From Haloferax sp. Q22 (lineage in GTDB: Archaea; Halobacteriota; Halobacteria; Halobacteriales; Haloferacaceae): a DNA stretch of 64,000 nt. Shown one piece after another: positions 1-64,000 of this stretch. The number at the start of each line of letters is the position of its first letter. The first letter of the stretch is position 1. The notes under the pieces are model-generated. The model saw nothing but the letters and a program-made list of their open reading frames with translations, made no database searches and had not been told where the DNA came from. The stretch is from NCBI RefSeq assembly GCF_001482285.1, contig NZ_LOEP01000005.1, positions 1 through 64,000 on the forward strand. The letters run 5' to 3'. The position numbers were made by a program, and so were the translations under genes.

Positions 1-429
1 TCTTAGACATGAATCATCGACGGTTTCCCGCTTCAACTCCCTAGTTCTAACGGTCGAAGCCAACGCTGTCCAGCGATTCACCAGAGCCGACTGCTCGGAA
101 ACGAGGTCGAACACCGCCTCCGCCTTCTCGTCGAAGTTCGCCTCGTCGAAGGGGGCGTCCGGGAGGTCGTCGATGAGATCCCACTCGGAGGCCTTGTCGT
201 CCGACGCCGACGAGCCCTGTTTCCGCCGAATTGAGTCCGCCAGTTCGGAGAGCTTCGAGGGCGTCTGGTCGGTCGTCGATCCCTCTTCTCCCGCCGGCGA
301 GGCGCTATCGCCCGATTTATCCGAGGCAGGCGTCCCGTCTTCCACGCGGTCCGCAAGGTCAGATAACGACGGCGAGTTCTGTATCTCGGTGTCGGAGTCT
401 CCCGACTCCGAATCGTCACGGTCTGCCAT
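1..429 (-). CDS. acidic protein of unknown function, C-terminal part beyond left edge
   Basis: These are the first 143 residues of a protein that reads open to the left edge of the window, so its main domain is not visible. The ATG is at 427-429. The first ~95 residues are Ser/Asp/Glu-rich low complexity. A more ordered stretch follows (motifs LSELADSIRRKQ and WDLIDDLPDAPFDE). Two Leu-rich helices, SLSDLADRV and KLSELADSI, look like a repeated short motif. Acidic N-termini of this style occur on haloarchaeal proteins linked to signal transduction (HTR-like, RecA-fold), but nothing visible proves that here. The frame is confirmed by uninterrupted coding on the minus strand; the opposite-strand frames are shadows. 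Confidence 0.7.
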   Translation of the reverse strand, partial: MADRDDSESGDSDTEIQNSPSLSDLADRVEDGTPASDKSGDSASPAGEEGSTTDQTPSKLSELADSIRRKQGSSASDDKASEWDLIDDLPDAPFDEANFDEKAEAVFDLVSEQSALVNRWTALASTVRTRELKRETVDDSCLR

Positions 430-1027
430 ATTAGCCGATGGGTGTGAACATGGATTGCGAGGGAGTTCGTGAAGTGGTGGCGACTGAGCAGGAACGAGAG
501 CGATAACGCGTCCCGTTCCCAACGTGTTGCACTGTTTTGAACTCGCAGGGGGTTCACTTAATGTATGGGGCTTTCCGGGCGAAAGACAAGATAGCCTTAT
601 GCTCCTGTCTCGCGAGAACAGATGGACTGACAGATTTTGTATTAGAAGATCAATGAGTATCTGAAATTGAATTTCGTCTGCTCGAATTATGGTAGAGGTT
701 GAAGCGATAGAATTGTTTATTATGGACAATAGTATGAGCATCTTGGAATCGCGTTCGCAGAATTCATTGACAAGAGTGCAGAATACGCTAGGATCCAAAT
801 GAGTACAGACGTGTGATTTTCTTCTCGATAAAAATCAATTGGAAACTCAATTGGCTAGTCTCTGTCTTATTCATAGGGTTCGTAAAGTCGTAGACTCTGT
901 TCTGGCCGCGAACGTGGGGTCGCACAGCTGCAGAGTAGAAATTCGAACTTTTAGCATTTCTGAAGGCGGCCAAAGCGCTATTCGGGCCGAGAATCGACCA
1001 ACCAAGTCAGAAAATCTAGTGTGTTGG
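430..1027. other. 598-bp AT-rich gap, no supported gene
   Basis: The GC content drops clearly between about 560 and 1020 compared with both flanks. Only short minus-strand frames of ~60 codons occur and they do not look like haloarchaeal proteins (few Asp/Glu, atypical codons). The first ~40 bp hold the promoter of the acidic protein gene. The segment around 875-1000 has coding-like pieces in more than one frame and could be a decayed insertion-sequence end, but no inverted repeats or transposase motif could be matched. Confidence 0.4.
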
Positions 1028-1417
1028 TTACTTGCCGAATCTGATACCGTCTTCAACCAATCGGAGGTTTCGTTCCCGGTCGATGTGCGGCTTCAGCCAG
1101 TCGTACTCCTCGATTTGGAGGATGAGGTCCGCTTGGAGGTTCCGCCACGCGATGGCGTAGATGGGCGATTGCCCCCACGCGCGGAGTTCCGGGATGAACT
1201 CGTCGTAGCGCTCGTAGTGGCCTTCGAGGCGTTCGAGCGCGTCGACCACGTAGCCGGCGGCCTCCGATTCCGTCTCCGCGCCGTCGATGGCCCGGTTCAG
1301 TCGGGTTTCGAGCCCCTCGACGGCGCGTTGCATGTCCTGTGCCGCCGTGCCGTCGGCCTCCGGAAGCGAGTCGATGATAGGCTTCGGAACGCCGAGCGAG
1401 AGTGGTTCGATATCCAT
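1028..1417 (-). CDS. conserved-looking hypothetical protein
   Basis: A 129-residue soluble protein of unknown function. The start at 1415-1417 (MDIEPLSLG) is preferred over an upstream one because the extra residues are basic and non-haloarchaeal in composition. It is predicted almost all alpha-helical, with heptad-like acidic stretches around residues 30-75 (for example VVDALERLEGHYERYDEF) and a Trp/Tyr-rich C-terminal half (WGQSPIYAIAWRNLQAD, EYDWLKPHI). There is no signal peptide or membrane segment. It stands alone on the minus strand, 184 bp downstream of a small winged-helix regulator gene. No family is recognised. Confidence 0.65.
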   Translation of the reverse strand: MDIEPLSLGVPKPIIDSLPEADGTAAQDMQRAVEGLETRLNRAIDGAETESEAAGYVVDALERLEGHYERYDEFIPELRAWGQSPIYAIAWRNLQADLILQIEEYDWLKPHIDRERNLRLVEDGIRFGK

Positions 1418-1601
1418 GCCTCGCACTGGGCGGCAAGGCGGCAAAAAGGCGGCGACGGTCACAGCACGGTGCGGACATACTCCGACACCACGACGCCGGT
1501 GGGGCGGCGGGGTCGAACAGCATCGCCACTCATCACCGAGAACAGCGCGCCGGGGTGCCTCCGAAAGCCGTCCCGACCTCCGGTTGCGGCGCGTTGCTCT
1601 G

Positions 1602-1910
1602 TTACGCGTTCGTCTCGTCGGTCCGCGCCCTGAGTTCGGATTCGACGAGGGCGTCGAAGTCGACGCCGTCTGTCCGGTACTGGTCGCGGTTGTCGATGAT
1701 GACCAGCCCTTTGTCTGTGATTTCGTACAGCCCGGAGTTCGGCGCGGACCCGACTCGCGCCAACAGGCCGTAGTCCGCCAAAATCGGCAGTCGCGTGTTG
1801 ATGTACGAACGGTTCTTATCGAGGATATACGAGAGATTCACGGCGGTGTTCCGCCTCCTATCCGAGAGTGCCTCGAGGATATCGAAGTCAGTTGGGACGG
1901 CCAACTTCAT
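1602..1910 (-). CDS. winged-helix transcriptional regulator (PhiH1 repressor-like)
   Basis: A 102-residue DNA-binding protein. It is one winged helix-turn-helix domain: helices ILEALSDRRRNTAVNLSYIL and the recognition helix region NRSYINTRLPILADYGLL, followed by a short wing (NSGLYEITDKGLVIID). This layout is typical of the many small haloarchaeal regulators annotated as PhiH1-repressor-like. No ligand domain is attached; the C-terminal ~25 residues are acidic. Its ATG lies ~60 bp from the transposon-like hairpin at 1969-1988, so the promoter region may have been altered by mobile DNA. The target genes are unknown; autoregulation is the default guess. Confidence 0.8.
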   Translation of the reverse strand: MKLAVPTDFDILEALSDRRRNTAVNLSYILDKNRSYINTRLPILADYGLLARVGSAPNSGLYEITDKGLVIIDNRDQYRTDGVDFDALVESELRARTDETNA

Positions 1911-1944
1911 ACATGGTTGTTCGCAGCCGCTGTTAAATAAACAG

Positions 1945-1998
1945 CTTATGCGAAATTCAAGGCTAAAACCCCGCCCTTCAGGGCGGGGAGGATGTCAA
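1945..1998 (+). mobile_element. solo IS200/IS605-type right end (hairpin), no transposase
   Basis: A perfect 8-bp stem, CCCCGCCC and GGGCGGGG around a TTCA loop (1969-1988), is followed by AGGATGTCAA. In haloarchaea this arrangement (CG-rich hairpin then GGATGTCA) is typical of the right end of IS1341/IS605 elements, where it also forms the 3' end of the TnpB-associated omega RNA. No tnpA or tnpB reading frame lies next to it: the only upstream sequence is a 34-bp AT-rich gap and the start of the regulator gene on the other strand. It may be a relic. A simple bidirectional terminator is the alternative. Confidence 0.4.
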
Positions 1999-2057
1999 CG
2001 GGAGGGCGTGCGGTCGGGTTCGCGCGGCGAGGGGCGACAGGGGCGGCGGGTTCGGTT

Positions 2058-2327
2058 TTATCGATGTTCGAGCGCGTCGCGTGCGAGGCGCAGGTCCTCG
2101 ATAATCCGCGCATGGCGGTCGATTGCATCGTCGATGTGTTGCGCCGTCGCCGCCGTATCGGCCCCGGCGTCACCGTGGTACTGCGCCTGCAACAAGTGCG
2201 ACTCCAATGCCCGTGACGTGGAGTCACTCGCCGACAACAGCGCCTGGGTAATCGTCCAGTCTATCGTCCCATCGTCGGGGAGTTCGTCGAACTCCAACCG
2301 CTCTCCCTCGTGTCGTTCTACCATCAT
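2058..2327 (-). CDS. small helical hypothetical protein
   Basis: An acidic 89-residue protein (88 if the second of two adjacent ATGs, at 2322-2324, is used). Composition is haloarchaeal. It is predicted as three helices: an N-terminal stretch with ELPDDGTIDWTITQALLSAS, a middle helix and a His/Asp-rich C-terminal helix (HIDDAIDRHARIIEDLRLA) that could form a helical bundle. No membrane segment and no recognisable domain. It has its own AT-rich upstream region (2340-2480) and ends ~60 bp from the transposon-like hairpin. Confidence 0.6.
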   Translation of the reverse strand: MMVERHEGERLEFDELPDDGTIDWTITQALLSASDSTSRALESHLLQAQYHGDAGADTAATAQHIDDAIDRHARIIEDLRLARDALEHR

Positions 2328-2550
2328 GGCCCACGTTGGGACGTGATACTATTTAAAGTTATAGCGACGTGATAATTCCGACATTCCGAGTTCGACAGGA
2401 AACACACTATACGTACCATTTACTGGCGTTTCGGGGGCGGTTAACGACGGCAATAAGTATATCAAAATTAAGTAACTTCGACCGGTGACGATGAGATGTC
2501 CTGCGATTTCCGAGGCGAGTCGGGGCCGCGTCACCAGACCCGCGTTCGCG

Positions 2551-4308
2551 TCACCGCTCTTCGACGTGCCGAATCTCGACGCCGATACCGCGCGTGGACT
2601 CGACCAGTTCGCGGCCGCCCATCTCCGCGCGACCGATGGCGAACGCCTTCGGTCCCTCGACGACGACCTCGTCGCCCGGCCGAATGTCCTCGTCGGCGTC
2701 GACGACGCCCGGCGCGAGGACCGACCCGTGCGGGACGAAGCCGTCGATTTCGACCGTCTTCGTCGGTGCGTCGCTGTCGCGCCACACCTTCGCGCCTTCG
2801 AGCGTAAAGGAGAGCACGCCGTACTGCGGGACCATCGTCGCCAACTGCACGCCCGCGTCGTTCCACACCTGCAGTTTGGGATACCGACTCGTCATCTCCA
2901 ACTCCACGTCGGCAAAGAGCGCGTCGCCCGCGTCCGGGCCGAGTTGGTAGTCGGCGAGCGCCTTCACGACGTTGTGCTCGCGCTCCTCGCGGGTGAACTT
3001 GGGTTCGCCGTCGAGCGTCCGCATGAGGTTCCCGATGGACTCCGTCGTCGTCGGGTGTTCCGAGACGGTGAACTCCACGTCGAGGTCCAAGTCGTCGGCG
3101 ACGCGCTCGACGATTTCCGTGTACGCGCCCGGCGGGAGGTGCGCGATGATTCGCGGGTAGTCGTTGCGCTCCAGGTAGCGCCGGAGCACCTCGGCGACGA
3201 ACGACTTCTCGTCTTCCGACCAGTCGCCCGTGACGACCGAGTCGTAGTGCTGGGCGGGGTAGGTGAGTTCGAGCTCCTGCGGGACGACACCGATGGGCGA
3301 GGTCATCGACACCATGTGCGCGCGGTACTGGACGGCCTCCTGGAACTGCCGGTGGCTCTGGGACTCGCTGTAGGGCTTTTTCGCCGAGCACGGCAGGAGC
3401 ACGAGCGGGTTGTCGAAGCGGTTCCGGTAGCGTTTGGTCACGCGGTCGGCGAACCGCTGAATCTCCACGCGGTCGATGGATTCCTCGGAGGCCGCGGTGA
3501 GTTCCGAGTCGCGGATGACGGGGACCCGTTCCTCCATGAAGCTGTACTGCTGGTCGAACCGTCGGAACAGGGCGGTCAGCCACTGGTCGTGGCGGGCCTG
3601 CCCCTCCACGTAGTCCCGGAGCCGACCGTCGCGCACGCGGCGGCGGACCCGCGCGAGTTCGGCGCGCAGGGCGTTGGCGTTGTGGTCGGCCGCGTCGGCG
3701 CGAGTGAACTCCGAGGCTGGTTTGCGGCAGGCCTCGCAGGCGCAGGGGAATTCGTCGAGGTCTTCGAGGAAGTACTCGCCGTCGCTCGTGAGGTAGAACC
3801 CTTCGAGGCCGCGGGCGCGGGCGAGTGTCTCGTCGACGAGGTCGACGCCCGCGTAGACGAGAAGCGAGACGTTCCGGGGCGTGGCGACGCCCGAGAGCAT
3901 GAGTGCCGTGTCGGCGGGCAGGTTCTCCTTCGCCTCGATGACGTTGTCGCGGAAAGCGCGCGCGTGGCCGACGAAGCCCTGCGCGTCGGAGAGGACGTAG
4001 GCGTCAGCACCGTAATCGTCGGCCGTGTCGGCGGTGACGACGGCGGCCGAGGGGAAGTCAACGTCGGGGTAGTCGACGGCGAACGACTCGCGCACCTCGT
4101 CGGCGCTCCCGGCGGGGAGCGAGCGGTGGGGGAGCACGGTCAGCACGTCGTCGGAGCCGTCGGGGAACTCGCGCTCGGTCGCCCAGAGGCTGCCGGCGTC
4201 CGCGAGCACGTCGTCCACGACCGCCGGCGTCGTCACCGCCTCGGAGAGCCGCAACTCCCCGATTCGGGCGGCGCCGTCGCGGGCGTGAACCTCGAAGTAA
4301 TCGGTCAT
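2551..4308 (-). CDS. arcS: archaeosine synthase ArcS (TgtA2)
   Basis: ArcS converts the preQ0 base that TgtA has placed at position 15 of tRNA into archaeosine. The 585-residue protein carries the family signature P-C-x3-K-P-Y-x2-S-x2-H at about residues 303-318 (PCSAKKPYSESQSH). It has a TGT-like N-terminal half with a small cysteine cluster (CACEAC), and a C-terminal PUA RNA-binding domain from about residue 505 (GAKVWRDSDAPTKTVEIDGF, then PGDEVVVEGPKAFAIG). The start at 4306-4308 (MTDYFEVHARDG) is chosen because the 28 upstream residues are not family-like. The catalytic zinc site of true TGTs is absent, as expected for ArcS. Its pathway partner TgtA lies 5.5 kb away on the same strand in a separate unit. 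Confidence 0.95.
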   Translation of the reverse strand: MTDYFEVHARDGAARIGELRLSEAVTTPAVVDDVLADAGSLWATEREFPDGSDDVLTVLPHRSLPAGSADEVRESFAVDYPDVDFPSAAVVTADTADDYGADAYVLSDAQGFVGHARAFRDNVIEAKENLPADTALMLSGVATPRNVSLLVYAGVDLVDETLARARGLEGFYLTSDGEYFLEDLDEFPCACEACRKPASEFTRADAADHNANALRAELARVRRRVRDGRLRDYVEGQARHDQWLTALFRRFDQQYSFMEERVPVIRDSELTAASEESIDRVEIQRFADRVTKRYRNRFDNPLVLLPCSAKKPYSESQSHRQFQEAVQYRAHMVSMTSPIGVVPQELELTYPAQHYDSVVTGDWSEDEKSFVAEVLRRYLERNDYPRIIAHLPPGAYTEIVERVADDLDLDVEFTVSEHPTTTESIGNLMRTLDGEPKFTREEREHNVVKALADYQLGPDAGDALFADVELEMTSRYPKLQVWNDAGVQLATMVPQYGVLSFTLEGAKVWRDSDAPTKTVEIDGFVPHGSVLAPGVVDADEDIRPGDEVVVEGPKAFAIGRAEMGGRELVESTRGIGVEIRHVEER

Positions 4309-4428
4309 ACCCGCTTTCGGCCCCCGATAGCCAATTAACTTGTCTTCTGCGGGCGCGCCGAGCCGGGCGGGACGCTGGGCGTCTTCGTACACGGCGAGTC
4401 ACGCGAAAAACAGCGGAGACGAGCCGGA

Positions 4429-4785
4429 TTACTTGCTCGACCGATCGTCTTCGACTTCGATGCGCTGGGGCTCTTCCGTTCGCGCGTCGGCGTCGTCACC
4501 GCCGCCCAGGAGCGACGATTGCAGGTTCTTCGCGAACGACTCGACCTGGTTTCGGAGCGTCTTGACCTCCGTCTCGAACTCCTCGACAGAGCGCTCGACG
4601 TAGTGGACTCGCTGAATCGGAATCCGGCGGACGACGTCGTTGCCGCCGGCGTCCTCGTCGAGTTTCACGATCCAGTGGTCCTGAAAGTAGGCGATGTTCT
4701 CGTTTTCGACGCGTTTCTCGACGGTTCCCTCGTCGGGGTCGTCGTAGACGATTACCGCCGTGCCGAGGTCTGTGTCCGTCATCAC
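4429..4785 (-). CDS. small acidic protein with coiled coil, unknown function
   Basis: A 118-residue protein (117 from the second ATG). The first ~60 residues look like a small beta-rich domain (GTAVIVYDDPDEGTVEKRVE, then YFQDHWIVKLDED and DVVRRIPIQRVHYVER). The next ~35 residues form a likely coiled coil (VEEFETEVKTLRNQVESFAK), and the tail is acidic and disordered. It is soluble, with no signal peptide. It lies 120 bp upstream of arcS on the same strand, so cotranscription is possible but unproved. It appears to be a haloarchaeal-only type; no function is known to me. Confidence 0.7.
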   Translation of the reverse strand: MMTDTDLGTAVIVYDDPDEGTVEKRVENENIAYFQDHWIVKLDEDAGGNDVVRRIPIQRVHYVERSVEEFETEVKTLRNQVESFAKNLQSSLLGGGDDADARTEEPQRIEVEDDRSSK

Positions 4786-4914
4786 GGGTGCTTGTGTCCA
4801 GACACTTCTATGTCTGGTGGCACAGCGAACTCGCCGGTGACCGAACCCACCAGTTCGGCCGCTCTACTTCCACCGAGCCTACCGAATTTAGCCCGCCCCG
4901 CCCGAACAGCCACT

Positions 4915-5376
4915 ATGAACGCCTCCGACCCCACCGGCCCGTGGTCACGCGACCGCGTCGACGACTTCCTCGCCGACGCGACCGTCCCGGTCCGACTCTC
5001 GTGTCGCACCCCGGCGGACGACCTCTGGATGCTCTCGCTGTGGTACGAGTGGGACTCCGAGGCGACCGAACTCCGGTGTGCCACTTCGGCCGACGCCGAT
5101 GTGGTGCGATTCCTCCGCGCCCACGACGACGTGGCGTTCGAAATCTCGACCAACGACCCGCCGTACCGGGGCGTCCGCGGCCGGGGCACCGCGACCGTCG
5201 AACCCGACGCGGAGAAGGCGGTTCTGCGGCGACTCATCACGCGGTATCTCGGCGACACCGACTCGGAACTGGCCGAGCGCTTACTCTCGCCCGACCGCGA
5301 CGAGGTCGTGATTCGGATTCGGCCCGAGCGGCTGCATACGTGGGACTACGCAGCGCGGATGAAACAGTCGAAATAG
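4915..5376 (+). CDS. pyridoxamine 5'-phosphate oxidase-family protein (FMN-binding split barrel)
   Basis: A 153-residue protein resembling the small PNPOx-like split-barrel flavoproteins that bind FMN or F420. Visible features: strand VPVRLSCRTPADDLWMLSLW, ATSADADVVRFLRAHDDVAF, the GVRGRGTATVEPD turn typical of these barrels, and a C-terminal segment VVIRIRPERLHTWDYA. The ATG at 4915 is preferred because upstream in-frame residues overlap the divergent neighbouring gene on the other strand. The substrate cannot be read from sequence; members often act as general stress or redox oxidoreductases. It sits alone on the plus strand. Confidence 0.75.
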   Translation: MNASDPTGPWSRDRVDDFLADATVPVRLSCRTPADDLWMLSLWYEWDSEATELRCATSADADVVRFLRAHDDVAFEISTNDPPYRGVRGRGTATVEPDAEKAVLRRLITRYLGDTDSELAERLLSPDRDEVVIRIRPERLHTWDYAARMKQSK

Positions 5377-5439
5377 TCGGATCTGTTGAGGCAGTCGGTT
5401 ACTGGTGGATTGGTGGAGGTGTGCTGAACTCAGGGGCGC

Positions 5440-5655
5440 TTACCGACCCGACGGTCGCTCACCTGTGAGCGAGAGGTAAGCCTCACCAAGTAGGACGAAG
5501 GCGAGGATACCTGCGGGGGCACTCCACGTCCCGCCGACATCTAACGTAAACAGTAGAACTGCGACGAGTAATCCAGCGACGAAGAACAACAGTCGTGATT
5601 TGAGCGAGCCGGGGTTGGAGGACCGGTCAGGCATTGTACTGGGTGTGGTATTCAA
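5440..5655 (-). CDS. small two-helix membrane protein
   Basis: A 71-residue protein (64 from an internal ATG at 5632-5634, MPDRSSNPG). Two hydrophobic segments, about residues 21-40 (LLFFVAGLLVAVLLFTLDV) and 46-62 (APAGILAFVLLGEAYLSL), joined by a short GGTW turn, predict a helical hairpin with a basic C-terminal tail. It is convergent with the PNPOx-like gene. Nothing indicates a specific role. Confidence 0.6.
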   Translation of the reverse strand: MNTTPSTMPDRSSNPGSLKSRLLFFVAGLLVAVLLFTLDVGGTWSAPAGILAFVLLGEAYLSLTGERPSGR

Positions 5656-5962
5656 GCATCAAAGCGTTATGTCGAATCGAAACCACGAGTTGTGTCCGGG
5701 CAATCTCCGCTGTACTGTCCGAAAACTGTGGAAACGCATCCTGTCGGAGAGTTCGCTACGAGTAGGGTGAAAATAGATAGACGTGACACGCTCGACTCAC
5801 CGCTTGATTCGACACCACTGCCCGTCACGCTCTGTGACGCTCGACAGCGCAAAATAACCCCAAAGCGGGGCGCGTGCCGCGCGGGGGTGGCTTTTCTGGC
5901 CCGCGCGGCGTACGAAAAAGGGTGCCTCTGTGTGGTTGTGGACCGGTGCGTCGTCAGCGGGA
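5656..5962. other. 307-bp gap, no gene seen
   Basis: Neither strand offers a convincing coding frame. The left part must hold the promoter of the small membrane protein, and the right part the 3' flank of the DUF7282 surface protein. There is no strong hairpin with a T-run. Confidence 0.5.
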
Positions 5963-7966
5963 TTACCGACGTCGGACGGCGACGAGCGCCGCCGCGACGA
6001 GTGCGACGAGGGCCACGACGAGGCCGAAGCCGGGCGCGTCGGTGGACGACTCGCTCGTCGTCTCCATCGACTCGTCGGTCATCTCGGTCGTGGGTTCGTC
6101 GGTCATCGTCTCGGTCGACTCGTCCGTCATCATGCCCTCGACCGTGTAGTCGGCGGTCGTGACGACCGCGCCGCCGGCGGCGACGTAGGGTCCGTCGTGT
6201 TCGCCCTCACTGGTCACGAAGTCGTAGGCCTCGTTGCCGTTCGTGTCCATGTGCGCCATCGGGACGATAGTGCCGGACTCCTCAAGCGGCGTGTCGAGGC
6301 TGATTTCGACGTTCTCGTGAGTGCCGGGTTCGAGGTACGCGGAGGTGCCGCGGACGCTCTCGAAGACCTGACCCTCGGTGACCGTCGCGTCGTGGACCGT
6401 CACGAAGCCGCCGTTGTGGAGCGTGACGGAGTCGACGGTGACGGTCGTGCCGTCGCCGGACTGGGCCATCGCGGTCACGACCGCGTTGACCGAGGTGTGG
6501 GCGCTGGCGACGACCGCGCCGCCATCAGCCGTGAAGGGACCGTCGGCCTCGCCCTCGCTGGTCACGAAGTCGTAGGCCTCGTTGCCGTTCGTGTCCATGT
6601 GCGCCATGGGGGTGAGCACCTGCGAGGAGCGAATCGGCTCGTCGAGGGTGACTGCCACGTCTTCGTGGACGCCGGCGGGCAGGTACATCGAGGTGCCGAC
6701 CACGCTATCGAACACCGCGCCGCCCGACAGCGACGGGTCGTGAATCGTCACGAAGCCGCCCTCGGAGAGTTCGACGCGGTCGACCACGACGGTCGCGCCG
6801 TCCGAGGACTTCATCGTGTAGTCGACGCTGGCGGAGACGGTCGCGTTGCCGCTGTCGACGACGGCGCTGCCGTCAGCCGTGTACGGACCGTCGGCCTCGC
6901 CTTCGGACTCGGGGAAGGTGTACATCTCGTCGCCGTCAGAGTCGACGTGCGCCATCGGGACGACGGTGGTCGTCTCGTTCAGCGGCGAGTCGAGTGTGAC
7001 CCGCACGTCGTGGTGCAGGCCGGGTTCGAGGTACATCGAGGTGCCGCGGATGCTCTCGAACACCGCGCCGTCGGTGACGGTGCCGTCGTGAATCGTCACG
7101 AAGCCGCCCTCGGGCAGGTACGCCGAGTCGACGACGACGGAGTAGCCGCCGGTGGCCTTCGCGGTGTAGTTCACGCTCGCCGTGTCGGAGGGCATGGCCA
7201 TCGCGGTGTCGACGACGGCGCTGCCGTCAGCCGTGTACGGGCCGTCCGTCTCGCCTTCCGACTCGGGGAAGGTGTACATCTCGTCACCGTCGGTGTCCAT
7301 GTGCGCCATCGGGACGAGCGTCGTGTTCTCGGTCACGGGCGCGTCCAGTTCGACGCGGACGTTCTCGTGGACGCCGGCGGGCAGGTACGCGGAGGTGCCG
7401 CGGATGCTCTCGAACACCGCACCCTCGGTGACGGACGCGTCGTGAATCGTCACGAAGCCGCCCTGCGAGAGTTCGACGCGGTCGACCACGACCGAGTCGC
7501 CGGTCGTGGGCTGGTCGGACATGGAGACGGTCGCGCTCGCGTTGACCATCGCGGTGTCGACGACGGCGCTGCCGTCAGCCGTGTACGGGCCGTCCGCCTC
7601 GCCGTTAGCCGCGACGAACGAGTAGACGCGGTCGCCGTCGGAGTCCATGTGGGGCATGGCGACGAACGTGCCGGACTCACCGACGGGTTCGTCGAGGTGG
7701 ACGGTCACGTTCTCGTGGGTACCGGCGTCAAGGTACGCCGACGAACCGACGACGCTCCCGAGGACGTTACCGTCCGTGACGGAGGCGTCGTGAATCGTCA
7801 CGAAGCCGCCGTCGGGGAGCGTGACGGAATCAACCGTCACGGTCGTGCCGCCTGTCGCTTGGTTCTCGAAGGAGACGGACGCAGTCTCCTGTTGTGCCGC
7901 TGCGGCCGCCGGGATGCCCCCGACGACCACGACGAGTGTCATCAACACTGCGAGTGTGCGTCGCAT
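5963..7966 (-). CDS. cell-surface protein with five tandem DUF7282-like domains and PGF-CTERM anchor
   Basis: A 667-residue secreted surface protein. An N-terminal signal peptide (residues ~1-25, ending AAAAAQQE) is followed by five tandem ~115-residue repeats. Each contains a V-V-V-D-x-V-x-L-x-x-GGFV(T)IHD block, then GSVVGSSAYL/ESIRGTSAYL, a HENV-VxLD block and an M/AHMDTDGDxxYxF block; these are the marks of the DUF7282 family. A Thr/Glu-rich linker (~600-640) leads to a PGF-CTERM-type tail: APGFGLVVALVALV and a terminal RRR, the signal cut and lipid-anchored by archaeosortase. A TATA element at 7985-7993 indicates a short leader. Likely attached to the S-layer; ligand unknown. Near-identical nucleotide blocks in repeats show recent duplication or homogenisation. 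Confidence 0.9.
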   Translation of the reverse strand: MRRTLAVLMTLVVVVGGIPAAAAAQQETASVSFENQATGGTTVTVDSVTLPDGGFVTIHDASVTDGNVLGSVVGSSAYLDAGTHENVTVHLDEPVGESGTFVAMPHMDSDGDRVYSFVAANGEADGPYTADGSAVVDTAMVNASATVSMSDQPTTGDSVVVDRVELSQGGFVTIHDASVTEGAVFESIRGTSAYLPAGVHENVRVELDAPVTENTTLVPMAHMDTDGDEMYTFPESEGETDGPYTADGSAVVDTAMAMPSDTASVNYTAKATGGYSVVVDSAYLPEGGFVTIHDGTVTDGAVFESIRGTSMYLEPGLHHDVRVTLDSPLNETTTVVPMAHVDSDGDEMYTFPESEGEADGPYTADGSAVVDSGNATVSASVDYTMKSSDGATVVVDRVELSEGGFVTIHDPSLSGGAVFDSVVGTSMYLPAGVHEDVAVTLDEPIRSSQVLTPMAHMDTNGNEAYDFVTSEGEADGPFTADGGAVVASAHTSVNAVVTAMAQSGDGTTVTVDSVTLHNGGFVTVHDATVTEGQVFESVRGTSAYLEPGTHENVEISLDTPLEESGTIVPMAHMDTNGNEAYDFVTSEGEHDGPYVAAGGAVVTTADYTVEGMMTDESTETMTDEPTTEMTDESMETTSESSTDAPGFGLVVALVALVAAALVAVRRR

Positions 7967-7984
7967 GTCTCAGAGGGGGACGAA

Positions 7985-7993
7985 TATTTAAAA
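7985..7993 (-). promoter_or_regulatory. TATA element of the DUF7282 surface-protein gene
   Basis: Read on the minus strand this is TTTTAAATA, centred ~23 bp before the ATG. That is right for a haloarchaeal TATA box with a very short or absent 5' leader. Confidence 0.5.
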
Positions 7994-8161
7994 GAAGATT
8001 TTCCGAACTGTCACCCAAATCTCTCCCCGATGTGCCCCCAGTCGCCCGATTTCGGCGGCCAGAAGCCTTATCCGGCGGTCGGGAGCGCGCCGACTGGTGA
8101 GATCGATTCGCGCTCGGAAGTCGCGGTTCGAAGGCGGCGAATCGGGCCCGATGAGACGGGG

Positions 8162-8168
8162 TTAAATA
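8162..8168 (+). promoter_or_regulatory. TATA element of cysE
   Basis: TTAAATA lies ~32 bp before the cysE ATG, the distance expected for a leaderless or near-leaderless transcript. The flanking DNA is GC-rich, so the element stands out. Confidence 0.5.
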
Positions 8169-8196
8169 CCGCTCGTCCACCAACTATCGCTATCGG

Positions 8197-9060
8197 ATGT
8201 CCTACACCTACTCGGGCGACGCGCACCTCGGGCTCGCGGCGTCCTACCGCGCCGACGACGACCCCTTCCCCACGGACACGTCGCTTTCGTTCCCGCGGCG
8301 GAATCACCTGCGAGAGGACGTCGACCTCATCAAGCGCCTCCTGTTCCCGCGCTGTTGGAACGCGGGGCCGTGGATCGGCGACGAGGAACTCCTCCGCGAC
8401 GGCGTCGCCAACTTCGCCGCGCTCTGTCACTCCGGTATCGACCCCTACGCCGAAGAGGACCCCGCGCCCGTCGTGGACGAGGTGGTCAGACGCCTCCCCG
8501 ACATCCGCGAGATGCTGAAAAAGGACGTCGAGGCGGCCTACAAGGGCGACCCAGCCGCGCGGAGCTACGTCGAAATCATCCGGTCGTACCCCGGCGTGCA
8601 GGCGATTATCGTCCACCGCGTCGCCCACGCCTTCTACGAGGCCGGCGCGCCCGAATACGCCCGCGAACTCGCCGAGTACGCGAAGATGGAGTCGGGTATC
8701 GACATCCACCCCGGTGCGACCATCGGCGACTACTTCTTCATCGACCACGGCACCGGCGTCGTCATCGGCGAGACGACGACCATCGGCGAGTGGGCGCGCA
8801 TCTATCAGGACGTGACGCTCGGCGCGCTCCACTTCGAGGAGGACGAAGACGACGAACACTCGCTCAAGAAGGGGTACAAGCGACACCCGGACATCGGCGA
8901 CAGCGTCGTCATCGGCGCGGGGACCAAGGTGCTCGGCGCGGTCTCCGTCGGCGACCACGTGAGTATCGGTGCGAACTCGTGGGTCACCGAGGACGTGCCG
9001 GACCACACGAGCGTGTTTATCTCCGAACACCCGACTCACGAGCGAAAACACCGCGACTGA
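8197..9060 (+). CDS. cysE: serine O-acetyltransferase CysE
   Basis: Transfers acetyl from acetyl-CoA to L-serine, giving O-acetylserine for cysteine synthesis. The 287-residue protein has the helical N-terminal domain of the family (SYVEIIRSYPGVQAIIVHR, with the conserved HRVAH that helps bind serine) and a left-handed beta-helix of hexapeptide repeats (GIDIHPGATIGDYFFIDHG, GVVIGETTTIG, RIYQDVTLGAL, SVVIGAGTKVLGAVSVGDH). Catalytic Asp/His candidates lie in FFIDHG. An acidic insertion (FEEDEDDEHS) within the helix is a haloarchaeal elaboration like that in EpsC-type enzymes. The usual long bacterial C-terminal feedback tail is short here. Monocistronic. Confidence 0.93.
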   Translation: MSYTYSGDAHLGLAASYRADDDPFPTDTSLSFPRRNHLREDVDLIKRLLFPRCWNAGPWIGDEELLRDGVANFAALCHSGIDPYAEEDPAPVVDEVVRRLPDIREMLKKDVEAAYKGDPAARSYVEIIRSYPGVQAIIVHRVAHAFYEAGAPEYARELAEYAKMESGIDIHPGATIGDYFFIDHGTGVVIGETTTIGEWARIYQDVTLGALHFEEDEDDEHSLKKGYKRHPDIGDSVVIGAGTKVLGAVSVGDHVSIGANSWVTEDVPDHTSVFISEHPTHERKHRD

Positions 9061-9108
9061 GCGGGCGGCAACGAGAAAAACCGGACGGGAGCGGGAAAAA
9101 CCGTGTTT

Positions 9109-9414
9109 TCAGTCGAACGTAATCCACGCGAGGAACACGAGTCCGAACGTCTCGAAGACGTGTAACAGCATCATCAGTCGCCACGCGATGACGGGCACGT
9201 CGGTGCTGAACCACCCCGAGAGCGTCGGGTCGAGGATGTACATGTAGAACGCCAGCGCGTTCTCGGCGAGGAGGAACACCCCGAACACGAGGAGTCCGAC
9301 GGCGTGTTTAGACCTGAAGGTCAGGTAGTTTCGGGCCCACACCGCCGACAGTGCGAGCAGCACGACGACGTTGACGCCCGAGGAGACCGTCGCGACGTCC
9401 ACCCAGATACTCAT
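9109..9414 (-). CDS. small three-helix membrane protein
   Basis: A 101-residue integral membrane protein with hydrophobic segments at about 10-26 (SGVNVVVLLALSAVW), 38-58 (AVGLLVFGVFLLAENALAFY) and 76-98 (WRLMMLLHVFETFGLVFLA). It lies 79 bp downstream of a winged-helix regulator gene on the same strand. This regulator-plus-small-membrane-protein pairing is frequent in haloarchaea and suggests a joint role in sensing or envelope stress, but no biochemical function is known. Confidence 0.7.
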   Translation of the reverse strand: MSIWVDVATVSSGVNVVVLLALSAVWARNYLTFRSKHAVGLLVFGVFLLAENALAFYMYILDPTLSGWFSTDVPVIAWRLMMLLHVFETFGLVFLAWITFD

Positions 9415-9493
9415 TCGTTCTCTCCTTTCCCCGTCATCCTGATATACGCTTTCCCAAATCTTTCCATAATCACCGCGTCCGTGACTCGCATGC

Positions 9494-9769
9494 TCAGTCC
9501 ATCCGCTCGACGATTGTCTCGACGGTCTCCCAGTTGGCGCGACACCGCGGCGACGGGAGGTAGACCGCGCCGTAGTCGTCGCCGCTCCGCTGGACCACGT
9601 CGTTGTCCATGAGCACGTCGAGGTGGTGCCGGACGGTTTTGTAGTCGAGGTCGAGCGTCTCGGCCAGTTGGTTGGCGTTTCGCGGCTGTTCCTCTACGGT
9701 CTTGAGAATACGCACACGGTTTTCGCCGCCGCGGGTTCCCGTGAGCACGTACCAGAGGACAGCCTCCAT
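9494..9769 (-). CDS. ArsR-type winged-helix regulator
   Basis: A 91-residue DNA-binding protein. The start MEAVLWYVLTGTRGG is the usual N-terminus of this haloarchaeal regulator type, so the 9767-9769 ATG is chosen over one 12 codons upstream. A winged helix follows: NRVRILKTVEEQPRNANQLA, recognition helix LDYKTVRHHLDVLMDN and a beta wing (GDDYGAVYLPSP). It ends in a short amphipathic helix (WETVETIVERMD). No metal-binding cysteines of classical ArsR are present. It probably controls itself and the downstream membrane-protein gene. Confidence 0.8.
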   Translation of the reverse strand: MEAVLWYVLTGTRGGENRVRILKTVEEQPRNANQLAETLDLDYKTVRHHLDVLMDNDVVQRSGDDYGAVYLPSPRCRANWETVETIVERMD

Positions 9770-9841
9770 CGTGTTCGTTGATACGTCGGGTGAACCTAAG
9801 AGCATCGACCGACAGACGCCGACGCGACCGAGTGAACTGGT

Positions 9842-11386
9842 CTACGCGTCAGCCGACGCCGAACCGTCGTCGTCCTCGTCGGCTTCGTCACGCTCGTCGG
9901 CCAACCGCTCGGAGACCGTCGACAGCGACTCTAACTCGACCGACTCGGGGACGTGAGCGAGCGCCGACTCGGGCCAGTCGTCGTGGGCCAGCGTGAACGC
10001 CGCGTCGGGGTTCTCTTCGACCAGCCGCGAGACGCCGCGGGCGGCCTGCTCGTAGGCGTCGCGGTCGAGTCGCTCGGGGACTTCGGCGGTGAGCGGGTAC
10101 GTCTCGGAGAGCGACCGCGGGAACGGGCCGAACGGCGGGACGACCCGCCACGTCGCGTCGAAGTCGTCGCCGGAGGGGATGCCGCCCTCGGTGAGGAGGA
10201 CGTGGCCCTCGGCGGTCAAGCGGTCCATCCGGGCGTGGTGGCGCGCGACCTCGGGGCGGTGGGCGCTCTCGTTGGAGGCGTAGAAGAACGCGCCCTTCGA
10301 GGCGGGGTCCTCGCGTTCGAGCTGGTCGACGTGGTCGAGGAGCGCGCGGTAGCCGTCGAGCATCGCCGGGTGCGAGCGGGCGCGCTCCTCGACGAGTTCC
10401 ATGAGGTCGCCGTCGCGGATGGCCTGCTTGATGCGGCGGAGTTCGGCGAACGTGACGTGGAGGTTGTGTTCGGCGAGCAGTTGCTCCTGTTCTTTCGACC
10501 CCGCGGCCCGCAGGTCGTCAGGCGAGTACTCCGTGCAGATGGGACAGGTACACGGGAGGTATTCGAGGTCTTCGAGGTGTTCGGTCCCGCGAACCGTGAG
10601 ATAGCGGCCGTCGCGGGCGTAGAGGGCGTAGGCGGCGGAATCGAACAGGTCACAGCCGAGGGCGACGGCGAGCGCGAGCATCATCGGGTGGCCCGCACCG
10701 AACAGGTGAACCGGGGCGTCGACGCCGAGGCCGCGCTTGGCGGCCGCGACGGCGTCGACCATGTCGTCGTAGCGGTAGGCGTTCATCATCGGGACAACCG
10801 CGCCCACGGGGAACACGTCGAGGTCGGTCGCGTCGGCGTGGCGGCCGGCCTCCTCGCGGAGGTCCGGGTAGGTCGACCCCTGAACGGGGGCGTTGACGAG
10901 CATCTCTCCCGTGTCGGCCGCCTCGGCGTCGGCGAGGGCTTGCCTGGTGATTTCGAGGTCCGTCTCGGCCTGCTCGCGGGCCACGTCCGGCGGCGTCGGG
11001 ATGTCGACCGGCGTGGCGATGTCGGTGCCGATGTCCCGCTGGAACTGGAGAATCTCCTCGGTCGTCGTGTCGATTTCGCCGTACTCGGCGAGTTGGAACG
11101 ACCCCGAGTCGGTCATGATGGCCCCGTGGAAGTCGAGCATCTCGTGGAGGCCCACGTCGAGCGCCTCCTCGCGGAGGTGCTCGTTCGTCTTGATGATGTA
11201 GGAGTTGGTGATGAGGATGTCCGCGCCGAACTCGGACTCCAACCGCGCGGGCGAAATCGTGTCGATGTTCGGGTTGACGACCGGCAGGAGGGCCGGCGTC
11301 TCGACGGTGACCCCCGCACGCGGGACCGAGAGGCGGCCGATACGGCCGGCGAGGTCCCCGTCGCGGAGTTCGAAGTGGTCGCGCAT
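9842..11386 (-). CDS. tgtA: tRNA-guanine(15) transglycosylase TgtA
   Basis: Exchanges guanine-15 of tRNA for preQ0, the first step of archaeosine formation, which ArcS completes. The 514-residue protein has the TGT barrel: TDSGSFQ around Asp93, [13 protein letters not shown] with the predicted nucleophile Asp248, and a zinc site CTCPIC (Cys278, Cys280, Cys283) plus a His in the helix after it. A ~190-residue C-terminal extension ends in a disordered acidic tail; there is no PUA domain (ArcS has one instead). The start [11 protein letters not shown] is chosen because the 58 upstream codons are not protein-like. Probably monocistronic. Confidence 0.95.
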
Positions 11387-11572
11387 GGAGTGGCGTTTCC
11401 CGAGCGCGGCGGTAAGGGTTGCGTTCGCGGGTCGGCCGCGCGCCCAAAAACAGACGCACGACCGGAAATAGTCGCATGCGTTGAAATATTCTAGAAAATA
11501 TACACCATGGGTATCAAACGTGATTTTTTGGGCGAACAGTTTACAAAGAGATTGGCTCAACGGAGAGGATAG

Positions 11573-11854
11573 ATGTTAGCCGACTTATCGCCACTCGAAG
11601 TAACCGCGCTCGCCGTCGCCCTCGTCGGGCTGGTACCGGTTATCACGCAGTACAGAGACGAGACCAAGCTGTTCGCCGCGGGGTACATCCTGCTCGTGAT
11701 CGGAATCGTGGCCACGAACGTCGAGGCGCTGTTCCTCGGGTCGGTGCTCAACTTCGTCGAGCACGCGGTCGGCATCGGCCTCGCGGGAGTCACGTTCTTC
11801 GCGGCCGCGTACGTCCGCCGGAAAAACGTCATCAAAGGCGGTGACGCCTCGTGA
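11573..11854 (+). CDS. small three-helix membrane protein coupled to a taxis transducer
   Basis: A 93-residue membrane protein. Hydrophobic segments at about 8-25 ([16 protein letters not shown]), 34-54 ([19 protein letters not shown]) and 62-82 ([19 protein letters not shown]), with a basic C-terminal end (VRRKN). Its TGA overlaps the GTG of the transducer gene by 4 nt, so the two are translationally coupled and made together. The transducer has no extracellular ligand domain, so this protein may be its membrane partner or sensor subunit (inference). An AT-rich promoter region lies at 11480-11520. Confidence 0.75.
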
Positions 11855-13371
11855 TAATCGACGCGCTGTTCGACGCTATCGGAACCCTCGGGTTCATGGG
11901 CGCGGCGGTGCTGGCGTGGCTCAACTACCGCGATACCGACGCGGAAGCGTCGTTCTGGCTGACGTACGCGTTCGCCTCCGTGCTGGCGATTCTGTGGATG
12001 GTCAGCCTCACGCTCGAGAAACTCGGCATCTACACCGAGATATTCAACCTCGTGACCTCGCCGCTGATGACCGCCACGGTCGCCGTCTTCGCAATCGGCG
12101 GCACCGCGACGCTCGCCATCGTCGCGGACATGAAGGAACTCGTCAACGACGCCGAAGAGCGGCGGCGCGAACTCGACGCGCTCACGACGGACCTCGAACG
12201 ACAGGCCGAGAACTACGGCGACGCGATGCAGACGGCCGCCGACGGCGACCTCACCGTCCGTGTCGACGCCGAGAGCCAGAACGACGCGATGCGCCGCATC
12301 GGGCGGGGCTTCAACGAGATGTTGGAGGCCATCGACTCGGTCATCGTCCAGATACAGACGTTCGCCGATCAGGTCGACGACGAGAGTTCCGAAGTCACCG
12401 CGAGCGCGGACGCCGTGAAGACGACGAGCACGGACGTGGCCAACAGCATCGAGGAGATTTCGGCGGGCAACGAGACGCAACACCGGAACCTCAACGCCGC
12501 GGAGTCCGAACTGAGCAACCTCTCTGCGACCATCGAGGAGATTGCCTCCTCCTCCGAGGAGATCGCGCGGCAGTCCCAACAGACCGTCGGGCGCGCCAAG
12601 GAGAGTCAGGAAGCCGCCGGTTCGACCATCGAGAAGATGGAGCAGTTGGAGTCGCGGTCGACCGAGACCGTCACCGAAGTCGAAGAACTCCAGCAGTCGG
12701 TCACGCAGATCAGCGAGGTCGTCGACCTCATCGACGACATCGCCGAAAAGACGAGCATCCTCGCGCTCAACGCCTCAATCGAGGCGGCGGGCGCGGGCGA
12801 CGCCGGTGAGGGGTTCGCCGTCGTCGCCAGCGAGGTGAAGACGCTCGCCGAAGAGACCGCCGAGGCGACCCAAGAGGTCGACTCGCTCATCCGCGACATC
12901 GAACAATCGACCGAGAGCGTCGCCGAAGACACCTTCGAGACGCAGGCCGAGGTCGAAGCCAGCCGCGAGACCGTCGGCGAAACGGTCGAGGTGCTCGAAG
13001 AAATCGTCCACAAAATCGAAGACAGCAACGACTCCATCCAGTCCATCAGCAGCGCCACCGACGAGCAGGCGCAGTCGACCCAAGAGGTCGTCACGATGAT
13101 GGACGAGATAACGAACCTCAGCGACCGGACGGCCTCGGAGGCGCAGAACGTCTCCGCCGCGGCCGAAGAACAGACGGCCGCGACCCAGCAGATTGCAGCG
13201 TCGTCCTCGTCGCTCTCGGAGCGCGCACAGCAGCTCAAGTCGCTCGTCTCGCAGTTCGACTCTGGGCGCGCGGCGGGCGGCGTGCCGGGCCGCGAGACGG
13301 CGACGCCCGCGGCCTCGACTCCCAACCGAGCGATGCGGGCGGACGGACGCGGCGACGACCGCCCGAACTGA
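11851..13371 (+). CDS. methyl-accepting taxis transducer (Htr) with three membrane helices
   Basis: A 506-residue chemotaxis/phototaxis-type transducer. It begins with GTG. Three hydrophobic helices occupy about residues 5-95 ([49 protein letters not shown]), then a HAMP-like linker ([18 protein letters not shown]), long heptad coils, and the highly conserved hairpin tip ([13 protein letters not shown]) that binds CheA/CheW. Glu/Gln-rich methylation-site candidates flank the tip ([14 protein letters not shown]). There is no periplasmic domain, so sensing must be by the membrane part or by a partner. The upstream small membrane protein overlaps it by 4 nt. No che genes are nearby. Confidence 0.9.
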
Positions 13372-13440
13372 CCGACGCCCAGCGCGCACGGCCGAGCGGC
13401 CCCGACGAACGTTTTTCTGCCAACTCGCCGAACGGCCGAT

Positions 13441-13923
13441 ATGGAACCTGTCAACGAGTCAGACATCGACTGGACGGTCCGCGACGGCGTCGAAGGCACG
13501 TTCAAACAGAAGCGACTGAGCGTGGCCGCCGGAAGCGACGCCCTCGGCTGTAGCCTCTACGAACTCCCGCCCGGCGCACAGCCGTGGTCGTACCACTACC
13601 ACGCCGCGAACGAGGAGGCGCTGTACGTGCTTTCCGGGCGCGGGCAGGTCCGCCTCGGCGGCGAGGTCCACGCCCTCGCAGAGGGCGACTACGTCCCCTG
13701 CCCGAGCGACGAGTCAGGGGCGCACTGCGTCGTCAACGACGGCGACGAACCGCTCCGGTATCTCGCGGTGTCGACCATGCGCGACCCCGACGTGACGATA
13801 CACCCGGCCATCGACAAAGTCGGCGTCTACGTGGGCTCGCCGCCGGGAAGTTCGGCGGAGCGAACCGTCTCAGCGTTCTACGACCACGAATTCGACGGCA
13901 ATGAGTTCGACGGCGACGACTGA
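13441..13923 (+). CDS. cupin-domain protein
   Basis: A 160-residue single-cupin protein. Motif 1, WSYHYHAANEEALYVLSG, supplies His-x-His and Glu metal ligands; motif 2 follows ALAEGDYVPCPSDESGAHCV. The C-terminal ~40 residues (VTIHPAIDKVGVYVG) resemble sugar-binding cupins that have lost or changed enzymatic roles. Substrate unknown; possibilities include sugar isomerisation or small-molecule sensing. It is 69 bp downstream of the transducer gene on the same strand, after a short T-run (13411-13415), so probably a separate unit. Confidence 0.85.
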   Translation: MEPVNESDIDWTVRDGVEGTFKQKRLSVAAGSDALGCSLYELPPGAQPWSYHYHAANEEALYVLSGRGQVRLGGEVHALAEGDYVPCPSDESGAHCVVNDGDEPLRYLAVSTMRDPDVTIHPAIDKVGVYVGSPPGSSAERTVSAFYDHEFDGNEFDGDD

Positions 13924-13961
13924 GTCGGCGGTGACCGACTCACACGGCGGGGGCGACGCGC

Positions 13962-15833
13962 CTACGCGCCGACGCCCCAGAAGAAGGCGATGCCGGCCAC
14001 GGTGACGACCGACAGGAGCAACTGCAGCGGCGCGCCGACGCGGAGGAAGTCCGAGAACGTGTAGCCACCGGGGCCGTAGACGAACAGGTTCGTCTGGTAG
14101 CCGACGGGAGTCATGAAGGCCGTCGAGGCCGCGAACGTGACGGCGAGGACGAACGAGAACGCGTTGGCCCCGATTGATTGGGCGGCGCTGGCGGCGACCG
14201 GAATCATGAGCACGACGCTCGCGTTGTTCGAGATGACGCTCGTGAGCAACCCGGTCGCGAGGTAGAACACCCACAGGACACCGATTGCGGGGAGGAACGT
14301 CGCCGTCGAGGCGACGGCGTCACCGAGGAGCGCCGCCGCACCCGTCTGTTGGAGCGCGACGCCGAGCGGGATGACGCCCGCGAGCAGGAAGATGACGTTC
14401 CACTCGACCGATTTGTACAGTTCGTTCGGTTTGAGCACGCCGGTGAGAATCATCGCGACGACGCCGCCGAGCGCCGAGACGACGATTGGGAGGACGTTGA
14501 ACGCCGGGAGCGCGACGACGCCGGCGATGATGGCGACGGCGAACGGCGTCTTTTCGGTTCGGTAGTCGGTGTCGTCGAACTCGTGGGCGACGATGAAGTC
14601 CTCGTTTTGGACGAGTCGCGTGAGGCTGTCGGGCGGTGCCTGCACGAGCAGCGTGTCGCCGACGCGGATGTCGATGTCCTCGAACCGGTCGCGGACGACC
14701 TTCCCGCGGGTCCGGAAGGCGAGGACGTTCGCGTCGTAGCGTTGTCGGAACGTCGAACTGGCGAGGCTCTCGCCGACGAGGAACGAGCCCGAGGGGACGA
14801 CGACCTCGACCATGACCGGCTCTTCTTCGCCCGGGTGAAGTTCGCTCTCCGAGCGGGGCCCGCCGACGAACGTGAGCCCTTCCGAGCGCATGATTCGTTC
14901 GAGCGTCTCCCGGTTGGTGCGGAGCCGGAGCGTGTCGTTCTCGTGAATCTCTTTGCGGGCCAGCGGCTCCAAGAACTGCTCGCCGTAGCGGATGAGCTGT
15001 AACACGTCGATGTCGAGGTCGTCGTTCCCGAGAGCTTCCTGAACGGTCTGGCCGATGAGCGACGAGTCCGCGGGGACGACCACGTCGGCGAGGTACTCCT
15101 GGAGCGCGTACTCCTCGACGAGGTCGTCCTCGGCGGGCACCCGCTTGGGGAGCAGGCGAACGCCGACCGTCATGAGGTAGACCGCGCCGACCACGAAGAC
15201 GATGACGCCGAGTTTGGTGAACTCGAACATCCCAAAGGCGTGGAGACCGAGGCCGGGTGACTCTCGCCCGAGTTGGGCCACGATGTCGCTGGCGAGGATG
15301 TTCGTCGAGGTGCCGATGACCGTCAGGGTGCCGCCGAGCATCGAGGCGAACGAAAGCGGCATGAGGAGCTTCGACGGCGAGGTCTTGCCTTTGTGCGCGA
15401 GGTCCGCAACGACCGGAACGAGGATGGCGACGACCGGCGTGTTGTTGATGAATCCCGACACCGGGCCGGTGACGCCGATGGTCGCGGCGAGTTGCTTCGT
15501 TTGGCTATTGCCGGCGTAGTTGGCCATCTTCCGGCCGATGAGTTGGACGATACCGGTTCGGTTGACGCCCGTGCTCAGGATGAGCATCGCTAGCACGGTG
15601 ATGGTCGCCGGGCTGGCGAAGCCCGAGAGTCCCTCCTGCGGGGTGATTTGCGTCCACGGCTCCAGCACCATCAGGAGGACCATCACGACGATGGCGGTCA
15701 CGTCGATGGGGAGCCACTCGGTGGCGAACAAGACGAGAGAGAGGAGGATGAGCGCGAAGACGACGAGCATATCCACCGTGACGGCCGCCGGAACCAGCCC
15801 CTGGACAGCCGACACGAGTGTGGAGAAGAACAC
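13962..15833 (-). CDS. SLC13-family permease with two TrkA-C domains
   Basis: A 623-residue inner-membrane transporter of the divalent-anion/Na+ symporter type. It starts with GTG. Around five membrane helices (to ~190) include the family hallmark GFINNTPVVAILVPVV. Then come two cytoplasmic RCK_C/TrkA_C domains at about 205-290 (VVVPADSSLIGQTVQEA) and 300-400 (VVVPSGSFLVGESLA), followed by a second membrane half containing SNNASVVLMIPVA, the matching SNN motif. Substrates of this class include sulfate, dicarboxylates or other anions; the exact one cannot be told. The TrkA_C domains suggest regulation by a cytoplasmic ligand. Monocistronic. Confidence 0.9.
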   Translation of the reverse strand: MFFSTLVSAVQGLVPAAVTVDMLVVFALILLSLVLFATEWLPIDVTAIVVMVLLMVLEPWTQITPQEGLSGFASPATITVLAMLILSTGVNRTGIVQLIGRKMANYAGNSQTKQLAATIGVTGPVSGFINNTPVVAILVPVVADLAHKGKTSPSKLLMPLSFASMLGGTLTVIGTSTNILASDIVAQLGRESPGLGLHAFGMFEFTKLGVIVFVVGAVYLMTVGVRLLPKRVPAEDDLVEEYALQEYLADVVVPADSSLIGQTVQEALGNDDLDIDVLQLIRYGEQFLEPLARKEIHENDTLRLRTNRETLERIMRSEGLTFVGGPRSESELHPGEEEPVMVEVVVPSGSFLVGESLASSTFRQRYDANVLAFRTRGKVVRDRFEDIDIRVGDTLLVQAPPDSLTRLVQNEDFIVAHEFDDTDYRTEKTPFAVAIIAGVVALPAFNVLPIVVSALGGVVAMILTGVLKPNELYKSVEWNVIFLLAGVIPLGVALQQTGAAALLGDAVASTATFLPAIGVLWVFYLATGLLTSVISNNASVVLMIPVAASAAQSIGANAFSFVLAVTFAASTAFMTPVGYQTNLFVYGPGGYTFSDFLRVGAPLQLLLSVVTVAGIAFFWGVGA

Positions 15834-15881
15834 GTCTGTTCGAAGGGATAGCGAAGGAAAAAGGCTGGTATCGACGGCCGC

Positions 15882-16724
15882 TCAGAACAGCAGCCCGGTC
15901 GGAATCTCGCCGGGGTTCATCTCGGCGAACTTGAATATGAGGTACGCGAGCGAGAACAGTGTCGCGTTGTACGCACCGTGGATGAGCGCCGGCACGGCGA
16001 TGTTGTCGGTCAGTTCGTACGCCGAGCCGAAGACGACGCTCGGGAAGAACAGGATGCCGATAGTGACGAGGCGGCCGCCCGCGCCGCCGGTGAGCGCGAC
16101 GTAGTGAATCGCCGCGAAGATGGCGCTGGCGAGGGCGATGCCCGGCACCGGGCCGAACGACTCGCGGATGCGGTTCTGGACGACCCCGCGGAACAGCAGT
16201 TCCTCGCCGGGGCCGATGAGGAGGAACGACGCCGGGATGAGGAGCAACAGCACCTCGGGGTCCTGCGCGGCGATTTCGGTCACCTGGTTCGACCCCGCTT
16301 GGACGCCGAACGTCGAAACGAGGAACGCGCCGACGAACGCCGCGACGAGCGCCGTCACGTAGCCGAGGACGACCGCGACGATGTCGCGGAGCGACGGGAC
16401 GGAGACGCCGAAGTACGAGCGGTCGAGGCCGCGGTATCTGGTGTAGACGAGGGCGACGCCGCCGAAGGCGATGCCCTGTAAGAGGACGAGCGACATGACG
16501 ACGAGCGCGAGGCCAGCTACCTCCCACTATGAAAGGAACGAAAGCTGTAAGAGGACGAGCGACATGACGACGAGCGCGAGGGGCGTCAGTTCGACGCCCG
16601 CGCTCAACGCCAGGACTTGCGTGATGACGACGAGTATCGTGCCCACCGCGAGACCGCCGCCGCCGAGGGCGATAGCCGCGAGGAAGGACCGAACGGGGTC
16701 AGGGAGGCGCGTCGTAGTAGCCAC
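15882..16724 (-). pseudogene. CPBP-family intramembrane protease, interrupted by a 69-bp duplication with a stop
   Basis: Reads as one membrane protease of the CPBP (Abi) family from a GTG at 16722-16724, but a TAG at 16527-16529 cuts it after 65 residues. The rest (204 residues from an internal ATG) keeps the motifs EELLFRG and FAAIHYVA plus the HGAYN C-terminal motif. The break is a 69-bp in-frame insertion: a 37-bp direct repeat separated by 32 bp of unrelated DNA that carries the stop. Both copies encode LALVVMSLVLLQ, so removal of one copy and the spacer restores a ~257-residue protein. Reinitiation at the second copy could still make a protein lacking the first helix or two. Confidence 0.8.
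16476..16581. repeat. 37-bp direct repeat around a 32-bp insert
   Basis: Copies at 16476-16512 and 16545-16581 are identical. The unique 32 bp between them (16513-16544) have no counterpart in the gene family and supply the premature TAG. The period is 69 bp, so the frame is preserved on either side. Confidence 0.9.
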
Positions 16725-16902
16725 AGGCGACCTCTTAGAGCGCCGGCATCAAAATCCTTCTCGCCTCGGAGCGGGGTTCGAGGGGCGAACGCGAATGTGA
16801 GTCGGTCGCCTGACCACTCGGTGAGCTGACGCGCGGCCCGCGGCCGACCGAGAAATGTCGGACAGTCGCTACGTTTTACCGCGACGCAGCTCAACTCAGC
16901 GT

Positions 16903-17559
16903 ATGCGATATCTCACGGTGCTGGTCAAACCGGAGAGCCGGGACGCGTTCCATCCCCTCGGAAAGCGGTTGACGGAAGCGCCGTCGGTCGAGAGGCGAGC
17001 GATTCATCACGTCGAGTTGCTCGCCGACGGCACCGTGTTGCTGTTCGCCGAAGCGAGCGGCAGTCAAGAGCGATACAGACAGATTATGGAGAGCGCCCCG
17101 CGCGTCATTGACTACCTCGTCTCGGGAGATGACCCTTGGATGGCCGTGAGTAATTTCGAACCGACAGAGCCGTCGCGGCGGACGCTGGAACTACAACGGG
17201 AATCTCCGCTGGTAATCGAGACTCCGATGCGCTTCACCGATGACGGAGGTATCAAGCTGACGTGTCTGGGAACCGACGAGGCGTTCGGAGAACTGTTCGA
17301 AGTCGGTGTCGAAAGAGCGAGTGTCTCGGTCGAACTACTCGAAATGGGCGATTTCGAACCCGACAAGTCGACGTTCAGCAGGACGTTGACTCCCCGACAA
17401 GAGGAGGTACTGGAGGCGGCAGTTCAGTTGGGATACTACGACGTTCCCCGAGAGGCGTCACTTCGGGACGTTGGGGAGGCAGTCGGAATCACTCCTTCGA
17501 CGGCCGGTGAACACCTCCGAAAAGTCGAACAGCGCGTGTTCAACGAACTTGTTTGCTAA
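16903..17559 (+). CDS. Bat-type HTH_10 transcriptional regulator
   Basis: A 218-residue regulator. The first ~155 residues are a Bat-like effector domain of mixed strands and helices (RYLTVLVKPES, HHVELLADGTVLLFAEASG). The C-terminal ~55 residues form the HTH_10 domain: LTPRQEEVLEAAVQLGYYD and LRDVGEAVGITPSTAGEHLR, then KVEQRVF. The ATG at 16903 is favoured over one 16 codons upstream because the extra residues are basic. Codon use is less GC-extreme than in the neighbouring housekeeping genes. Immediately downstream lies an array of inverted half-sites before the hydrolase gene, a plausible target. Confidence 0.88.
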   Translation: MRYLTVLVKPESRDAFHPLGKRLTEAPSVERRAIHHVELLADGTVLLFAEASGSQERYRQIMESAPRVIDYLVSGDDPWMAVSNFEPTEPSRRTLELQRESPLVIETPMRFTDDGGIKLTCLGTDEAFGELFEVGVERASVSVELLEMGDFEPDKSTFSRTLTPRQEEVLEAAVQLGYYDVPREASLRDVGEAVGITPSTAGEHLRKVEQRVFNELVC

Positions 17560-17627
17560 CGTTTTTGCGTCGGACGTTGCGGGACGGCGGACGGTGGGTG
17601 CGGTTCGCGCCAGACATGGTGATAAAA

Positions 17628-17653
17628 GTAGCCTCACGGCTACGGCAGTAGCC
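17628..17653. promoter_or_regulatory. three alternating GTAGCC/GGCTAC half-sites (operator candidate)
   Basis: GTAGCC, GGCTAC and GTAGCC lie in a row with 4-bp spacers, giving a 10-bp (one helical turn) period. They sit between the Bat-type regulator gene and the hydrolase gene, ~95-120 bp before the latter's ATG. Such regular spacing suits cooperative binding by a dimeric regulator; a hairpin in RNA is the alternative. Confidence 0.45.
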
Positions 17654-17748
17654 GTACCCCGGTCTATCACCTGCGCTTAGGTACCGGTTCGAACTCACAT
17701 GAGTCCCGCACAGAGACAGCGCCCGATCATCACTCCGAGCCAACAGCA

Positions 17749-18642
17749 ATGACGGACACAGACACCCACCCAAGCACCGACGGCTCGCTCATCGACGCGT
17801 CCGGCATCGAATCCACCACCCGTCACGTTAACGGCGTCCGGTTACACGTCGTTACTGCAGGCGACTCCGACGACCCACTAGTCGTGTTACTGCACGGCCA
17901 TCCCGACTTCTGGTACGGGTGGCGCGCCCAGATTCCGCGGCTCGTCGAGGCGGGCTTCCGAGTGGTCGTCCCCGACCAGCGAGGGTGTAACCTGAGCGAG
18001 GCCCCCGACGGAATCGACTCCTACCGAGTGTCAGAACTGACAGCGGACGTGTGCGCCCTCATCCGTGACGAGGGACGGGAGTCTGCCCACCTGATCGGCC
18101 ACGATTTCGGCGGGTTCGTCGCATGGAACGTCGCCCTCCGCCAACCGTCCGCGGTCGACCGACTCGGGATTCTGAACGTCCCACACCCGGCGGTGTACCG
18201 AACGACCCTGCGGTCGAGCCCCGAGCAGATCGCCCGGAGTTGGTACGTCTGGTTCTATCAGTTGCCGAGGCTCCCCGAATGGATTCTCAGTTGGAACGAC
18301 GCGAGCAGGATGGTCGCCGCCCTCGAAAAGACGTCCAACCCGGGGACGTTCGACCGAGAGACTATCGACCGCTATCGGGCCGCCTGGCGGCACACGGGTA
18401 TCGGGCCGCGAATAGACTGGTATCGTGGGTTCCTCCGGTCGGAAAGCCCGCCCCGCGAGGTCGTCACCCAACCGACGCTGGTCTGCTGGGGCGAAGACGA
18501 CATCGCACTCGTCCCCTCGATGGCGAAACAGAGCATCGACTACTGCGAGGACGGCCGGCTTCGGACGTTCCCCGACGCGTCGCATTGGGTACACCACGAG
18601 CGCGAGGAGGTGACCGACGAGCTGATTCGTCATCTCTCCTGA
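17749..18642 (+). CDS. alpha/beta hydrolase, epoxide hydrolase-like
   Basis: A 297-residue cytosolic hydrolase. The oxyanion motif HGHPDFWYGW and nucleophile elbow GHDFGG (Asp nucleophile) match epoxide hydrolases and related haloalkane dehalogenase-like enzymes. The acid lies in WGEDDIALV and the catalytic His in DASHWVHHE. A lid segment with aromatic residues (SWYVWFYQLP) is compatible with the two tyrosines used for epoxide opening. Substrate not deducible. It follows a Bat-type regulator with an operator-like array between, suggesting control by that regulator (inference). Confidence 0.88.
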   Translation: MTDTDTHPSTDGSLIDASGIESTTRHVNGVRLHVVTAGDSDDPLVVLLHGHPDFWYGWRAQIPRLVEAGFRVVVPDQRGCNLSEAPDGIDSYRVSELTADVCALIRDEGRESAHLIGHDFGGFVAWNVALRQPSAVDRLGILNVPHPAVYRTTLRSSPEQIARSWYVWFYQLPRLPEWILSWNDASRMVAALEKTSNPGTFDRETIDRYRAAWRHTGIGPRIDWYRGFLRSESPPREVVTQPTLVCWGEDDIALVPSMAKQSIDYCEDGRLRTFPDASHWVHHEREEVTDELIRHLS

Positions 18643-18710
18643 GCGGCGGCCCAGGAGGCGAACGCAAACGCAGGACGAAAAGGGGAACCAGCGACGGCCC
18701 TCTCGGCTCC

Positions 18711-19259
18711 TTACTCGCCGGCGAGTTCGTAGTAGAGCACGCCGAGGACCGTCCGCGCGTCGCGGACCTCGCCCGCCAGGACGGCCCGCTTGAGGTCGTC
18801 GTACTCGACCGTCGTCGGGCGAATGCTCTCGTTGAAGTCGAGGTTCTGGTCGGCGCTCGGCTCGCACCCGCGCGCGACGAAGTAGTGGTGGACCGAGTTG
18901 GCGATGCCGTTGGCCGGCTCGACGGTCACGAGTGGCTCGACCGACTCGGCCTCGTGGCCGGTCTCCTCGGCGAGTTCGCGCCGGGCGGCCGCGGCGTAGT
19001 CGTCGTCGTCCGGTTCGGTACCGCCGGCGGGGAGCCCGCGGTTCGTCCGGCCGACCGCCTGTCGCCACTCGTCGATGACGACCACGTCGCCGTCGGGCGT
19101 GAAGGGGAGGACGACGACCGCCGCCGGCTCGTCGACGTAGTGAAAGTCCGTCTCGGTCCCGTCGGGGAGCCGAACGTCGTCCATGCGGATGTCGAAGCCG
19201 GGACACGAGTAGTCGATGCGCGTGTCGGTAGTCTCCCACGCGAGGTCGTCGTCGCTCAT
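18711..19259 (-). CDS. Nudix hydrolase (ADP-ribose pyrophosphatase-like)
   Basis: A 182-residue hydrolase of nucleoside-diphosphate-linked compounds. The Nudix box is complete: GGTEPDDDDYAAAARREL followed by AEETGHEA, fitting G-x5-E-x7-REUxEExGU apart from a slightly longer first spacer. Upstream EWRQAVGR and the loop LPAGG are typical of ADP-sugar pyrophosphatases, and the C-terminal half carries VEPANGIANSVHHYFVARG. The start at 19257-19259 (MSDDDLAWETT) is preferred over an upstream ATG. Likely role: cleaning ADP-ribose or similar compounds. Convergent with the hydrolase gene. Confidence 0.88.
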   Translation of the reverse strand: MSDDDLAWETTDTRIDYSCPGFDIRMDDVRLPDGTETDFHYVDEPAAVVVLPFTPDGDVVVIDEWRQAVGRTNRGLPAGGTEPDDDDYAAAARRELAEETGHEAESVEPLVTVEPANGIANSVHHYFVARGCEPSADQNLDFNESIRPTTVEYDDLKRAVLAGEVRDARTVLGVLYYELAGE

Positions 19260-19320
19260 GGCATCACGTGACGGCGGTGTTTCCAAAAGCGTCGCGGTGC
19301 CCCGATACACCGCTACCTCG

Positions 19321-20052
19321 CTACCCCGCGTCGTCGAACGAGACGGTCGCGAGGTCGGCTTCGAGGTCGTCGACGTACTCGTTGTACGCCGCCACGAACC
19401 CGGCGAAGTCGCCGGCGAGTTCGCGCACGTCGGGTGCGGCGGGCGGTTCGTACTGCGACAGCAGGTAGATGCCGCCCTCGCCGCCGACGCGCAGGTACGA
19501 CGCCCGCGGGCCGTCCCACTTCAGCTCCCAGCGCGTGCCGCCGACCCGCTGGGTGAAGGTGCCGTACTCGCCGTCGAAGCGGTTGAGTTCGCCCGCCATG
19601 GTGTCGGCCACCTCGCGGATGGTCGAGACGAGTTGGTCCCGCTGGGCCACGATTTCCTCGGTCGTCGTCACCGCAGGGAACTCCGTCGGCACGTCGTCGA
19701 GGACGCCGTCGAGCGACTCGACGTGCTCGTTGTACGCCTCCACGAACGCCGGGTAGTCCTGCATCGCCGTCGCGAGCGCCTTCGGCTCCGGGGGCTGTTT
19801 GGTCGAGACGACGTACGTCTCGCCGCCCGACTTCCCCTTGAACCGGAGGTACTGCAGCGCGCCCGCCTCGTACTTGAGCGTCCACGTCCCGCGGCGCGTC
19901 TTGAACGTCTCCTGGCCGTAGTCGCCGCCCTGGAGGATGGCGAGTTCGCGCGCGATGGTGCCCGCGTGGGCTTCGACCGCCGCGACGACCTCGTCGCGGT
20001 TGGCCGCGACGTCGTCGACGCTCGTGATATCGAACGAGAGGGCGTCAGTCAT
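19321..20052 (-). CDS. two-domain protein from an internal duplication, unknown function
   Basis: A 243-residue soluble acidic protein made of two similar halves. Half one has TRRGTWTLKYEAGALQYLRF, then ETYVVSTKQPPEPKALATA and YPAFVEAYNEHVESLDGVL. Half two has GGTRWELKWDGPRASYLRVG, GIYLLSQYEPPAAPDVRELA and FAGFVAAYNEYVDDLEADL. Each half also begins with a helix ending in AGTIARELAIL or ADTMAGELNRF. The fold looks like a beta-hairpin core plus helices. The start MTDALSFDI is chosen over 27 upstream codons that are not haloarchaeal in character. No function is known to me. Confidence 0.7.
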   Translation of the reverse strand: MTDALSFDITSVDDVAANRDEVVAAVEAHAGTIARELAILQGGDYGQETFKTRRGTWTLKYEAGALQYLRFKGKSGGETYVVSTKQPPEPKALATAMQDYPAFVEAYNEHVESLDGVLDDVPTEFPAVTTTEEIVAQRDQLVSTIREVADTMAGELNRFDGEYGTFTQRVGGTRWELKWDGPRASYLRVGGEGGIYLLSQYEPPAAPDVRELAGDFAGFVAAYNEYVDDLEADLATVSFDDAG

Positions 20053-20129
20053 TGTCGGAGGGTGGTGGCTGGAGGGGATAAGTGCACCCGTGCTGGGGCG
20101 CCACCACGATGGACGGTACTTCGACCCGA

Positions 20130-21479
20130 TCACGCCTCAGTCAAGCGAACACGAACCGGATTTTTGGGCTGTGTCGTCAGCGACGGGACGACGTCGAGTG
20201 ACCCCTCGGACACCAGTTCGATGTCGAACCGTCGGAGGAGCGACGCGAGGACGAGCTTCGCTTCGAGGCTCGCAAAGCGGTCACCCAGACACCGCCGTGG
20301 TCCCGCCGCGAAGGGGAAATACGCCCCCGGAGAGAGCGACTGTTCGAACGCCGGCGTCCACCGCTCCGGACGGAACTCCGTCGGTCGGGGGAAAAAGCGG
20401 TCGTCGCGGTGGACGACCCACTGATTGAGCGCGAGAATCGATCCGGACGGTATCCGGTAGCCGCCGAGTACGTCGTCCGTCGTTGGTTCGCGGAAGATGC
20501 CGTAGACGGGCGGATACAACCGGAGCGACTCCTTGAGAACCCGGTCTAACACGTCGCAGTCCGCGACTGCTTCGACGAAGTTCGGTCCCTCGAGACGACG
20601 GGCCGCGGTCGCGGCTCGCGAGGCGATGTCCGGGTGACTACCGAGGAGAAACCCCGTGAACGTCAGCGCGAGAGCCGTGGTTTCGTGTCCCGCCACCAGT
20701 AGCGTCACGATTTCGTCTCGCAACTCCGTCCGACTCCATTCGGAATCACTCTCGAGGAGCCCGGTCACGGCGGTTCGCCGGTCGACGCTCCCGTCCCGAT
20801 GGGCGTCGAGAATCTCGTCGACGACTGCTTCGAGCCTCGTCAGCGCCCGTCGATATCCGAGGTTCTCCGGCGTCGGGATCCATTCGGGCAGATAGACGTA
20901 CGTCCGGCTGATTCGCTCGAAGTGGTCGAGAATCCGCTCGAACGCCGACCCGAGTTCGGTCGTGTCGTCGGCGACATCGACGCCGAACAACGCGTCGGCG
21001 ATGATTCGAAGCGTCAGTCGTTTCATCGACGACTCGAGGTCGATCACGTCGCCCGTCGTGATTCCGTCGAGAAACGAGCGGGTGTGCGACCGGATGGTCC
21101 GGGCGTACGCGGAGAGCCGGTCGGGGTAAAACGCGGGCTCAAGGTCGTGACGGTGCGCACGCCACGCGTCTCCCTCGGCGAGGACGAGGCCGTTTCCGAG
21201 GAGCGAGCGGGTCACGAGTTTCTGGAACCCCCCTTTCCGGTAGTGCTGGTTGCGCTCGATGAGGACCCTTTCGATATCGTCGGGGTTCGAGAGCGCGATG
21301 ACCGACTGCCCGGCGATTCGAACCCGAACCACGTCGCCGTAGGCCTCCGAGAGGTCAGTGAACCAGTCGAGCGGGTTCGTTCGGAGGAGCCGGTGAGTGT
21401 GACCGAGAACCGGCACGCCCGGCGGGCTTGGCGGAAGCGGCGCATCGGCGGCCGGCGGGGGACTGTTCGGCGGCGTCAC
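20130..21479 (-). CDS. cytochrome P450
   Basis: A 449-residue haem-thiolate monooxygenase, soluble. All core motifs are present: I-helix AGHETTA, ExxR in LKESLRLYPP, a PERW-type segment (EFRPERW) and the haem-binding loop FPFAAGPRRCLGDRF with the Cys ligand. The fused reductase of CYP102 types is absent, so ferredoxin-like partners are needed. The GTG start at 21477-21479 overlaps the TGA of the upstream FilR1-type regulator by 4 nt, so translation is coupled. With the UbiA prenyltransferase further upstream on the same strand it makes a three-gene unit, which hints at an isoprenoid or prenylated substrate (inference). Confidence 0.93.
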   Translation of the reverse strand: MTPPNSPPPAADAPLPPSPPGVPVLGHTHRLLRTNPLDWFTDLSEAYGDVVRVRIAGQSVIALSNPDDIERVLIERNQHYRKGGFQKLVTRSLLGNGLVLAEGDAWRAHRHDLEPAFYPDRLSAYARTIRSHTRSFLDGITTGDVIDLESSMKRLTLRIIADALFGVDVADDTTELGSAFERILDHFERISRTYVYLPEWIPTPENLGYRRALTRLEAVVDEILDAHRDGSVDRRTAVTGLLESDSEWSRTELRDEIVTLLVAGHETTALALTFTGFLLGSHPDIASRAATAARRLEGPNFVEAVADCDVLDRVLKESLRLYPPVYGIFREPTTDDVLGGYRIPSGSILALNQWVVHRDDRFFPRPTEFRPERWTPAFEQSLSPGAYFPFAAGPRRCLGDRFASLEAKLVLASLLRRFDIELVSEGSLDVVPSLTTQPKNPVRVRLTEA

Positions 21480-22267
21480 GGCTGGAGTTCCGTCGTGACG
21501 TGACGTGCCTCTTCGCGGTAGTGTTCGTAGGTGTCCCGGGCCCACTCGACCGCCCGCGGCTCATCATTCATCAGGACACCGCGGACCCCGCCGTGCTCGT
21601 GGACCGTGATGCCGGCCACGGGGGACTCCTCGCGTTCCTTGATCCAGAGCGCGTACGGAACCGGTCGGTCCGAGACGTGGAACTCGAAGTGGCCGGCCAC
21701 CGCCGCGTCGTCGAACCGGTCGCGGTAGTACTCGAGGAGCGAATCGAGCGTTCCCCGCCGAAGCACGATCTCGACGTCGATGTCGTGTTCGGTGACGAGG
21801 TCGGTCAGCGTGTCGGTGTAAAGCGAAAGCACGACCGGTGCGAACCCGACCAAACGACCGGGGGCGTCCAGTCGGGATAGACTCGGTTGCAGCGCCGACT
21901 CGGGCGCGTGCGCCGACGCGACCCGGACGTCGGCACCACTGAGGAATTCGGGAGCGATACGAACGTCGTTCGGGAGGGCGTTCAACACGTCGGTCGCACT
22001 AGCGATTCCGTCCATCGTCTCGACGTAGCGCTCGTGCTCGGCGAGAGCGATGCGACCGACCGGAGTAAGGCAGTAATCACCGTCACACCGCGTGACGCAC
22101 CTGATCTCTTGGAGGGCGTGTACTGCACGGTCGACCGTGGAACGAGACGGGCCGACCGATTCGACGAGTTCGGGCTTCGTCTGAGGCTCGGTCGCCAGGG
22201 CGACGAGAATATCGTGTCGCTTCTGCATCGTTACCCGAACGTCCCGGCCCGAAATATCATCAGACAT
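21476..22267 (-). CDS. winged-helix regulator with FilR1-type domain
   Basis: A 263-residue regulator. The N-terminal winged helix (MQKRHDILVALATEPQTKPE, PSRSTVDRAVHALQ) is followed by a ~150-residue sensor domain of the DUF1724/FilR1 kind, with VVLSLYTDTLTDLVTEHDID, VEIVLRRGTLDSLLE and a C-terminal strand set (PYALWIKEREESPVAGITVH). The start at 22265-22267 (MSDDISGRD) gives a short N-terminal extension; an internal ATG (MQKRHD) is possible. It sits between the UbiA gene (70-bp gap) and the P450 gene (4-nt overlap), so likely regulates this operon. It has the same architecture as the divergent regulator at 23481. Confidence 0.85.
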   Translation of the reverse strand: MSDDISGRDVRVTMQKRHDILVALATEPQTKPELVESVGPSRSTVDRAVHALQEIRCVTRCDGDYCLTPVGRIALAEHERYVETMDGIASATDVLNALPNDVRIAPEFLSGADVRVASAHAPESALQPSLSRLDAPGRLVGFAPVVLSLYTDTLTDLVTEHDIDVEIVLRRGTLDSLLEYYRDRFDDAAVAGHFEFHVSDRPVPYALWIKEREESPVAGITVHEHGGVRGVLMNDEPRAVEWARDTYEHYREEARHVTTELQP

Positions 22268-22337
22268 ATCACAAGAAAATGATTGTGAATTGATAAAGTT
22301 CGGCATTTGGTTTCGAACCGCGTTATTCGAAATTATA

Positions 22338-23252
22338 TCACAGGAACAGACTGGCGGCGAGAGAGCCGTTGAGGAACGTCGCGACCCATCCGATGTGGAA
22401 CCACCGCGACACCGCGTCGGACTGCGCTCGCTCCGACCGACCTGCCACTCGTGCCGCGAGCACCGCGTAGCCGACACCGACCGCAAGGGCGGCAGCCCCA
22501 CCGAGGGCAGCCCCGTAAGCGCACAGTACGACGCCGGCGAGAATCGTCGCCACGGACGCAACCCGAACGCTCCGCGTGACGCCGAGGCGTTGGGTGAACG
22601 TCGTGACGCCGAACTCCCGGTCGTAGTAGGTGTCGCCGGCCTGATGCAATACGTGATACCCGAAGCCGTAGAGAAACACGGCAAAGAGCGTGGCCCAGAC
22701 CGAAGGAGTGAGCGCGGAACCCGAGAGAACGACGACGGGCAAGATGACTCCGCCCACGTCGACGCCGGTCGTCGTCACGTGGTTGACGACGCCGCGCTCT
22801 TTGAGCCGCGGCGGGTAGGAGTACACGTAGCCCAAGACCGTGACGGCGGCACCGCATGCGAGAAACAGGAGCGTCCCGGAGACATGTGTCAGCCAGCCCC
22901 AGAGGGCGAGCGCGACGACGATCTCCGTCACGAGGAGCGTCCGAGTGACTTCACATCCGAGCTGTGAGACGGCGTTCGAGATGACGGACTTCGACGGATT
23001 CTCCGCGTCGAGTTCACGGTCGTGGAGCGCGTCGGCGACCGACGCCTGCATCTTCGATAGCATGATCGCCGCGAAGAGGACAACGAGGGCCGTCGTTCCG
23101 GAGTCGACGGGCCACCGAGACGCGAGCCCGACGCCGATAGCGACGTAGGTGACGTTATACCCGACCGTCTCGGGAACGCGGTTGACTCGCAGGAGACATC
23201 GAACTGTGTGTGTCGCAGAGGCGCCCGCGGACATCTCCAATGTGTTTGACAT
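22338..23252 (-). CDS. UbiA-family prenyltransferase
   Basis: A 304-residue polytopic membrane enzyme with about eight to nine helices. Two Asp-rich motifs that bind Mg-diphosphate are visible: VADALHDRELDAENPSKS near residue 72 and QAGDTYYDREFG near residue 207. The first motif begins with Ala-Asp where many UbiA enzymes have Asn-Asp. Family members attach an isoprenoid chain to an aromatic, sugar or carotenoid acceptor, and the acceptor here is unknown. It is the first gene of a minus-strand unit with a FilR1-type regulator and a P450, and is divergent from a second FilR1-type regulator. No menaquinone, haem or carotenoid genes are nearby. Confidence 0.88.
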   Translation of the reverse strand: MSNTLEMSAGASATHTVRCLLRVNRVPETVGYNVTYVAIGVGLASRWPVDSGTTALVVLFAAIMLSKMQASVADALHDRELDAENPSKSVISNAVSQLGCEVTRTLLVTEIVVALALWGWLTHVSGTLLFLACGAAVTVLGYVYSYPPRLKERGVVNHVTTTGVDVGGVILPVVVLSGSALTPSVWATLFAVFLYGFGYHVLHQAGDTYYDREFGVTTFTQRLGVTRSVRVASVATILAGVVLCAYGAALGGAAALAVGVGYAVLAARVAGRSERAQSDAVSRWFHIGWVATFLNGSLAASLFL

Positions 23253-23480
23253 GAGTTAGTCACGTACGTCTCGTGAAACGACGTAAATTATCTCACCGAA
23301 CGGGAGAATCACCGCTGCCCGAACGCGTTCGTCTGCGAAAAACTGTGGGAGGCGAGAGTAATCGCGTGACTGCGCGACGTGTCCCGGTCTCTGGCCTCGT
23401 CACCGAGACGGGAGTTCGTTCACGCGACGGTGTCGTTGTTATCAGGTGACATAATGGGTGGCTGTAATAGAGACTCGAAC

Positions 23481-24302
23481 ATGCCCGAGCGTTGCTTGGA
23501 AGAGTGTATCGGGGAGCTCCAGTACCTCTTCGGGACGGAGAACCGACTGAACATCCTGTTTTCACTCGCCGAGCGGCCGCGTCCCGCAGACGAGTTACAG
23601 ACGGCGTTGGATATCCCGCGAACGACCCTTCGACGGACGCTGAACGAACTTGAGGACCGCGGCTGGATCACGTCCGGAGCGAAGCAGGTGTTCTCTCTCA
23701 CCTTCGGCGGTCGAATTCTCGCGACCGCCCTCGATTCGTCAGTCTCGCGCGTCAATCAACTGGTCGACCTCTCGAAGGTGCTCGACCAACTACCGCAGTC
23801 GGTTCACGAGGAGCTGTTCGGAGATGTACAGGCAGAGACGTTCCTCCGGCTGACAGACCAGTATTCCATGACCGTCGGGACTCCCGAGCAACCGTATGCC
23901 CCGGCGGAGCGCGTCCTCGAGGTGCTCACCGAGGTCGACCGGCTCTACGGATTCATGCCCGTGTACAACCCGCTGTACGGCGACCTCATCCAGCGGTTCA
24001 TCGAGCGTGACTCCGAAATCGAGTTGCTCGTCACGCCGAGCGTCGCCAACCGTGTCTCGGAGGGTGTTCGGAGGGGTCGAGACACGATGTTCGGCGAAAA
24101 GAGTCGCTTTTTCGTGGCATCGGAACTGCCGTCGTACGAACTGTTTTTGACCCCGAACAAGGTCCTCGTGACGGCGTACAACGACCAGAATCTCGCCTGC
24201 GGTCTCCTCGAAACGTCGCGCGACTGTTGTTTGTTCGACCGGTGGGCGACAACCGCCTATAAGTCGAACTTCGAAGACCGGAAGGTAGAGAGCATCGCCT
24301 GA
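23481..24302 (+). CDS. winged-helix regulator with FilR1-type domain
   Basis: A 273-residue regulator with the same layout as the one at 21476-22267: winged helix (NRLNILFSLAERPRPADELQ, IPRTTLRRTLNELEDRG), then the ~170-residue FilR1/DUF1724-type sensor with LTEVDRLYGFMPVYNP, RFIERDSEIELLVTPS and a terminal YNDQNLACGLLETSRDC block. The start MPERCLEECIGELQ is preferred; an ATG nine codons upstream is possible. Four Cys residues close to each other near the ends could be redox or metal sensing (inference). It is divergent from the UbiA operon and convergent, 33 bp away, with the halocin-like gene, so it could control either. Confidence 0.85.
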   Translation: MPERCLEECIGELQYLFGTENRLNILFSLAERPRPADELQTALDIPRTTLRRTLNELEDRGWITSGAKQVFSLTFGGRILATALDSSVSRVNQLVDLSKVLDQLPQSVHEELFGDVQAETFLRLTDQYSMTVGTPEQPYAPAERVLEVLTEVDRLYGFMPVYNPLYGDLIQRFIERDSEIELLVTPSVANRVSEGVRRGRDTMFGEKSRFFVASELPSYELFLTPNKVLVTAYNDQNLACGLLETSRDCCLFDRWATTAYKSNFEDRKVESIA

Positions 24303-24335
24303 GCAGTTTTGTCAAAAACTGGACCGAACGGAGAG

Positions 24336-25295
24336 TTAGACCAGGGAACAGTCGGCGGAACCACAGCCGTAATCGATACAGCACGCGGCGGCAGCCTGGC
24401 CGGGCGAGACGACGCCACCGACGACGCAGTAGTAGTGCGCCGTCGTACACTCGATGTCTCCGATACAGTCGCCGACACAACACCCGACTTTACAGGCGCA
24501 CCCCGCACAGGCGAGACAGGACAGGAGCGCAACCCACGTCGCGGGCGCGGTCGGACAGGCGGCACAGCCGGCCGCGCATCCGAGGACGGCGCTCCCGCCG
24601 CCCGAACACCGAAGGGCGCACTCGATCGCGCTCGAAACCGACTGCGTCGTGAACTGCGGAGAGAGTTCTCTCCCATCGACGGCGAACGTCTCGCTCGTCG
24701 GCACCGCGCCGTCCGTAGAGACGCTGTCGGTCGAGACCTTCGACGCCGACTCACCGTAGAACCGAACGACGTGTCGGTCCGCACCGATGACTTCGATACC
24801 CTGTGAACCTTCGTTTTTCACGGAGAGGTCGTCGACCGTGACGTTCTTGAACTGACCGACGACCGACTTCGCGGAGCCGTCGATAACGACATCGAGAGAG
24901 CCGTCGTCCGACCAGAGCACCGCCCCGTGGATGTCGCCCGGGAGACCGTCGAGGGGGAGGCCGACCCGGACGACCGTGCCGCGAGAGTCGTTGTAAACGG
25001 TCCGCTTCGCGTCCGCGTCGCTTCGTACGATTTCGAGGTCCCGGTCCGAAAGCGTCGACTGCAGGTCGGTCGCGTCCTCAAAAGCCGCAACCGCCTGTTC
25101 GACCGCCTTCCGTTTCGCACCACCCTTGAGTTCGTCGTGACTGAACGGGAGCTTCCCACCGCTTTTAGTCGCGGCGACGAGGTCCGTCCCCGTGAGACCG
25201 AGCGTGAGACTACCGGTTGTCGCGCCGAGCGTCTGCAGCAGGCGACGACGGTTCAATCCGTTCGATTCGTCCGCATTGTCGTTGTTGTCCGACAT
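24336..25295 (-). CDS. halocin C8-like precursor: Tat signal, N-terminal domain and 18-Cys peptide
   Basis: A 319-residue exported precursor. Residues 1-42 are a Tat signal (NRRRLLQTLGA at 15-25, then LTLGLTGTDLVAA). Residues ~45-215 are an acidic soluble domain (ELKGGAKRKAVEQAVA, RGTVVRVGLPLDGLPGDIHG, SLDVVIDGSAKSVVG). Residues ~222-319 are a Gly/Ala/Cys-rich module with 18 cysteines at 226, 230, 240, 244, 247, 260, 263, 266, 268, 272, 273, 277, 283, 290, 305, 306, 311 and 316. In halocin C8, a Tat-exported precursor yields an N-terminal immunity part and a C-terminal disulfide-rich toxin of 76 residues with 10 Cys; the architecture here matches but the Cys count is higher. Activity is inferred. 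Divergent from a membrane/zinc-ribbon protein that may serve it. Confidence 0.8.
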   Translation of the reverse strand: MSDNNDNADESNGLNRRRLLQTLGATTGSLTLGLTGTDLVAATKSGGKLPFSHDELKGGAKRKAVEQAVAAFEDATDLQSTLSDRDLEIVRSDADAKRTVYNDSRGTVVRVGLPLDGLPGDIHGAVLWSDDGSLDVVIDGSAKSVVGQFKNVTVDDLSVKNEGSQGIEVIGADRHVVRFYGESASKVSTDSVSTDGAVPTSETFAVDGRELSPQFTTQSVSSAIECALRCSGGGSAVLGCAAGCAACPTAPATWVALLSCLACAGCACKVGCCVGDCIGDIECTTAHYYCVVGGVVSPGQAAAACCIDYGCGSADCSLV

Positions 25296-25457
25296 TGCGG
25301 CTCGACCTGCGTCGGGTTTTCGTGTCAATTTGCCTACTGGGATATCGGACGGGGCGAACAGTCCCGCGGCGTGCCGCGTGCCACGGTGTGAGCTGACCCA
25401 CGGGGTGAGATATTTCGGCAGGTAAAGTGATTGGCGTCCTCCCGGACGGGACCACAT

Positions 25458-26267
25458 ATGGTGAACCTGCAAGGCCTTCGACGACCCGAGTACACCGGTG
25501 AAAACCGCTGTTTCCCCTGTACGGTCGTGAACGCCGCCATCGCGGTGGTCGCGTCGGTCGTCGTTTCACTGGTGAGTCCGATAGTCGGTGTTGCAATGTT
25601 CGCCGCCTCCGGCGCGGCGATTTACTACCGCGGCTATCTCGTTCCGGGGACGCCCCAACTCACGAAGCGGTACCTCCCCGAATCGGTACTCGCCGCGTTT
25701 GGTAAGCAACCGCCCGCACCGACCTCCACCGAGGGGGAAGCGCCGGACGAAGCGTTCGACCCGTTGGCAGAACTCGCGGCGAGCGGAATCGTGACCGACA
25801 CCGAAGACGGAACCGACGTGCGACTCACCGCCGAATTCAGCGAGAAGCGAGCCGCGGCATCCGTCGGCGACGACCGGGAAGCCCTCGAATCGGTCTTTCG
25901 GCGGGTGTTCGACAACGTGTCGGTCTCCTTCGGAGACGAAAGGCCCGGGCTGATGGGCCCCAAGAGAAACTACGTCACCCGCTGGCCGTCGGTAACCGCC
26001 GCGGTCGCGGACGCGAAATCGGCGGTCGCGCTCGAACGAACGGTCGACGGTTTCGCCTCGTTCGAGCCGGCTCGGAAGGCGAAAATCCTCCAGAGCGTTC
26101 GAGTTCTCCTCGAACGGTGCGCAGTCTGCCGGACGCCCCTTCAGTTCGACCGCGTCGAACGCGAGACCTGCTGTCAGACGTACGACGCGGTCGAGTTCTC
26201 GTGTCCGGAGTGCGAGGAGACGATATTCGAGATGACCGCCGACGCGGTCGGACAGGCGGAGGTATAG
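25458..26267 (+). CDS. membrane protein with CxxC motif and C-terminal zinc ribbon, halocin-like locus partner
   Basis: A 269-residue protein of unknown function. The N-terminus has a conserved-looking block RRPEYTGENRCFPCTVVN with Cys18-x2-Cys21, then two membrane helices (~24-64: AAIAVVASVVVSLVSPI, GVAMFAASGAAIYYRGYL). The middle is an acidic cytosolic domain (FRRVFDNVSVSFGDERPG). The C-terminus has Cys pairs RCAVC, TCC and SCPEC that form a zinc-ribbon-like module. It is divergent from the halocin-like precursor with a 162-bp shared promoter region, so a role in maturation, export, self-protection or thiol chemistry is plausible but not shown. ATG at 25458 chosen because the 9 upstream codons are within the promoter. 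Confidence 0.75.
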   Translation: MVNLQGLRRPEYTGENRCFPCTVVNAAIAVVASVVVSLVSPIVGVAMFAASGAAIYYRGYLVPGTPQLTKRYLPESVLAAFGKQPPAPTSTEGEAPDEAFDPLAELAASGIVTDTEDGTDVRLTAEFSEKRAAASVGDDREALESVFRRVFDNVSVSFGDERPGLMGPKRNYVTRWPSVTAAVADAKSAVALERTVDGFASFEPARKAKILQSVRVLLERCAVCRTPLQFDRVERETCCQTYDAVEFSCPECEETIFEMTADAVGQAEV

Positions 26268-26269
26268 CG

Positions 26270-26491
26270 TTAGTTCGAACCTCCATCGCTCGCCTCGTCG
26301 AGCCAAAAGAGGTCCTCGACGGCGACGTCGAACAGCCGGGCAAGTTTCAGCGCCAGTTCGAGGCTCGGGTTGTACTTTCCCGTCTCGATGGCGTTTATCG
26401 TCTGTCGGGAGACGTCCGTCGCGACGGCGAGTTCCGCCTGGGTGTACTCGTGTTTCGCCCGGTAGACGCGGAGTTCGTTCTGGACGCTCAT
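26270..26491 (-). CDS. XRE/Cro-CI family regulator
   Basis: A 73-residue single-domain repressor: LRVYRAKHEYTQAELAVATD, VSRQTINAIETGKYNPSLEL and ALKLARLFDVAVEDLFW, the complete five-helix HTH_3 fold. ATG overlaps the stop of the upstream DUF2178 gene by 4 nt, so the pair is coupled. This pairing is widespread in prokaryotes, with the repressor controlling its own operon. It ends only 2 bp from the convergent membrane/zinc-ribbon gene. The direct repeats at 26917-26950 are the likely binding sites. Confidence 0.9.
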   Translation of the reverse strand: MSVQNELRVYRAKHEYTQAELAVATDVSRQTINAIETGKYNPSLELALKLARLFDVAVEDLFWLDEASDGGSN

Positions 26492-26913
26492 GGCCCGCGG
26501 TGGCTGTAGTACAGGCGACCGCCGGCGTACGCGAGGAACCCGACCGCGAGGTAGATACCGCCGAGTCCGCCGTACGACGACGCGAACGATTCGAGTGGAC
26601 CGCCGACGACGAGCCGCGGGTAGAAGTACACCCCGGCAATCATGACGAGGATGACGATCCACAGGGCGTTGAGTCCCGCCTTCTCGGTCACGCGCTGGGC
26701 GCGCTCGTCTTCTAACGTGTCTGCCCGCGTCAGTCCACGATAGCGCCGGTAGCTGTAATACCCCGCGATGCCGCCGGCGACGGCGAGGATACCGCCTTCA
26801 ACCGGGAACGAATACCACGCGAGAACGACCCCAGCGACGACGAGGAGCGGGGCGAACACGCCCCCCACCGCGAGCCGGACGAAATCGACCGCATCGTTGT
26901 TCTTCGTTGTCAT
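26488..26913 (-). CDS. DUF2178-type membrane protein
   Basis: A 141-residue membrane protein with four predicted helices: about 17-36 (GVFAPLLVVAGVVLAWYSF), 38-55 (VEGGILAVAGGIAGYYSY), 82-100 (ALNALWIVILVMIAGVYFY) and 112-133 (GGLGGIYLAVGFLAYAGGR). The cytosolic loop YRRYRGLTRADTLEDERAQR before helix 3 is typical of DUF2178. Function unknown; the coupled XRE gene suggests a small self-regulated stress or sensing module. The promoter is likely leaderless, because the distal repeat with its TATA-like core lies ~30 bp before the ATG. Confidence 0.85.
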   Translation of the reverse strand: MTTKNNDAVDFVRLAVGGVFAPLLVVAGVVLAWYSFPVEGGILAVAGGIAGYYSYRRYRGLTRADTLEDERAQRVTEKAGLNALWIVILVMIAGVYFYPRLVVGGPLESFASSYGGLGGIYLAVGFLAYAGGRLYYSHRGP

Positions 26914-26916
26914 GTA

Positions 26917-26950
26917 AATATACCTTTACACTCCGTCAATATAACTTTAC
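26917..26950 (-). promoter_or_regulatory. two 13-bp direct repeats over promoter and start of the DUF2178-XRE operon
   Basis: AATATACCTTTAC (26917-26929) and AATATAACTTTAC (26938-26950) differ at one base and are 21 bp apart, i.e. two helical turns. The distal copy coincides with the expected TATA position, the proximal one abuts the start codon. This is the geometry of an autorepressor operator, and the XRE protein encoded by the operon is the natural binder. Confidence 0.5.
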
Positions 26951-27027
26951 TCCCCATCTTCTCATCCATCCAGCCGAGGCCGACATCGTCGCCGGTTTTA
27001 TCACCGATAGTACACGTCACGGATGTG

Positions 27028-27786
27028 ATGAGCCAACACAGGGCAACGGTTGGTGGGACAATCGGGGGTATGGCACGACGAGCGAATCCGGCGTTCGCGG
27101 GCGGCATCGTCGCAGTCTCCGTTCTCGCGTTGGGGTACGCGGTCACGCTCGGGTCGCTTCAGCAACACACGTTCGTCCACGTCATGGCGGGGTTGCTCTG
27201 GACGGGCACCGACCTGTTCATGGGGGCGATTCTCGGGCCGGTCATCGGCGGCCTGACGGACGAACAGAGCGCCGCGGTGTTCGAGCGCCTCACGCCGAAG
27301 ACCGCGTTTTTCCTCCCGTCGATGGCGCTTGTCACCATCGCGGGTGGCATCACGCTCGCCCAGCGACTCGGAGTGTTTCCCCACGCCGAACCGTGGCTCG
27401 CGCTGTTCACCGCCGCGAACCTGATTCCGGTTCTCCTCCTGCTTGGACGGCGACTGAACGCGTGGCGCGACCGGCGCTGGCAGGTCGTCTTCGCCGTCGC
27501 CACCGTCGGGTCGCTCGCGTGGGTCGCGACCACCATCGGCGACTTTCAGATGACCACACCGGCCATCGTCGTCGCGCTCGTCGTCGTCACGATTCTCTCG
27601 GTACAGGGCTTCGGCTTCCTGATGCCCGGCGAGATACGGATGTACTTCGAGATGACCTCCGAGGACCCGGATCCCGGCGTCATCTCGGCCATCGGAAAAC
27701 AGAACGCCATGCTCGGCGGCGTACAGGGAGTGTTCCAACTCGTCCTCATCGCCGACATGGTGTACCTCCGCTACGGCGGGTTCTGA
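27028..27786 (+). CDS. six-helix membrane protein
   Basis: A 252-residue integral membrane protein. Hydrophobic segments occur at about 23-42 (GIVAVSVLALGYAVTLGSL), 48-72 (FVHVMAGLLWTGTDLFMGAI), 94-115 (FFLPSMALVTIAGGITLA), 127-142 (LALFTAANLIPVLLLLG), 152-170 and 175-198 (PAIVVALVVVTILSVQGFGF). HVMAGLLWTGTDLF resembles the His-containing first helix of CopD/DUF2269-like proteins, which may bind haem or copper. The C-terminal ISAIGKQNAMLGGVQGVFQL is also family-like. A GTG one codon upstream or MARRANPAF (27070) are alternative starts. Divergent from the DUF2178-XRE operon. Confidence 0.75.
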   Translation: MSQHRATVGGTIGGMARRANPAFAGGIVAVSVLALGYAVTLGSLQQHTFVHVMAGLLWTGTDLFMGAILGPVIGGLTDEQSAAVFERLTPKTAFFLPSMALVTIAGGITLAQRLGVFPHAEPWLALFTAANLIPVLLLLGRRLNAWRDRRWQVVFAVATVGSLAWVATTIGDFQMTTPAIVVALVVVTILSVQGFGFLMPGEIRMYFEMTSEDPDPGVISAIGKQNAMLGGVQGVFQLVLIADMVYLRYGGF

Positions 27787-27798
27787 GTGAAAACGAGG

Positions 27799-28416
27799 TC
27801 AGTCGGTCCGGCGGAACACGCGGAGCGTGTCGCGGTCGCCGCGCTCGCAGGCGACCTGTTCGAAGCCGAACGACGCGAACACGGCCTCCCAATCGCGGTA
27901 GTAGAGGGGGAAGTCGTACTCGTCGTCGTTGACGCCGCGGTCCTCGGGCGGGACCGACTGGTCACCCTCGTTTTCGACGGTGACGAAGTAGTCGCTCGCG
28001 CTCCGGGCGAGCGCCTCGAACACCCACGCGTCGTCGGGGTGGATGTGCTGGAGCGTCTCGATGGAGTAGATGGCGTCGAACTGGCCCGGGGAGAACTCCT
28101 CGGCGACCTCCTCGATGGCGGCGGCGCGGAACGTCCCACAGTCGGCGAGGTCGGGGTAGGCGTCGGCCATCACCTCGAAGCAGTCGGGGTTGATGTCGAC
28201 GCCGTGGAGGTTCTCGAAGCCGTGTTCGCGGAGGTGCGAGAGGTGCCGACCGGGACCGCAACCGAGTTCGAGAATCGACGCCGAGAGGTCGAGACGCGCC
28301 TCGAAGACGCGCCGAATCGACTCGCTCGTCTCGTTCGGCCCGTAGTACGCGTAGTACTCCGGCGAGAACTCTCCCGACCGATTCGCCCACTTCCGACGAA
28401 CGTCGTTAGCATCCAC
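27799..28416 (-). CDS. class I SAM-dependent methyltransferase
   Basis: A 205-residue methyltransferase with a Rossmann-like fold. SAM motif I is ILELGCGPGRHLSHL, the acidic end of strand 2 is LHGVDINPDCFE, and motif IV-like residues follow in FDAIYSIETLQHIHPDD. The N-terminal block ANRSGEFSPEYYAYYGPNET is characteristic of the haloarchaeal members. The GTG at 28414-28416 is the best start; the 49 upstream codons read as non-haloarchaeal sequence over the promoter. Substrate unknown. Convergent with the six-helix membrane protein gene, 12 bp apart. Confidence 0.85.
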   Translation of the reverse strand: MDANDVRRKWANRSGEFSPEYYAYYGPNETSESIRRVFEARLDLSASILELGCGPGRHLSHLREHGFENLHGVDINPDCFEVMADAYPDLADCGTFRAAAIEEVAEEFSPGQFDAIYSIETLQHIHPDDAWVFEALARSASDYFVTVENEGDQSVPPEDRGVNDDEYDFPLYYRDWEAVFASFGFEQVACERGDRDTLRVFRRTD

Positions 28417-28668
28417 GGTGTCGGAGACCGTCCGGCCACGCGTAAAGCCTCGTCGGCCGCGACCCGCCGGGTTCGGTGAGCAGAACTGCCGATACCACAG
28501 ATTACCGCGCCATCGGCGACGAACCGCTAGGCGAACGAGAGCAGAACCGACACAACAGAACATTCGTCTACAAAGATCGAGGATTCAGAAAAATATTCAA
28601 TAAAATAGCCCCGTGACAACACGACCCTCACAAGTCTTATCCGCAAAGGGCGTGTGTGTTCAAAAGCA

Positions 28669-28863
28669 ATGGCGAAAGGAAACGTTGATTTCTTCAACGA
28701 CACTGGCGGCTACGGTTTCATTTCGACGGACGATGCTGACGACGACGTGTTCTTCCACATGGAAGACATCGGCGGCCCGGACCTCGAAGAAGGCACGGAT
28801 GTGGAGTTCGACATCGAGCAGGCCCCCAAGGGCCCGCGCGCGACGAACCTCACGCGCCTTTAA
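28669..28863 (+). CDS. cspA: cold-shock domain protein
   Basis: A 64-residue single-strand RNA/DNA chaperone consisting of one cold-shock domain. RNP1 is GYGFIS and RNP2 is VFFHME. It lacks the usual aromatic at one RNP position (GGYGFI) and has extra acidic residues, as halophilic CSPs do. The ATG at 28669 begins AKGNVDFFNDTGGYGF. Several copies are normal in Haloferax. A hairpin directly downstream probably ends the transcript. Confidence 0.93.
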   Translation: MAKGNVDFFNDTGGYGFISTDDADDDVFFHMEDIGGPDLEEGTDVEFDIEQAPKGPRATNLTRL

Positions 28864-28876
28864 ACTAATTTAGTAC

Positions 28877-28891
28877 GCCGCGTTTCGCGGC
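28877..28891 (+). terminator. hairpin after the cold-shock gene
   Basis: GCCGCG and CGCGGC pair around a TTT loop, 13 bp after the stop codon. There is no long T-run, so this may act as a 3'-end stabiliser as much as a terminator. Confidence 0.35.
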
Positions 28892-29006
28892 AGAACGATA
28901 ACTCACATTTTGCGTATATTCGACCGGTGAGCGACGCGTTCGCGGCCGGTCGGCTACGCGACCTATCCACTTCCAACTCAGAGCGTCGGCCGCGCGAATT
29001 ACTGAC

Positions 29007-31307
29007 TCAGAGCGCGTCGGCCGCGCGGGCCTGCTCGGAGCGACGCCGCGCCTGTTCGAGTCGCCGGTCGGTCGCCCGCGAGAGCGACCCCGGCAGGTCC
29101 TCGCGGGCCTCGGCCAGCCGTTCGGCCACGCGTTCGAGGCGGGACGCGACGGTGACGAGGCTCTCGTCCGCCCGTCCGCGGTCGCCCGCCTCGGCGCGCT
29201 CCGCGGCCCGGCGTGCGGCCTCGGCGACCGATTCGAGCGCCTGCGCCAGCCCGCGAATCGCGTTCTCCTGTCCGTTGCTCATCGACGTTTGGGTCGAGTC
29301 GTCCGGGGTACCCGTGCCCGACGAGTCGTCCGAAGTACCCGAATCATCCGAGCCGTCGCTGTCACCGCTGTCTTCCTCGTCGACCGCCGCGACCGCCGCG
29401 GCCGTCTCCGCCGAAATATCCGCGAGAAACGTCGCGAGCGACGCCTTCCCGGTTCGGGGTTCGTCGATGCGGACGCTCGGAATCGAGTCGGGCGCGGCGT
29501 CGCCGTCCGAATCCGACTCTTCGTTCACGGGGTCGGGGTTCACGCGGAACGCGCCGAGTTCGTCGTCACTGTCGCGGACTTCGACGGTGTACGCGCCGCC
29601 GCGGTGGACGTAGACGGCGTCCGGCCCGGATAGCGGCGCGTCGTACAGTCGGCCGCCGAAGTCGTCTTCGAGCGCGAGCGCCGTCAGGTCGCGATCCGTG
29701 CCGTCGGCGTCGACCTCGACTTTCGTCGCCGACTCCCGCGCCACGAGCGGGATTTCGCCGTCCACCCCGGCCGTGGTGAGGGTGTCGCTGTCGCTGTCAT
29801 CGTCGCCAGACGACGATTCGGTCTCCGACGTGGACCCCGAACCGGGCCCCACGTCACCCACCTGAACCGTCTCGCTGTGGGGTGCCGACCCCGCGCCGTT
29901 GACCGTGAGCCGGTGCTCGCCCGCGGGCACGTCCTGCAGGACGCCGAGTCCGCCGAACGTCGGCGCGGCCTCGGGGTCGCTCTCCAAGAGAAGCACGGAC
30001 TCGACGCCCGACTCGCGGGTCGTCACGCCCTCGCCGTCCGGCGCGTCCGCGTCGGTGACGGCCTCCGTCACCCGGACGAAAAGCGTGTTGAGCGCCGAGG
30101 GCTCGTCGACGACATCGTACCGCTCGGCGAGGGCGCTCCGGTGGGTCGGGTCGGTGATGTCCGCCGCGGGGTCGGCGTAGCGCGGCTGACTCCACGGCGC
30201 GCTCGTCGTCGTGAGGTGGCTCGCAATCGCGTCTTCGGCGAACGTCGGGACCACGAACTCGAAGCTCAGTTGCGGCCCGGTGAACGCAGTAATGTGTTCG
30301 ACCTCGCCCGCGGGGACGAGCGCGTACTCGATGTCTGCGTCCGCGTCCGCGTCTGTGTCGCGCTCGTCGGTCGCCTCAGGCCCGAACACCAGCCCAGTCG
30401 AGCGCGCAGGGAAGTCCGTCGGCGGCGACGACAGCGCGTCGAACGACCGCACCGTGAGCGCCTCGCTGACGAGGGATTCACGCGTGACGGACGGGAGCCG
30501 CTCGTCTTCGTACACCGGCGCGCCGTCGAGTTCCGGGACGACGTAGGGCAGGCGCGCGCCCTCATCTCTGGGGAGGCCGTAGGCGATGGGAATCTCCGCG
30601 ACGTCCTCGATACGGTCGAACGCCCGGTTCGTGATGTCCGCGAACGTCCCGCCCGCCGGGAGCCGCTGGAACCGGTCGGCCCGGTCGTTGAGCGAGAGCG
30701 CGCTGGAGTGCGACCCGAGTTCCGACAGCACCCGTGGCGGGCGCTCGGGATCCGGGTCGAGGAACTCGTTGTTCGGCACCGACTGCGAGTGCGAACTCGC
30801 CACGTAGAGTTGGGGGACCGGCTCGTCGTCCGCCGTGTCGACGAAGACGTGCAACACCTCCCAGTCGTGCCAGTGGAAGTTCGTCGTGAACTGGTCGAAC
30901 ACCGAGTAGAACCAGTACTGCACGGCCGTCAGCGACGAGTCCTCGTATCGGACCACGTTGTAGAACACCGTCGGCTCCGGCGCTCGCTCGCCGGTCTCCC
31001 GCTGTGTCGCGTGATAGCCGTCGAGCGCGTCGAAGCCGTCGACAACCGTCTCGCCGTCCCGGTCGCTCGCGTACGACCGCGGATCCGTCGGGAACCACGT
31101 CTCGGCGGCGTCGAAGTAGAGCGTCGGCGCGAACCGCGCGGCGAGGTCGCGGGCGACGTCGGCGTCGACGCTGGCGGTCGGGGCGGCGGTGCTCGTGGTC
31201 TCGCTTGAGTCGCCGCCGAGGGCCGAACACCCGGCGAGCGACCCGAGACCAACGCCCCCGAGCGCGGCGAGGAACGCCCGTCGGTCGAACGCGGGTCGGT
31301 CCGTCAT
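29007..31307 (-). CDS. Tat-exported lipoprotein with Vps62-like domain
   Basis: A 766-residue cell-surface protein. The N-terminus has a Tat motif (FDRRAFLAALGG) and a lipobox (SLAGCSAL, Cys at ~28), so it is probably lipid-anchored outside. Residues ~45-260 resemble Vps62/DUF946-type domains: FAPTLYFDAAETWFP, VFYNVVRYEDSSLTAVQYWF and TTNFHWHDWEVLHVFVD, with a His-Trp-His-Asp-Trp-Glu cluster that could be catalytic or metal-binding. The region ~420-640 is a beta-rich stretch (PEGA/carboxypeptidase-regulatory-like, EHRLTVNGAG). A Ser/Asp/Gly-rich linker and a C-terminal helical, Arg/Ala/Glu-rich coil (~690-766) follow. Role unknown. Large single gene, not in an operon. Confidence 0.75.
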   Translation of the reverse strand: MTDRPAFDRRAFLAALGGVGLGSLAGCSALGGDSSETTSTAAPTASVDADVARDLAARFAPTLYFDAAETWFPTDPRSYASDRDGETVVDGFDALDGYHATQRETGERAPEPTVFYNVVRYEDSSLTAVQYWFYSVFDQFTTNFHWHDWEVLHVFVDTADDEPVPQLYVASSHSQSVPNNEFLDPDPERPPRVLSELGSHSSALSLNDRADRFQRLPAGGTFADITNRAFDRIEDVAEIPIAYGLPRDEGARLPYVVPELDGAPVYEDERLPSVTRESLVSEALTVRSFDALSSPPTDFPARSTGLVFGPEATDERDTDADADADIEYALVPAGEVEHITAFTGPQLSFEFVVPTFAEDAIASHLTTTSAPWSQPRYADPAADITDPTHRSALAERYDVVDEPSALNTLFVRVTEAVTDADAPDGEGVTTRESGVESVLLLESDPEAAPTFGGLGVLQDVPAGEHRLTVNGAGSAPHSETVQVGDVGPGSGSTSETESSSGDDDSDSDTLTTAGVDGEIPLVARESATKVEVDADGTDRDLTALALEDDFGGRLYDAPLSGPDAVYVHRGGAYTVEVRDSDDELGAFRVNPDPVNEESDSDGDAAPDSIPSVRIDEPRTGKASLATFLADISAETAAAVAAVDEEDSGDSDGSDDSGTSDDSSGTGTPDDSTQTSMSNGQENAIRGLAQALESVAEAARRAAERAEAGDRGRADESLVTVASRLERVAERLAEAREDLPGSLSRATDRRLEQARRRSEQARAADAL

Positions 31308-31412
31308 CTGTCTATGTGGTGGAGTCGAGGACGGAACAAATCTCTTGTGTCGTTCGGCGACGGAGAATGCGGGGCCGGTTGGCGGGGCCGTCGGTGCGGC
31401 GTGGGCGACCGC

Positions 31413-32651
31413 TCAGAACTCGCCGTTGATGATGTCGGCGACGTGCTGGCGGTCGAACAGCCGTTCTTCCTCCGGGATTTCGGGGTACGGACCGCCATCC
31501 GAGGTCGGCCACTCACCGAACTCCTCGGGATGGAACTGCTTGGCGCTCATCTCCAGTTGGAACAGGTTGAGAATCGGACCCTGATAGCGCGCGCCCTGCG
31601 GGTAGACGCGGCCGTTCTGGACCGCCGAAATCTCCGCGGCGACGGGGTCGTCTTCGAGCGTTGCCCGGAGGTCGTTCATGCTGACGTTCGGCTGCATCCC
31701 GCTCAGGAAGAGGATGACGTCGGGGTCGGCCTCCAACAGCGCCTCGAAGTCGACGTTCGAGCCGGACTCGATAGAGCCTTCGAACGCGTCGCGGGGTGCG
31801 AGCGGTCGGATGTGAGAGGTCATAAATCCGGGGGTGCCGACCGTGTACGCCCAGATCTGCTTTTCGATGTCGGCCGCCGTGAGAAGCACCACGCTCGGGC
31901 GCTCGTCTTCCGGCGGCAGACCCGCCTCGATGGTGGCGAGCAGGTCGTCGTGGACGGCCGCGAGGGCCTCGTAGCGCTCCGCTTCTTTGAGCACCTGCGC
32001 GACCTTCTCGAACTGCTCCCACAGCGTGTAATACTCGTAGTCGCCGGTCCACTCGTCGGTCGGCGACGCGTGACGACCGCTCAACGAGTTCCCGAACCAC
32101 GGTGAGATGTTGTCGTCGACCTCCTCGATGTCGTCCATGTCCCACTGTTCGAGCTGGACGACCCACGCGGGATCGGCCAGATGCACGTCGCTGTCGAGCT
32201 CGTAGAGCTTCTCCTTGCTCGTCTCCCACGAGGGATACAGATCCGCCCAGTCGACCTCGACGCCCGGGAGTCGCGCCGTAAACTGCTTCCACGTCGTGTC
32301 GTAGTACGCCGGCCCGTTGACCGCATTCACGTCGTCACCGCGGCCGAGCGCGAACGCCATCCCCGCGTGGTGGGTCAGCCGCGTGAAGATGCTCTGCGGC
32401 GGCTCGTCGAACTCGACGGTGCCGACCGGCGACATCGACACCGAGTACGAACTGTCCTCGGCCGTCTCGGCCTCCGTGTCCGTGGCTGTCTCGGTCGCGG
32501 TCTGCGTCGTCGATTCGGTCTCGGCGTCCGTAGACTCCGAATCGTTCCCCCCGGTACAGCCGGCGAGCAGGCCGCCGCCGACCGCCGCGCCGCCATACTT
32601 CACGTAGTCGCGCCGCGTCAGACCCTTCCGTGGCGTCTCGTCGTGCTCCAT
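31413..32651 (-). CDS. iron(III)/metal-chelate ABC transporter substrate-binding lipoprotein
   Basis: A 412-residue extracellular binding protein of the FecB/BtuF class (Periplasmic_binding_2). It carries a Tat signal (LTRRDYVKYGGAA) and lipobox (LLAGCTGG), a Thr/Glu-rich linker to residue ~70, then two Rossmann-like lobes: VGTVEFDEPPQSIFTRLTHH, ADIEKQIWAYTVGTP, and LLEADPDVILFLSG, the hallmark of the second lobe start. The ATG at 32649-32651 is chosen because a palindromic operator lies between it and the upstream in-frame codon. No permease or ATPase gene is adjacent, so it must use a transporter encoded elsewhere. Two DtxR-type palindromes upstream indicate iron repression. Confidence 0.88.
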   Translation of the reverse strand: MEHDETPRKGLTRRDYVKYGGAAVGGGLLAGCTGGNDSESTDAETESTTQTATETATDTEAETAEDSSYSVSMSPVGTVEFDEPPQSIFTRLTHHAGMAFALGRGDDVNAVNGPAYYDTTWKQFTARLPGVEVDWADLYPSWETSKEKLYELDSDVHLADPAWVVQLEQWDMDDIEEVDDNISPWFGNSLSGRHASPTDEWTGDYEYYTLWEQFEKVAQVLKEAERYEALAAVHDDLLATIEAGLPPEDERPSVVLLTAADIEKQIWAYTVGTPGFMTSHIRPLAPRDAFEGSIESGSNVDFEALLEADPDVILFLSGMQPNVSMNDLRATLEDDPVAAEISAVQNGRVYPQGARYQGPILNLFQLEMSAKQFHPEEFGEWPTSDGGPYPEIPEEERLFDRQHVADIINGEF

Positions 32652-32654
32652 AAT

Positions 32655-32672
32655 TTTTAGGCCCACCTAAAA
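32655..32672 (-). promoter_or_regulatory. iron-regulator box 1 (TTTTAGG N4 CCTAAAA)
   Basis: A perfect 7-bp inverted repeat with a 4-bp spacer, ending 3 bp before the start codon of the binding-protein gene and just downstream of its TATA-like CAATTATCC. It fits the TTAGG/CCTAA core recognised by DtxR-family metalloregulators (SirR/Idr in haloarchaea). The position is right for repression. Confidence 0.65.
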
Positions 32673-32732
32673 TGGATAATTGCTTCGGTTCTCTGGCGGT
32701 GGTGGACCGTCGATACCGCCAACCAGCGGTTG

Positions 32733-32750
32733 GTTTAGGTTGTCCTAAAC
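32733..32750 (-). promoter_or_regulatory. iron-regulator box 2 (GTTTAGG N4 CCTAAAC)
   Basis: A second perfect 7-bp inverted repeat with the same 4-bp spacing, 78 bp upstream of box 1. Two like sites at this distance suggest cooperative or dual control by the same metalloregulator family. Confidence 0.65.
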
Positions 32751-32788
32751 TATTGAAGATTTTCGGTTTGACGGCGGGGTGTGACTGG

Positions 32789-33030
32789 GATTCGAACTTC
32801 CCTCGCTGTCGCTCGGACGTTCGAATCTTCAGTCGCCCAAACAACCGTTTCGGGGAGACTCGCACACGCTACGCGGTGCTCGTTGGCGTTGAAAGGGGTA
32901 GAAATGGGCCGGCTCAGATTCGAACCACGGTCACTCACTTCGTTCGTTCCCTGATTCGAATCTTCACCGGGTGAAATCTCCCACACCTTTCAGACCACTC
33001 GCTGTCGCTCGTGGGTCGTGAAAGGTGGGG
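32789..33030. repeat. three consecutive hairpin repeats next to tRNA-Pro
   Basis: Hairpin 1: GATTCGAAC (32789-32797) with GTTCGAATC (32819-32827), loop containing CTCGCTGTCGCTCG. Hairpin 2: AGATTCGA (32916-32923) with TCGAATCT (32956-32963), loop containing CACTCACTTCGTTCGTTC. Hairpin 3: CACCTTTCA (32984-32992) with TGAAAGGTG (33020-33028), inner loop ACTCGCTGTCGCTCGTG. The loops are variants of one motif. The stems of 1 and 2 match the T-arm of tRNA. No coding frame is supported in this 440-bp intergenic stretch. Confidence 0.7.
32904..32925. repeat. 22-bp copy of the 3' end of tRNA-Pro (att-like)
   Basis: Identical to 33037-33058, which covers the 3' acceptor strand and most of the T-arm of the tRNA-Pro gene, 133 bp away in the same orientation. 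Integrative elements of archaea recombine at tRNA 3' ends and leave such copies. No integrase gene is present. Confidence 0.6.
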
Positions 33031-33038
33031 AGAATATG

Positions 33039-33110
33039 GGCCGGCTCAGATTCGAACTGAGGTTACGGCCACCCGAAGGCCGAAGGATACCAAGCTACCC
33101 CACCGGCCCG
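33039..33110 (-). tRNA. trnP-CGG: tRNA-Pro (anticodon CGG)
   Basis: A 72-nt cloverleaf without encoded CCA. Acceptor GGGCCGG pairs with CCGGCCC; D-arm GGGTAGCTTGGTATCC; anticodon stem CGGCC/GGCCG around the loop TTCGGGT, giving anticodon CGG (33074-33076 on the plus strand); T-arm CTCAG TTCGAAT CTGAG. No intron. A TTTAAC element about 25-30 bp upstream (33136-33141) is a likely TATA box. Its 3' end is copied at 32904-32925. Confidence 0.95.
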
Positions 33111-33193
33111 CATTTTGAGGCAAGCCACCGTCGCGTTTAACAGTTGTGATTGTGGGCCACCGTCAGACCGCGTGACACACCGCCGACCCCGAC

Positions 33194-33790
33194 TCAGTAC
33201 CGCGAATATCCCGCGGTATCGAGGTAGTTGTGCGCGACCGTAATCGAGTGGTCGGCGTGGAGAATCTCGGGGCCAAGGCGGACCCGCTCGTCGGCGGCGG
33301 CCGCCAGCAACTCGGCTTCCTCGTCGGTGAAGTCGTGGTGGTCAGAGAGGACGAAAAGCGGATTCTCTGGGGGTTCGACCTGAACCACGGGGTCACCGTC
33401 CTCGTGGAGTTCGACCACGGTCGCGTCGCGGGCAGCCTCCTCCAGCGTCGTCTCGAAGCCCATCCGGCGGATGGAGACTCCCGGCGACGACTCGGCCGGC
33501 ATGTGGCCGATTGCCTCCTCGCGCTTCTCCAGCGCCTTGCGAATCAGGGCGGCGGTAGAGCGCTCGTCGGGGTTGAGTCGGCGGAGTTCCGACCCCTCGA
33601 AGCGGACGGTGTACTCGTCGCCGAGGACGAGGTGGACCCGAACGTCCTCGCGGATGTCGTGCGAGAGGAAGAACGCGGAGTTCACACAGCGACAGAGCAC
33701 GTCGAGGCGGCCGGCCCCACCCGCGATGTCGTCGAGCGAGAAGTCGGGCGTCGTCGGCGCGTCGTGGCCGATGACGATGAATTGGCGCAT
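33194..33790 (-). CDS. trmY: tRNA (pseudouridine(54)-N1)-methyltransferase TrmY
   Basis: Methylates N1 of pseudouridine 54 in tRNA, using SAM. The 198-residue SPOUT-fold protein starts [19 protein letters not shown] and has the family blocks [39 protein letters not shown] and [15 protein letters not shown], plus the knot region [17 protein letters not shown]. The start at 33788-33790 is chosen because the family N-terminus is MRxFI. It acts on the product of Pus10, encoded 12 kb downstream in this window. Next to tRNA-Pro but not obviously cotranscribed. Confidence 0.93.
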
Positions 33791-33931
33791 GAATCCGACT
33801 CGGCGCGTCGGGGCCTTATTGCTGTTCACTCGCGCGGGCAAGCGGGCAGATTTGAGCGAAGCGGCGCACGCGGTGGACGGGAATCCCCCTGACCGCGCAT
33901 GTCATATCCGCCGGACGCTTACCTCGGGTAA

Positions 33932-35860
33932 GTGAGCCTCAAAGCCGGGCGCGACCCGATGGTCCGCCTGTTCGCCGAATACGGTCGCGAGAACCTCGCG
34001 TGGTTCGTCGTCGGGCTACTGGCGAGCGTCCTCGGGCGGCTCGTCGCCATCGTGCCGGCGCTCGTCCTCGGGGTCGCCATCGACGCGGTGTTCTTCCGAA
34101 ACACGGCGTACGCACTCCCGTTGGTCCCGTCGTCGTGGTTGCCGACGACCGTCTCCGGGCAGTTCTGGCTGAGCTTCTGGCTCGTCATCGGGGCGTTCGT
34201 CGGCGGCGTCGCGCTCTCGTGGGTGCAGGGTCTCGGCCTCGCCGTCTACTCGAATCGCGTCCAGCACGCCGTCCGCGTGGACACCTACGACGCGCTCCAG
34301 CGCCTCGACATGGCCTTCTTCGACGACAAACAGACCGGGCAGGTGCTGTCGATTCTCGACGGCGACGTGCGCAACCTCCGGACGTTCCTCGATAGCACGC
34401 TCTCGGGCGGCCTCCAGTTGGTCGTCGCCGTCGTCGGCATCGCCGGCGTGCTATTCTACCTGAATGCCCAACTCGCGGTCGTCACGCTTGTGGCCGTCCC
34501 GCTTCTCGCCGTCTTCACCGTCTGGTTCATGCGGACGATTCGGCCGCTGTACCGCGCGCTCCGTGAGAGCGTCGGCGCGCTCAACACCCGCATCGAGAAC
34601 AACGTCTCGGGGATGGAGGTCATCAAGGCCTCCGCGACCGAGGACTACGAGACCGACCGCGTCGCCGACGCCTCCATGGACTACTACCGGCGCGCCCTCG
34701 CGGTCGTCAGACTCGACTACCTCTACCAGCCGTCGATGGAACTCCTCGCGGGCGTCGCGTTCGCCGCCACGTTCGCCATCGGCGGCGTCTGGCTCATCTT
34801 CGGCCCGCCCGCGCACTTCACGGGCGACCTGCTGGTTGGCGAGTTCGTCACGTTCCTGTTCATGACCCAGCGGTTCATCGACCCGCTGTCGGGTGCGGGG
34901 CGCATCGTCAACTCCTACGAGAACGCCCGCGCCTCGGGCGAGCGCATCTTCGGACTGGCCGACCGGGAAGCCGTCGTCCGCGACGCGCCCGACGCCGCAG
35001 CCCTTGACGCAGTCGCCGGCCGCGTGGAGTTCGACCGCGTGTCGTTCGCCTACGCGACCGGCCGCGAGGTGCTCCGCGACGTCTCGTTCACGGCCGAACC
35101 GGGAGAGACCGTCGCGCTCGTCGGCCCCACGGGCGCGGGGAAATCCACCGTCGCGAAGCTCCTCCTCAGGCTCTACGAACCCACGGACGGGGCGGTCCGC
35201 GTGGACAGCCACGACGTGCGCGACGTCGAAATCAGGAGTCTGCGCGAAGCAATCGGCTACGTGAGTCAGGACGTGTACCTCTTCGACGGGACGGTCAGGG
35301 AGAACCTCCTGTACGGGGCGTTCGATGCGAGCGAGCCGGAGATGGTCGCGGCCGCGAGCGCCGCCGAGGCCCACGAGTTCGTCTCGCGGCTCCCCGACGG
35401 CTACGACACCCGCATCGGCGAGCGCGGTGTGAAGCTCTCGGGCGGTCAACGCCAGCGGCTCTCCATCGCCCGCGCGATGCTCCAAAACCCGCGGATTCTC
35501 GTCCTCGACGAGGCGACGAGCGCCGTCGACACGGAGACGGAACTGCTCATCCAGCGCGCGCTCGACCGCCTCTCGGCGGGCCGGACGACGCTCGTCATCG
35601 CCCACCGGCTCTCGACAGTCCGCCGGGCCGACGCCATCGTCGTCCTCGACGAGGGGGAAGTCGTCGAGTCGGGAACCCACGACGAACTCGTCGAACTCGG
35701 CGGCCTCTACGCGACGCTCTGGGGCATTCAGGCCGGTGACGTATCGGGCGTCTCTGCGGATATCCTCGCGCGACTGGTCGAACGAAGCCGCGCGGCTGAT
35801 GAGGCCGACGCGGACCGCATCGCCGACGGGGTCACCGCCGACGGGGGCAAAGACGCCTGA
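33932..35860 (+). CDS. ABC exporter, permease fused to ATPase
   Basis: A 642-residue half-transporter of the MsbA/multidrug type, presumably a homodimer. Six membrane helices span residues ~10-310 (ENLAWFVVGLLASVLGRLVA, WLSFWLVIGAFVGGVALSWV, LVVAVVGIAGVLFYLNAQ). The ATPase domain has Walker A GPTGAGKST (~400), Q-loop (SQDVYLFDGT), signature LSGGQRQRLSIARA, Walker B ILVLDEATSA and H-loop AHRLSTV. A ~50-residue acidic tail follows. The GTG at 33932 is taken as start; an in-frame ATG nine codons later (MVRLFAEYG) is possible. Likely exports lipids, drugs or peptides; substrate unknown. Confidence 0.9.
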   Translation: MSLKAGRDPMVRLFAEYGRENLAWFVVGLLASVLGRLVAIVPALVLGVAIDAVFFRNTAYALPLVPSSWLPTTVSGQFWLSFWLVIGAFVGGVALSWVQGLGLAVYSNRVQHAVRVDTYDALQRLDMAFFDDKQTGQVLSILDGDVRNLRTFLDSTLSGGLQLVVAVVGIAGVLFYLNAQLAVVTLVAVPLLAVFTVWFMRTIRPLYRALRESVGALNTRIENNVSGMEVIKASATEDYETDRVADASMDYYRRALAVVRLDYLYQPSMELLAGVAFAATFAIGGVWLIFGPPAHFTGDLLVGEFVTFLFMTQRFIDPLSGAGRIVNSYENARASGERIFGLADREAVVRDAPDAAALDAVAGRVEFDRVSFAYATGREVLRDVSFTAEPGETVALVGPTGAGKSTVAKLLLRLYEPTDGAVRVDSHDVRDVEIRSLREAIGYVSQDVYLFDGTVRENLLYGAFDASEPEMVAAASAAEAHEFVSRLPDGYDTRIGERGVKLSGGQRQRLSIARAMLQNPRILVLDEATSAVDTETELLIQRALDRLSAGRTTLVIAHRLSTVRRADAIVVLDEGEVVESGTHDELVELGGLYATLWGIQAGDVSGVSADILARLVERSRAADEADADRIADGVTADGGKDA

Positions 35861-36038
35861 GGAAGTCGTCGACCGACGGGAGGCGAAGTACGACGAAAGA
35901 AACGAGTCGGGACAGCGAAGCCGGGAGTCCGGCTTCGGTCACGTGAGTGATGGCTGGGTGTCGGCGTCGGGCGACCGGCCGCCCGCGATGGCTGAGACAG
36001 GTGGACCGGTCGCGTCGATACGAGTCGATGCGGTTCGG

Positions 36039-37058
36039 TTACGCCTGAGTCGGGGCGGTCCCCTGTCCGGGTGCCGAGCCGGGCGCGCCGCCGGCTTCGG
36101 GCGTGGCCGGAGCGGGCGCACCGGCTTCCTTGTCGCCGGAGACGAGGAAGTCAGCGAGGTTGCCGACGAGCACCTCGTTGTCGGCCTCGTAGGCCGATTC
36201 GGGCGCGAGGAAGTCGGCGTCACCGATGGCGACAACCGTCTCGCTCTGGGCGGCGACCGTGTACGGACCGGTCTTGCGAATCGACTCGACGCGGGTCTCG
36301 CCGCCGGAGACGAGCGCCGGCGAGACGCTGTCGGCCGAGACCGAAAGCGGCGCGGCGTCGCGGAACACGACCTCGTCGACGCCCTCGGTCAGAGCGGTTT
36401 CGCCCTCGGGCGTGGCGTAGACGTTCTCGTAGTTGAGGTAGTAGTCGTGCATGTTGTACAGCGACGTGGAGCCGAACGAGACCCCGTAGTCGGAGGTCAG
36501 TCCGGCGTCGCCGCCGGTGGTCCCGGACGACACCGAGACGGTGATGAGACCGAGGATGCTCGTCGTGCCCGCGGACTGCGGGTCGCCGACGAGGGCGACG
36601 CGGCCGCCAGCGTCCTCGAACGAACGCAGGCCGGCGAGCTGGTCGCCGGTGTACGGCTGTTCGGGGTTGACGACGACGAAGGCGTCGGCTTTCCGGAGCG
36701 AGGCGTTGAAGTTCCGCTGGGCGTCCTCGCGGGTGAGGTACTTCACCTGATGGCCGTTGGCGACGAGCGCGTCGACGAGCGGCTGGATGTCGGACTCGCT
36801 CACGCTGTTCTCGTGGGCCACGTCGATGAGGACGGTCTTCGGCTCCGCGTTGGAGTCCATCGTCACGTCGCCCGATTCGGGGCCGGGCGTGGCGACGAGT
36901 TCGTCCGCGTCGAACGCCTGCTTCGCGGCGTTTTCCGTGTCTGCCGGGGCGCTACCGCCGAGTTGGAAGGCGTAGGGTGCCACCGCGGCTCCGACCAAGA
37001 TGAGGCCGAGCGCGACCGCGAAGACGACCGTCCCGCCGAGTAAGTTACGCTGAGACAT
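36039..37058 (-). CDS. membrane-anchored DUF4350/GldG-like protein
   Basis: A 339-residue protein with one N-terminal membrane helix (residues ~8-30, VVFAVALGLILVGAAVAPY). The outside part has a Rossmann-like class I amidotransferase-type fold: TVLIDVAHENSVSESDIQ, DAFVVVNPEQPYTGDQLAGL, and FEDAGGRVALVGDP, a pattern shared with DUF4350 and GldG-like ABC-associated proteins. VVAIGDADFLAPE near residue 285 is also typical. A Pro/Ala/Gly-rich tail ends the protein. It overlaps the SppA gene by 14 nt and is translated after it, so the pair probably act together at the membrane. Confidence 0.75.
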   Translation of the reverse strand: MSQRNLLGGTVVFAVALGLILVGAAVAPYAFQLGGSAPADTENAAKQAFDADELVATPGPESGDVTMDSNAEPKTVLIDVAHENSVSESDIQPLVDALVANGHQVKYLTREDAQRNFNASLRKADAFVVVNPEQPYTGDQLAGLRSFEDAGGRVALVGDPQSAGTTSILGLITVSVSSGTTGGDAGLTSDYGVSFGSTSLYNMHDYYLNYENVYATPEGETALTEGVDEVVFRDAAPLSVSADSVSPALVSGGETRVESIRKTGPYTVAAQSETVVAIGDADFLAPESAYEADNEVLVGNLADFLVSGDKEAGAPAPATPEAGGAPGSAPGQGTAPTQA

Positions 37059-37944
37059 TACCGATCACCTCATCTTCGTACTGCACTTGCCCGTACACCA
37101 TCAGGAACTGCGGCGCGCGAACGCCGTCGTAGCCGATGGGACTCTCTTCGATGACGACCGTCGAATTCCCGCTCTGCGAGCTGAGAAGGATGATTCCCGA
37201 ACGAGTCGGGGGCTCCTTCTCGACGACCTCGTAGTCTTCGAGGCCGGCCTCGGAGGCGGCGCGCTCGATGGCCGTCTGGAGCGTACCGATGTCGTCGGCG
37301 TAGCCGTTCTGCGTGGCGCGAGCGCCGGTGTAGACCTTCGCGTAGGCGACCTCCTCGCGCGACAGCGAGAGTTCGTCGCCGCGGTGGTCCATGACGCTGC
37401 CGACGAAGGCGTGCTTCAGCGTCTCAATCTGCGCTTCGCGGTGGTCGAGGGTCATCGACGCCTTGTCGGGACCGGTGCGGATCTCGTTGGACGAGCCGCC
37501 GTAGGGTGCCGAACCGCGGACGCCGACGCTCCCGATGACCGACGAGGGCGTCACGTAGATGTTCTCCGAGGGAAGCATCGTGTAGTACGCGCCCGACGCG
37601 CCCGTTCCTTGGACGCTCGAAACGACGGGCATCTCTTGGGCGGTCCGGTTGACCGCCAAGTACATCCGCTCGGAGGCGGCGGCAGAGCCGCCGGGGCTGT
37701 CGACCTGCAGGACGACGGCCTTTATCGATTCGTTCTCTCGCGCTTCGTGGAGGTCCTCTTCCAGCTGGTCAGCTGTGTAGGAGGTGATGGTCCCGTCGAC
37801 CGAGATAACCGCGACCCTGTCGGGGGTGGGCGCGGCCGCGTCGTAGACGACGGGGGCGAGGAATGCTCCAACCAGGACGGCCGCGACGAGGGCGAGGACC
37901 GAAACGGTCCGCGTCGACGCCGCGGAGGAGGGTTTTGATACCAT
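37045..37944 (-). CDS. sppA: signal peptide peptidase SppA (S49 family)
   Basis: A 299-residue membrane-bound serine protease that cleaves leftover signal peptides. One N-terminal helix (residues ~14-35, VSVLALVAAVLVGAFLAP) anchors it. The S49 core has VLQVDSPGGSAAASE, the nucleophile Ser117 in GTGASGAYY, and a Lys general-base candidate Lys161 in TGPDKASM; YGGSS and AKVYTGARATQNGYAD match the conserved active-site loop (GRVxTGxxA). Single-domain length is like bacterial SppA short forms. Coupled to the downstream DUF4350-like gene. Confidence 0.9.
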   Translation of the reverse strand: MVSKPSSAASTRTVSVLALVAAVLVGAFLAPVVYDAAAPTPDRVAVISVDGTITSYTADQLEEDLHEARENESIKAVVLQVDSPGGSAAASERMYLAVNRTAQEMPVVSSVQGTGASGAYYTMLPSENIYVTPSSVIGSVGVRGSAPYGGSSNEIRTGPDKASMTLDHREAQIETLKHAFVGSVMDHRGDELSLSREEVAYAKVYTGARATQNGYADDIGTLQTAIERAASEAGLEDYEVVEKEPPTRSGIILLSSQSGNSTVVIEESPIGYDGVRAPQFLMVYGQVQYEDEVIGNVSA

Positions 37945-38089
37945 ACTGCGGACGTGACTTCTAGAGCGGTTGTGAAAATACTTGTCATCGTAAAAGACAG
38001 TTGTTCAGACAAGAACGCGAGGCAACGGGGAGAGATGAGCCGACTACGGCGGGTCGTCACCGGAGACGGTCGATGACGGTCGACCGGCC

Positions 38090-38866
38090 TTAGTCGGTCA
38101 GTCCGTAGCCTCGCCGGAAGAGAACGACGTTGAGACTGACGACGCCGAGCGTGAGCGCCGTCAGCACGCCGAGAGAGAGGTTCGGGTCCACCTCGGTGAC
38201 GCCGAGGAAGCCGTAGCGGACGCCGTTGACCATGTATATCATCGGGTTGAGGAGCGACGCCTGCTGGAAGGTCGCCGGAATCTCGTTGAGCGAGTAGAAG
38301 ACGCCGCCGAAGAACACCAGCGGGCGCAGGATGAACTGGTTCATCATCGTCAGGTCGTCGAAGTCGTCGGCCCAGAGGCCGCCGACCACGCCGAGGCCCG
38401 CGAACAACAGGGTGATGACGAGCACGAACGCGACGAGATAGAACGGTTGGGCGACGCCGACGGACGTGAAGAACGCGCCGATGAGGGCGACGAGCGCGCC
38501 GACGAGCACCCCGCGGGTCGCACTGGAGAGGACGTACGCGCCGACCATCGAGGTGTACGACAGCGGCGAGGTCAGCGCCTCCTCGATGTAGCGGTTCCAG
38601 CGGCCGTGGAAGATAGAGAAGGACGCGTTCTCGAAGGCGTTCGAGACGGCCCCGAGGACGATGAGGCCGGGGAGGATAAACAGGATGTACGGGACGCCCG
38701 CGATTTCGTTGATGCGCTCGCCGAGGATGACGCCGAACACGGAGAAGTACAGCACGTTCGTGATAAACGGCGGGACGAACGTGTTGCGCGGGCGGCGAAC
38801 GAATCGGAGGACTTCGCGACGGAGCAGGGCGTAAAAGCCGGTCACGTCGAGGCTCGTGAGGCTCAT
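38090..38866 (-). CDS. ABC-2 type transporter permease
   Basis: A 258-residue permease with six predicted helices: NTFVPPFITNVLYFSVFGVI, AGVPYILFILPGLIVLGAV, MVGAYVLSSATRGVLVGALV, LVAFVLVITLLFAGLGVVGG, the conserved re-entrant region MNQFILRPLVFFGGVFYSLN, and LGVLTALTLGVVSLNVVLF. These match the NodJ/DrrB-like class of efflux permeases. Start overlaps the stop of the ATPase gene by 4 nt, confirming they form one transporter. Substrate unknown (often drugs, polysaccharides or lipids). Confidence 0.92.
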   Translation of the reverse strand: MSLTSLDVTGFYALLRREVLRFVRRPRNTFVPPFITNVLYFSVFGVILGERINEIAGVPYILFILPGLIVLGAVSNAFENASFSIFHGRWNRYIEEALTSPLSYTSMVGAYVLSSATRGVLVGALVALIGAFFTSVGVAQPFYLVAFVLVITLLFAGLGVVGGLWADDFDDLTMMNQFILRPLVFFGGVFYSLNEIPATFQQASLLNPMIYMVNGVRYGFLGVTEVDPNLSLGVLTALTLGVVSLNVVLFRRGYGLTD

Positions 38867-39816
38867 TGCTCGACCTCCGCGGTGGCGCGGCCCTCGCCCT
38901 GTCTCGTCATCTCGACGAACACCTCTTCGAGCGACGTGCGGGAGATTTCGAGGTCGACGATTTCGTGGCCCTGCCGGTCGAGCGCCTGCACCACGTCGGG
39001 GGCGACGAGACCGCCCTGCTGTGCCGTCACGACGAGGCGGGTGCCGTCCAGTTCGACGGCCTCGACGCGGTCGTCGTCGGCCGCGAAGTCGGGCACCGCA
39101 GTCGGCGGGTCGCGGAGTTGGACGACGATGTCGTCGGTGCCGCGGTCCATCAGTTCCTCGGGGCTGGCGACCTCGATGACGGACCCGGAGTCGAGGATGG
39201 CGACCTCGTCGCAGAGGCGTTCGGCCTCTTCGATGTAGTGGGTCGTGAGCAGGATGGTCGTCCCGCTGTCGTTGAGGTCGACGATGGTCTCCCAGAGTTC
39301 GTGGCGCAGTTGCACGTCGACCCCGGCGGTCGGCTCGTCGAGGATGAGCAGGTCGGGGTCGGTGATGAGCGCCCGCGCGAGCATGAACCGTCGTTTCATC
39401 CCGCCGGAGAGCCAGTCGAAGCGGGTGTCGCGCTTGTCGTAGATGCCGACGCGCTTGAGCACGTCGTCGGCGCGCTCGCGGGCCTCGTCGTGCGGAATCC
39501 CGTGGTAGCCCGCCTTGTGTTCGAGCACTTCCCGAATGGGGAAGAATCGGTCCACGTTAAACTCCTGGGGCGCGAGGCCGATGCGGTCGCGGGCCTCGCG
39601 GTAGTCGTCTTCCACGTCGTAGCCGAAGACGCTCGCCTCGCCGCCGGTCTTGCGGACGAGGCCGACAAGGATGTTGATGAACGTCGTCTTCCCCGCCCCG
39701 TTCGGCCCCAACAGCCCGAAGAACGACCCCTCGGGAACGTCGAGGTCGACGCCGTCGAGGGCGCGGACGTCGCCGTAGGACTTCGTCAGGTCGCGTATCT
39801 CAATCGCGGATGCCAT
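38863..39816 (-). CDS. ABC-2 transporter ATP-binding protein
   Basis: A 317-residue ATPase subunit of the DrrA/NodI class. Walker A GPNGAGKTTF (~40), Q-loop IGLAPQEFNVDRFFP, signature LSGGMKRRFMLARAL, Walker B LLILDEPTAGVD and H-loop TTHYIEEAERL. The ~100-residue C-terminal domain (VVQLRDPPTAVPDFAADDD, LEEVFVEMTRQG) is the usual regulatory extension of this class. It is the upstream gene of a two-gene operon with the permease. Confidence 0.93.
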   Translation of the reverse strand: MASAIEIRDLTKSYGDVRALDGVDLDVPEGSFFGLLGPNGAGKTTFINILVGLVRKTGGEASVFGYDVEDDYREARDRIGLAPQEFNVDRFFPIREVLEHKAGYHGIPHDEARERADDVLKRVGIYDKRDTRFDWLSGGMKRRFMLARALITDPDLLILDEPTAGVDVQLRHELWETIVDLNDSGTTILLTTHYIEEAERLCDEVAILDSGSVIEVASPEELMDRGTDDIVVQLRDPPTAVPDFAADDDRVEAVELDGTRLVVTAQQGGLVAPDVVQALDRQGHEIVDLEISRTSLEEVFVEMTRQGEGRATAEVEQ

Positions 39817-39993
39817 TCGTTGGTGCGTCGTCGGGCGTGGACGCGATTAAGCGTAGTGTCCGCGGAACGCCCCGTCACGGCGTGACACGGCCGGTCGCCG
39901 ACTGGACCCGATAACGCTCTGACCCTGCGCGACGGGGCAGGTGTGTTACCATGTGTCAAATTAGGGCCTAATATCCGTTCGTACAGAACTAAG

Positions 39994-40029
39994 TCATTAA
40001 CTAATATTATCATTATCAATCATTAACTA
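39994..40029 (+). promoter_or_regulatory. repeat-containing AT-rich promoter region of the glyoxylate operon
   Basis: TCATTAACTA occurs at 39994-40003 and again at 40020-40029 (26 bp apart) around a TATA-rich core (ATATTATCATTATCA). It is the only strongly AT-rich DNA between the ABC ATPase gene and aceA, and so the likely promoter/operator for aceA-aceB. The regulator is unknown. Confidence 0.45.
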
Positions 40030-40163
40030 TTAGTACTACTCTGCAGTCGAACCGGGTGAGGAGACATCCGATGGTAGTATCCGCAGCACACCACGCATCC
40101 GACCGCTCGACGACCATGACTCGAACCGACCGCTACCGACCGCCGACCCCACCGACGTAACCG

Positions 40164-40418
40164 ATGACAAACCGCGACAACACGACCCGAACCGACACGA
40201 CGACCCGCACACCGACCACCACTCGCTCGACGACGACTCGTCCACCTGCCGCGCGGCGCTACCCCAACAACGAGGAGAACATGGACGCGCCGCTCGTCCC
40301 CTTCATCCAACAGCCGGGTGGGGACGACGAGATGACGACGATTCGGCGCGAACTCGCCGCGCTCCGCGCCCAACTGAACCGTATCGAGCGAACGATGCAG
40401 CCCACCGACACCCAATGA
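40164..40418 (+). CDS. small protein overlapping aceA, leader ORF of the glyoxylate operon
   Basis: An 84-residue frame whose TGA overlaps the aceA ATG by 4 nt. The first ~30 residues are Thr/Arg repeats and atypical for a halophile, so the true start may be the ATG at 40281, giving 45 residues: [20 protein letters not shown] then an amphipathic helix [17 protein letters not shown]. The overlap suggests translational coupling of aceA to it. It could be a real small protein or only a leader. No family is recognised. Confidence 0.5.
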
Positions 40419-41452
40419 ACCCGACCGAACTCGACAGCGACGTCTTCGCACAGGATGTTGACAACCAGAAGGCCCGCGAACTGCGGGAGATGCTGAACAC
40501 GCAGGACTTCGTGTTCGCCCCCGGCATGTACCACGCGCTGGACGCCCGCCTCGCCGAGATGACGGGCCACGACGCCGCCTACATGTCCGGCTACTCGACG
40601 GTCCTCGGGCAGTTCGGCTTCCCCGACTTGGAGATGGTCACGATGACCGAGATGGTCGAGAACGCAAAGCGCATGGTCGAGGCGACGAATCTGCCGGTCA
40701 TCGCCGACTGCGACACGGGCTACGGCGGCATCCACAACGTCCGCCGCGCCGTCCGCGAGTACGAGAAGGCCGGCGTCGCCGCCGTCCACATCGAGGACCA
40801 GACGACGCCCAAGCGCTGCGGCCACATCGCGGGCAAGCAAATCGTCTCCCGCGAGAAGGCCAAGGCTCGCTTCGAGGCCGCCGTCGACGCCAAGCAGTCG
40901 GAGGACACGGTCGTCATCGCCCGTACCGACGCCTACGGCTCCTCGAACGGTGACTGGGACGAACACGTCGAACGCGGCCGTATCTACGCCGACGCCGGCG
41001 TCGACATCGTCTGGCCCGAGATGCCGAACCCCTCGCGCGAGGACGCCGTCGCCTACGCGGAGGAGATTCACGAGACCCACCCGGACCTGAAGCTCGCGTT
41101 CAACTACTCGTCGTCGTTCGCGTGGTCCGAAGAGGAGGACCCGCTGACGTTCCAGGAGCTGGGCGACCTCGGCTACAAGTACATCTTCATCACGCTGTTC
41201 GGCCTCCACTCGGGCGCGCACGCCGTCTACGAGGACTTCAAGAAGCTCGCCGAACAGGACGAAGAAGGGCAGTTCGACCTCGAACAGCGCTACCTTGGCC
41301 ACCCGACCGAGAGCCACCACGAGCTGTCGTTCGTCTCGCGGTATCAGGACATCGAGACGCAGTTCGACCCCGAGGCGCGCCGCCGCATCGAGGAGTCGGA
41401 AGGGTTCAGCGAGGAGCAGGCCGACCCCATCACGAGCAACGACGATGACTGA
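40415..41452 (+). CDS. aceA: isocitrate lyase AceA
   Basis: Splits isocitrate into glyoxylate and succinate, the first glyoxylate-shunt step, needed on acetate or fatty acids. The 345-residue protein has the PEP-mutase/ICL barrel: [15 protein letters not shown] with metal-binding Asp residues, the active-site KRCGH at 133-137 (Cys135), [19 protein letters not shown], and FNYSSSFAW. It is shorter than bacterial enzymes (~430) because an insertion is lacking, as in other haloarchaea. The stop is 8 nt inside the malate synthase start, so the operon is tightly coupled. Promoter likely at 39960-40030. Confidence 0.95.
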
Positions 41453-42746
41453 GCGCAGACACGACCGACAGTTCGTGCGGACGTTCTTCACCTCGCCGAC
41501 GGCCGTCGAGGGCGAAGCCGACTCCGCGAAAATGCTCCGACGGGCGGCCGGCCTCCGCGGGATGCAGGCCCCCGACGTGTGGGTCCCCGACAACGAGGAC
41601 GCCACCGCGCCGTCGATGCGCGACGAGGGAGCCGAGAACATCATCGAAGTCATCTCCGAACACGGCTCGGAGTTCCCCGGCGAGATCCACCCCCGGATGG
41701 TCTGGCACCGCGACAGCCCCGAAACCCGGTATCAGGGCTTCCAGCACATGCTCGAAATCACCGACCCGGAAAACGGCGCGGTCGAACACATCGACGGCTT
41801 CGTCATCCCCGAGGTCGGCGGCATCGACGACTGGAAGAAGGCCGACGAGTGGTTCACCATCGTCGAGAACGAGCACGGACTCGACGAGGGGAGCCTCGCC
41901 ATGTCGGTCATCATCGAGAGCGGTGAAGCCGAACTCGCCATGGGCGACCTCCGTGACGAGATGGGCAAGCCGACGAACAACCTCGAACGGCTGTTCCTCC
42001 TCGTCGACGGCGAGGTCGACTACACGAAGGACATGCGGGCCATGACGCCCACCGGCGAACTCCCGGCGTGGCCGGAGCTTCGACACAACACCTCCCGCGG
42101 GGCCAGCGCCGCCGGCTGTATCGCCGTCGACGGCCCCTACGACGACATCCGCGACGTCGAAGGCTACCGCGAGCGCATGACCGAGAATCAGGCGAAGGGG
42201 ATGCTCGGCATCTGGTCGCTCACCCCCGGACAGGTCGTCGAGGCAAACACCTCGCCGCTCCCGCCGAAGACCGGCAGTTGGCTCCTCGACGCGGGCGGCG
42301 AGGAGGTCGAACTCGCGTCCGAAGACGGCGTCGAGGTGTACGACGGCGACCGCCTCTCGCTCGAAGCCACCGACGGCGGCTACGAACTCCGGGTCGGCGG
42401 CGACGCGCGGGAACTCACCGCGGACGAACTCCGCGAGGAACTGCTCGGTCTGACCTCGTACGTCCCGAGCATGGACGATATCGTCGACTCCATGGAGGAG
42501 TTCGAGGCGGCCAAGGAGGCCGGCCGCGGCGCGATCGCCATGACCCAGTCGGCGACGCTCCGCATCGGCGGTACCGAAATCGACATCGCCAAGGACCGCA
42601 TGTGGGACGAGGCGACGTACCAGGCCGCGATGACGCCCATCAGCCTGTTCCAAGACGTGTACGAACACCGTCCGGACCAACACGAGGAGTTGGAAGAGCG
42701 CTACGGCGCGGGCGTCGTCGAGCGCGCGATTGAGGTGGGGCTCTAA
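41445..42746 (+). CDS. aceB: malate synthase AceB (haloarchaeal type)
   Basis: Condenses glyoxylate with acetyl-CoA to malate, the second shunt step. The 433-residue length equals the distinctive haloarchaeal class of malate synthase, which is smaller than isoforms A and G. Features: [39 protein letters not shown], a barrel-type stretch [18 protein letters not shown] and [20 protein letters not shown], and a C-terminal [20 protein letters not shown]. The N-terminal region resembles CitE-like lyases. Start overlaps aceA by 8 nt. A strong hairpin with a T-run follows (42837-42881). Confidence 0.95.
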
Positions 42747-42836
42747 GCTCGGCCATCGACTCCAACTCAGGGAGTCCGCCGTCGGCTCCCGGTTCCGGCA
42801 TGGTCACACGACGGCGTCCGGCTTCGTAGCTCTGAG

Positions 42837-42881
42837 ACGCGCCCGCCCGAACCGTGGGGGCGGCGCGTCGCGTTCTTTTTT
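42837..42881 (+). terminator. terminator of the aceA-aceB operon
   Basis: ACGCGCC (42837-42843) pairs with GGCGCGT (42862-42868), with further GC pairing inside, and a run of six T at 42876-42881 follows. This is about 90 bp after the aceB stop. Confidence 0.6.
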
Positions 42882-42926
42882 CCACTCGACGCTATCCTCA
42901 AGTTCCGCCCGCGCGACTCGACGCGT

Positions 42927-43505
42927 GTGAACGACTCCTCCACACCGACGACGCCCGCGGCGGCGAGCGGCGGTGACGGCGACGGCGACGAACCGCTTGA
43001 ACCCGACGCAGTCGTCGATTTCGAGTCGGCGGGCCTCGCGGACGAGGAGACCCTCGCTCGGCTCCGCGCGGTGAGCTTCTACCTCGACGAGGCGTTCGAG
43101 GTGCCGGGGACGAACTACCGCGTCGGTCTCGACCCGATACTGGGACTCGTCCCGGGCATCGGCGACGCGACGGCCTCGGCGCTCTCGGCGTACATCCTCG
43201 TCGAGGCCGCGATGCTCGGCGTGCCGCGGGCGACGCTCGCGCGGATGCTCGGCAACGTCGTCCTCGACGCGACCGTCGGGTCGCTCCCGCTCGTCGGCGA
43301 CGTGTTCGACGCGGCGTGGAAGGCCAACGCCCGGAACGTCCGCCTGTTGGAGGCTCGGTACGACGACGCCTCCCCCGCTGGCGCGGCGGCCGACCGGCGC
43401 TTCCTCTTGGCCGCGGTGGCCGCCGTCACTCTCCTGCTCGTCGCGCTCGGCGCGGCCACGGCGCTCGTCGCCCTGTGGGCGCTCGGACAGGTTGGCTTAT
43501 TGTAA
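42927..43505 (+). CDS. DUF4112 membrane protein
   Basis: A 192-residue protein starting with GTG. After an acidic ~40-residue N-terminus the DUF4112 core appears: LDEAFEVPGTNYRVGLDPIL, GLVPGIGDATASALSAYIL, and VGSLPLVGDVFDAAWKANAR, ending NVRLLEARY. A C-terminal hydrophobic helix pair (~160-190, LLAAVAAVTLLLVALGAATA) inserts in the membrane. Function not established. It stands alone after the glyoxylate operon terminator. Confidence 0.88.
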   Translation: MNDSSTPTTPAAASGGDGDGDEPLEPDAVVDFESAGLADEETLARLRAVSFYLDEAFEVPGTNYRVGLDPILGLVPGIGDATASALSAYILVEAAMLGVPRATLARMLGNVVLDATVGSLPLVGDVFDAAWKANARNVRLLEARYDDASPAGAAADRRFLLAAVAAVTLLLVALGAATALVALWALGQVGLL

Positions 43506-43576
43506 ATACCTGATAGACAAAATTGGAAAACCGGGTGTGGGAGTAGTTATCTACCCCCAAACTGTAAACTACAAGA

Positions 43577-43585
43577 CATATATAC
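43577..43585 (+). promoter_or_regulatory. TATA element of the Thr-rich lipoprotein gene
   Basis: ACATATATA in an AT-rich stretch, centred ~25 bp before the ATG. Distance fits a leaderless transcript. Confidence 0.5.
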
Positions 43586-43605
43586 GAGCTTGTAAATCAC
43601 CGTGT

Positions 43606-44202
43606 ATGGAACGACGCACCTTCCTGAAGAGCGCCGCCGCGACAGGAGCCCTCCTCACCACCGCCGGTTGTATGGGCGGTGACTCCGGGTCGCAGCCGAC
43701 CGCGGGCAACGAGACGGGCAACGGCACGACGGGCGAGACGACGGCCGACGTCGAACCGGCCGAGGTTCCGTCCCCCGAACTCGCCTTCCGCACGAACGGC
43801 GGCGTCCTCCGCGTCGTCCACATGGGCGGCGAGAAGATCACCGACGAGGCGACGAGCGAGGTCTACGTCACCGTCGACGACGAGCGCACCACCACGTGGG
43901 TCGCCGACGGCGAGAAGGGTCAGGAGTACCCCGTCTCGGTCGGTAACTTCCTCGAGATCGAGTCTGCCGAGAGCGACTCGACGGTCGAGGTCGTCTGGGT
44001 CGGTCGCGCGGGTGCCGAGGAGGTCCTCGCGACTCACGAGGCCGCCGAGGAGACCACGACCACCACCACGGCCACCAACGAGACGACGACCACGAACGCG
44101 ACCGCGACGAACGAGACGGTCACCGAGACGACAACCGCCAACGAGACGGTCACGACGACGAACGAGACGACCACGTCGTCGGACAACGAGACCAGCAACT
44201 GA
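43606..44202 (+). CDS. Tat lipoprotein with Thr-rich glycosylatable stalk
   Basis: A 198-residue surface protein. The N-terminus MERRTFLKSAAATGALLTTA ends in the lipobox TAGC, so it is cut and lipid-anchored. A Gly/Thr linker is followed by a ~85-residue beta domain resembling the archaeal type IV pilin/DUF1628-like fold: LAFRTNGGVLRVVHMGG, EKITDEATSEVYVTVDDE and FLEIESAESDSTVEVVWVG. The last ~60 residues are Thr/Asn/Glu repeats (NETT, NATA, NETV) with at least six N-x-T sequons, a candidate heavily N-glycosylated stalk. Role unknown. A clean terminator follows. Confidence 0.8.
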   Translation: MERRTFLKSAAATGALLTTAGCMGGDSGSQPTAGNETGNGTTGETTADVEPAEVPSPELAFRTNGGVLRVVHMGGEKITDEATSEVYVTVDDERTTTWVADGEKGQEYPVSVGNFLEIESAESDSTVEVVWVGRAGAEEVLATHEAAEETTTTTTATNETTTTNATATNETVTETTTANETVTTTNETTTSSDNETSN

Positions 44203-44216
44203 GGACGACGACCGAG

Positions 44217-44256
44217 GCCGGCGCGGACGCCGGCGTCGGACGTGACGAGCTTTTTT
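44217..44256 (+). terminator. terminator of the Thr-rich lipoprotein gene
   Basis: A perfect 7-bp stem GCCGGCG/CGCCGGC (44217-44234) is followed by six T at 44251-44256. Confidence 0.6.
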
Positions 44257-44368
44257 CTACTCGGAGGCGGTTCGAGGTTCGTGCCGTGACGCCGGACGCG
44301 ACAAGTCTGCGAGAGTTCCGCGACAGCCTTGTGAGAGTAGCCCTGCAGCGTCGGCGACGGGACGCCGC

Positions 44369-45346
44369 TCAGTCGTCGGCCGGGTGGACGTCCGGGTCGG
44401 CCGCGGGTTCGGGCGCGACGAGGCCGACGCGGACGCCGAGACGGCGACCCAGCGGGCCGAGCGCGTCGCGCTTCATGAACGCGAATCCGAGGAGGATGAG
44501 CGCGAAGCCGGAGACGGTGGCGGGGCCGATGCGCTCGCCGAGGAACGCCCAGCCGGTGACGGCGGCGACGACCGGCGTGACGTAGTTGACGAGGCTGATT
44601 TCGACCGCGCCGATGCGGTCCAGCAGGACGAAGTAGGCGATGAAGCCGACGGCGCTGCACAGCACGGCCAAGAACAGCAGCGCGGCGACGACGACCGGCG
44701 ACCACGCCACGCTCGCGAGGCCGGGCTCGCCGAGGACGGGGCTCGTGACGTGGAGCATGCCCGCGCCGAGGAGCATCATCCACGCTTGCATCGGGACGAC
44801 GGGCGGGTTGCCGGGGAGCCGCTTGACGAGCACCGAGCCGAACGCCCACGCCGCGGCGGCGAGAAGCAGCAGGGCCACGCCGAGCAGTTGGCCGCCGACC
44901 GACCCGGACGCGAGGGCGATGACCACCGTCCCGGCCAACCCGAGGAAGACGCCGAAGAACCCGAACGCGTCGAGGCGCTCCTCGGGGAGCATCGGCCACG
45001 CGAAAAACGGCGTGAGGACGGGCGCGAGGCTGATGACGATGGCCGAGACGCCGCTCGTCACGTACCGCTGGCCGGAGAACAGGAGCGAGAAGTGCGCGCC
45101 GATGAGCAGCGTGCCGCCGACGAGGACGACGAGCCACTCGTCGCGGCCGCGGGGTCGCCAGTCCTCCGCCGCGAGCAGGCCGTAGACGAACAGTACGACG
45201 CCGGCCACGTCGTACCGGAGGGCGGCGAACAGCACGGGCGGGAGGACGTCGAGGCCCACCTCGATGGCCATGAAGGAGGTTCCCCAGAGGACCGCGATGG
45301 TCGCGAACAGTGCGAGCGTCCGATTCGTTTGCGTATTGATAGACAC
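44369..45346 (-). CDS. EamA/DMT-family transporter
   Basis: A 325-residue drug/metabolite transporter with ten predicted helices in two EamA repeats (repeat 1 from ALFATIAVLWGTSFMAIEVG, repeat 2 from LLGVALLLLAAAAWAFGSVL). The GTG at 45344-45346 is taken as start since the upstream 28 codons lie in the divergent promoter. Typical end-of-repeat motifs FFGVFLGLAGTVVIAL and GFALILLGFAFMKR are present. Members export amino acids, nucleosides or other small metabolites; substrate not deducible. A poor-in-hydrophobics tail of ~30 residues ends it. Confidence 0.9.
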   Translation of the reverse strand: MSINTQTNRTLALFATIAVLWGTSFMAIEVGLDVLPPVLFAALRYDVAGVVLFVYGLLAAEDWRPRGRDEWLVVLVGGTLLIGAHFSLLFSGQRYVTSGVSAIVISLAPVLTPFFAWPMLPEERLDAFGFFGVFLGLAGTVVIALASGSVGGQLLGVALLLLAAAAWAFGSVLVKRLPGNPPVVPMQAWMMLLGAGMLHVTSPVLGEPGLASVAWSPVVVAALLFLAVLCSAVGFIAYFVLLDRIGAVEISLVNYVTPVVAAVTGWAFLGERIGPATVSGFALILLGFAFMKRDALGPLGRRLGVRVGLVAPEPAADPDVHPADD

Positions 45347-45540
45347 GAGATATCGACCGTAGACCCAGGTGTTGAAGCGGCTACCACGCCGCCGTACATC
45401 AAATTTCTCGGAGCCGAGATAGCACTCCACTCGGGTCGTGTTGACAAACGTCTCAGCTCTGGGGTATGTCGACGTGCCGTGCCGTGGGCGGCCCGCCGAA
45501 CAAAGTAAGCTAGTTACGCGCGCCCCGATAGAGACCGAAC

Positions 45541-46824
45541 ATGAGCATCCTTGAGGACGCGCGAGCGCTCGCCGAGAGCGGGCCGGTCTGCGACGCCTGT
45601 CTGGGCCGGGCCTTCGCCGAGCGCAGTTTCGGGCTGACGAACGCCGAGCGGGGCAAGTCGCTCCGGGTCGCCGCCGCCCTCGACGACGACGAGCCCTACG
45701 AGGCCGTCGAGACCGAGGACTGCTGGGTCTGCGAGGGGGCCTGCGCCGAGTTCGACGAGTGGGCCGAGCGCTGCGCCGAGGCCATCGAGGACGTGGAAGT
45801 CGAGACGTACCAAGTCGGCACCCGTGCGCCGCCGCTCGTCGAGGAAAACGAGCTACTGCTCCGCGAGGGCGCGGGGCTCCCCGAGGACGCCGGCGAACTG
45901 TTCAAGTCCGAGTTCAACCGCGAGGTCGGAAAGCGCGTGGGGCGACTCACCGGCACCGAGGTGGACTTCACCCGCCCGGACGTGCAGTTCCTCCTCGACA
46001 TCGAGGCCGACACCGTCGAGGCGCAGCTCAACTCCGCGTTCGTCTACGGGCGCTACCGGAAACTCGCGCGCGACATCCCGCAGACCGAGTGGCCCTGCCG
46101 CGAGTGCGACGGGTCGGGCTACAAGGGCAAGGAGCCCTGCGACTACTGCGGCGGGTCGGGCTACCTCTACGAGGACAGCGTCGAGGGCTTCGTCGCTCCC
46201 GTCGTGACCGACGTGATGGACGGCGTCGACGCGAAGTTTCACGGCGCGGGCCGCGAGGACGTGGACGCCCTCATGCTCGGGACGGGTCGACCGTTCGTGG
46301 TCGAAATCATGGAGCCGCGTCGCCGCACCATCGACGTCGAACAGCTCGAAGGTGACATCAACGCGATGGCCGAGGGCGAAATCGAGGTCGAGGGGCTCCG
46401 GCTCGCCACCTACGACATGGTCGAGCGCGTGAAGAAACTCGACGCGAGCAAGGAGTACCGCGCCGCCGTCGAGTTCGACGACGACGTGACCGACGAGGAA
46501 CTGGGGGCCGCGCTGGACGAACTCACCGGCGCGACCATCGAACAGTACACCCCCCACCGCGTCGACCACCGCCGCGCGAGCATCACCCGCACCCGCCACG
46601 TCTACGACGCCACCGGCGACCTCGAAGACGCGCGCCACGCGACCGTCGAAATCCACGGCGAGGGCGGTCTCTACATCAAGGAACTCATCTCGGGCGACGA
46701 GGGCCGAACGAACCCGAGCCTCGCCGGCATCCTCGACACGGGCGCGGTCGTCACCGCGCTCGACGTCATCGCGGTCGAAGGCGAGGACGAGCCGTTCGAG
46801 GACGACGAGTTCTTCAAGGACTGA
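45541..46824 (+). CDS. pus10: tRNA pseudouridine synthase Pus10
   Basis: Makes pseudouridine at position 54 (and 55) of archaeal tRNA; TrmY then methylates 54. The 427-residue protein begins with a zinc-binding region (CDACLGRAF and CWVCEGAC), followed by a THUMP-like section (LFKSEFNREVGKRVGRLTG). The catalytic domain has HGAGREDVDALMLGTGRPFV with the catalytic Asp, and VEIMEPRRRTID. An unusual insert CRECDGSGYKGKEPC then CGGSGYLYED is a DnaJ-like CxxCxGxG zinc module between the THUMP part and the catalytic part. C-terminal motif VEIHGEGGLYIKELISGDEG is typical. Followed 77 bp later by rnhB. Confidence 0.93.
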   Translation: MSILEDARALAESGPVCDACLGRAFAERSFGLTNAERGKSLRVAAALDDDEPYEAVETEDCWVCEGACAEFDEWAERCAEAIEDVEVETYQVGTRAPPLVEENELLLREGAGLPEDAGELFKSEFNREVGKRVGRLTGTEVDFTRPDVQFLLDIEADTVEAQLNSAFVYGRYRKLARDIPQTEWPCRECDGSGYKGKEPCDYCGGSGYLYEDSVEGFVAPVVTDVMDGVDAKFHGAGREDVDALMLGTGRPFVVEIMEPRRRTIDVEQLEGDINAMAEGEIEVEGLRLATYDMVERVKKLDASKEYRAAVEFDDDVTDEELGAALDELTGATIEQYTPHRVDHRRASITRTRHVYDATGDLEDARHATVEIHGEGGLYIKELISGDEGRTNPSLAGILDTGAVVTALDVIAVEGEDEPFEDDEFFKD

Positions 46825-46901
46825 ACGGAGCCCCGGGGGACCTCCGCGAGCGTCGTCGCGGACCGCAATCTCTAATTCTCGCCCGCGACACCCGACGAGG
46901 T

Positions 46902-47549
46902 ATGCACATCGGCGTCGACGAAGCCGGAAAGGGGCCCGTGTTGGGTCCGATGGTCGCCGCGGCGGTCCGAGGAGACCCCGACGCCCTCCCGGACGGAATC
47001 GCCGACTCGAAGCGACTGACTCCCGAGCGGCGCGAGGAACTCGCCGCGAAACTCCGCGACCGAGACGACGTGGAAGTCGGTGTCGCGTTCGTCGAACCCG
47101 AGACAATCGACGACCCCGAGACGGACATGAACCTGCTGACCGTCCGGGCGCAGGTCGAGGCGGCCGCCGACGTCGCCGCCGACGCCGACGAACTCGTCTG
47201 CGACGCGGGCGACGTGAACGAGGCCAGATTCGGCCGCCGCGTCCGCGAGGGGCTGGCCGAGGCGGGCGTCTCGGTCGAGGTCCGCGCCCAGCACCGCGCG
47301 GACGACGAACACGCCATCGTCGGCGCGGCGAGCATCGTGGCGAAGGTCGAACGCGACCGCCGGGTCGAGGCCATCGCTGACGAGTACGGCGAGGTGGGGA
47401 GCGGCTATCCGAGCGACGGGACGACCCGCGAGTTCCTTCGGGAGTACGTCCGCGAACACGGCATTCTGCCGGACTGTGCGCGGAAGTCGTGGTCGACGTG
47501 TGCCGACCTCATGGCCGCGCACGAACAGTCGTCGCTAGGGGATTTCTGA
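46902..47549 (+). CDS. rnhB: ribonuclease HII
   Basis: Removes ribonucleotides and RNA primers from RNA/DNA hybrids. The 215-residue protein starts MHIGVDEAGKGPVLGPMV (the DEAGRG-type motif with two acidic catalytic residues, Asp6 and Glu7), with further acidic residues in LVCDAGDVNEARF and the conserved HRADDEHAIVGAASIVAKVE (helix with the Asp/His network). GSGYPSDGTTREFL is the substrate-recognition block. Length is normal for archaeal RNase HII. Shares the plus strand with pus10, probably same unit. Confidence 0.95.
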   Translation: MHIGVDEAGKGPVLGPMVAAAVRGDPDALPDGIADSKRLTPERREELAAKLRDRDDVEVGVAFVEPETIDDPETDMNLLTVRAQVEAAADVAADADELVCDAGDVNEARFGRRVREGLAEAGVSVEVRAQHRADDEHAIVGAASIVAKVERDRRVEAIADEYGEVGSGYPSDGTTREFLREYVREHGILPDCARKSWSTCADLMAAHEQSSLGDF

Positions 47550-47617
47550 GGCGTCGCGAGACCGACGTTCGAAAAAGTGGAGGGTCGGGTGGTTCGAGGA
47601 CGAGTCGCGGCGACGGG

Positions 47618-47851
47618 CTACCGCATCTCGGCGAGCGAGACGTACCCGCCTTCCTGCGCGGAGAGCCACGTCGTCAGCAACTCGTCTTCGGAGAGTCCTG
47701 CGGGGAAGATGGTGCACTCGTCTGGTGCGTCCTCGTACGGGGCGACGATGGCGACGAACTCCTCGTCGTCCGCGGAGGCGGAGCGTCGCGGAGCGTCCGG
47801 CCGGGTCGTCGTCGCGTCCGTGTCGTCGCGTCGAAGTGGCGTGTCTTCCAT
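47618..47851 (-). CDS. small acidic DUF7511-like protein
   Basis: A 77-residue protein. The first 30 residues are polar; the rest, FVAIVAPYEDAPDECTIFPA then LLTTWLSAQEGGYVSLAEMR, matches the pattern of the haloarchaeal DUF7511 family (ECTIYPA...TTWI...). Function unknown. It is preceded by a 15-bp perfect palindrome (47920-47934) in its promoter region. Confidence 0.75.
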   Translation of the reverse strand: MEDTPLRRDDTDATTTRPDAPRRSASADDEEFVAIVAPYEDAPDECTIFPAGLSEDELLTTWLSAQEGGYVSLAEMR

Positions 47852-47919
47852 GAGTGGAGTGCGTGCACCGTGAGTACCGACGGGCGGCGGTTGGTCGGTT
47901 GCCGGTTCGGTCAGTATTT

Positions 47920-47934
47920 TATAGACAGTCTATA
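47920..47934. promoter_or_regulatory. 15-bp perfect palindrome upstream of the DUF7511-like gene
   Basis: TATAGAC A GTCTATA stands in a short AT-rich block, 69-83 bp before the ATG of the minus-strand gene. It contains TATA-like ends, so it may be a promoter core covered by an operator. Confidence 0.4.
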
Positions 47935-48136
47935 TCATTCTGTCGGCAAGTACATCTCGATGGGGACGACCGAAACCGTCGCAGTCACCCGATTCTGACG
48001 TGGAGAACGGACGAGCGGTCGGAGCGGTATCAGCTGCGAGAATCGCGACGGTGGCCTGCGGGCGGAGTCGTCGGCTCGCGGCGCTGGACGCGTGACGAAC
48101 GAGTGAAAGAACGCGTCGGTCGAAAGCGGGTCGACC

Positions 48137-49708
48137 TCAGCGGTCCTCGGTCAGGAGGAGTCGGAGGATGTCACCGTACGCCGGGCGGGTGACGAGGACG
48201 CCGACGATGACGCCGAGGATGGTGAAGATGGCGAAGCCCTGTAGGTCGCCGAGCGAGAGCACGGCGAGCGGGCTCATGGCGATGATGGTCGTCGCGGCGG
48301 CCGCGCCGATGACCCAGAAGGCCCGGCGGAACCGCGACTGGAAGACTTTCCGCGACTTCACGGTGCCCTCAGCCATCACCTCGTCGGCGATGATGATGAG
48401 GTCGTCCACGCCCGTCCCGATGACGGCGATGAAGCCGGCGATGACCGAGAGGTCGAGCGGGTAGCCGATGGCCGCGGCGAATCCGAGGAGGACGTACACC
48501 TCGGAGAGGCCGGTGACGATCATCGGCAGGGCGACCTGCGGTTTGCCGTAGCGGACGAAGACGACGCCGGCGACCGCGAGGACCGCGATGATACCCGTGA
48601 TGAGCGAGTCGAACTTGAAGCTCTCACCCTGGCTCGGGGAGATGTACGACGAGGTGCCGCTGTCCTCGCCCGAGAGGTCGAGCTTGGCCGGGAGCGCACC
48701 GGCGCGGAGGTTGATGGCGATTTCCTGCGCCTCGGACGTGTTGCGGGTCTGGAGCTGGAAGCTCGGCGCGCCGGCCCACTCGCCGGACCGCATGGTGTCG
48801 GCGAGCCCGCCGCTCATCCCGAAGGCGTTGACGACCTCTCCGTTGACGACGAGGAGGAGACAGCCTTCGGTCGTGTTCTTGCCACCGTCCGCCATGTAGG
48901 TACACCGCGTCCCGCCGGGTTGGGCGAGACCGGTATCCTGAACCGCCGTCTGGAACTCCTGTGCGGGGTCGTCGCGGACGGAGACGGGGACGAACGCCCC
49001 GCTCCCGGTCTGGGACTCCTGTGCGGTCCCGATGGAGGTGAAGTCGGCCTGCGTCAGGACGGCCTCGCGCGTCTCGTACACGCGGGTGCCGTTCTGCGAG
49101 GTCGGGTAGTAGATGTCGATTTGGACCGTCCCGCGCTCGCCGACGAGGTCGACGACGTCAGACTGGTCGCGGTTGGGGACCTCGACGAGGATGAAGTGTT
49201 CGCCCGTCGCCGTGGTCACCTGTTGGACCGTCCCGCCGGAGAGACCAGCCTCGTTGATCTTCGACTGGAGGACGCGGACCGTCTCGGCGCGTGTCGTCTC
49301 GGTCACGCCGTCTCTGACTTCGCCGTGGGCGTAGCCCGCGGCGTCGAGCGCGGCGCTCAGGTCGTCGGCCGTGACGTTCTCCAGGGTCGCTTCGACCGTG
49401 CTTGACTCAGCGCCCGTTCGGGCGATGATGTCTGCGGCGTCAGCCCCCGCCAACTGGGCGGCGACCTGCCGTTCGACGACGCGCTCGGAATCGCCTTCGA
49501 ACTCGACGTCCTCGGCCGTGACGCCGACGAGCGGCGCGCGGATGCGCGTCCCGCCGTCGAGTTGGAGGCCGAACTTGAGGTTCGTCGCGCTGTTGTCCTC
49601 ACCGATTGGGGACTGGCCCCCGATGGTCGGCGAGAAGAGGGCGAACGTCGAAAGCAGGATGGCGACGACGAGGAAGATGACCCGCCAGTTGTCGCGGAGC
49701 GCGCTCAT
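48137..49708 (-). CDS. secD: preprotein translocase accessory protein SecD
   Basis: SecD works with SecF to complete protein export, using ion gradient energy. The 523-residue protein has a first membrane helix (~8-28, WRVIFLVVAILLSTFALFS), the P1 head with KFGLQLDGGTRI (the D1 motif), a large external domain (including GERGTVQIDIYYPTSQ and VVNGEVVNAFGMSGG), then five helices: LITGIIAVLAVAGVVFVRYG, LSVIAGFIAVIGTGVDDLII (the D4 region with the essential Asp), and EVMAEGTVKSR. Archaeal SecD lacks the long bacterial loop. Overlaps secF by 4 nt. Confidence 0.95.
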   Translation of the reverse strand: MSALRDNWRVIFLVVAILLSTFALFSPTIGGQSPIGEDNSATNLKFGLQLDGGTRIRAPLVGVTAEDVEFEGDSERVVERQVAAQLAGADAADIIARTGAESSTVEATLENVTADDLSAALDAAGYAHGEVRDGVTETTRAETVRVLQSKINEAGLSGGTVQQVTTATGEHFILVEVPNRDQSDVVDLVGERGTVQIDIYYPTSQNGTRVYETREAVLTQADFTSIGTAQESQTGSGAFVPVSVRDDPAQEFQTAVQDTGLAQPGGTRCTYMADGGKNTTEGCLLLVVNGEVVNAFGMSGGLADTMRSGEWAGAPSFQLQTRNTSEAQEIAINLRAGALPAKLDLSGEDSGTSSYISPSQGESFKFDSLITGIIAVLAVAGVVFVRYGKPQVALPMIVTGLSEVYVLLGFAAAIGYPLDLSVIAGFIAVIGTGVDDLIIIADEVMAEGTVKSRKVFQSRFRRAFWVIGAAAATTIIAMSPLAVLSLGDLQGFAIFTILGVIVGVLVTRPAYGDILRLLLTEDR

Positions 49709-50568
49709 CGGGCCACCCCCTCGAACTTGTACCAGCGGAGGAGGGTCACGTTCAGCATGTAGGTGTTCATCAGGTCTGCGGTGAGGCCGAACACGAGGAC
49801 CGTACCGATGGCGGCGAGCAGTTGAATCCCGAACAGCGTCGCCGTGATGGTCATGACGATCATCGCCGCGATGGATGTGAGCGTCATGGTCACACCGGTG
49901 CGCATGGCGCGCGCGGTGGACTCGTAGAAGTCACCGGACCGTCGGAGGACGTGGTTGTTCAGGAGGATGTCCGAGTCCACCGAGTACCCGATGAGCATCA
50001 GGAGGGCGGCGACAGTCCCCAGCGATAGCTCGATGCCGAGGAGGTTCATCAGCGCCACCGGGATGACGATGTCGGAGAACGCCGAGACGACGACCGCGAT
50101 GGAGGGAACGAACGAGCGGAACATGGCGAACACGAGGATACTCATGCCCGCGAAGGCGACCGCGAGGCCACCGAGGGCGAGCAGTTGCGTCTCGGAGCCG
50201 AAGTTAGCGGACACCGCGTCGATAGACCGGACTTCGAAGCCGGCGTCTTCGGCTTGTGTCTGGAGTTCACTCGACGTCGCGCTCCCGGACTGGAAGGTCA
50301 CGACGTACGTTCCGTCGGCCGCGACGGAACGAATCGATTCGGGCTGACTGTCGAAGGCCGCGGCGACCTCGCTTTGCGGGGCATCCGTTGCGATACGGAG
50401 TTCGGTCCCGCCGGTGAAATCGACGCCCGGGTTCACCGGCGCGCCAGTCGCGACGTACCACCCTCCGATGACCAAGAGGGCCACCGCGAGGACCGCGAGG
50501 GGGACGGCCACGAGTTGGCGATTCGTGTACCGGGTGTAGTCTACCTCCGGTACCGTAAACTCAACCAT
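49705..50568 (-). CDS. secF: preprotein translocase accessory protein SecF
   Basis: Partner of SecD. The 287-residue protein has six membrane helices, the conserved NPGVDFTGGTELRI motif (~45), and the helix-4/5 region LMLIGYSVDSDILLNNHVLR with the essential Asp. Other helices: LLALGGLAVAFAGMSILVFA, FSDIVIPVALMNLLGIEL, GVTMTLTSIAAMIVMTITA. The start MVEFTVPEVDYTRY is chosen; a very long in-frame extension upstream is not haloarchaeal in character. secF precedes secD in the transcript, as in other haloarchaea. Confidence 0.95.
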   Translation of the reverse strand: MVEFTVPEVDYTRYTNRQLVAVPLAVLAVALLVIGGWYVATGAPVNPGVDFTGGTELRIATDAPQSEVAAAFDSQPESIRSVAADGTYVVTFQSGSATSSELQTQAEDAGFEVRSIDAVSANFGSETQLLALGGLAVAFAGMSILVFAMFRSFVPSIAVVVSAFSDIVIPVALMNLLGIELSLGTVAALLMLIGYSVDSDILLNNHVLRRSGDFYESTARAMRTGVTMTLTSIAAMIVMTITATLFGIQLLAAIGTVLVFGLTADLMNTYMLNVTLLRWYKFEGVAR

Positions 50569-50695
50569 GGGTTGCGGTCCTGAGCGGTGCCGAATAAGGT
50601 TTCTTATCCGCGGACGGTCTCGGCTGTGAAACGGTCTGACGGGCGCGCGGCGAACCCGCGACAGGCCCATAATCGTTGGCCGACAATCGTGAGGT

Positions 50696-51030
50696 ATGGC
50701 GACCGACCAGACGGCGACCCGCGTGGTCGTCTCCTTCCCCGACGAACTCAGCGCGTGGGGCCGCGACCAGCTGACCACTTCGTGACCTACCTGCAGCGGG
50801 TCCACGAGGACGCCGCGCCGGGCGACGAGTGGGAGGAGTTCCTCGACGTGGGCTGTTGCGGCGACGCGTTGACGCTGACGCTCCGCGTGGAAGGGCTCGA
50901 CCCCGCGGACGCGACCGGAATCGGCGAGGAGACGACCGTCGAGTTCGTCGAGCGCGAGGGAAGCGTCCACGGCGGGTGGTGCGTCCAGAGCGCGGACGGT
51001 CCCGTCTCCTCGACCGGAACACAGCGGTAG
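50696..51030 (+). pseudogene. frameshifted DUF7968-like protein gene
   Basis: Encodes MATDQTATRVVVSFPDELS, AWGRDQL, then meets TGA at 50783-50785. The remaining homologous part (HFVTYLQRVHEDAAPGDEW, EEFLDVGCCGDALTLTLRVE) continues in another frame to 51030. The frames join if one nucleotide is restored near 50772 (reading CAG CTx GAC CAC). Together this is a ~111-residue haloarchaeal protein of the DUF7968 kind with the hallmark DVGCCGD. So either a recent inactivating deletion or an assembly error. Divergent from secF. Confidence 0.7.
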
Positions 51031-51088
51031 CAAAAGGGGAAGCGGGAGCGCGAGAAGACGAGCGACCGGAGAGCAGAAAAGACCCGAC

Positions 51089-51586
51089 TCAGGGCATGTA
51101 GCGGACCGCGACGACGCCCGGCTGCGAGCGGATTTCGACGCGATTCACGTCGAGTCTGGCGGCCCGCGAGAGCAGCCCCTCGCGGTCCGAGAGGATGTCG
51201 TCGACGGCCTGTTCGGTCATGTCGTCAGGGACCGACAGGACGTGAATCTCGCCGGTTCCGGCGCGTTCCTCCCGGACGAGTTCGCCGTCGGGGTTGTCCG
51301 CGGCGATGTCGCGGGAGTTCGTCGTCGGCGACTCGGTGGAGCGCTCGACGGAGACGGTCCAGCGCGAGTCGACCTCCACGAGCTGCCACGAGACGTTCAT
51401 CGGCGGGTCGGGCGCGACGGTCCCGCGGACGGCTTCGTCCTCGGAGACGCCGGGGTTCGACGAGAGCGCGTGAACCTGCCCGGAGTGAACGTCCTTCAGG
51501 ACGGCCGACTCCTCGTCGGCGGCGGTGACGAGAAACGTTCCCGTTCGCTCGGACTCGGATTCGGTCTCGGACTCGGTCTCGGTCAT
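51089..51586 (-). CDS. DUF5812-like haloarchaeal protein
   Basis: A 165-residue acidic protein. The N-terminus MTETESETESESERTGTFLV is a Glu/Ser run, followed by a compact domain: ADEESAVLKDVHSGQVHALS, MNVSWQLVEVDSRWTVSVE, and RAGTGEIHVLSVPDDMTEQA then VDDILSDREGLLSRAARLDV. It ends VVAVRYMP. Fits the DUF5812 pattern; function not known. No membrane segment. The start is in 51584-51586, since the long upstream extension is on a GNAT-gene shadow. Confidence 0.75.
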   Translation of the reverse strand: MTETESETESESERTGTFLVTAADEESAVLKDVHSGQVHALSSNPGVSEDEAVRGTVAPDPPMNVSWQLVEVDSRWTVSVERSTESPTTNSRDIAADNPDGELVREERAGTGEIHVLSVPDDMTEQAVDDILSDREGLLSRAARLDVNRVEIRSQPGVVAVRYMP

Positions 51587-51700
51587 CACCCGGTGTAAGC
51601 CGCCGGGCCTTTTCCCCGTTTCGGGCGCTTTCGACCGCGTGTGCCACCTGTACCCACGGCGACGGTGGGCTTTTCTCGCGGCGCTTCGACGCGACTGACG

Positions 51701-52336
51701 ATGCCCGCGCTCTGGCGGTTGACCCGGACCGAAACGGCCCGCCGCGTCTACGACGCGCTCAAGGCCCGCGGACTCACGGCGACGCAGATGGACGAGTACG
51801 TCGCGGACGCTGAGGCGGCGGACGCCGACCGCGACCCTCCGGCGGGAGTCGAGATTCGTGCGCTCGACCCCGCGGAGGCGACGCAGTTCGAAACCCGCTA
51901 CGACGCGTTTTCCGAACTCAGAGACGACGAGACGGCGGTGTGCGCGTTCGACGCCGGGAGAGCCGAGAGAGACGGCGAGGGCGGTGAGAACGGTGAAGTC
52001 GCGGACACCGACCCCGTCGGCTATCTCTTCCTCGGCGACCCCGGCCTGACGTATCACGTTCACCCGCTGGAGGCCGACGTAACCTTCCCCGGCGGCTATG
52101 TCCGCCGGGTATTCGTCGCACCCGAGGCGCGGAACCGCGGTATCGCCACCGCGCTCGTCTCGCGGGCCGTCGCCGTCGCCGGCGAGCGCGGGGCCGAAAC
52201 GGTGCACGCGCTCGTCGCCCGCGACAACCGACCCTCGCAGTGGACCTTCGAGAGCGTCGGCTTCCGAGTCGCCCGGGTCCGGGCGTACTACCGGGCCGGG
52301 CCGTGGCGTCGCCGGCGCGTCAAATCCCGTTCATAG
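51701..52336 (+). CDS. GNAT-family N-acetyltransferase
   Basis: A 211-residue acetyltransferase. N-terminal ~60 residues are a helical extension (LWRLTRTETARRVYDALKAR). The GNAT core has the acetyl-CoA loop VFVAPEARNRGIATALVSRA (motif A, Arg/Gln-x-x-Gly-x-Gly/Ala variant RNRGIA), then ARDNRPSQWTFESVGFRVAR (motif B). The acceptor (amino acid, small amine or protein N-terminus) cannot be deduced. The ATG at 51701 is chosen over one 20 codons upstream. Basic C-terminus (RRRRVKSRS). Confidence 0.88.
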   Translation: MPALWRLTRTETARRVYDALKARGLTATQMDEYVADAEAADADRDPPAGVEIRALDPAEATQFETRYDAFSELRDDETAVCAFDAGRAERDGEGGENGEVADTDPVGYLFLGDPGLTYHVHPLEADVTFPGGYVRRVFVAPEARNRGIATALVSRAVAVAGERGAETVHALVARDNRPSQWTFESVGFRVARVRAYYRAGPWRRRRVKSRS

Positions 52337-52383
52337 CGGTACAGAGCGCTCAGTTCCGTCCCGAGCGCTCCGTTCGGGAACGT

Positions 52384-52414
52384 TAGTATATAGATATTTG
52401 ATTTATATATACTA
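52384..52414. promoter_or_regulatory. 9-bp inverted repeat in the promoter of the CDP-alcohol transferase operon
   Basis: TAGTATATA (52384-52392) and TATATACTA (52406-52414) are exact inverted copies 13 bp apart, in the only AT-rich patch before the operon. A further TTAAATTTAT (52421-52430) lies ~35 bp before the ATG and is the likely TATA box, so the inverted repeat may be an activator or repressor site. Confidence 0.4.
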
Positions 52415-52463
52415 TAGCGGTTAAATTTATACTCAATCGGCCGAGTGTGTCGGACAGACAGGC

Positions 52464-53162
52464 ATGACGGACGAACTCAGGTCAGCACTTCGCGGGAGGC
52501 TGGACGCGGTCGACGCGCGGGCGAGCGAGGTCGTGCGCTCATCGACGGGGGAGAACATGATTTCGCGGCTCGGGACCGCGGACTGGTTGAGTCTGGGCGC
52601 GCTCTTCTGGGCGTGGGTCGGCGCGATACTGTTCGTGTCGGGCGAGCCGAACTGGGCCATCGTGGCCGTTCTCGCCGGCTTCGCCTTCGACAAAGCCGAC
52701 GGCTACTACGCCCGCAAGACCGGGACCGCCTCGGCGTTCGGCCGACAGATAGACTCCTTCATCGACATCTTCGCGTACCTCGTGTCGGCGGCGCTCCTGT
52801 ACCACGTCGCGCTCGCGCCCAATCCGGTCGTGAGCGCCGTCGTCGGCTTCGTCGTCCTCACCTTCGGCGGCCTGCGACTCATCCGCCACAACAGCGAGGG
52901 CTTCGGCGACGAGGGCGGCACCTCGTACTACCACGGGACGACGGTCGTCCACACGCACCTCGTCGTGCTGGCGAACTACTTCCTCCTCCAGTTCGTCCCG
53001 CTGTGGAACGGCTGGGTCGCGGGCGCGACCATCGTGGCGGTCTGTCCGCTCATGACCTCCGACTACAAGGCGTACAAGACCGACGCGGGCCACGTCCTCG
53101 TCGGCGTCGCCGGCGTCCTGACGGTCGCCGGCTGTCTCGCGCTCGAATTCGGCGTGATATGA
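52464..53162 (+). CDS. CDP-alcohol phosphatidyltransferase
   Basis: Transfers a phosphoalcohol from a CDP-activated lipid (archaetidyl) or makes related phospholipids. The 232-residue membrane protein has six helices and the signature D-x2-D-G-x2-A-R-x8-G-x3-D-x3-D: DKADGYYARKTG followed by AFGRQIDSFIDIFA. The N-terminus is helical and soluble. Acceptor (serine, glycerol phosphate, inositol phosphate) not decidable. First gene of a three-gene operon with 4-nt overlaps to a PHP phosphoesterase and a VTT membrane protein. Confidence 0.9.
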   Translation: MTDELRSALRGRLDAVDARASEVVRSSTGENMISRLGTADWLSLGALFWAWVGAILFVSGEPNWAIVAVLAGFAFDKADGYYARKTGTASAFGRQIDSFIDIFAYLVSAALLYHVALAPNPVVSAVVGFVVLTFGGLRLIRHNSEGFGDEGGTSYYHGTTVVHTHLVVLANYFLLQFVPLWNGWVAGATIVAVCPLMTSDYKAYKTDAGHVLVGVAGVLTVAGCLALEFGVI

Positions 53163-53863
53163 GCGGTCCGGCGCAGGGCTCGCGGGGACCGCGGACGCTC
53201 GCGGTGGACCTCCACGTCCACACCGACGCCTCCTACGACTGCGAGATGTCGGTCGAAGCGGTGCTGGCCCGCGCGGCGGCGGTCGGCCTCGACGCGGTCG
53301 CCATCACCGACCACGACTCGGTCGGATCGCTCCCGCGGGCGTTCGACATCGCCCACGAGTACGGCGTCCGGGTCGTCCCCGGCGTCGAGGTCTCGACGGC
53401 CGACGGCCACCTCCTCGCGCTCGGCGTCGACGATCCGCCGGCGACGGGGCGGCCGCTCTCCGAGACGGCGCGGGCGGTTCGCGAGTCGGGTGGGATCGCA
53501 GTCGTCCCGCACCCGTTTCAGACGTTTCGACACGGCGCGTCCCGCCGGGCGATTCGGGACGTTGACGCCGTCGAGGTGTACAACGCGCACACGCTCACCG
53601 GATTCAGAAACGGGCAGGCGCGGCGCTACGCCCGCCGGCACGGACTCCCGGGAACGGGCGGGAGCGACGCGCACCGGCCCGCGCTGGTCGGACAGGCGTA
53701 CACGGCCGTCTCGGTCGAGGCGGGCGGCGGCGTCACGACCGACGCCATCTTGGACGGAGTCCGCGCCGGGCGAACCGTCGCGCGTGGGACGCGAACGACC
53801 GCCCGCCAGTACCTGCGAAAGTACGCGCTGAACGCCCGGCTCAAGACCGCTTCGTTCCTGTGA
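53159..53863 (+). CDS. PHP-domain phosphoesterase
   Basis: A 234-residue metal-dependent phosphoesterase. Motifs: DLHVHTDASYD (HxH, Asp), AITDHDSV (motif II), GVEVSTADGHLLALGV (motif III Glu/His), AVVPHPFQTFRHG (His), and GGSDAHRPALVG (motif IV, Asp-x-His). All metal ligands are visible. ATG overlaps the transferase stop by 4 nt. Could hydrolyse a phosphate ester in lipid headgroup or nucleotide metabolism (inference from the neighbours). Confidence 0.88.
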   Translation: MSGPAQGSRGPRTLAVDLHVHTDASYDCEMSVEAVLARAAAVGLDAVAITDHDSVGSLPRAFDIAHEYGVRVVPGVEVSTADGHLLALGVDDPPATGRPLSETARAVRESGGIAVVPHPFQTFRHGASRRAIRDVDAVEVYNAHTLTGFRNGQARRYARRHGLPGTGGSDAHRPALVGQAYTAVSVEAGGGVTTDAILDGVRAGRTVARGTRTTARQYLRKYALNARLKTASFL

Positions 53864-54543
53864 CCGGTCGCCTGTTCGACTCGTCTGCGGCGCGGAATGC
53901 GGCGCTCGTCAGAGTCGGGGCCATTGCGGTCGCCTTCGCGGCCGTCGCGGTCGGCGTCGCCGTGTTCGCCCCGCGCCTCGCAGACCCGGCATGGGTCCGC
54001 TCGGCCGTCGAATCGACCGGGCCGTTCGCTCCGTTGGTGTTCGTCGGTATCCAGACCCTGCAGGTGATTCTCGCGCCGATTCCCGGGCAGGCCCTCGCCG
54101 CCGTCGGCGGCTACCTGTTCGGAACGGCCGCCGGGACGGCCTACAGCATGGTCGGCGTGGTCGCCGGAAGCGCCGTCGTCTTCCTGCTCGCCCGGCGTTT
54201 CGGCCGGCCCGCGGTCGAGCGCCTCGTCGCCGACGACGCACTCGCCCGGTTCGACGGCTTCGCCGACCGCCGGGGCGTCACCGGCCTGTTCGTCCTGTTT
54301 CTCCTGCCGGCGTTTCCGGACGACGCGCTCTGTGCGCTCGCCGGGGTCTCGCCGCTGCGGCTCCGAACGCTCGTCGTCCTCGTCGCCGTCGGTCGCCTAC
54401 CGACGTTCGCCCTCGCGGCGGCTGCCGGACAGAACGCGGGTGCGGCGAACTACGAGGCGGTAGCGCTCCTCGTCGGCGTCGGCGTCGTCACTTCAGCGGT
54501 CGTCTACCGCTACCGCGACGAGTTAGCGGCGCGAGTCGGATGA
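53860..54543 (+). CDS. VTT/DedA-type (TVP38/TMEM64) membrane protein
   Basis: A 227-residue protein with about five membrane helices: ~17-40 (VGAIAVAFAAVAVGVAVFA), 56-70, 74-90 region QTLQVILAPIPGQALAAVGG (the VTT signature with Pro-x2-Gly), AAGTAYSMVGVVAGSAVVFL, and LVVLVAVGRLPTFALAAAA. The F-L-L-P-x-F-P block (LFLLPAFPDDALC) is a mark of DedA/TVP38 proteins, some of which are lipid scramblases. Starts GTG, 4-nt overlap with the PHP gene, so all three proteins are coupled; a phospholipid context is plausible. Confidence 0.88.
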   Translation: MTGRLFDSSAARNAALVRVGAIAVAFAAVAVGVAVFAPRLADPAWVRSAVESTGPFAPLVFVGIQTLQVILAPIPGQALAAVGGYLFGTAAGTAYSMVGVVAGSAVVFLLARRFGRPAVERLVADDALARFDGFADRRGVTGLFVLFLLPAFPDDALCALAGVSPLRLRTLVVLVAVGRLPTFALAAAAGQNAGAANYEAVALLVGVGVVTSAVVYRYRDELAARVG

Positions 54544-54573
54544 GGCTGCGTCGGAGAACACGAGTCCACGGCA

Positions 54574-54624
54574 GTTACCGAAGCAGTCGGTGAGTCCCGA
54601 CGAGGTTACCGAAGCAGTCGGTGA
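54574..54624. repeat. 20-bp direct repeat at the 3' end of the membrane protein gene
   Basis: The same 20 bp occur at 54574-54593 and 54605-54624, a 31-bp period. The right copy covers the last codons of the minus-strand gene; the left copy lies in the convergent intergenic gap. Probably a small tandem duplication. Confidence 0.8.
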
Positions 54625-55139
54625 ATCGCGTAGATGCCCACCGCGCACGCGACCGGCGGGACGAGCCCGTAGATTGCAGGGAGGTCGTAGAGGAGTTGGA
54701 CGACGGGAACGAGCGCCGAGACGGTCACGGGACCCACCGCGAACGGCTCTGCGGGCGTCTGAAGCTCCGCCGGCACCGACGCGACGAGCCCGACGTACAC
54801 CGACAGCATGAACACGAAGCCCGCGAGCGCGAGGCTCAGGTCGTACCGCGGTTCCGAGCCGGTGCGGCGGTGTCGGCGGGCGACAAACAGTACGGGAGCG
54901 ACCAGCGGCGCGACGACGAACAGCCCCACGAGGACGTAGAACGACCGCGAGAGGGTGAGCGAGCCACCGGGGACGCCGGCGGTCGCGCCGATAAGAACTA
55001 CGAGTCCGAAGGCGACGAACAGCGAGACGACACCCGTCGCGAGGGCACCGACGAGCACGTAGCACTTGAACAGCCACGACTCGCTGTGCCGGAAGGCGTA
55101 CGGGAACGCGCCGATGACGCCGCCGTAGTCGTCTGCCAT
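54606..55139 (-). CDS. polytopic membrane protein, unknown function
   Basis: A 177-residue protein starting MADDYGGVIGAFPYAFRHSE. Five hydrophobic stretches: ~24-52 (CYVLVGALATGVVSLFVAFG), 66-86 (FYVLVGLFVVAPLVAPVLF), 98-118 (LSLALAGFVFMLSVYVGLVA), 130-146 (VTVSALVPVVQLLYDL) and 152-174 (LVPPVACAVGIYAIHRLL). Looks like a haloarchaeal DUF membrane protein; nothing points to a role. Divergent from pgi with a short shared promoter. The long minus-strand extension upstream is the pgi shadow. Confidence 0.75.
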   Translation of the reverse strand: MADDYGGVIGAFPYAFRHSESWLFKCYVLVGALATGVVSLFVAFGLVVLIGATAGVPGGSLTLSRSFYVLVGLFVVAPLVAPVLFVARRHRRTGSEPRYDLSLALAGFVFMLSVYVGLVASVPAELQTPAEPFAVGPVTVSALVPVVQLLYDLPAIYGLVPPVACAVGIYAIHRLLR

Positions 55140-55211
55140 CGGTCGCCCTTGGGAGCGGCCGCGATTAAAGCGACCGGTGTCGTTTTGACGCCGGGCGACG
55201 CGGCATCCTGT

Positions 55212-56504
55212 ATGCAGGTAGACCTCGGGAACGTCCTCGACACGGCGTCGACCCACGGCGTCTCGCGCGAGGCGCTCGAACGACTCGACGGCCGCGTCGC
55301 GGCCGCCCACGACCGCATCGAACGCGGCCGAGAGGCCGGCGAACACGGCTACGAATCGCTGAACCTCCCGAACAGTACCGACCCCGCGGCGATTCGCGAC
55401 GCGGTGAGCCGGTTCGACGACCCCTCGGCGGTCGTCACCGTCGGCATCGGCGGGAGCGCCCTCGGCGCGGCCACCCTCACCGACGCCCTCGAAAGAGACG
55501 TGGACGCCTACTACCTCGACAACGTCGACCCGGAGGCCGTCGACCGCCTCCTCGACTCGCTTGACCTCGCGTCGACCGTCGTCAACGTCGTCTCGCGGTC
55601 CGGCACGACCGCCGAGACGCTGGCGAACTTCCTCGTCGTGCAGGAGGCGATGGCCGACGCGGGCGTCGACTGGGCCGACCGGACGTTCGTCACGACCGGC
55701 GAGGAGGGCAACCTCCGCGACCTCGCCGACAAGCACGACCTCCCGTCGCTCCCCGTCCCGGACGGCGTCCCCGGCCGCTTTTCGGTGCTCTCGACGGTCG
55801 GCCTCGCCGCCGCCGCCCTCTGCGGCCACGACATCGAGGCGGTGCTGGAGGGCGCGACCGCACAGGAGGCGCGCCTGTCGGAATCGCTTTTCGACTCGCC
55901 CGCGTACGCCTACGGCGCGGTCTCCTACGCCCTCGCCGAGCGCGGCCTGCGGCAGAACGCGATGATGCCCTACGCGGAATCGCTCGAAACGTTCTCCGAG
56001 TGGTTCGCCCAGCTGTGGGCCGAGTCGCTCGGAAAGGACGGTCTCGGCCAGACGCCCCTGCGGGCGCTCGGCGCGACCGACCAGCACTCCCAGCTTCAAC
56101 TGTACCGCGCCGGCCCGCGCGACAAACTCGTGACGCTCGTCCGCGCCACGGAGCGCGAGGACGTGGCCATCCCCGAGACCGACCTCGACGGCCTCGCGTA
56201 CCTCGGTGGCTCGTCGCTCGGCGAACTGCTCGACGCCGAGTTCGAGGCGACCGAAGCGAGCCTCGCCGCGGCCGGCTGTCCGAACGTCCGCATCGAACTC
56301 GACCGCGTGGACGAGTACGGACTCGGTGAACTGCTCTACGCGATGGAGGCCGCCTGCGTCCTCTACGGCGAACTCGCCAGCGTGGACACGTTCATCCAGC
56401 CGGCGGTCGAGTGGGGCAAGCGCGCCGCCCGCGGCCTGCTCGGTGGCGGCGACTTCGGGGAAGCGGACGCGGTCGAAGAGAAATCTCGGCTGGTCGTCGA
56501 GTAA
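55212..56504 (+). CDS. pgi: glucose-6-phosphate isomerase
   Basis: Interconverts glucose 6-phosphate and fructose 6-phosphate. The 430-residue protein has two SIS domains: VTVGIGGSALGAATLTDALE (phosphate-binding), VNVVSRSGTTAETLANFL, and FVTTGEEGNLRDLA. The catalytic region GATDQHSQLQLYRAGPRDKL contains the signature Asp-Gln-His-Ser-Gln, and VEWGKRAARGLL carries the C-terminal Lys region. Classic PGI family, not cupin PGI, and the size matches the Haloferax enzyme. Monocistronic; followed by a CPBP protease gene. Confidence 0.95.
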   Translation: MQVDLGNVLDTASTHGVSREALERLDGRVAAAHDRIERGREAGEHGYESLNLPNSTDPAAIRDAVSRFDDPSAVVTVGIGGSALGAATLTDALERDVDAYYLDNVDPEAVDRLLDSLDLASTVVNVVSRSGTTAETLANFLVVQEAMADAGVDWADRTFVTTGEEGNLRDLADKHDLPSLPVPDGVPGRFSVLSTVGLAAAALCGHDIEAVLEGATAQEARLSESLFDSPAYAYGAVSYALAERGLRQNAMMPYAESLETFSEWFAQLWAESLGKDGLGQTPLRALGATDQHSQLQLYRAGPRDKLVTLVRATEREDVAIPETDLDGLAYLGGSSLGELLDAEFEATEASLAAAGCPNVRIELDRVDEYGLGELLYAMEAACVLYGELASVDTFIQPAVEWGKRAARGLLGGGDFGEADAVEEKSRLVVE

Positions 56505-56566
56505 CGAAACGCGCCCCACGAACCGACCCGAATCGGTTATCCGACCCCGTTCCGAAGGGGAGGGCA

Positions 56567-57304
56567 ATGGCACACGACACCGCCCGCGCGTCTGCGAGCC
56601 CCGCAGACCACCTCCAAGCGTACGGTGGCATCATCATCGTCGTCGCCCTCTCGCTCATCGTCGGCGCGACGTTCGGCTCGCTCGCCGGCGGTCTCGCTCG
56701 CGGCGTGGTTCCGGGCGACACCGCACTCATCGGCGCGATACAGAGCGCCGGACAGTTCATCGGCTTCGGCGTCGTCGGCGCGGGCTACCTCGCCGCCCGC
56801 GACGACTGGGATCTGATTCGGTTCGAGCGACCGACCGCCCGCGACGCCCTGTGGATCGTCGGCGGGTTCGTCGCCGTGATGGGCGTCTACCTCGGCGCGT
56901 CGGCGCTGATGTCCGCGCTCGGCATCCAGAGTGGCGACAGCGTCATCGCCCAACAGGGCCGCGAGAACCCGGTGTACTTCCTGTATCTCACCGTCGTCAC
57001 CATCGTCCTCGTCGGCCCGGCGGAGGAGCTTATCTTCCGCGGCGTCGCCTTCGGTGAACTCCGCCGACTCTGGGGTCCCGCGCCGGCGGTCGTCCTGTCG
57101 AGTCTGGTGTTCGCGTCGGTTCACGTCTGGTCGTTCTCCGGCGAGGGAGCCTTCGTCTCGCTCGGAATGGTGTTCCTCCTCGGGAGCGTCCTCGCGCTCG
57201 TCTACGAGAAAAGCGGAAACCTGCTCGTCGCCGCGCTGGTCCACGGGCTGTACAACGCGGTCCAGTTCCTCGTGAGCTACGCGCAGGCGACCGGCATGGT
57301 CTGA
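56567..57304 (+). CDS. CPBP-family intramembrane metalloprotease
   Basis: A 245-residue membrane protease with about seven to eight helices. Active-site motifs: GPAEELIFRGVAFGEL (E-E-x3-R), ASVHVWSFSGE (His), and AALVHGLYNAVQFL (H-x3-N/D type). Unlike its relative at 15882-16724, it is intact. CPBP enzymes act on prenylated proteins in eukaryotes; in prokaryotes many are linked to bacteriocin self-immunity or protein maturation. Stands alone, same strand as pgi. Confidence 0.9.
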   Translation: MAHDTARASASPADHLQAYGGIIIVVALSLIVGATFGSLAGGLARGVVPGDTALIGAIQSAGQFIGFGVVGAGYLAARDDWDLIRFERPTARDALWIVGGFVAVMGVYLGASALMSALGIQSGDSVIAQQGRENPVYFLYLTVVTIVLVGPAEELIFRGVAFGELRRLWGPAPAVVLSSLVFASVHVWSFSGEGAFVSLGMVFLLGSVLALVYEKSGNLLVAALVHGLYNAVQFLVSYAQATGMV

Positions 57305-57349
57305 AAAAGAACGTCGGACAGCCGAGTCGAGTCGGCCGGGTCGACCGGC

Positions 57350-57808
57350 TTACGCCGGATTCTTCCGCGTCAGCTCCATCCCGCAGATGGGACAGCGCTC
57401 TTTGTTCTCGTCGAACTCGCGGCCGCAACCCTGACACTGGAACTTCCAGCTCCGCTGTTCTGCGATGCCGTCTTGGGCGATGACTTCGACGCCGACGTTG
57501 AGCCGCTCGGCGACGTTCTGCATCGCGTAGTCGTCGGTGACGAGCGTCGCGTCGAGTTCGAACGCGGCGGCGATGAGGCGCGTGTCAGTCTCCGAGAGCA
57601 CGTCGCGGTCGCCGGTCTCACCCGCGGCGCGAAGCACCTTGTCTACGGTCCCCTGTCCGGGGATGTGGACGTACATGCCCGCGCCTTCGAGCGCGTCGAA
57701 CCGGAAGGCGTGCTCGCCGGTGAGTTCTTCCTTGACGAGGGGAATCGAGGCCGTCTCGTCGTCGGTGTGGTACTCGTGGATGAACGCAGAAGCGTCGAGA
57801 ATCCGCAT
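57350..57808 (-). CDS. nob1: endoribonuclease Nob1
   Basis: Cleaves the 3' end of 16S rRNA precursor during small-subunit maturation. The 152-residue protein is a PIN domain (ILDASAFIHEYH with Asp5, EELTGEHAFRFD, SETDTRLIAAAFELDATLVT then DDYAMQNVAERL, giving the acidic residues) followed by a zinc ribbon CQGCGREF and CPICG. Length and order fit archaeal Nob1. It follows the PRC-barrel gene by 18 bp, so they are probably cotranscribed. Confidence 0.93.
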   Translation of the reverse strand: MRILDASAFIHEYHTDDETASIPLVKEELTGEHAFRFDALEGAGMYVHIPGQGTVDKVLRAAGETGDRDVLSETDTRLIAAAFELDATLVTDDYAMQNVAERLNVGVEVIAQDGIAEQRSWKFQCQGCGREFDENKERCPICGMELTRKNPA

Positions 57809-57826
57809 TGAGAATCTATCCTGAAA

Positions 57827-58072
57827 CTACCGTTGGACGACGATGTAATCCTTAACCGCCTGCACGCGATTCACCGGGACTCGGAACCGACCGCGGTCGT
57901 CCTGGTCGAATGCCACGCGGCTCGGGGCGACCTGTTCGTTCGGCTGGACGAGCAGGTCGTGAAGCTCGCCCGACTTCAGATCCATCGTGATGTTGTACAG
58001 CATCCCGAGTTCCGTCCCGTCGGACCCCATGACGGCCTTTCCGGAGAGGTTCTCGGCGAGTATGTCGGCCAT
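57827..58072 (-). CDS. PRC-barrel domain protein
   Basis: An 81-residue protein that is a single PRC-barrel: MADILAENLSGKAVMGSDGT, LGMLYNITMDLKSGELHDLL, then VNRVQAVKDYIVVQ. Such small barrels help ribosome maturation and rRNA processing in archaea. The start MADILAEN is chosen; two codons upstream another start is possible. It precedes nob1 on the same strand; infB is divergent on the other side, so the block is about translation. Confidence 0.88.
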   Translation of the reverse strand: MADILAENLSGKAVMGSDGTELGMLYNITMDLKSGELHDLLVQPNEQVAPSRVAFDQDDRGRFRVPVNRVQAVKDYIVVQR

Positions 58073-58272
58073 ACACACCCCTTCCTCGTCGGTTCACATA
58101 AACGGCACGGGCACGTCTGACGGGCGGCCGACGAGCGAGCCGAATCCCACTACGGGCCGCGAGAACAGTCGACACGGCAAAATCGTGGGACTCGTGCGCA
58201 CGGCCGTGACGATGGACTTAACTTGAGTCACCGACTCGATTCCGGTAAGAGCTTTCTCCGGGGCGATTCTCC

Positions 58273-60075
58273 ATGTCCGACACTGATTCGACGTCACAAT
58301 CCGATACGCTTCGCACACCCATCGTGGCCGTTCTCGGCCACGTGGACCACGGGAAGACGAGTCTTCTCGACAAGATTCGCGGCTCCGCCGTCAGCGAGGG
58401 TGAGGCCGGTGCCATCACCCAGCACATCGGCGCGACCGCGGTCCCCTTAGACACTGTCTCGCAGATGGCCGGCAGCCTGGTCAAACCCGAGGACTTCGAC
58501 CTTCCGGGGCTGTTGTTCATCGACACGCCGGGCCACCACTCCTTCAGCACCCTCCGCTCGCGCGGCGGGGCGCTCGCCGACATCGCCATCCTCGTGGTCG
58601 ACGTGAACGACAGTTTCCAGCCACAGACCGAAGAGGCAATCGACATCCTCAAACGAACGGGGACGCCGTTCATCGTGGCCGCGAACAAGATAGACACGAC
58701 GCCTGGCTGGAACCCCCAAGAGGGGGAACCCATCCAGAAAACGTACGAGGAACAGTCCCAGCGCGCCCGCTCGAAACTCGACGAGAAACTGTACGAGATT
58801 ATCGGCGAACTCTCCGACCGGGGCTTTTCCTCGGACTTCTACTGGCGCGTTCAGAACTTCCAGTCCAACATCGGCGTCGTCCCCGTCTCCGCGCTCACCG
58901 GCGAGGGCATTCCGGACCTGCTGGGCGTCCTGATGGGCCTCTCCCAGCGCTACATGAAAGACGAGATGGCCATCGACGTGGCCGGCCCCGGCTCCGGGAC
59001 GGTCCTCGAAGTCAAGGAGGAACGCGGCTTCGGCGCGACCCTCGACGTAGTCCTCTACGACGGGACGATTCGCGCGGGCGACACCGTCGTCGTCGGCGGC
59101 GCGAACGACCCCATCGTCACCGAGGTCCGCGCGCTCCTCCAGCCCCGCCCGAACGCCGAGATTCGTACTGAAAAACGGTTCGACAAGGTCGACGAGGTCC
59201 GCGCCGCGGCCGGTGTGAAAATCGCCGCGCCCGACCTCGAAGACGCGATGGCCGGCGCGCCGGTCCGCGTCGTCGGCGACCGCGACCTCGACGAGGTCAT
59301 CCGCGAGGTCGAAGCCGAACTCGCCGACATCGAAGTGACGACCGAGGAAGAGGGCGTCGTTGTCAAGGCCGACACGCTCGGCAGCCTCGAAGCGATGGCG
59401 AACGCCTTACAGGAGGCCGAAGTCCCCATCCTCCGCGCCGAGGTCGGCGACATCGCCCCGCGCGACGTGGCCGTCGCCTCGACCGCCCGCGAACCCGAGC
59501 ACAAGGTCATCCTCGGCTTCAACGTGGACGTGCTCTCGAACGCGGAGGCCGAACTCGAAAAGAACGACGTGAAGCTGTTCGAAGACGACGTCATCTATCA
59601 GCTCGTCGAGGAGTACGAAGAGCACGTCAACGAGATGAAGCGCGCCCAACAGGAGACGATTCTCGACAAAATCGTCCGCCCGTGTCGCTTCCGCATCCTC
59701 CAGGACCACGTCTTCCGGCAGAACAACCCCGCCGTCGTCGGCGTCGAAATCATGTCCGGGACCATCAAGAACAACATGAACGTCGTGAAGTGGGAAGACG
59801 GCGAGCCCAACCGCGTCGGTCAGCTCTCGGGTATCCAAGAGAACGGTGAGGACGTGTCGAGCGCCCGCGCGGGGTCGCGCGTCAGCGTCGCCATCGACGG
59901 CCCGACGGTCGGCCGGCAGATAGACGAGGGCGACGAACTCTGGATCGAACTCCCCGAGAAGCACGCGAAGATTCTCGAACAGGAGCTCCGCGACGACATC
60001 CCCACCGACGAACTGGAGGCGCTGTCGGGCTACCTCGAAAAGCACCGCCGCCGCGACCCCTTCTGGGGGAAGTAG
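58273..60075 (+). CDS. infB: translation initiation factor aIF5B (IF-2)
   Basis: Brings initiator tRNA and joins ribosomal subunits, using GTP. The 600-residue protein has G1 GHVDHGKTSLLDKI (22-35), G2 region (HIGATAVP), G3 DTPGHHSFSTLR, G4 NKIDTTPG, and the beta-barrel/domain III-IV series (VLEVKEERGFGATLDVVLYD, VKADTLGSLEAMANALQEAE, RFRILQDHVFRQNNPAVVGV). No intein is present. Monocistronic, divergent from PRC-nob1. Confidence 0.97.
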   Translation: MSDTDSTSQSDTLRTPIVAVLGHVDHGKTSLLDKIRGSAVSEGEAGAITQHIGATAVPLDTVSQMAGSLVKPEDFDLPGLLFIDTPGHHSFSTLRSRGGALADIAILVVDVNDSFQPQTEEAIDILKRTGTPFIVAANKIDTTPGWNPQEGEPIQKTYEEQSQRARSKLDEKLYEIIGELSDRGFSSDFYWRVQNFQSNIGVVPVSALTGEGIPDLLGVLMGLSQRYMKDEMAIDVAGPGSGTVLEVKEERGFGATLDVVLYDGTIRAGDTVVVGGANDPIVTEVRALLQPRPNAEIRTEKRFDKVDEVRAAAGVKIAAPDLEDAMAGAPVRVVGDRDLDEVIREVEAELADIEVTTEEEGVVVKADTLGSLEAMANALQEAEVPILRAEVGDIAPRDVAVASTAREPEHKVILGFNVDVLSNAEAELEKNDVKLFEDDVIYQLVEEYEEHVNEMKRAQQETILDKIVRPCRFRILQDHVFRQNNPAVVGVEIMSGTIKNNMNVVKWEDGEPNRVGQLSGIQENGEDVSSARAGSRVSVAIDGPTVGRQIDEGDELWIELPEKHAKILEQELRDDIPTDELEALSGYLEKHRRRDPFWGK

Positions 60076-60192
60076 GCAACTCATCTCGCCCTGGGCGTCC
60101 CGTTGACTTACTGCATCTGCGACCCGCAGGGCCCGTCCCGTCCGGCGAAATAACTAATATTCAGACGTTCCTACTCGTTTTCGAGTGGTATC

Positions 60193-60516
60193 ATGCGCAC
60201 ACGAACATCCCATAGCGACAGCATCGTCTCGGAAGCGACGCGGTACGACGCCATCCTCGCGACACTTCCGCTCCCACTTGCCGCCGGAACCGTCGTCGGC
60301 ACGCTCTCGCCGCTCCCCCTCTCGCTCGTCGTCGGCGCGAGCGGACTCGTCTCGGCGGCCGTCCTCGCCTACGGGTTGTTCGTTGCGACACCACGGTCGG
60401 TGACCGGTCCGGCCGGCGGGTCGGGCGCGTCCGCCGAGACCGACGCACCGCTCGACGGCGTTACGTCTCGCGTCCGCGACGACACCGGTCGAAACCGCCG
60501 TCGCGGGAGCGTCTGA
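60193..60516 (+). CDS. small membrane protein with basic tail
   Basis: A 107-residue protein with two hydrophobic segments: ~21-44 (ILATLPLPLAAGTVVGTLSP) and ~46-66 (LSLVVGASGLVSAAVLAYGL). The C-terminal 40 residues are polar with a basic end. No known family. It has a short AT-rich promoter region at 60150-60170. Confidence 0.6.
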   Translation: MRTRTSHSDSIVSEATRYDAILATLPLPLAAGTVVGTLSPLPLSLVVGASGLVSAAVLAYGLFVATPRSVTGPAGGSGASAETDAPLDGVTSRVRDDTGRNRRRGSV

Positions 60517-60545
60517 GCGGAGTCACTCGCTCGCTCGTCTCGCGC

Positions 60546-60707
60546 TCAGGGGCGGTTCCACTCCCAGAACCAGTACGCCGCGCCGAACAGCATCAGCCCC
60601 GCGCCGAAGGCCGACGTCGCCGGTTCCGGGAAGACAAACAGCAGGAAGCCGACGATGATGAGCGTCGTCGGACCAATCTCGTCCGCGTAGTCGAAAATCG
60701 AAGCCAT
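60546..60707 (-). CDS. very small membrane protein (53 residues)
   Basis: ATG at 60705-60707 starts MASIFDYADEIGPTTLIIVG, then FLLFVFPEPATSAFGAGLML and FGAAYWFWEWNRP. Two hydrophobic stretches around a Pro-Glu-Pro turn form a helical hairpin with a Trp-rich end. Codon use and the acidic N-terminus are haloarchaeal. It was found by direct translation of the minus strand; the frame is short but coherent. Confidence 0.65.
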   Translation of the reverse strand: MASIFDYADEIGPTTLIIVGFLLFVFPEPATSAFGAGLMLFGAAYWFWEWNRP

Positions 60708-60889
60708 ACCTCTCCTTCGACCGCCTCCGTGAAGTGTATTGTTCTCGTTCTGAAGTGACGAGAGAACTCTGAGACGAGGCGCAAGAGCGAGACGGAGGGT
60801 GGAACGAGCGGCGGCGAAGAATCAGTCGGTGGACCGCGACCGCGCGTCAGTCGCCACTCGGACCCCGACGGCGACGGGGGCTGTCGGGA

Positions 60890-61273
60890 TTACCGAGCGG
60901 CGGGCGTAAGGTCGTCACCGACGGCGCTCATCACCTGAAACGCCGCGCTGGCGGCGAGGCCGCGAGCGACCTCGTTGCGGTCCTCGTCGGTGAGGCCGGC
61001 GTCGAGGTCGTCGGCGTCCGGCGAGAAGCCGGCGCTGACGGGGTGGCCGACCGGCGGGTGGACAGCCACGGTCGCCAGCGGTCCGTTCGCCCCGGTCGAG
61101 AGCTCCGAGCCGACGGCGAACCCCTCGGGGAGGTACGACTCCGTCCGCGAGACGATGCCGGCGACGGCCCGCCGGAGTGCGTCCATCTGCTCGACGGTCA
61201 GTTCTCGGTTGGCCGACGGCTGGCCGGCCCCAGCCACGCCGGGAGCGCCCGCATATGGGTTGTTCCCGTTCAT
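60890..61273 (-). CDS. DUF5811-like protein
   Basis: A 127-residue protein starting MNGNNPYAGAPGVAGAGQPS, a Gly/Pro/Asn-rich N-terminus typical of this haloarchaeal family, then ELTVEQMDALRRAVAGIVSR, SYLPEGFAVGSELSTGANGP and a helical C-terminus (DEDRNEVARGLAASAAFQVM). No membrane segment. Function unknown. Located between the small membrane protein gene and the histidine kinase gene, all on the minus strand. Confidence 0.8.
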   Translation of the reverse strand: MNGNNPYAGAPGVAGAGQPSANRELTVEQMDALRRAVAGIVSRTESYLPEGFAVGSELSTGANGPLATVAVHPPVGHPVSAGFSPDADDLDAGLTDEDRNEVARGLAASAAFQVMSAVGDDLTPAAR

Positions 61274-61371
61274 CAGTCGTCTGCGATACGGGTAGGACGT
61301 GTAAAAAGCCGTCGTCGGCGGTGATGTGGTGAGCGAATCAAAAACCGGCTGGCCGCGCGGCGACGCCGCCG

Positions 61372-62256
61372 TCAGGCCGGTCGCGGGAGCGACACGGTGA
61401 CCACGGTCCCGTGGGCCTTCGGCTTCGAGATGTCGAGCGACCCGCCGGAGGCGTCGACGATGGCGCGGACGAGCCAGAGACCGACGCCGCTGGTGTGCGA
61501 AAGCGGCGTCTCAGCCCCGGAAAGGAGGGCATCGCGCTCGGCATCGGGAATACCGGGGCCGTTGTCGGTGACGGTAACCCCGACGACTTCGCCGAGTTGC
61601 CAGACGCCGACGTGCACCTCCGGTTCGTCGCAGTCGGCGTGGACGACGGCGTTGTCGAGTAACTCCGCGAGACTCCGCGGGAGCGCCGGGTGCGCCCGCA
61701 CGACGAGCGCCTCCGGCGAGGCGACCGAGACCTGCACCGCCGGGTACTCCATTTCGAGGTCCTCGACGGCGTCGGCGACCGCACAGGAGAGGTCGACGTC
61801 GACCTCGTTCCCCTCAGCGAGTTCGACGGTGCGGAGGAGCGCGACCTCGTCGCTCACTTCGACCAGCCGGTTCGCGCGCTCCTGAATCGCCTCGACCGGA
61901 TCGATGTTCGAACTCGCGTCGCCTTTCGACTCGACGAGTTCGGCGTAGCCGAGGATGGCGGTGCAGGCGTTTCTGATGTCGTGTCTGAGGATTCGATGGA
62001 GGACGCTCGTGTGTGCGAGCGTCGATTCCAGTTGCTCGGAGGTCCGGTTCAGTTTGGACTGACTCCGGTTGACGAGGGCGTACACCAACAGCGCCGACAG
62101 GCCGACGAACAGCCATCCCTTCGCCGTCTGGATGAGTTCGTGGTTCGGGAGTCCCTCTACGAGACTGTCGCTCGTCGCGACCCAAAGGAAGCCGAAGGCG
62201 GCGTAGATAAGCGCCACTCGCCCGGAAGACAGGTCGAACGGCGCGTCACCACTCAT
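61372..62256 (-). CDS. sensor histidine kinase
   Basis: A 294-residue membrane histidine kinase. Two N-terminal helices at ~12-30 (GRVALIYAAFGFLWVATSD) and ~48-65 (GWLFVGLSALLVYALVN), then an H-box LHRILRHDIRNACTAILGYA (phospho-His). The ATPase domain has the N-box LAELLDNAVVHA, G1 VTDNGPGIPDAE and the G2 loop TSGVGLWLVRAIVDASGG. No PAS or periplasmic domain, so signal input may be from the membrane. The ATG at 62254-62256 is chosen over a GTG 15 codons upstream. No response regulator adjacent. Just downstream of pdaD. Confidence 0.9.
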   Translation of the reverse strand: MSGDAPFDLSSGRVALIYAAFGFLWVATSDSLVEGLPNHELIQTAKGWLFVGLSALLVYALVNRSQSKLNRTSEQLESTLAHTSVLHRILRHDIRNACTAILGYAELVESKGDASSNIDPVEAIQERANRLVEVSDEVALLRTVELAEGNEVDVDLSCAVADAVEDLEMEYPAVQVSVASPEALVVRAHPALPRSLAELLDNAVVHADCDEPEVHVGVWQLGEVVGVTVTDNGPGIPDAERDALLSGAETPLSHTSGVGLWLVRAIVDASGGSLDISKPKAHGTVVTVSLPRPA

Positions 62257-62310
62257 GCCGGAGAGATTCTCACAAAAGCTGATGAGTCCGTCGGTCAGCA
62301 CATGGGCGGT

Positions 62311-62784
62311 TTAGAAGACGGATTCGCTCTGTCCGTAGGCCGCGACCGTGATGGCGGTAGTGTAGCCGTCGCCCTCGTGGGTCCCGGTCGTGAGCGCGAC
62401 ATCCTCGTCGTCAAACGACCACTCGCGGAGGTTCCGGCCCGCTTCGAGCCCGTCGAGGACGGCCGCGCGAACGCTCGCTTCGTCGGTTCCGGACGCCTCG
62501 TAGAACAGACCGGGTCCGGAGCCGGTCGCCCAACCGAGGCCGGCGACGACCGTCTCGCCGGGCGTCGAGGTGGTCTCGCGGGCCTGCACCACGGTCAGTC
62601 GGTTGCCCGCCGGGCCGAGGTCGGGGGCCACGTCGACCGCCTCGACGGTCGCGTCGGCGGGGACGACCGAGGAGACAGTGACGAGGTTGTAGTTGTGGAC
62701 GTTGGCGGCGGCGAGGGCGGCGTCGTACGACGCCATCTCGGTGGGGGCGGTGCCGACCCCGCGGACGACGCGAATCGTGTTCAT
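62311..62784 (-). CDS. pdaD: pyruvoyl-dependent arginine decarboxylase
   Basis: Decarboxylates arginine to agmatine, the polyamine and agmatidine precursor. The 157-residue proenzyme self-cleaves between two serines to form a pyruvoyl group: the site is VTVSSVVPA (Ser38-Ser39). Other signatures: GLGWATGSGPGLFYEASG and TIRVVRGVGTAPTE at the start, AGRNLREWSFDDEDV near the C-terminus. Agmatine is essential in archaea because it modifies the tRNA-Ile anticodon. Followed 54 bp later by the histidine kinase. Confidence 0.93.
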   Translation of the reverse strand: MNTIRVVRGVGTAPTEMASYDAALAAANVHNYNLVTVSSVVPADATVEAVDVAPDLGPAGNRLTVVQARETTSTPGETVVAGLGWATGSGPGLFYEASGTDEASVRAAVLDGLEAGRNLREWSFDDEDVALTTGTHEGDGYTTAITVAAYGQSESVF

Positions 62785-62878
62785 GTCCGAACTCTCGCGG
62801 CGGCGGAAAAGGGGGTTACGAATAGTGGCGCTCGAAAGCCGAGGCGACCGACCGTCGTCGGTAACGGGTGTCGGTGAC

Positions 62879-64000
62879 TCAGTACTGGTAGTCCGTGAAG
62901 CCCGAGATGGGGCCGGTGCCGGACTCCTCGACGTTCGAGAGCTTCTCGTGGGCGGCGTCGAAGTCCGCGCCCGTCACCTCGGTCCGGCCGTCGCGGATAG
63001 CGAACATCCCGGCCTCGGTCGTGAGCGACGCGATGTCCGCGCCGGAGTAGTCGTCGAGTTCCTCGGCGAGCGCGTCGAGGTCCACGTCGTCGGCGACGTT
63101 CATGTCGCGGGTGTGGATGTCGAGGATGCGGCGGCGGCCCTCGACGGCGGGCTTGGGCACCTCGATGAGGCGGTCGAACCGCCCCGGGCGGAGGATGGCC
63201 TCGTCGAGCATGTCGAAGCGGTTGGTCGCCGCGATGATGCGGATGTCGCCGCGGTCGTCGAAGCCGTCCATCTCCGAGAGGAGCTGCATCATCGTGCGCT
63301 GGACCTCGGCGTCGCCGGAGGTCTTCGAGTCCGTGCGCTTCGAGGCGACGGCGTCGATTTCGTCGATGAAGATGACCACGGGCTCGCGCTCGGCGGCGAG
63401 CTTGAACAGGTCGCGGACGAGCCGCGCGCCCTCGCCGATGAACTTCTGGACGAGTTCGGAGCCGGCCATCTTGATGAACGAGGCGTTGGTCTCGTTGGCG
63501 ACGGCCTTCGCGAGCATCGTCTTACCGGTCCCTGGCGGGCCGTACAGGAGCACGCCCGCGGGCGGGTCGATGCCGACTTCCTCGAACATCTCGGGGTTCT
63601 CGAGGGGCTGTTCGACGGCCTCGCGGACCTCGCGGACCTGCTCGTCGATGCCGCCGATGTCGTCGTAGGTGACCGTCGGCGACTCGACGACCTCCATCGC
63701 CTGCGCCCGCGCGTCCGTCTCGTCGTCGAGAATAGTCTGGACGGCGAACGAGTCGTTGATGGCGACGCGGTCGCCGGGTTCGATGTCGTCGATGTTCAGG
63801 CTCGGTGCGAACTCAGTCAGGACCTCCTGGTTGTTGCCGTGCTGCTTGATGATGACGCCGTCGTCGGTCAACTCCTCGACCGTGGCGATGTAGTACGAGG
63901 CCGTCTTCAGGGCCTCGTTTCGCGCCTTCATCTGGTCGACCTCGTCGACCAGTTCGGCGTGACGGTCGTCGGCGTTCTGGAGCCGCTGGTCGAGTTCGCG
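62879..64000 (-). CDS. panB: proteasome-activating nucleotidase (PAN), N-terminus beyond right edge
   Basis: An AAA+ ATPase that unfolds proteins and feeds the 20S proteasome. 373 residues are visible and the frame is open to the window edge: a coiled-coil part (LDQRLQNADDRHAELVDEVD), the OB domain (YYIATVEELTDDGVIIKQHG), Walker A GPPGTGKTMLAKA, Walker B IFIDEIDAVASK, sensor 1 IIAATNRFD, arginine finger ILRPGRFDR, and C-domain VTGADFDAAHEKL. The end is DYQY: the second-last residue is not Tyr, unlike the standard HbYX tail that docks into the proteasome. Of the two Haloferax PANs, position beside the arginine decarboxylase suggests PanB (synteny from memory). Confidence 0.92.
   Translation of the reverse strand, partial: RELDQRLQNADDRHAELVDEVDQMKARNEALKTASYYIATVEELTDDGVIIKQHGNNQEVLTEFAPSLNIDDIEPGDRVAINDSFAVQTILDDETDARAQAMEVVESPTVTYDDIGGIDEQVREVREAVEQPLENPEMFEEVGIDPPAGVLLYGPPGTGKTMLAKAVANETNASFIKMAGSELVQKFIGEGARLVRDLFKLAAEREPVVIFIDEIDAVASKRTDSKTSGDAEVQRTMMQLLSEMDGFDDRGDIRIIAATNRFDMLDEAILRPGRFDRLIEVPKPAVEGRRRILDIHTRDMNVADDVDLDALAEELDDYSGADIASLTTEAGMFAIRDGRTEVTGADFDAAHEKLSNVEESGTGPISGFTDYQY

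Follow-up and report, generated by a model that had tools for sequence, protein, structure and literature searches.

A taxis transducer without a ligand domain raises the question of how it perceives its signal and whether it does so on its own. One such gene lies in the 64,000-nucleotide stretch of Haloferax sp. Q22 DNA analyzed here (the window), where it directly follows a gene for a small membrane protein. An earlier interpretation made from the letters alone (the sequence-only reading) had coupled the two proteins, compared their layout with that of the sensory rhodopsin/transducer pairs, and suggested a new type of membrane sensor, possibly for energy state, oxygen or membrane properties. 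Both open reading frames are present as described, the GTG start codon of the transducer gene overlapping the TGA stop codon of the small gene (Table 1). Presumably, this overlap couples the translation of the two genes; start/stop overlaps of 4 or 8 nucleotides are also present in relatives of the pair.

Hydropathy analysis places membrane stretches at residues 8-24, 39-55 and 65-81 of the small protein (hereafter half A) and at residues 5-21, 37-53 and 75-91 of the transducer (its membrane module being half B), with none further downstream. Likewise, AlphaFold2 models, calculated for the single chains of A and of B, comprise three helices in the small protein (pLDDT 88) and three in the transducer (pLDDT 80), where helix 3 continues without interruption towards the HAMP region. 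The MCPsignal domain (PF00015) was matched with an E-value of 1.7e-40, identifying the protein as a transducer, and HAMP (PF00672) reached 21.8 bits, short of its cut-off of 25 bits. The Pfam search gave no sensor domain for the transducer, and an extracellular domain is absent. Thus, the proposed architecture of three helices preceding HAMP and signalling parts without a ligand domain is borne out by hydropathy, AlphaFold2 and Pfam, HAMP being a weak match. The genome encodes a single copy of the small protein, 11 transducer-type matches and three CheW-domain matches in frames of 188, 145 and 869 amino acids; the last has the size of CheA, which yields two CheW proteins and one CheA-type protein.

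Table 1. Coordinates of the gene pair and its parts in the window, and of two stand-alone pairs at loci L164 and L166 in other genomes.
Feature	Coordinates	Strand	Basis or remark
Half A: small membrane protein, 93 aa, three helices	11573..11854 (stop included)	+	ATG start ORF
Taxis transducer, 506 aa	11851..13371 (stop included)	+	GTG start ORF
GTGA start/stop overlap	11851..11854	+	GTG 11851-11853 overlapping TGA 11852-11854
Half B: membrane module of the transducer with three helices, approximately residues 1-94	11851..12132	+	hydropathy, AlphaFold2, alignment
HAMP-like region, transducer residues 124-161	12220..12333	+	under Pfam cut-off
MCP signalling domain, transducer residues 258-423	12622..13119	+	Pfam
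Half A signature, residues 48-64	11714..11764	+	T48, N49, E51, E63, H64 invariant in 48/48 pairs
L164 stand-alone pair	A 4832-5170, B 5167-5460		
L166 stand-alone pair	A 4620-4931, B 4928-5218		

A search with the single sequence of the small protein found it in 31 of 194 genomes of the class, and at 28 of the 29 extracted places (L013-L041) a transducer with a membrane part like that of the window lies directly behind the small gene. The remaining place, L041, holds a 327-amino-acid frame without a transducer; it is not a relative and was dropped. Profiles of the small protein (A1) and of transducer residues 1-100 (A2), both leaving out L041 and the near-identical L015 and L022, were then run on 391 genomes of the class. 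The two profiles match the identical 46 genomes, which represent 21 of 86 genera, and each profile has 49 matching places in them. At each of these places the genes are adjacent, on the same strand and with the small gene first, and the pairing is therefore not due to chance. None of the 49 strong half B matches lacks the small gene, and at E ≤ 0.001 neither half was found alone in the 391 genomes, the exception being a weak and partial match to half B (G184:C8; E 7.9e-4), which covers positions 10-52 of the 100 in the profile. Hence, the proposed connection of the two proteins is well supported.

The pairing is not specific for Haloferax, where 11 of 15 genomes contain the pair and the other four contain neither half. 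In a draft contig of Halorubrum ezzemoulense (G284; L159 and L112) the small gene is intact and the transducer gene is interrupted by a stop codon. A plasmid search gave no match. According to rough gene calling, the flanking genes are shared within genera but change from one genus to the next, with the pair itself retained; no neighbour is conserved between genera that would give a clue to the signal.

Helix counts, invariant residues and trees were analyzed for 48 of the 49 pairs, without L159 and its broken transducer; the named duplicates L100-L104 and L110 were dropped, and the transducer alignments A6 and A7 do not include L112, the frame of which is interrupted. At the hydropathy threshold used, 42 of the 48 small proteins show three stretches and six show two, and all 48 transducers show three within the first 100 residues, four of them with a further weak one. 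Nine positions are invariant in all 48 small proteins (G19, Y38, T48, N49, E51, E63, H64, G67 and G72), as compared with five in the membrane part of the transducers (D8, W36, W49, E56 and G59). T48 to E51 end helix 2 of half A and E63/H64 lie near the start of its helix 3, and in half B helix 1 has D8 close to its start and helix 2 ends with E56. Of the invariant residues, T48, N49, E51, E63 and H64 of A and D8 and E56 of B are polar or charged. Since positive charges are located in loop 1 and at the C-terminus of the small protein and on the HAMP side of the transducer, both proteins should have their N-terminus outside and their C-terminus inside. With this inferred topology the charged invariant residues are predicted to be positioned at the outer side of the membrane or close to it, and for this reason we place the putative sensing site there.

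The two halves also diverged in concert. FastTree distances for the 48 pairs correlate with r = 0.86 between A and B, as compared with 0.55 between A and the signalling domain and 0.48 between B and the signalling domain; the partial A-B correlation given the signalling domain is 0.82. In 1000 label permutations the largest r was 0.20 for A and B and 0.29 for A and the signalling domain. The difference between 0.86 and 0.55 therefore indicates that the small protein belongs to the membrane half of the transducer. Recombination inside the transducer gene could be an alternative source of the higher A-B correlation.

Two further features of the signalling domain were observed. Among the transducers L117-L158 the distances of the membrane half and of the signalling domain are rather discordant (r 0.48), which suggests an exchange of signalling domains. 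At the tip of the signalling domain, where AARAG is the usual hairpin motif, the arginine is replaced by glycine in 12 of the 48 transducers and by threonine in two; AARA is kept in 27, one has AARV, and six were not matched by the pattern.

Outside the class, the profile A1 revealed distant relatives in three more genomes of the phylum, namely G437 (twice), G448 and G414, all of them in one class, in which three of the 11 genomes covered match; a fourth match, in G625 (E 0.0015), covers 35 positions of a 409-amino-acid frame. At the former loci a three-helix ORF of about 96 amino acids without an MCP domain comes directly after the small gene; it matches the transducer membrane profile with E-values of 1.3e-12 (L166), 1.4e-8 (L164) and, weakly, 0.0024 (L165). 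At L167 the second ORF, located behind 4781-5068 (minus strand), contains an in-frame TAG where L165 codes for W; this may reflect a pseudogene, a sequencing error or read-through, and the L167 half B was left out of alignment A9 due to this codon.

When the stand-alone A proteins were included in the profile (A8), it matched a small protein in G399, a genome of yet another class (L177/L205), in which the small gene overlaps by 8 nucleotides with the gene for a 325-amino-acid histidine kinase (HATPase_c, 4.8e-18). This form occurs in one of the three genomes covered from that class. In shuffling comparisons the kinase-linked A scored z 12.8 against L164A and z 6.7 against the A of the window (0 of 500 shuffles in either case), and the N-terminal three helices of the kinase scored z 7.7 against the stand-alone L166B (0 of 500 shuffles). 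A direct comparison of the kinase half B with the B of the window was not significant (z -0.6), nor was this half B matched by the B profile; it was recognised pairwise, by its similarity to one stand-alone B. The motif T..E-x(6-11)-..EH is present in all 49 haloarchaeal A proteins, in the kinase-linked A and in two of the four stand-alone A proteins, EH being absent from those of L165 and L167.

Taken together, beyond the class the halves are encoded as a stand-alone gene pair in three genomes and, in a single case, with B fused to a histidine kinase; both arrangements are new here. A and B are encoded together at all 49 places of the class, at all four stand-alone loci and at the kinase locus. 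A wider profile (A10) run on 256 genomes of the phylum gave no further convincing case. The weak matches L178-L184 and L198/L199 were set aside, as they are longer or unlike ORFs in which the motif is absent by eye, and the weak match L197 (G566; E 4e-5) has three stop codons within the match.

Regarding the surroundings of the stand-alone pairs, a Roadblock/LC7 protein (8.1e-14) is encoded near that of L165 (4961-5314, minus strand), and by eye an ORF similar to Roadblock/LC7 lies near that of L167. Also by eye, L165 and L167 adjoin ScpA/SMC-like and aspartyl-tRNA-synthetase-like ORFs.

Because the pairing is obligate, the halves co-diverge and they are reused with different outputs, we propose, with a probability of roughly 0.6, that the small protein and the transducer's own helices form one two-chain membrane sensor of which B bears the output. 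A more far-reaching version, to which we give even odds, is that they represent a previously undescribed archaeal two-chain intramembrane module, in which A is free, B stands alone or is fused to a transducer or a kinase, and a T..E/N..EH site at the outer face reads a membrane-borne or energy-linked signal. Judged from the sequences, the best reading is that the outputs are interchangeable and may be a taxis transducer, a histidine kinase or none. The idea of a new membrane sensor type put forward by the sequence-only reading is thereby strengthened, as the module also occurs with a histidine kinase and by itself.

Within such a sensor, A and B would bind each other in the membrane, and, as transducers are dimeric, the complex would probably contain two copies of each. 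Close to the outer face, the invariant residues would cluster into a site at which the stimulus is read; as to its nature, our guess is that protonation, an ion, a small polar ligand or the redox state of a quinone-type compound could be met there. The stimulus would then shift helix 3 of B, which runs towards HAMP, and thereby change CheA activity. Neither the neighbouring genes nor the domains or the fold point to a particular signal. A helix leading into HAMP is the usual route of the signal in transducers. If this holds true, the pair would be a non-rhodopsin case of a separate membrane-embedded receptor that drives an archaeal transducer, and the related pairs would show recombination of the module with different output domains.

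Alternatively, the transducer might sense alone, and the small protein might merely aid its folding, its insertion or its way to the receptor array. The three helices of the transducer with their own invariant residues are compatible with this explanation, and transducers with no known partner are possible, as exemplified by MpcT (OE1536R; HVO_0420), for which Table 2 of PMC3579733 gives two helices and membrane potential as the signal and enters no partner protein. However, the small protein contains more invariant residues than the membrane part of the transducer, and the A motif is kept in combination with other outputs, for which a chaperone of one transducer family would have no need. We thus consider sensing by the transducer alone rather unlikely.

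The family and fold searches bear on a second alternative, namely that A and B were originally a small transporter, channel or electron-transfer unit, the working state of which is read by the fused output in haloarchaea and in one kinase. The stand-alone pairs without an output domain indicate that A and B may be active by themselves. In addition, the best matches of half A in the VIA fold comparison are three-helix subunits of the NuoK/ND4L type, with Z up to 8.9; yet, according to the tool's own warning, such values represent the background of helical bundles. Foldseek returned nothing for half A at E below 1 (best E 2.4), and PF00420, which we take to be the NuoK family, is absent from the listed Pfam matches of 27 small proteins at E ≤ 0.1. 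An origin of this kind therefore appears quite improbable.

For the small protein, the Pfam and NCBIfam searches yielded no family above the cut-off. PF07695 (7TMR-DISM_7TM) was weakly matched by 24 of 27 small proteins (best 9e-5); the one of the window scored 13.3 bits against a cut-off of 29, in the last part of the family (positions 129-200 of 205), and does not qualify as a member. Moreover, the 7TMR-DISM and HisKA_7TM families (PF07695, PF16927) have seven helices as opposed to three. Searches of solved structures by sequence gave no match for half A; for half B they gave weak fragments, the best being PvdL (E 0.0018 over 35 positions), which we dismissed as chance. With regard to a possible common origin of the two halves, the profiles of A and B show no similarity to each other. 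The stand-alone proteins bridge the two weakly, with L166B matching the A profile at 4e-4 and L166A scoring z 5.2 against L166B; the A of the window scored z 4.1 against L164B and z -0.4 against the B of the window.

Receptor-plus-transducer pairs are already known. In Halobacterium, the genes for the membrane receptors sensory rhodopsin I and II lie beside those for the transducers HtrI and HtrII, and the signal passes via the membrane helices to HAMP. The resemblance noted by the sequence-only reading proved to be one of layout, a separate membrane protein being encoded beside the transducer. Unlike the sensory rhodopsins, the partner described here is encoded upstream and overlaps the transducer gene, and the same kind of partner accompanies a histidine kinase elsewhere. 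A photoreceptor pair of the sensory rhodopsin type, for which the layout alone would speak, is rejected, as had been anticipated, since the small protein comprises 93 residues with three helices instead of seven, none of the 48 aligned small proteins shares an invariant lysine that could serve as the retinal lysine, and neither a Pfam rhodopsin family nor a solved structure was matched by sequence. By description, the pair also resembles LiaF-LiaS, where an intramembrane-sensing histidine kinase nearly without an extracellular loop is combined with an accessory membrane protein; however, LiaF-LiaS is bacterial and of other families. Published passages describe the binding proteins BasB and CosB as co-purified with their transducers. 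MpcT, the gene of which is distinct from Htr7 in the pertinent parts of PMC3579733 and PMC10869688, resembles the transducer of the window in its few membrane helices and is a candidate analogue for an energy-state signal.

Halobacterium offers a link to named transducers. In H. salinarum DSM 3754 two pairs (L110/L130 and L131) are separated by about 13.5 kb and face in opposite directions on the two strands, the first being followed by a convergent 774-amino-acid transducer that fits CosT. From the name and the synteny with tgtA, we assume that the transducer of the window is the orthologue of HVO_1999. Table 2 of PMC3579733 contains only two transducers with three helices, Htr7 (OE3473F) and Htr17 (OE3436R), both without a known signal, and Htr7 is numbered next to CosT (OE3474R). 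Based on layout, the order of gene numbers and strands, we infer that the two pairs of H. salinarum are Htr7 and Htr17 and that the transducer of the window is of this kind. In the relevant passages, Htr7 corresponds to HVO_1999 in Haloferax volcanii and is higher in rods (PMC10869688), and in one mutant the HVO_1999 transcript drops along with the motility cluster (PMC10716476). The small partner gene does not appear in the passages on Htr7 and Htr17 in PMC3579733 and PMC10869688, and among open-licence PMC papers we found none on the small partner or on its sharing with kinase and output-less pairs. A fixed partner would thus provide a direct handle on Htr7 and Htr17, transducers that are listed without a known signal.

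Two other features of the window were noted. At 9109-9414 and 9494-9805 (both minus strand) a hydrophobic protein of about 100 amino acids without a Pfam match is encoded beside an ArsR-type HTH protein (HTH_5, 6.8e-10). By profile, the hydrophobic protein is unrelated to half A or B; other Haloferax loci, too, encode it next to tgtA. Furthermore, positions 5963-7966 (minus strand) encode a secreted-looking protein of 667 amino acids with about five similar repeats of approximately 115 amino acids and a C-terminal hydrophobic anchor.
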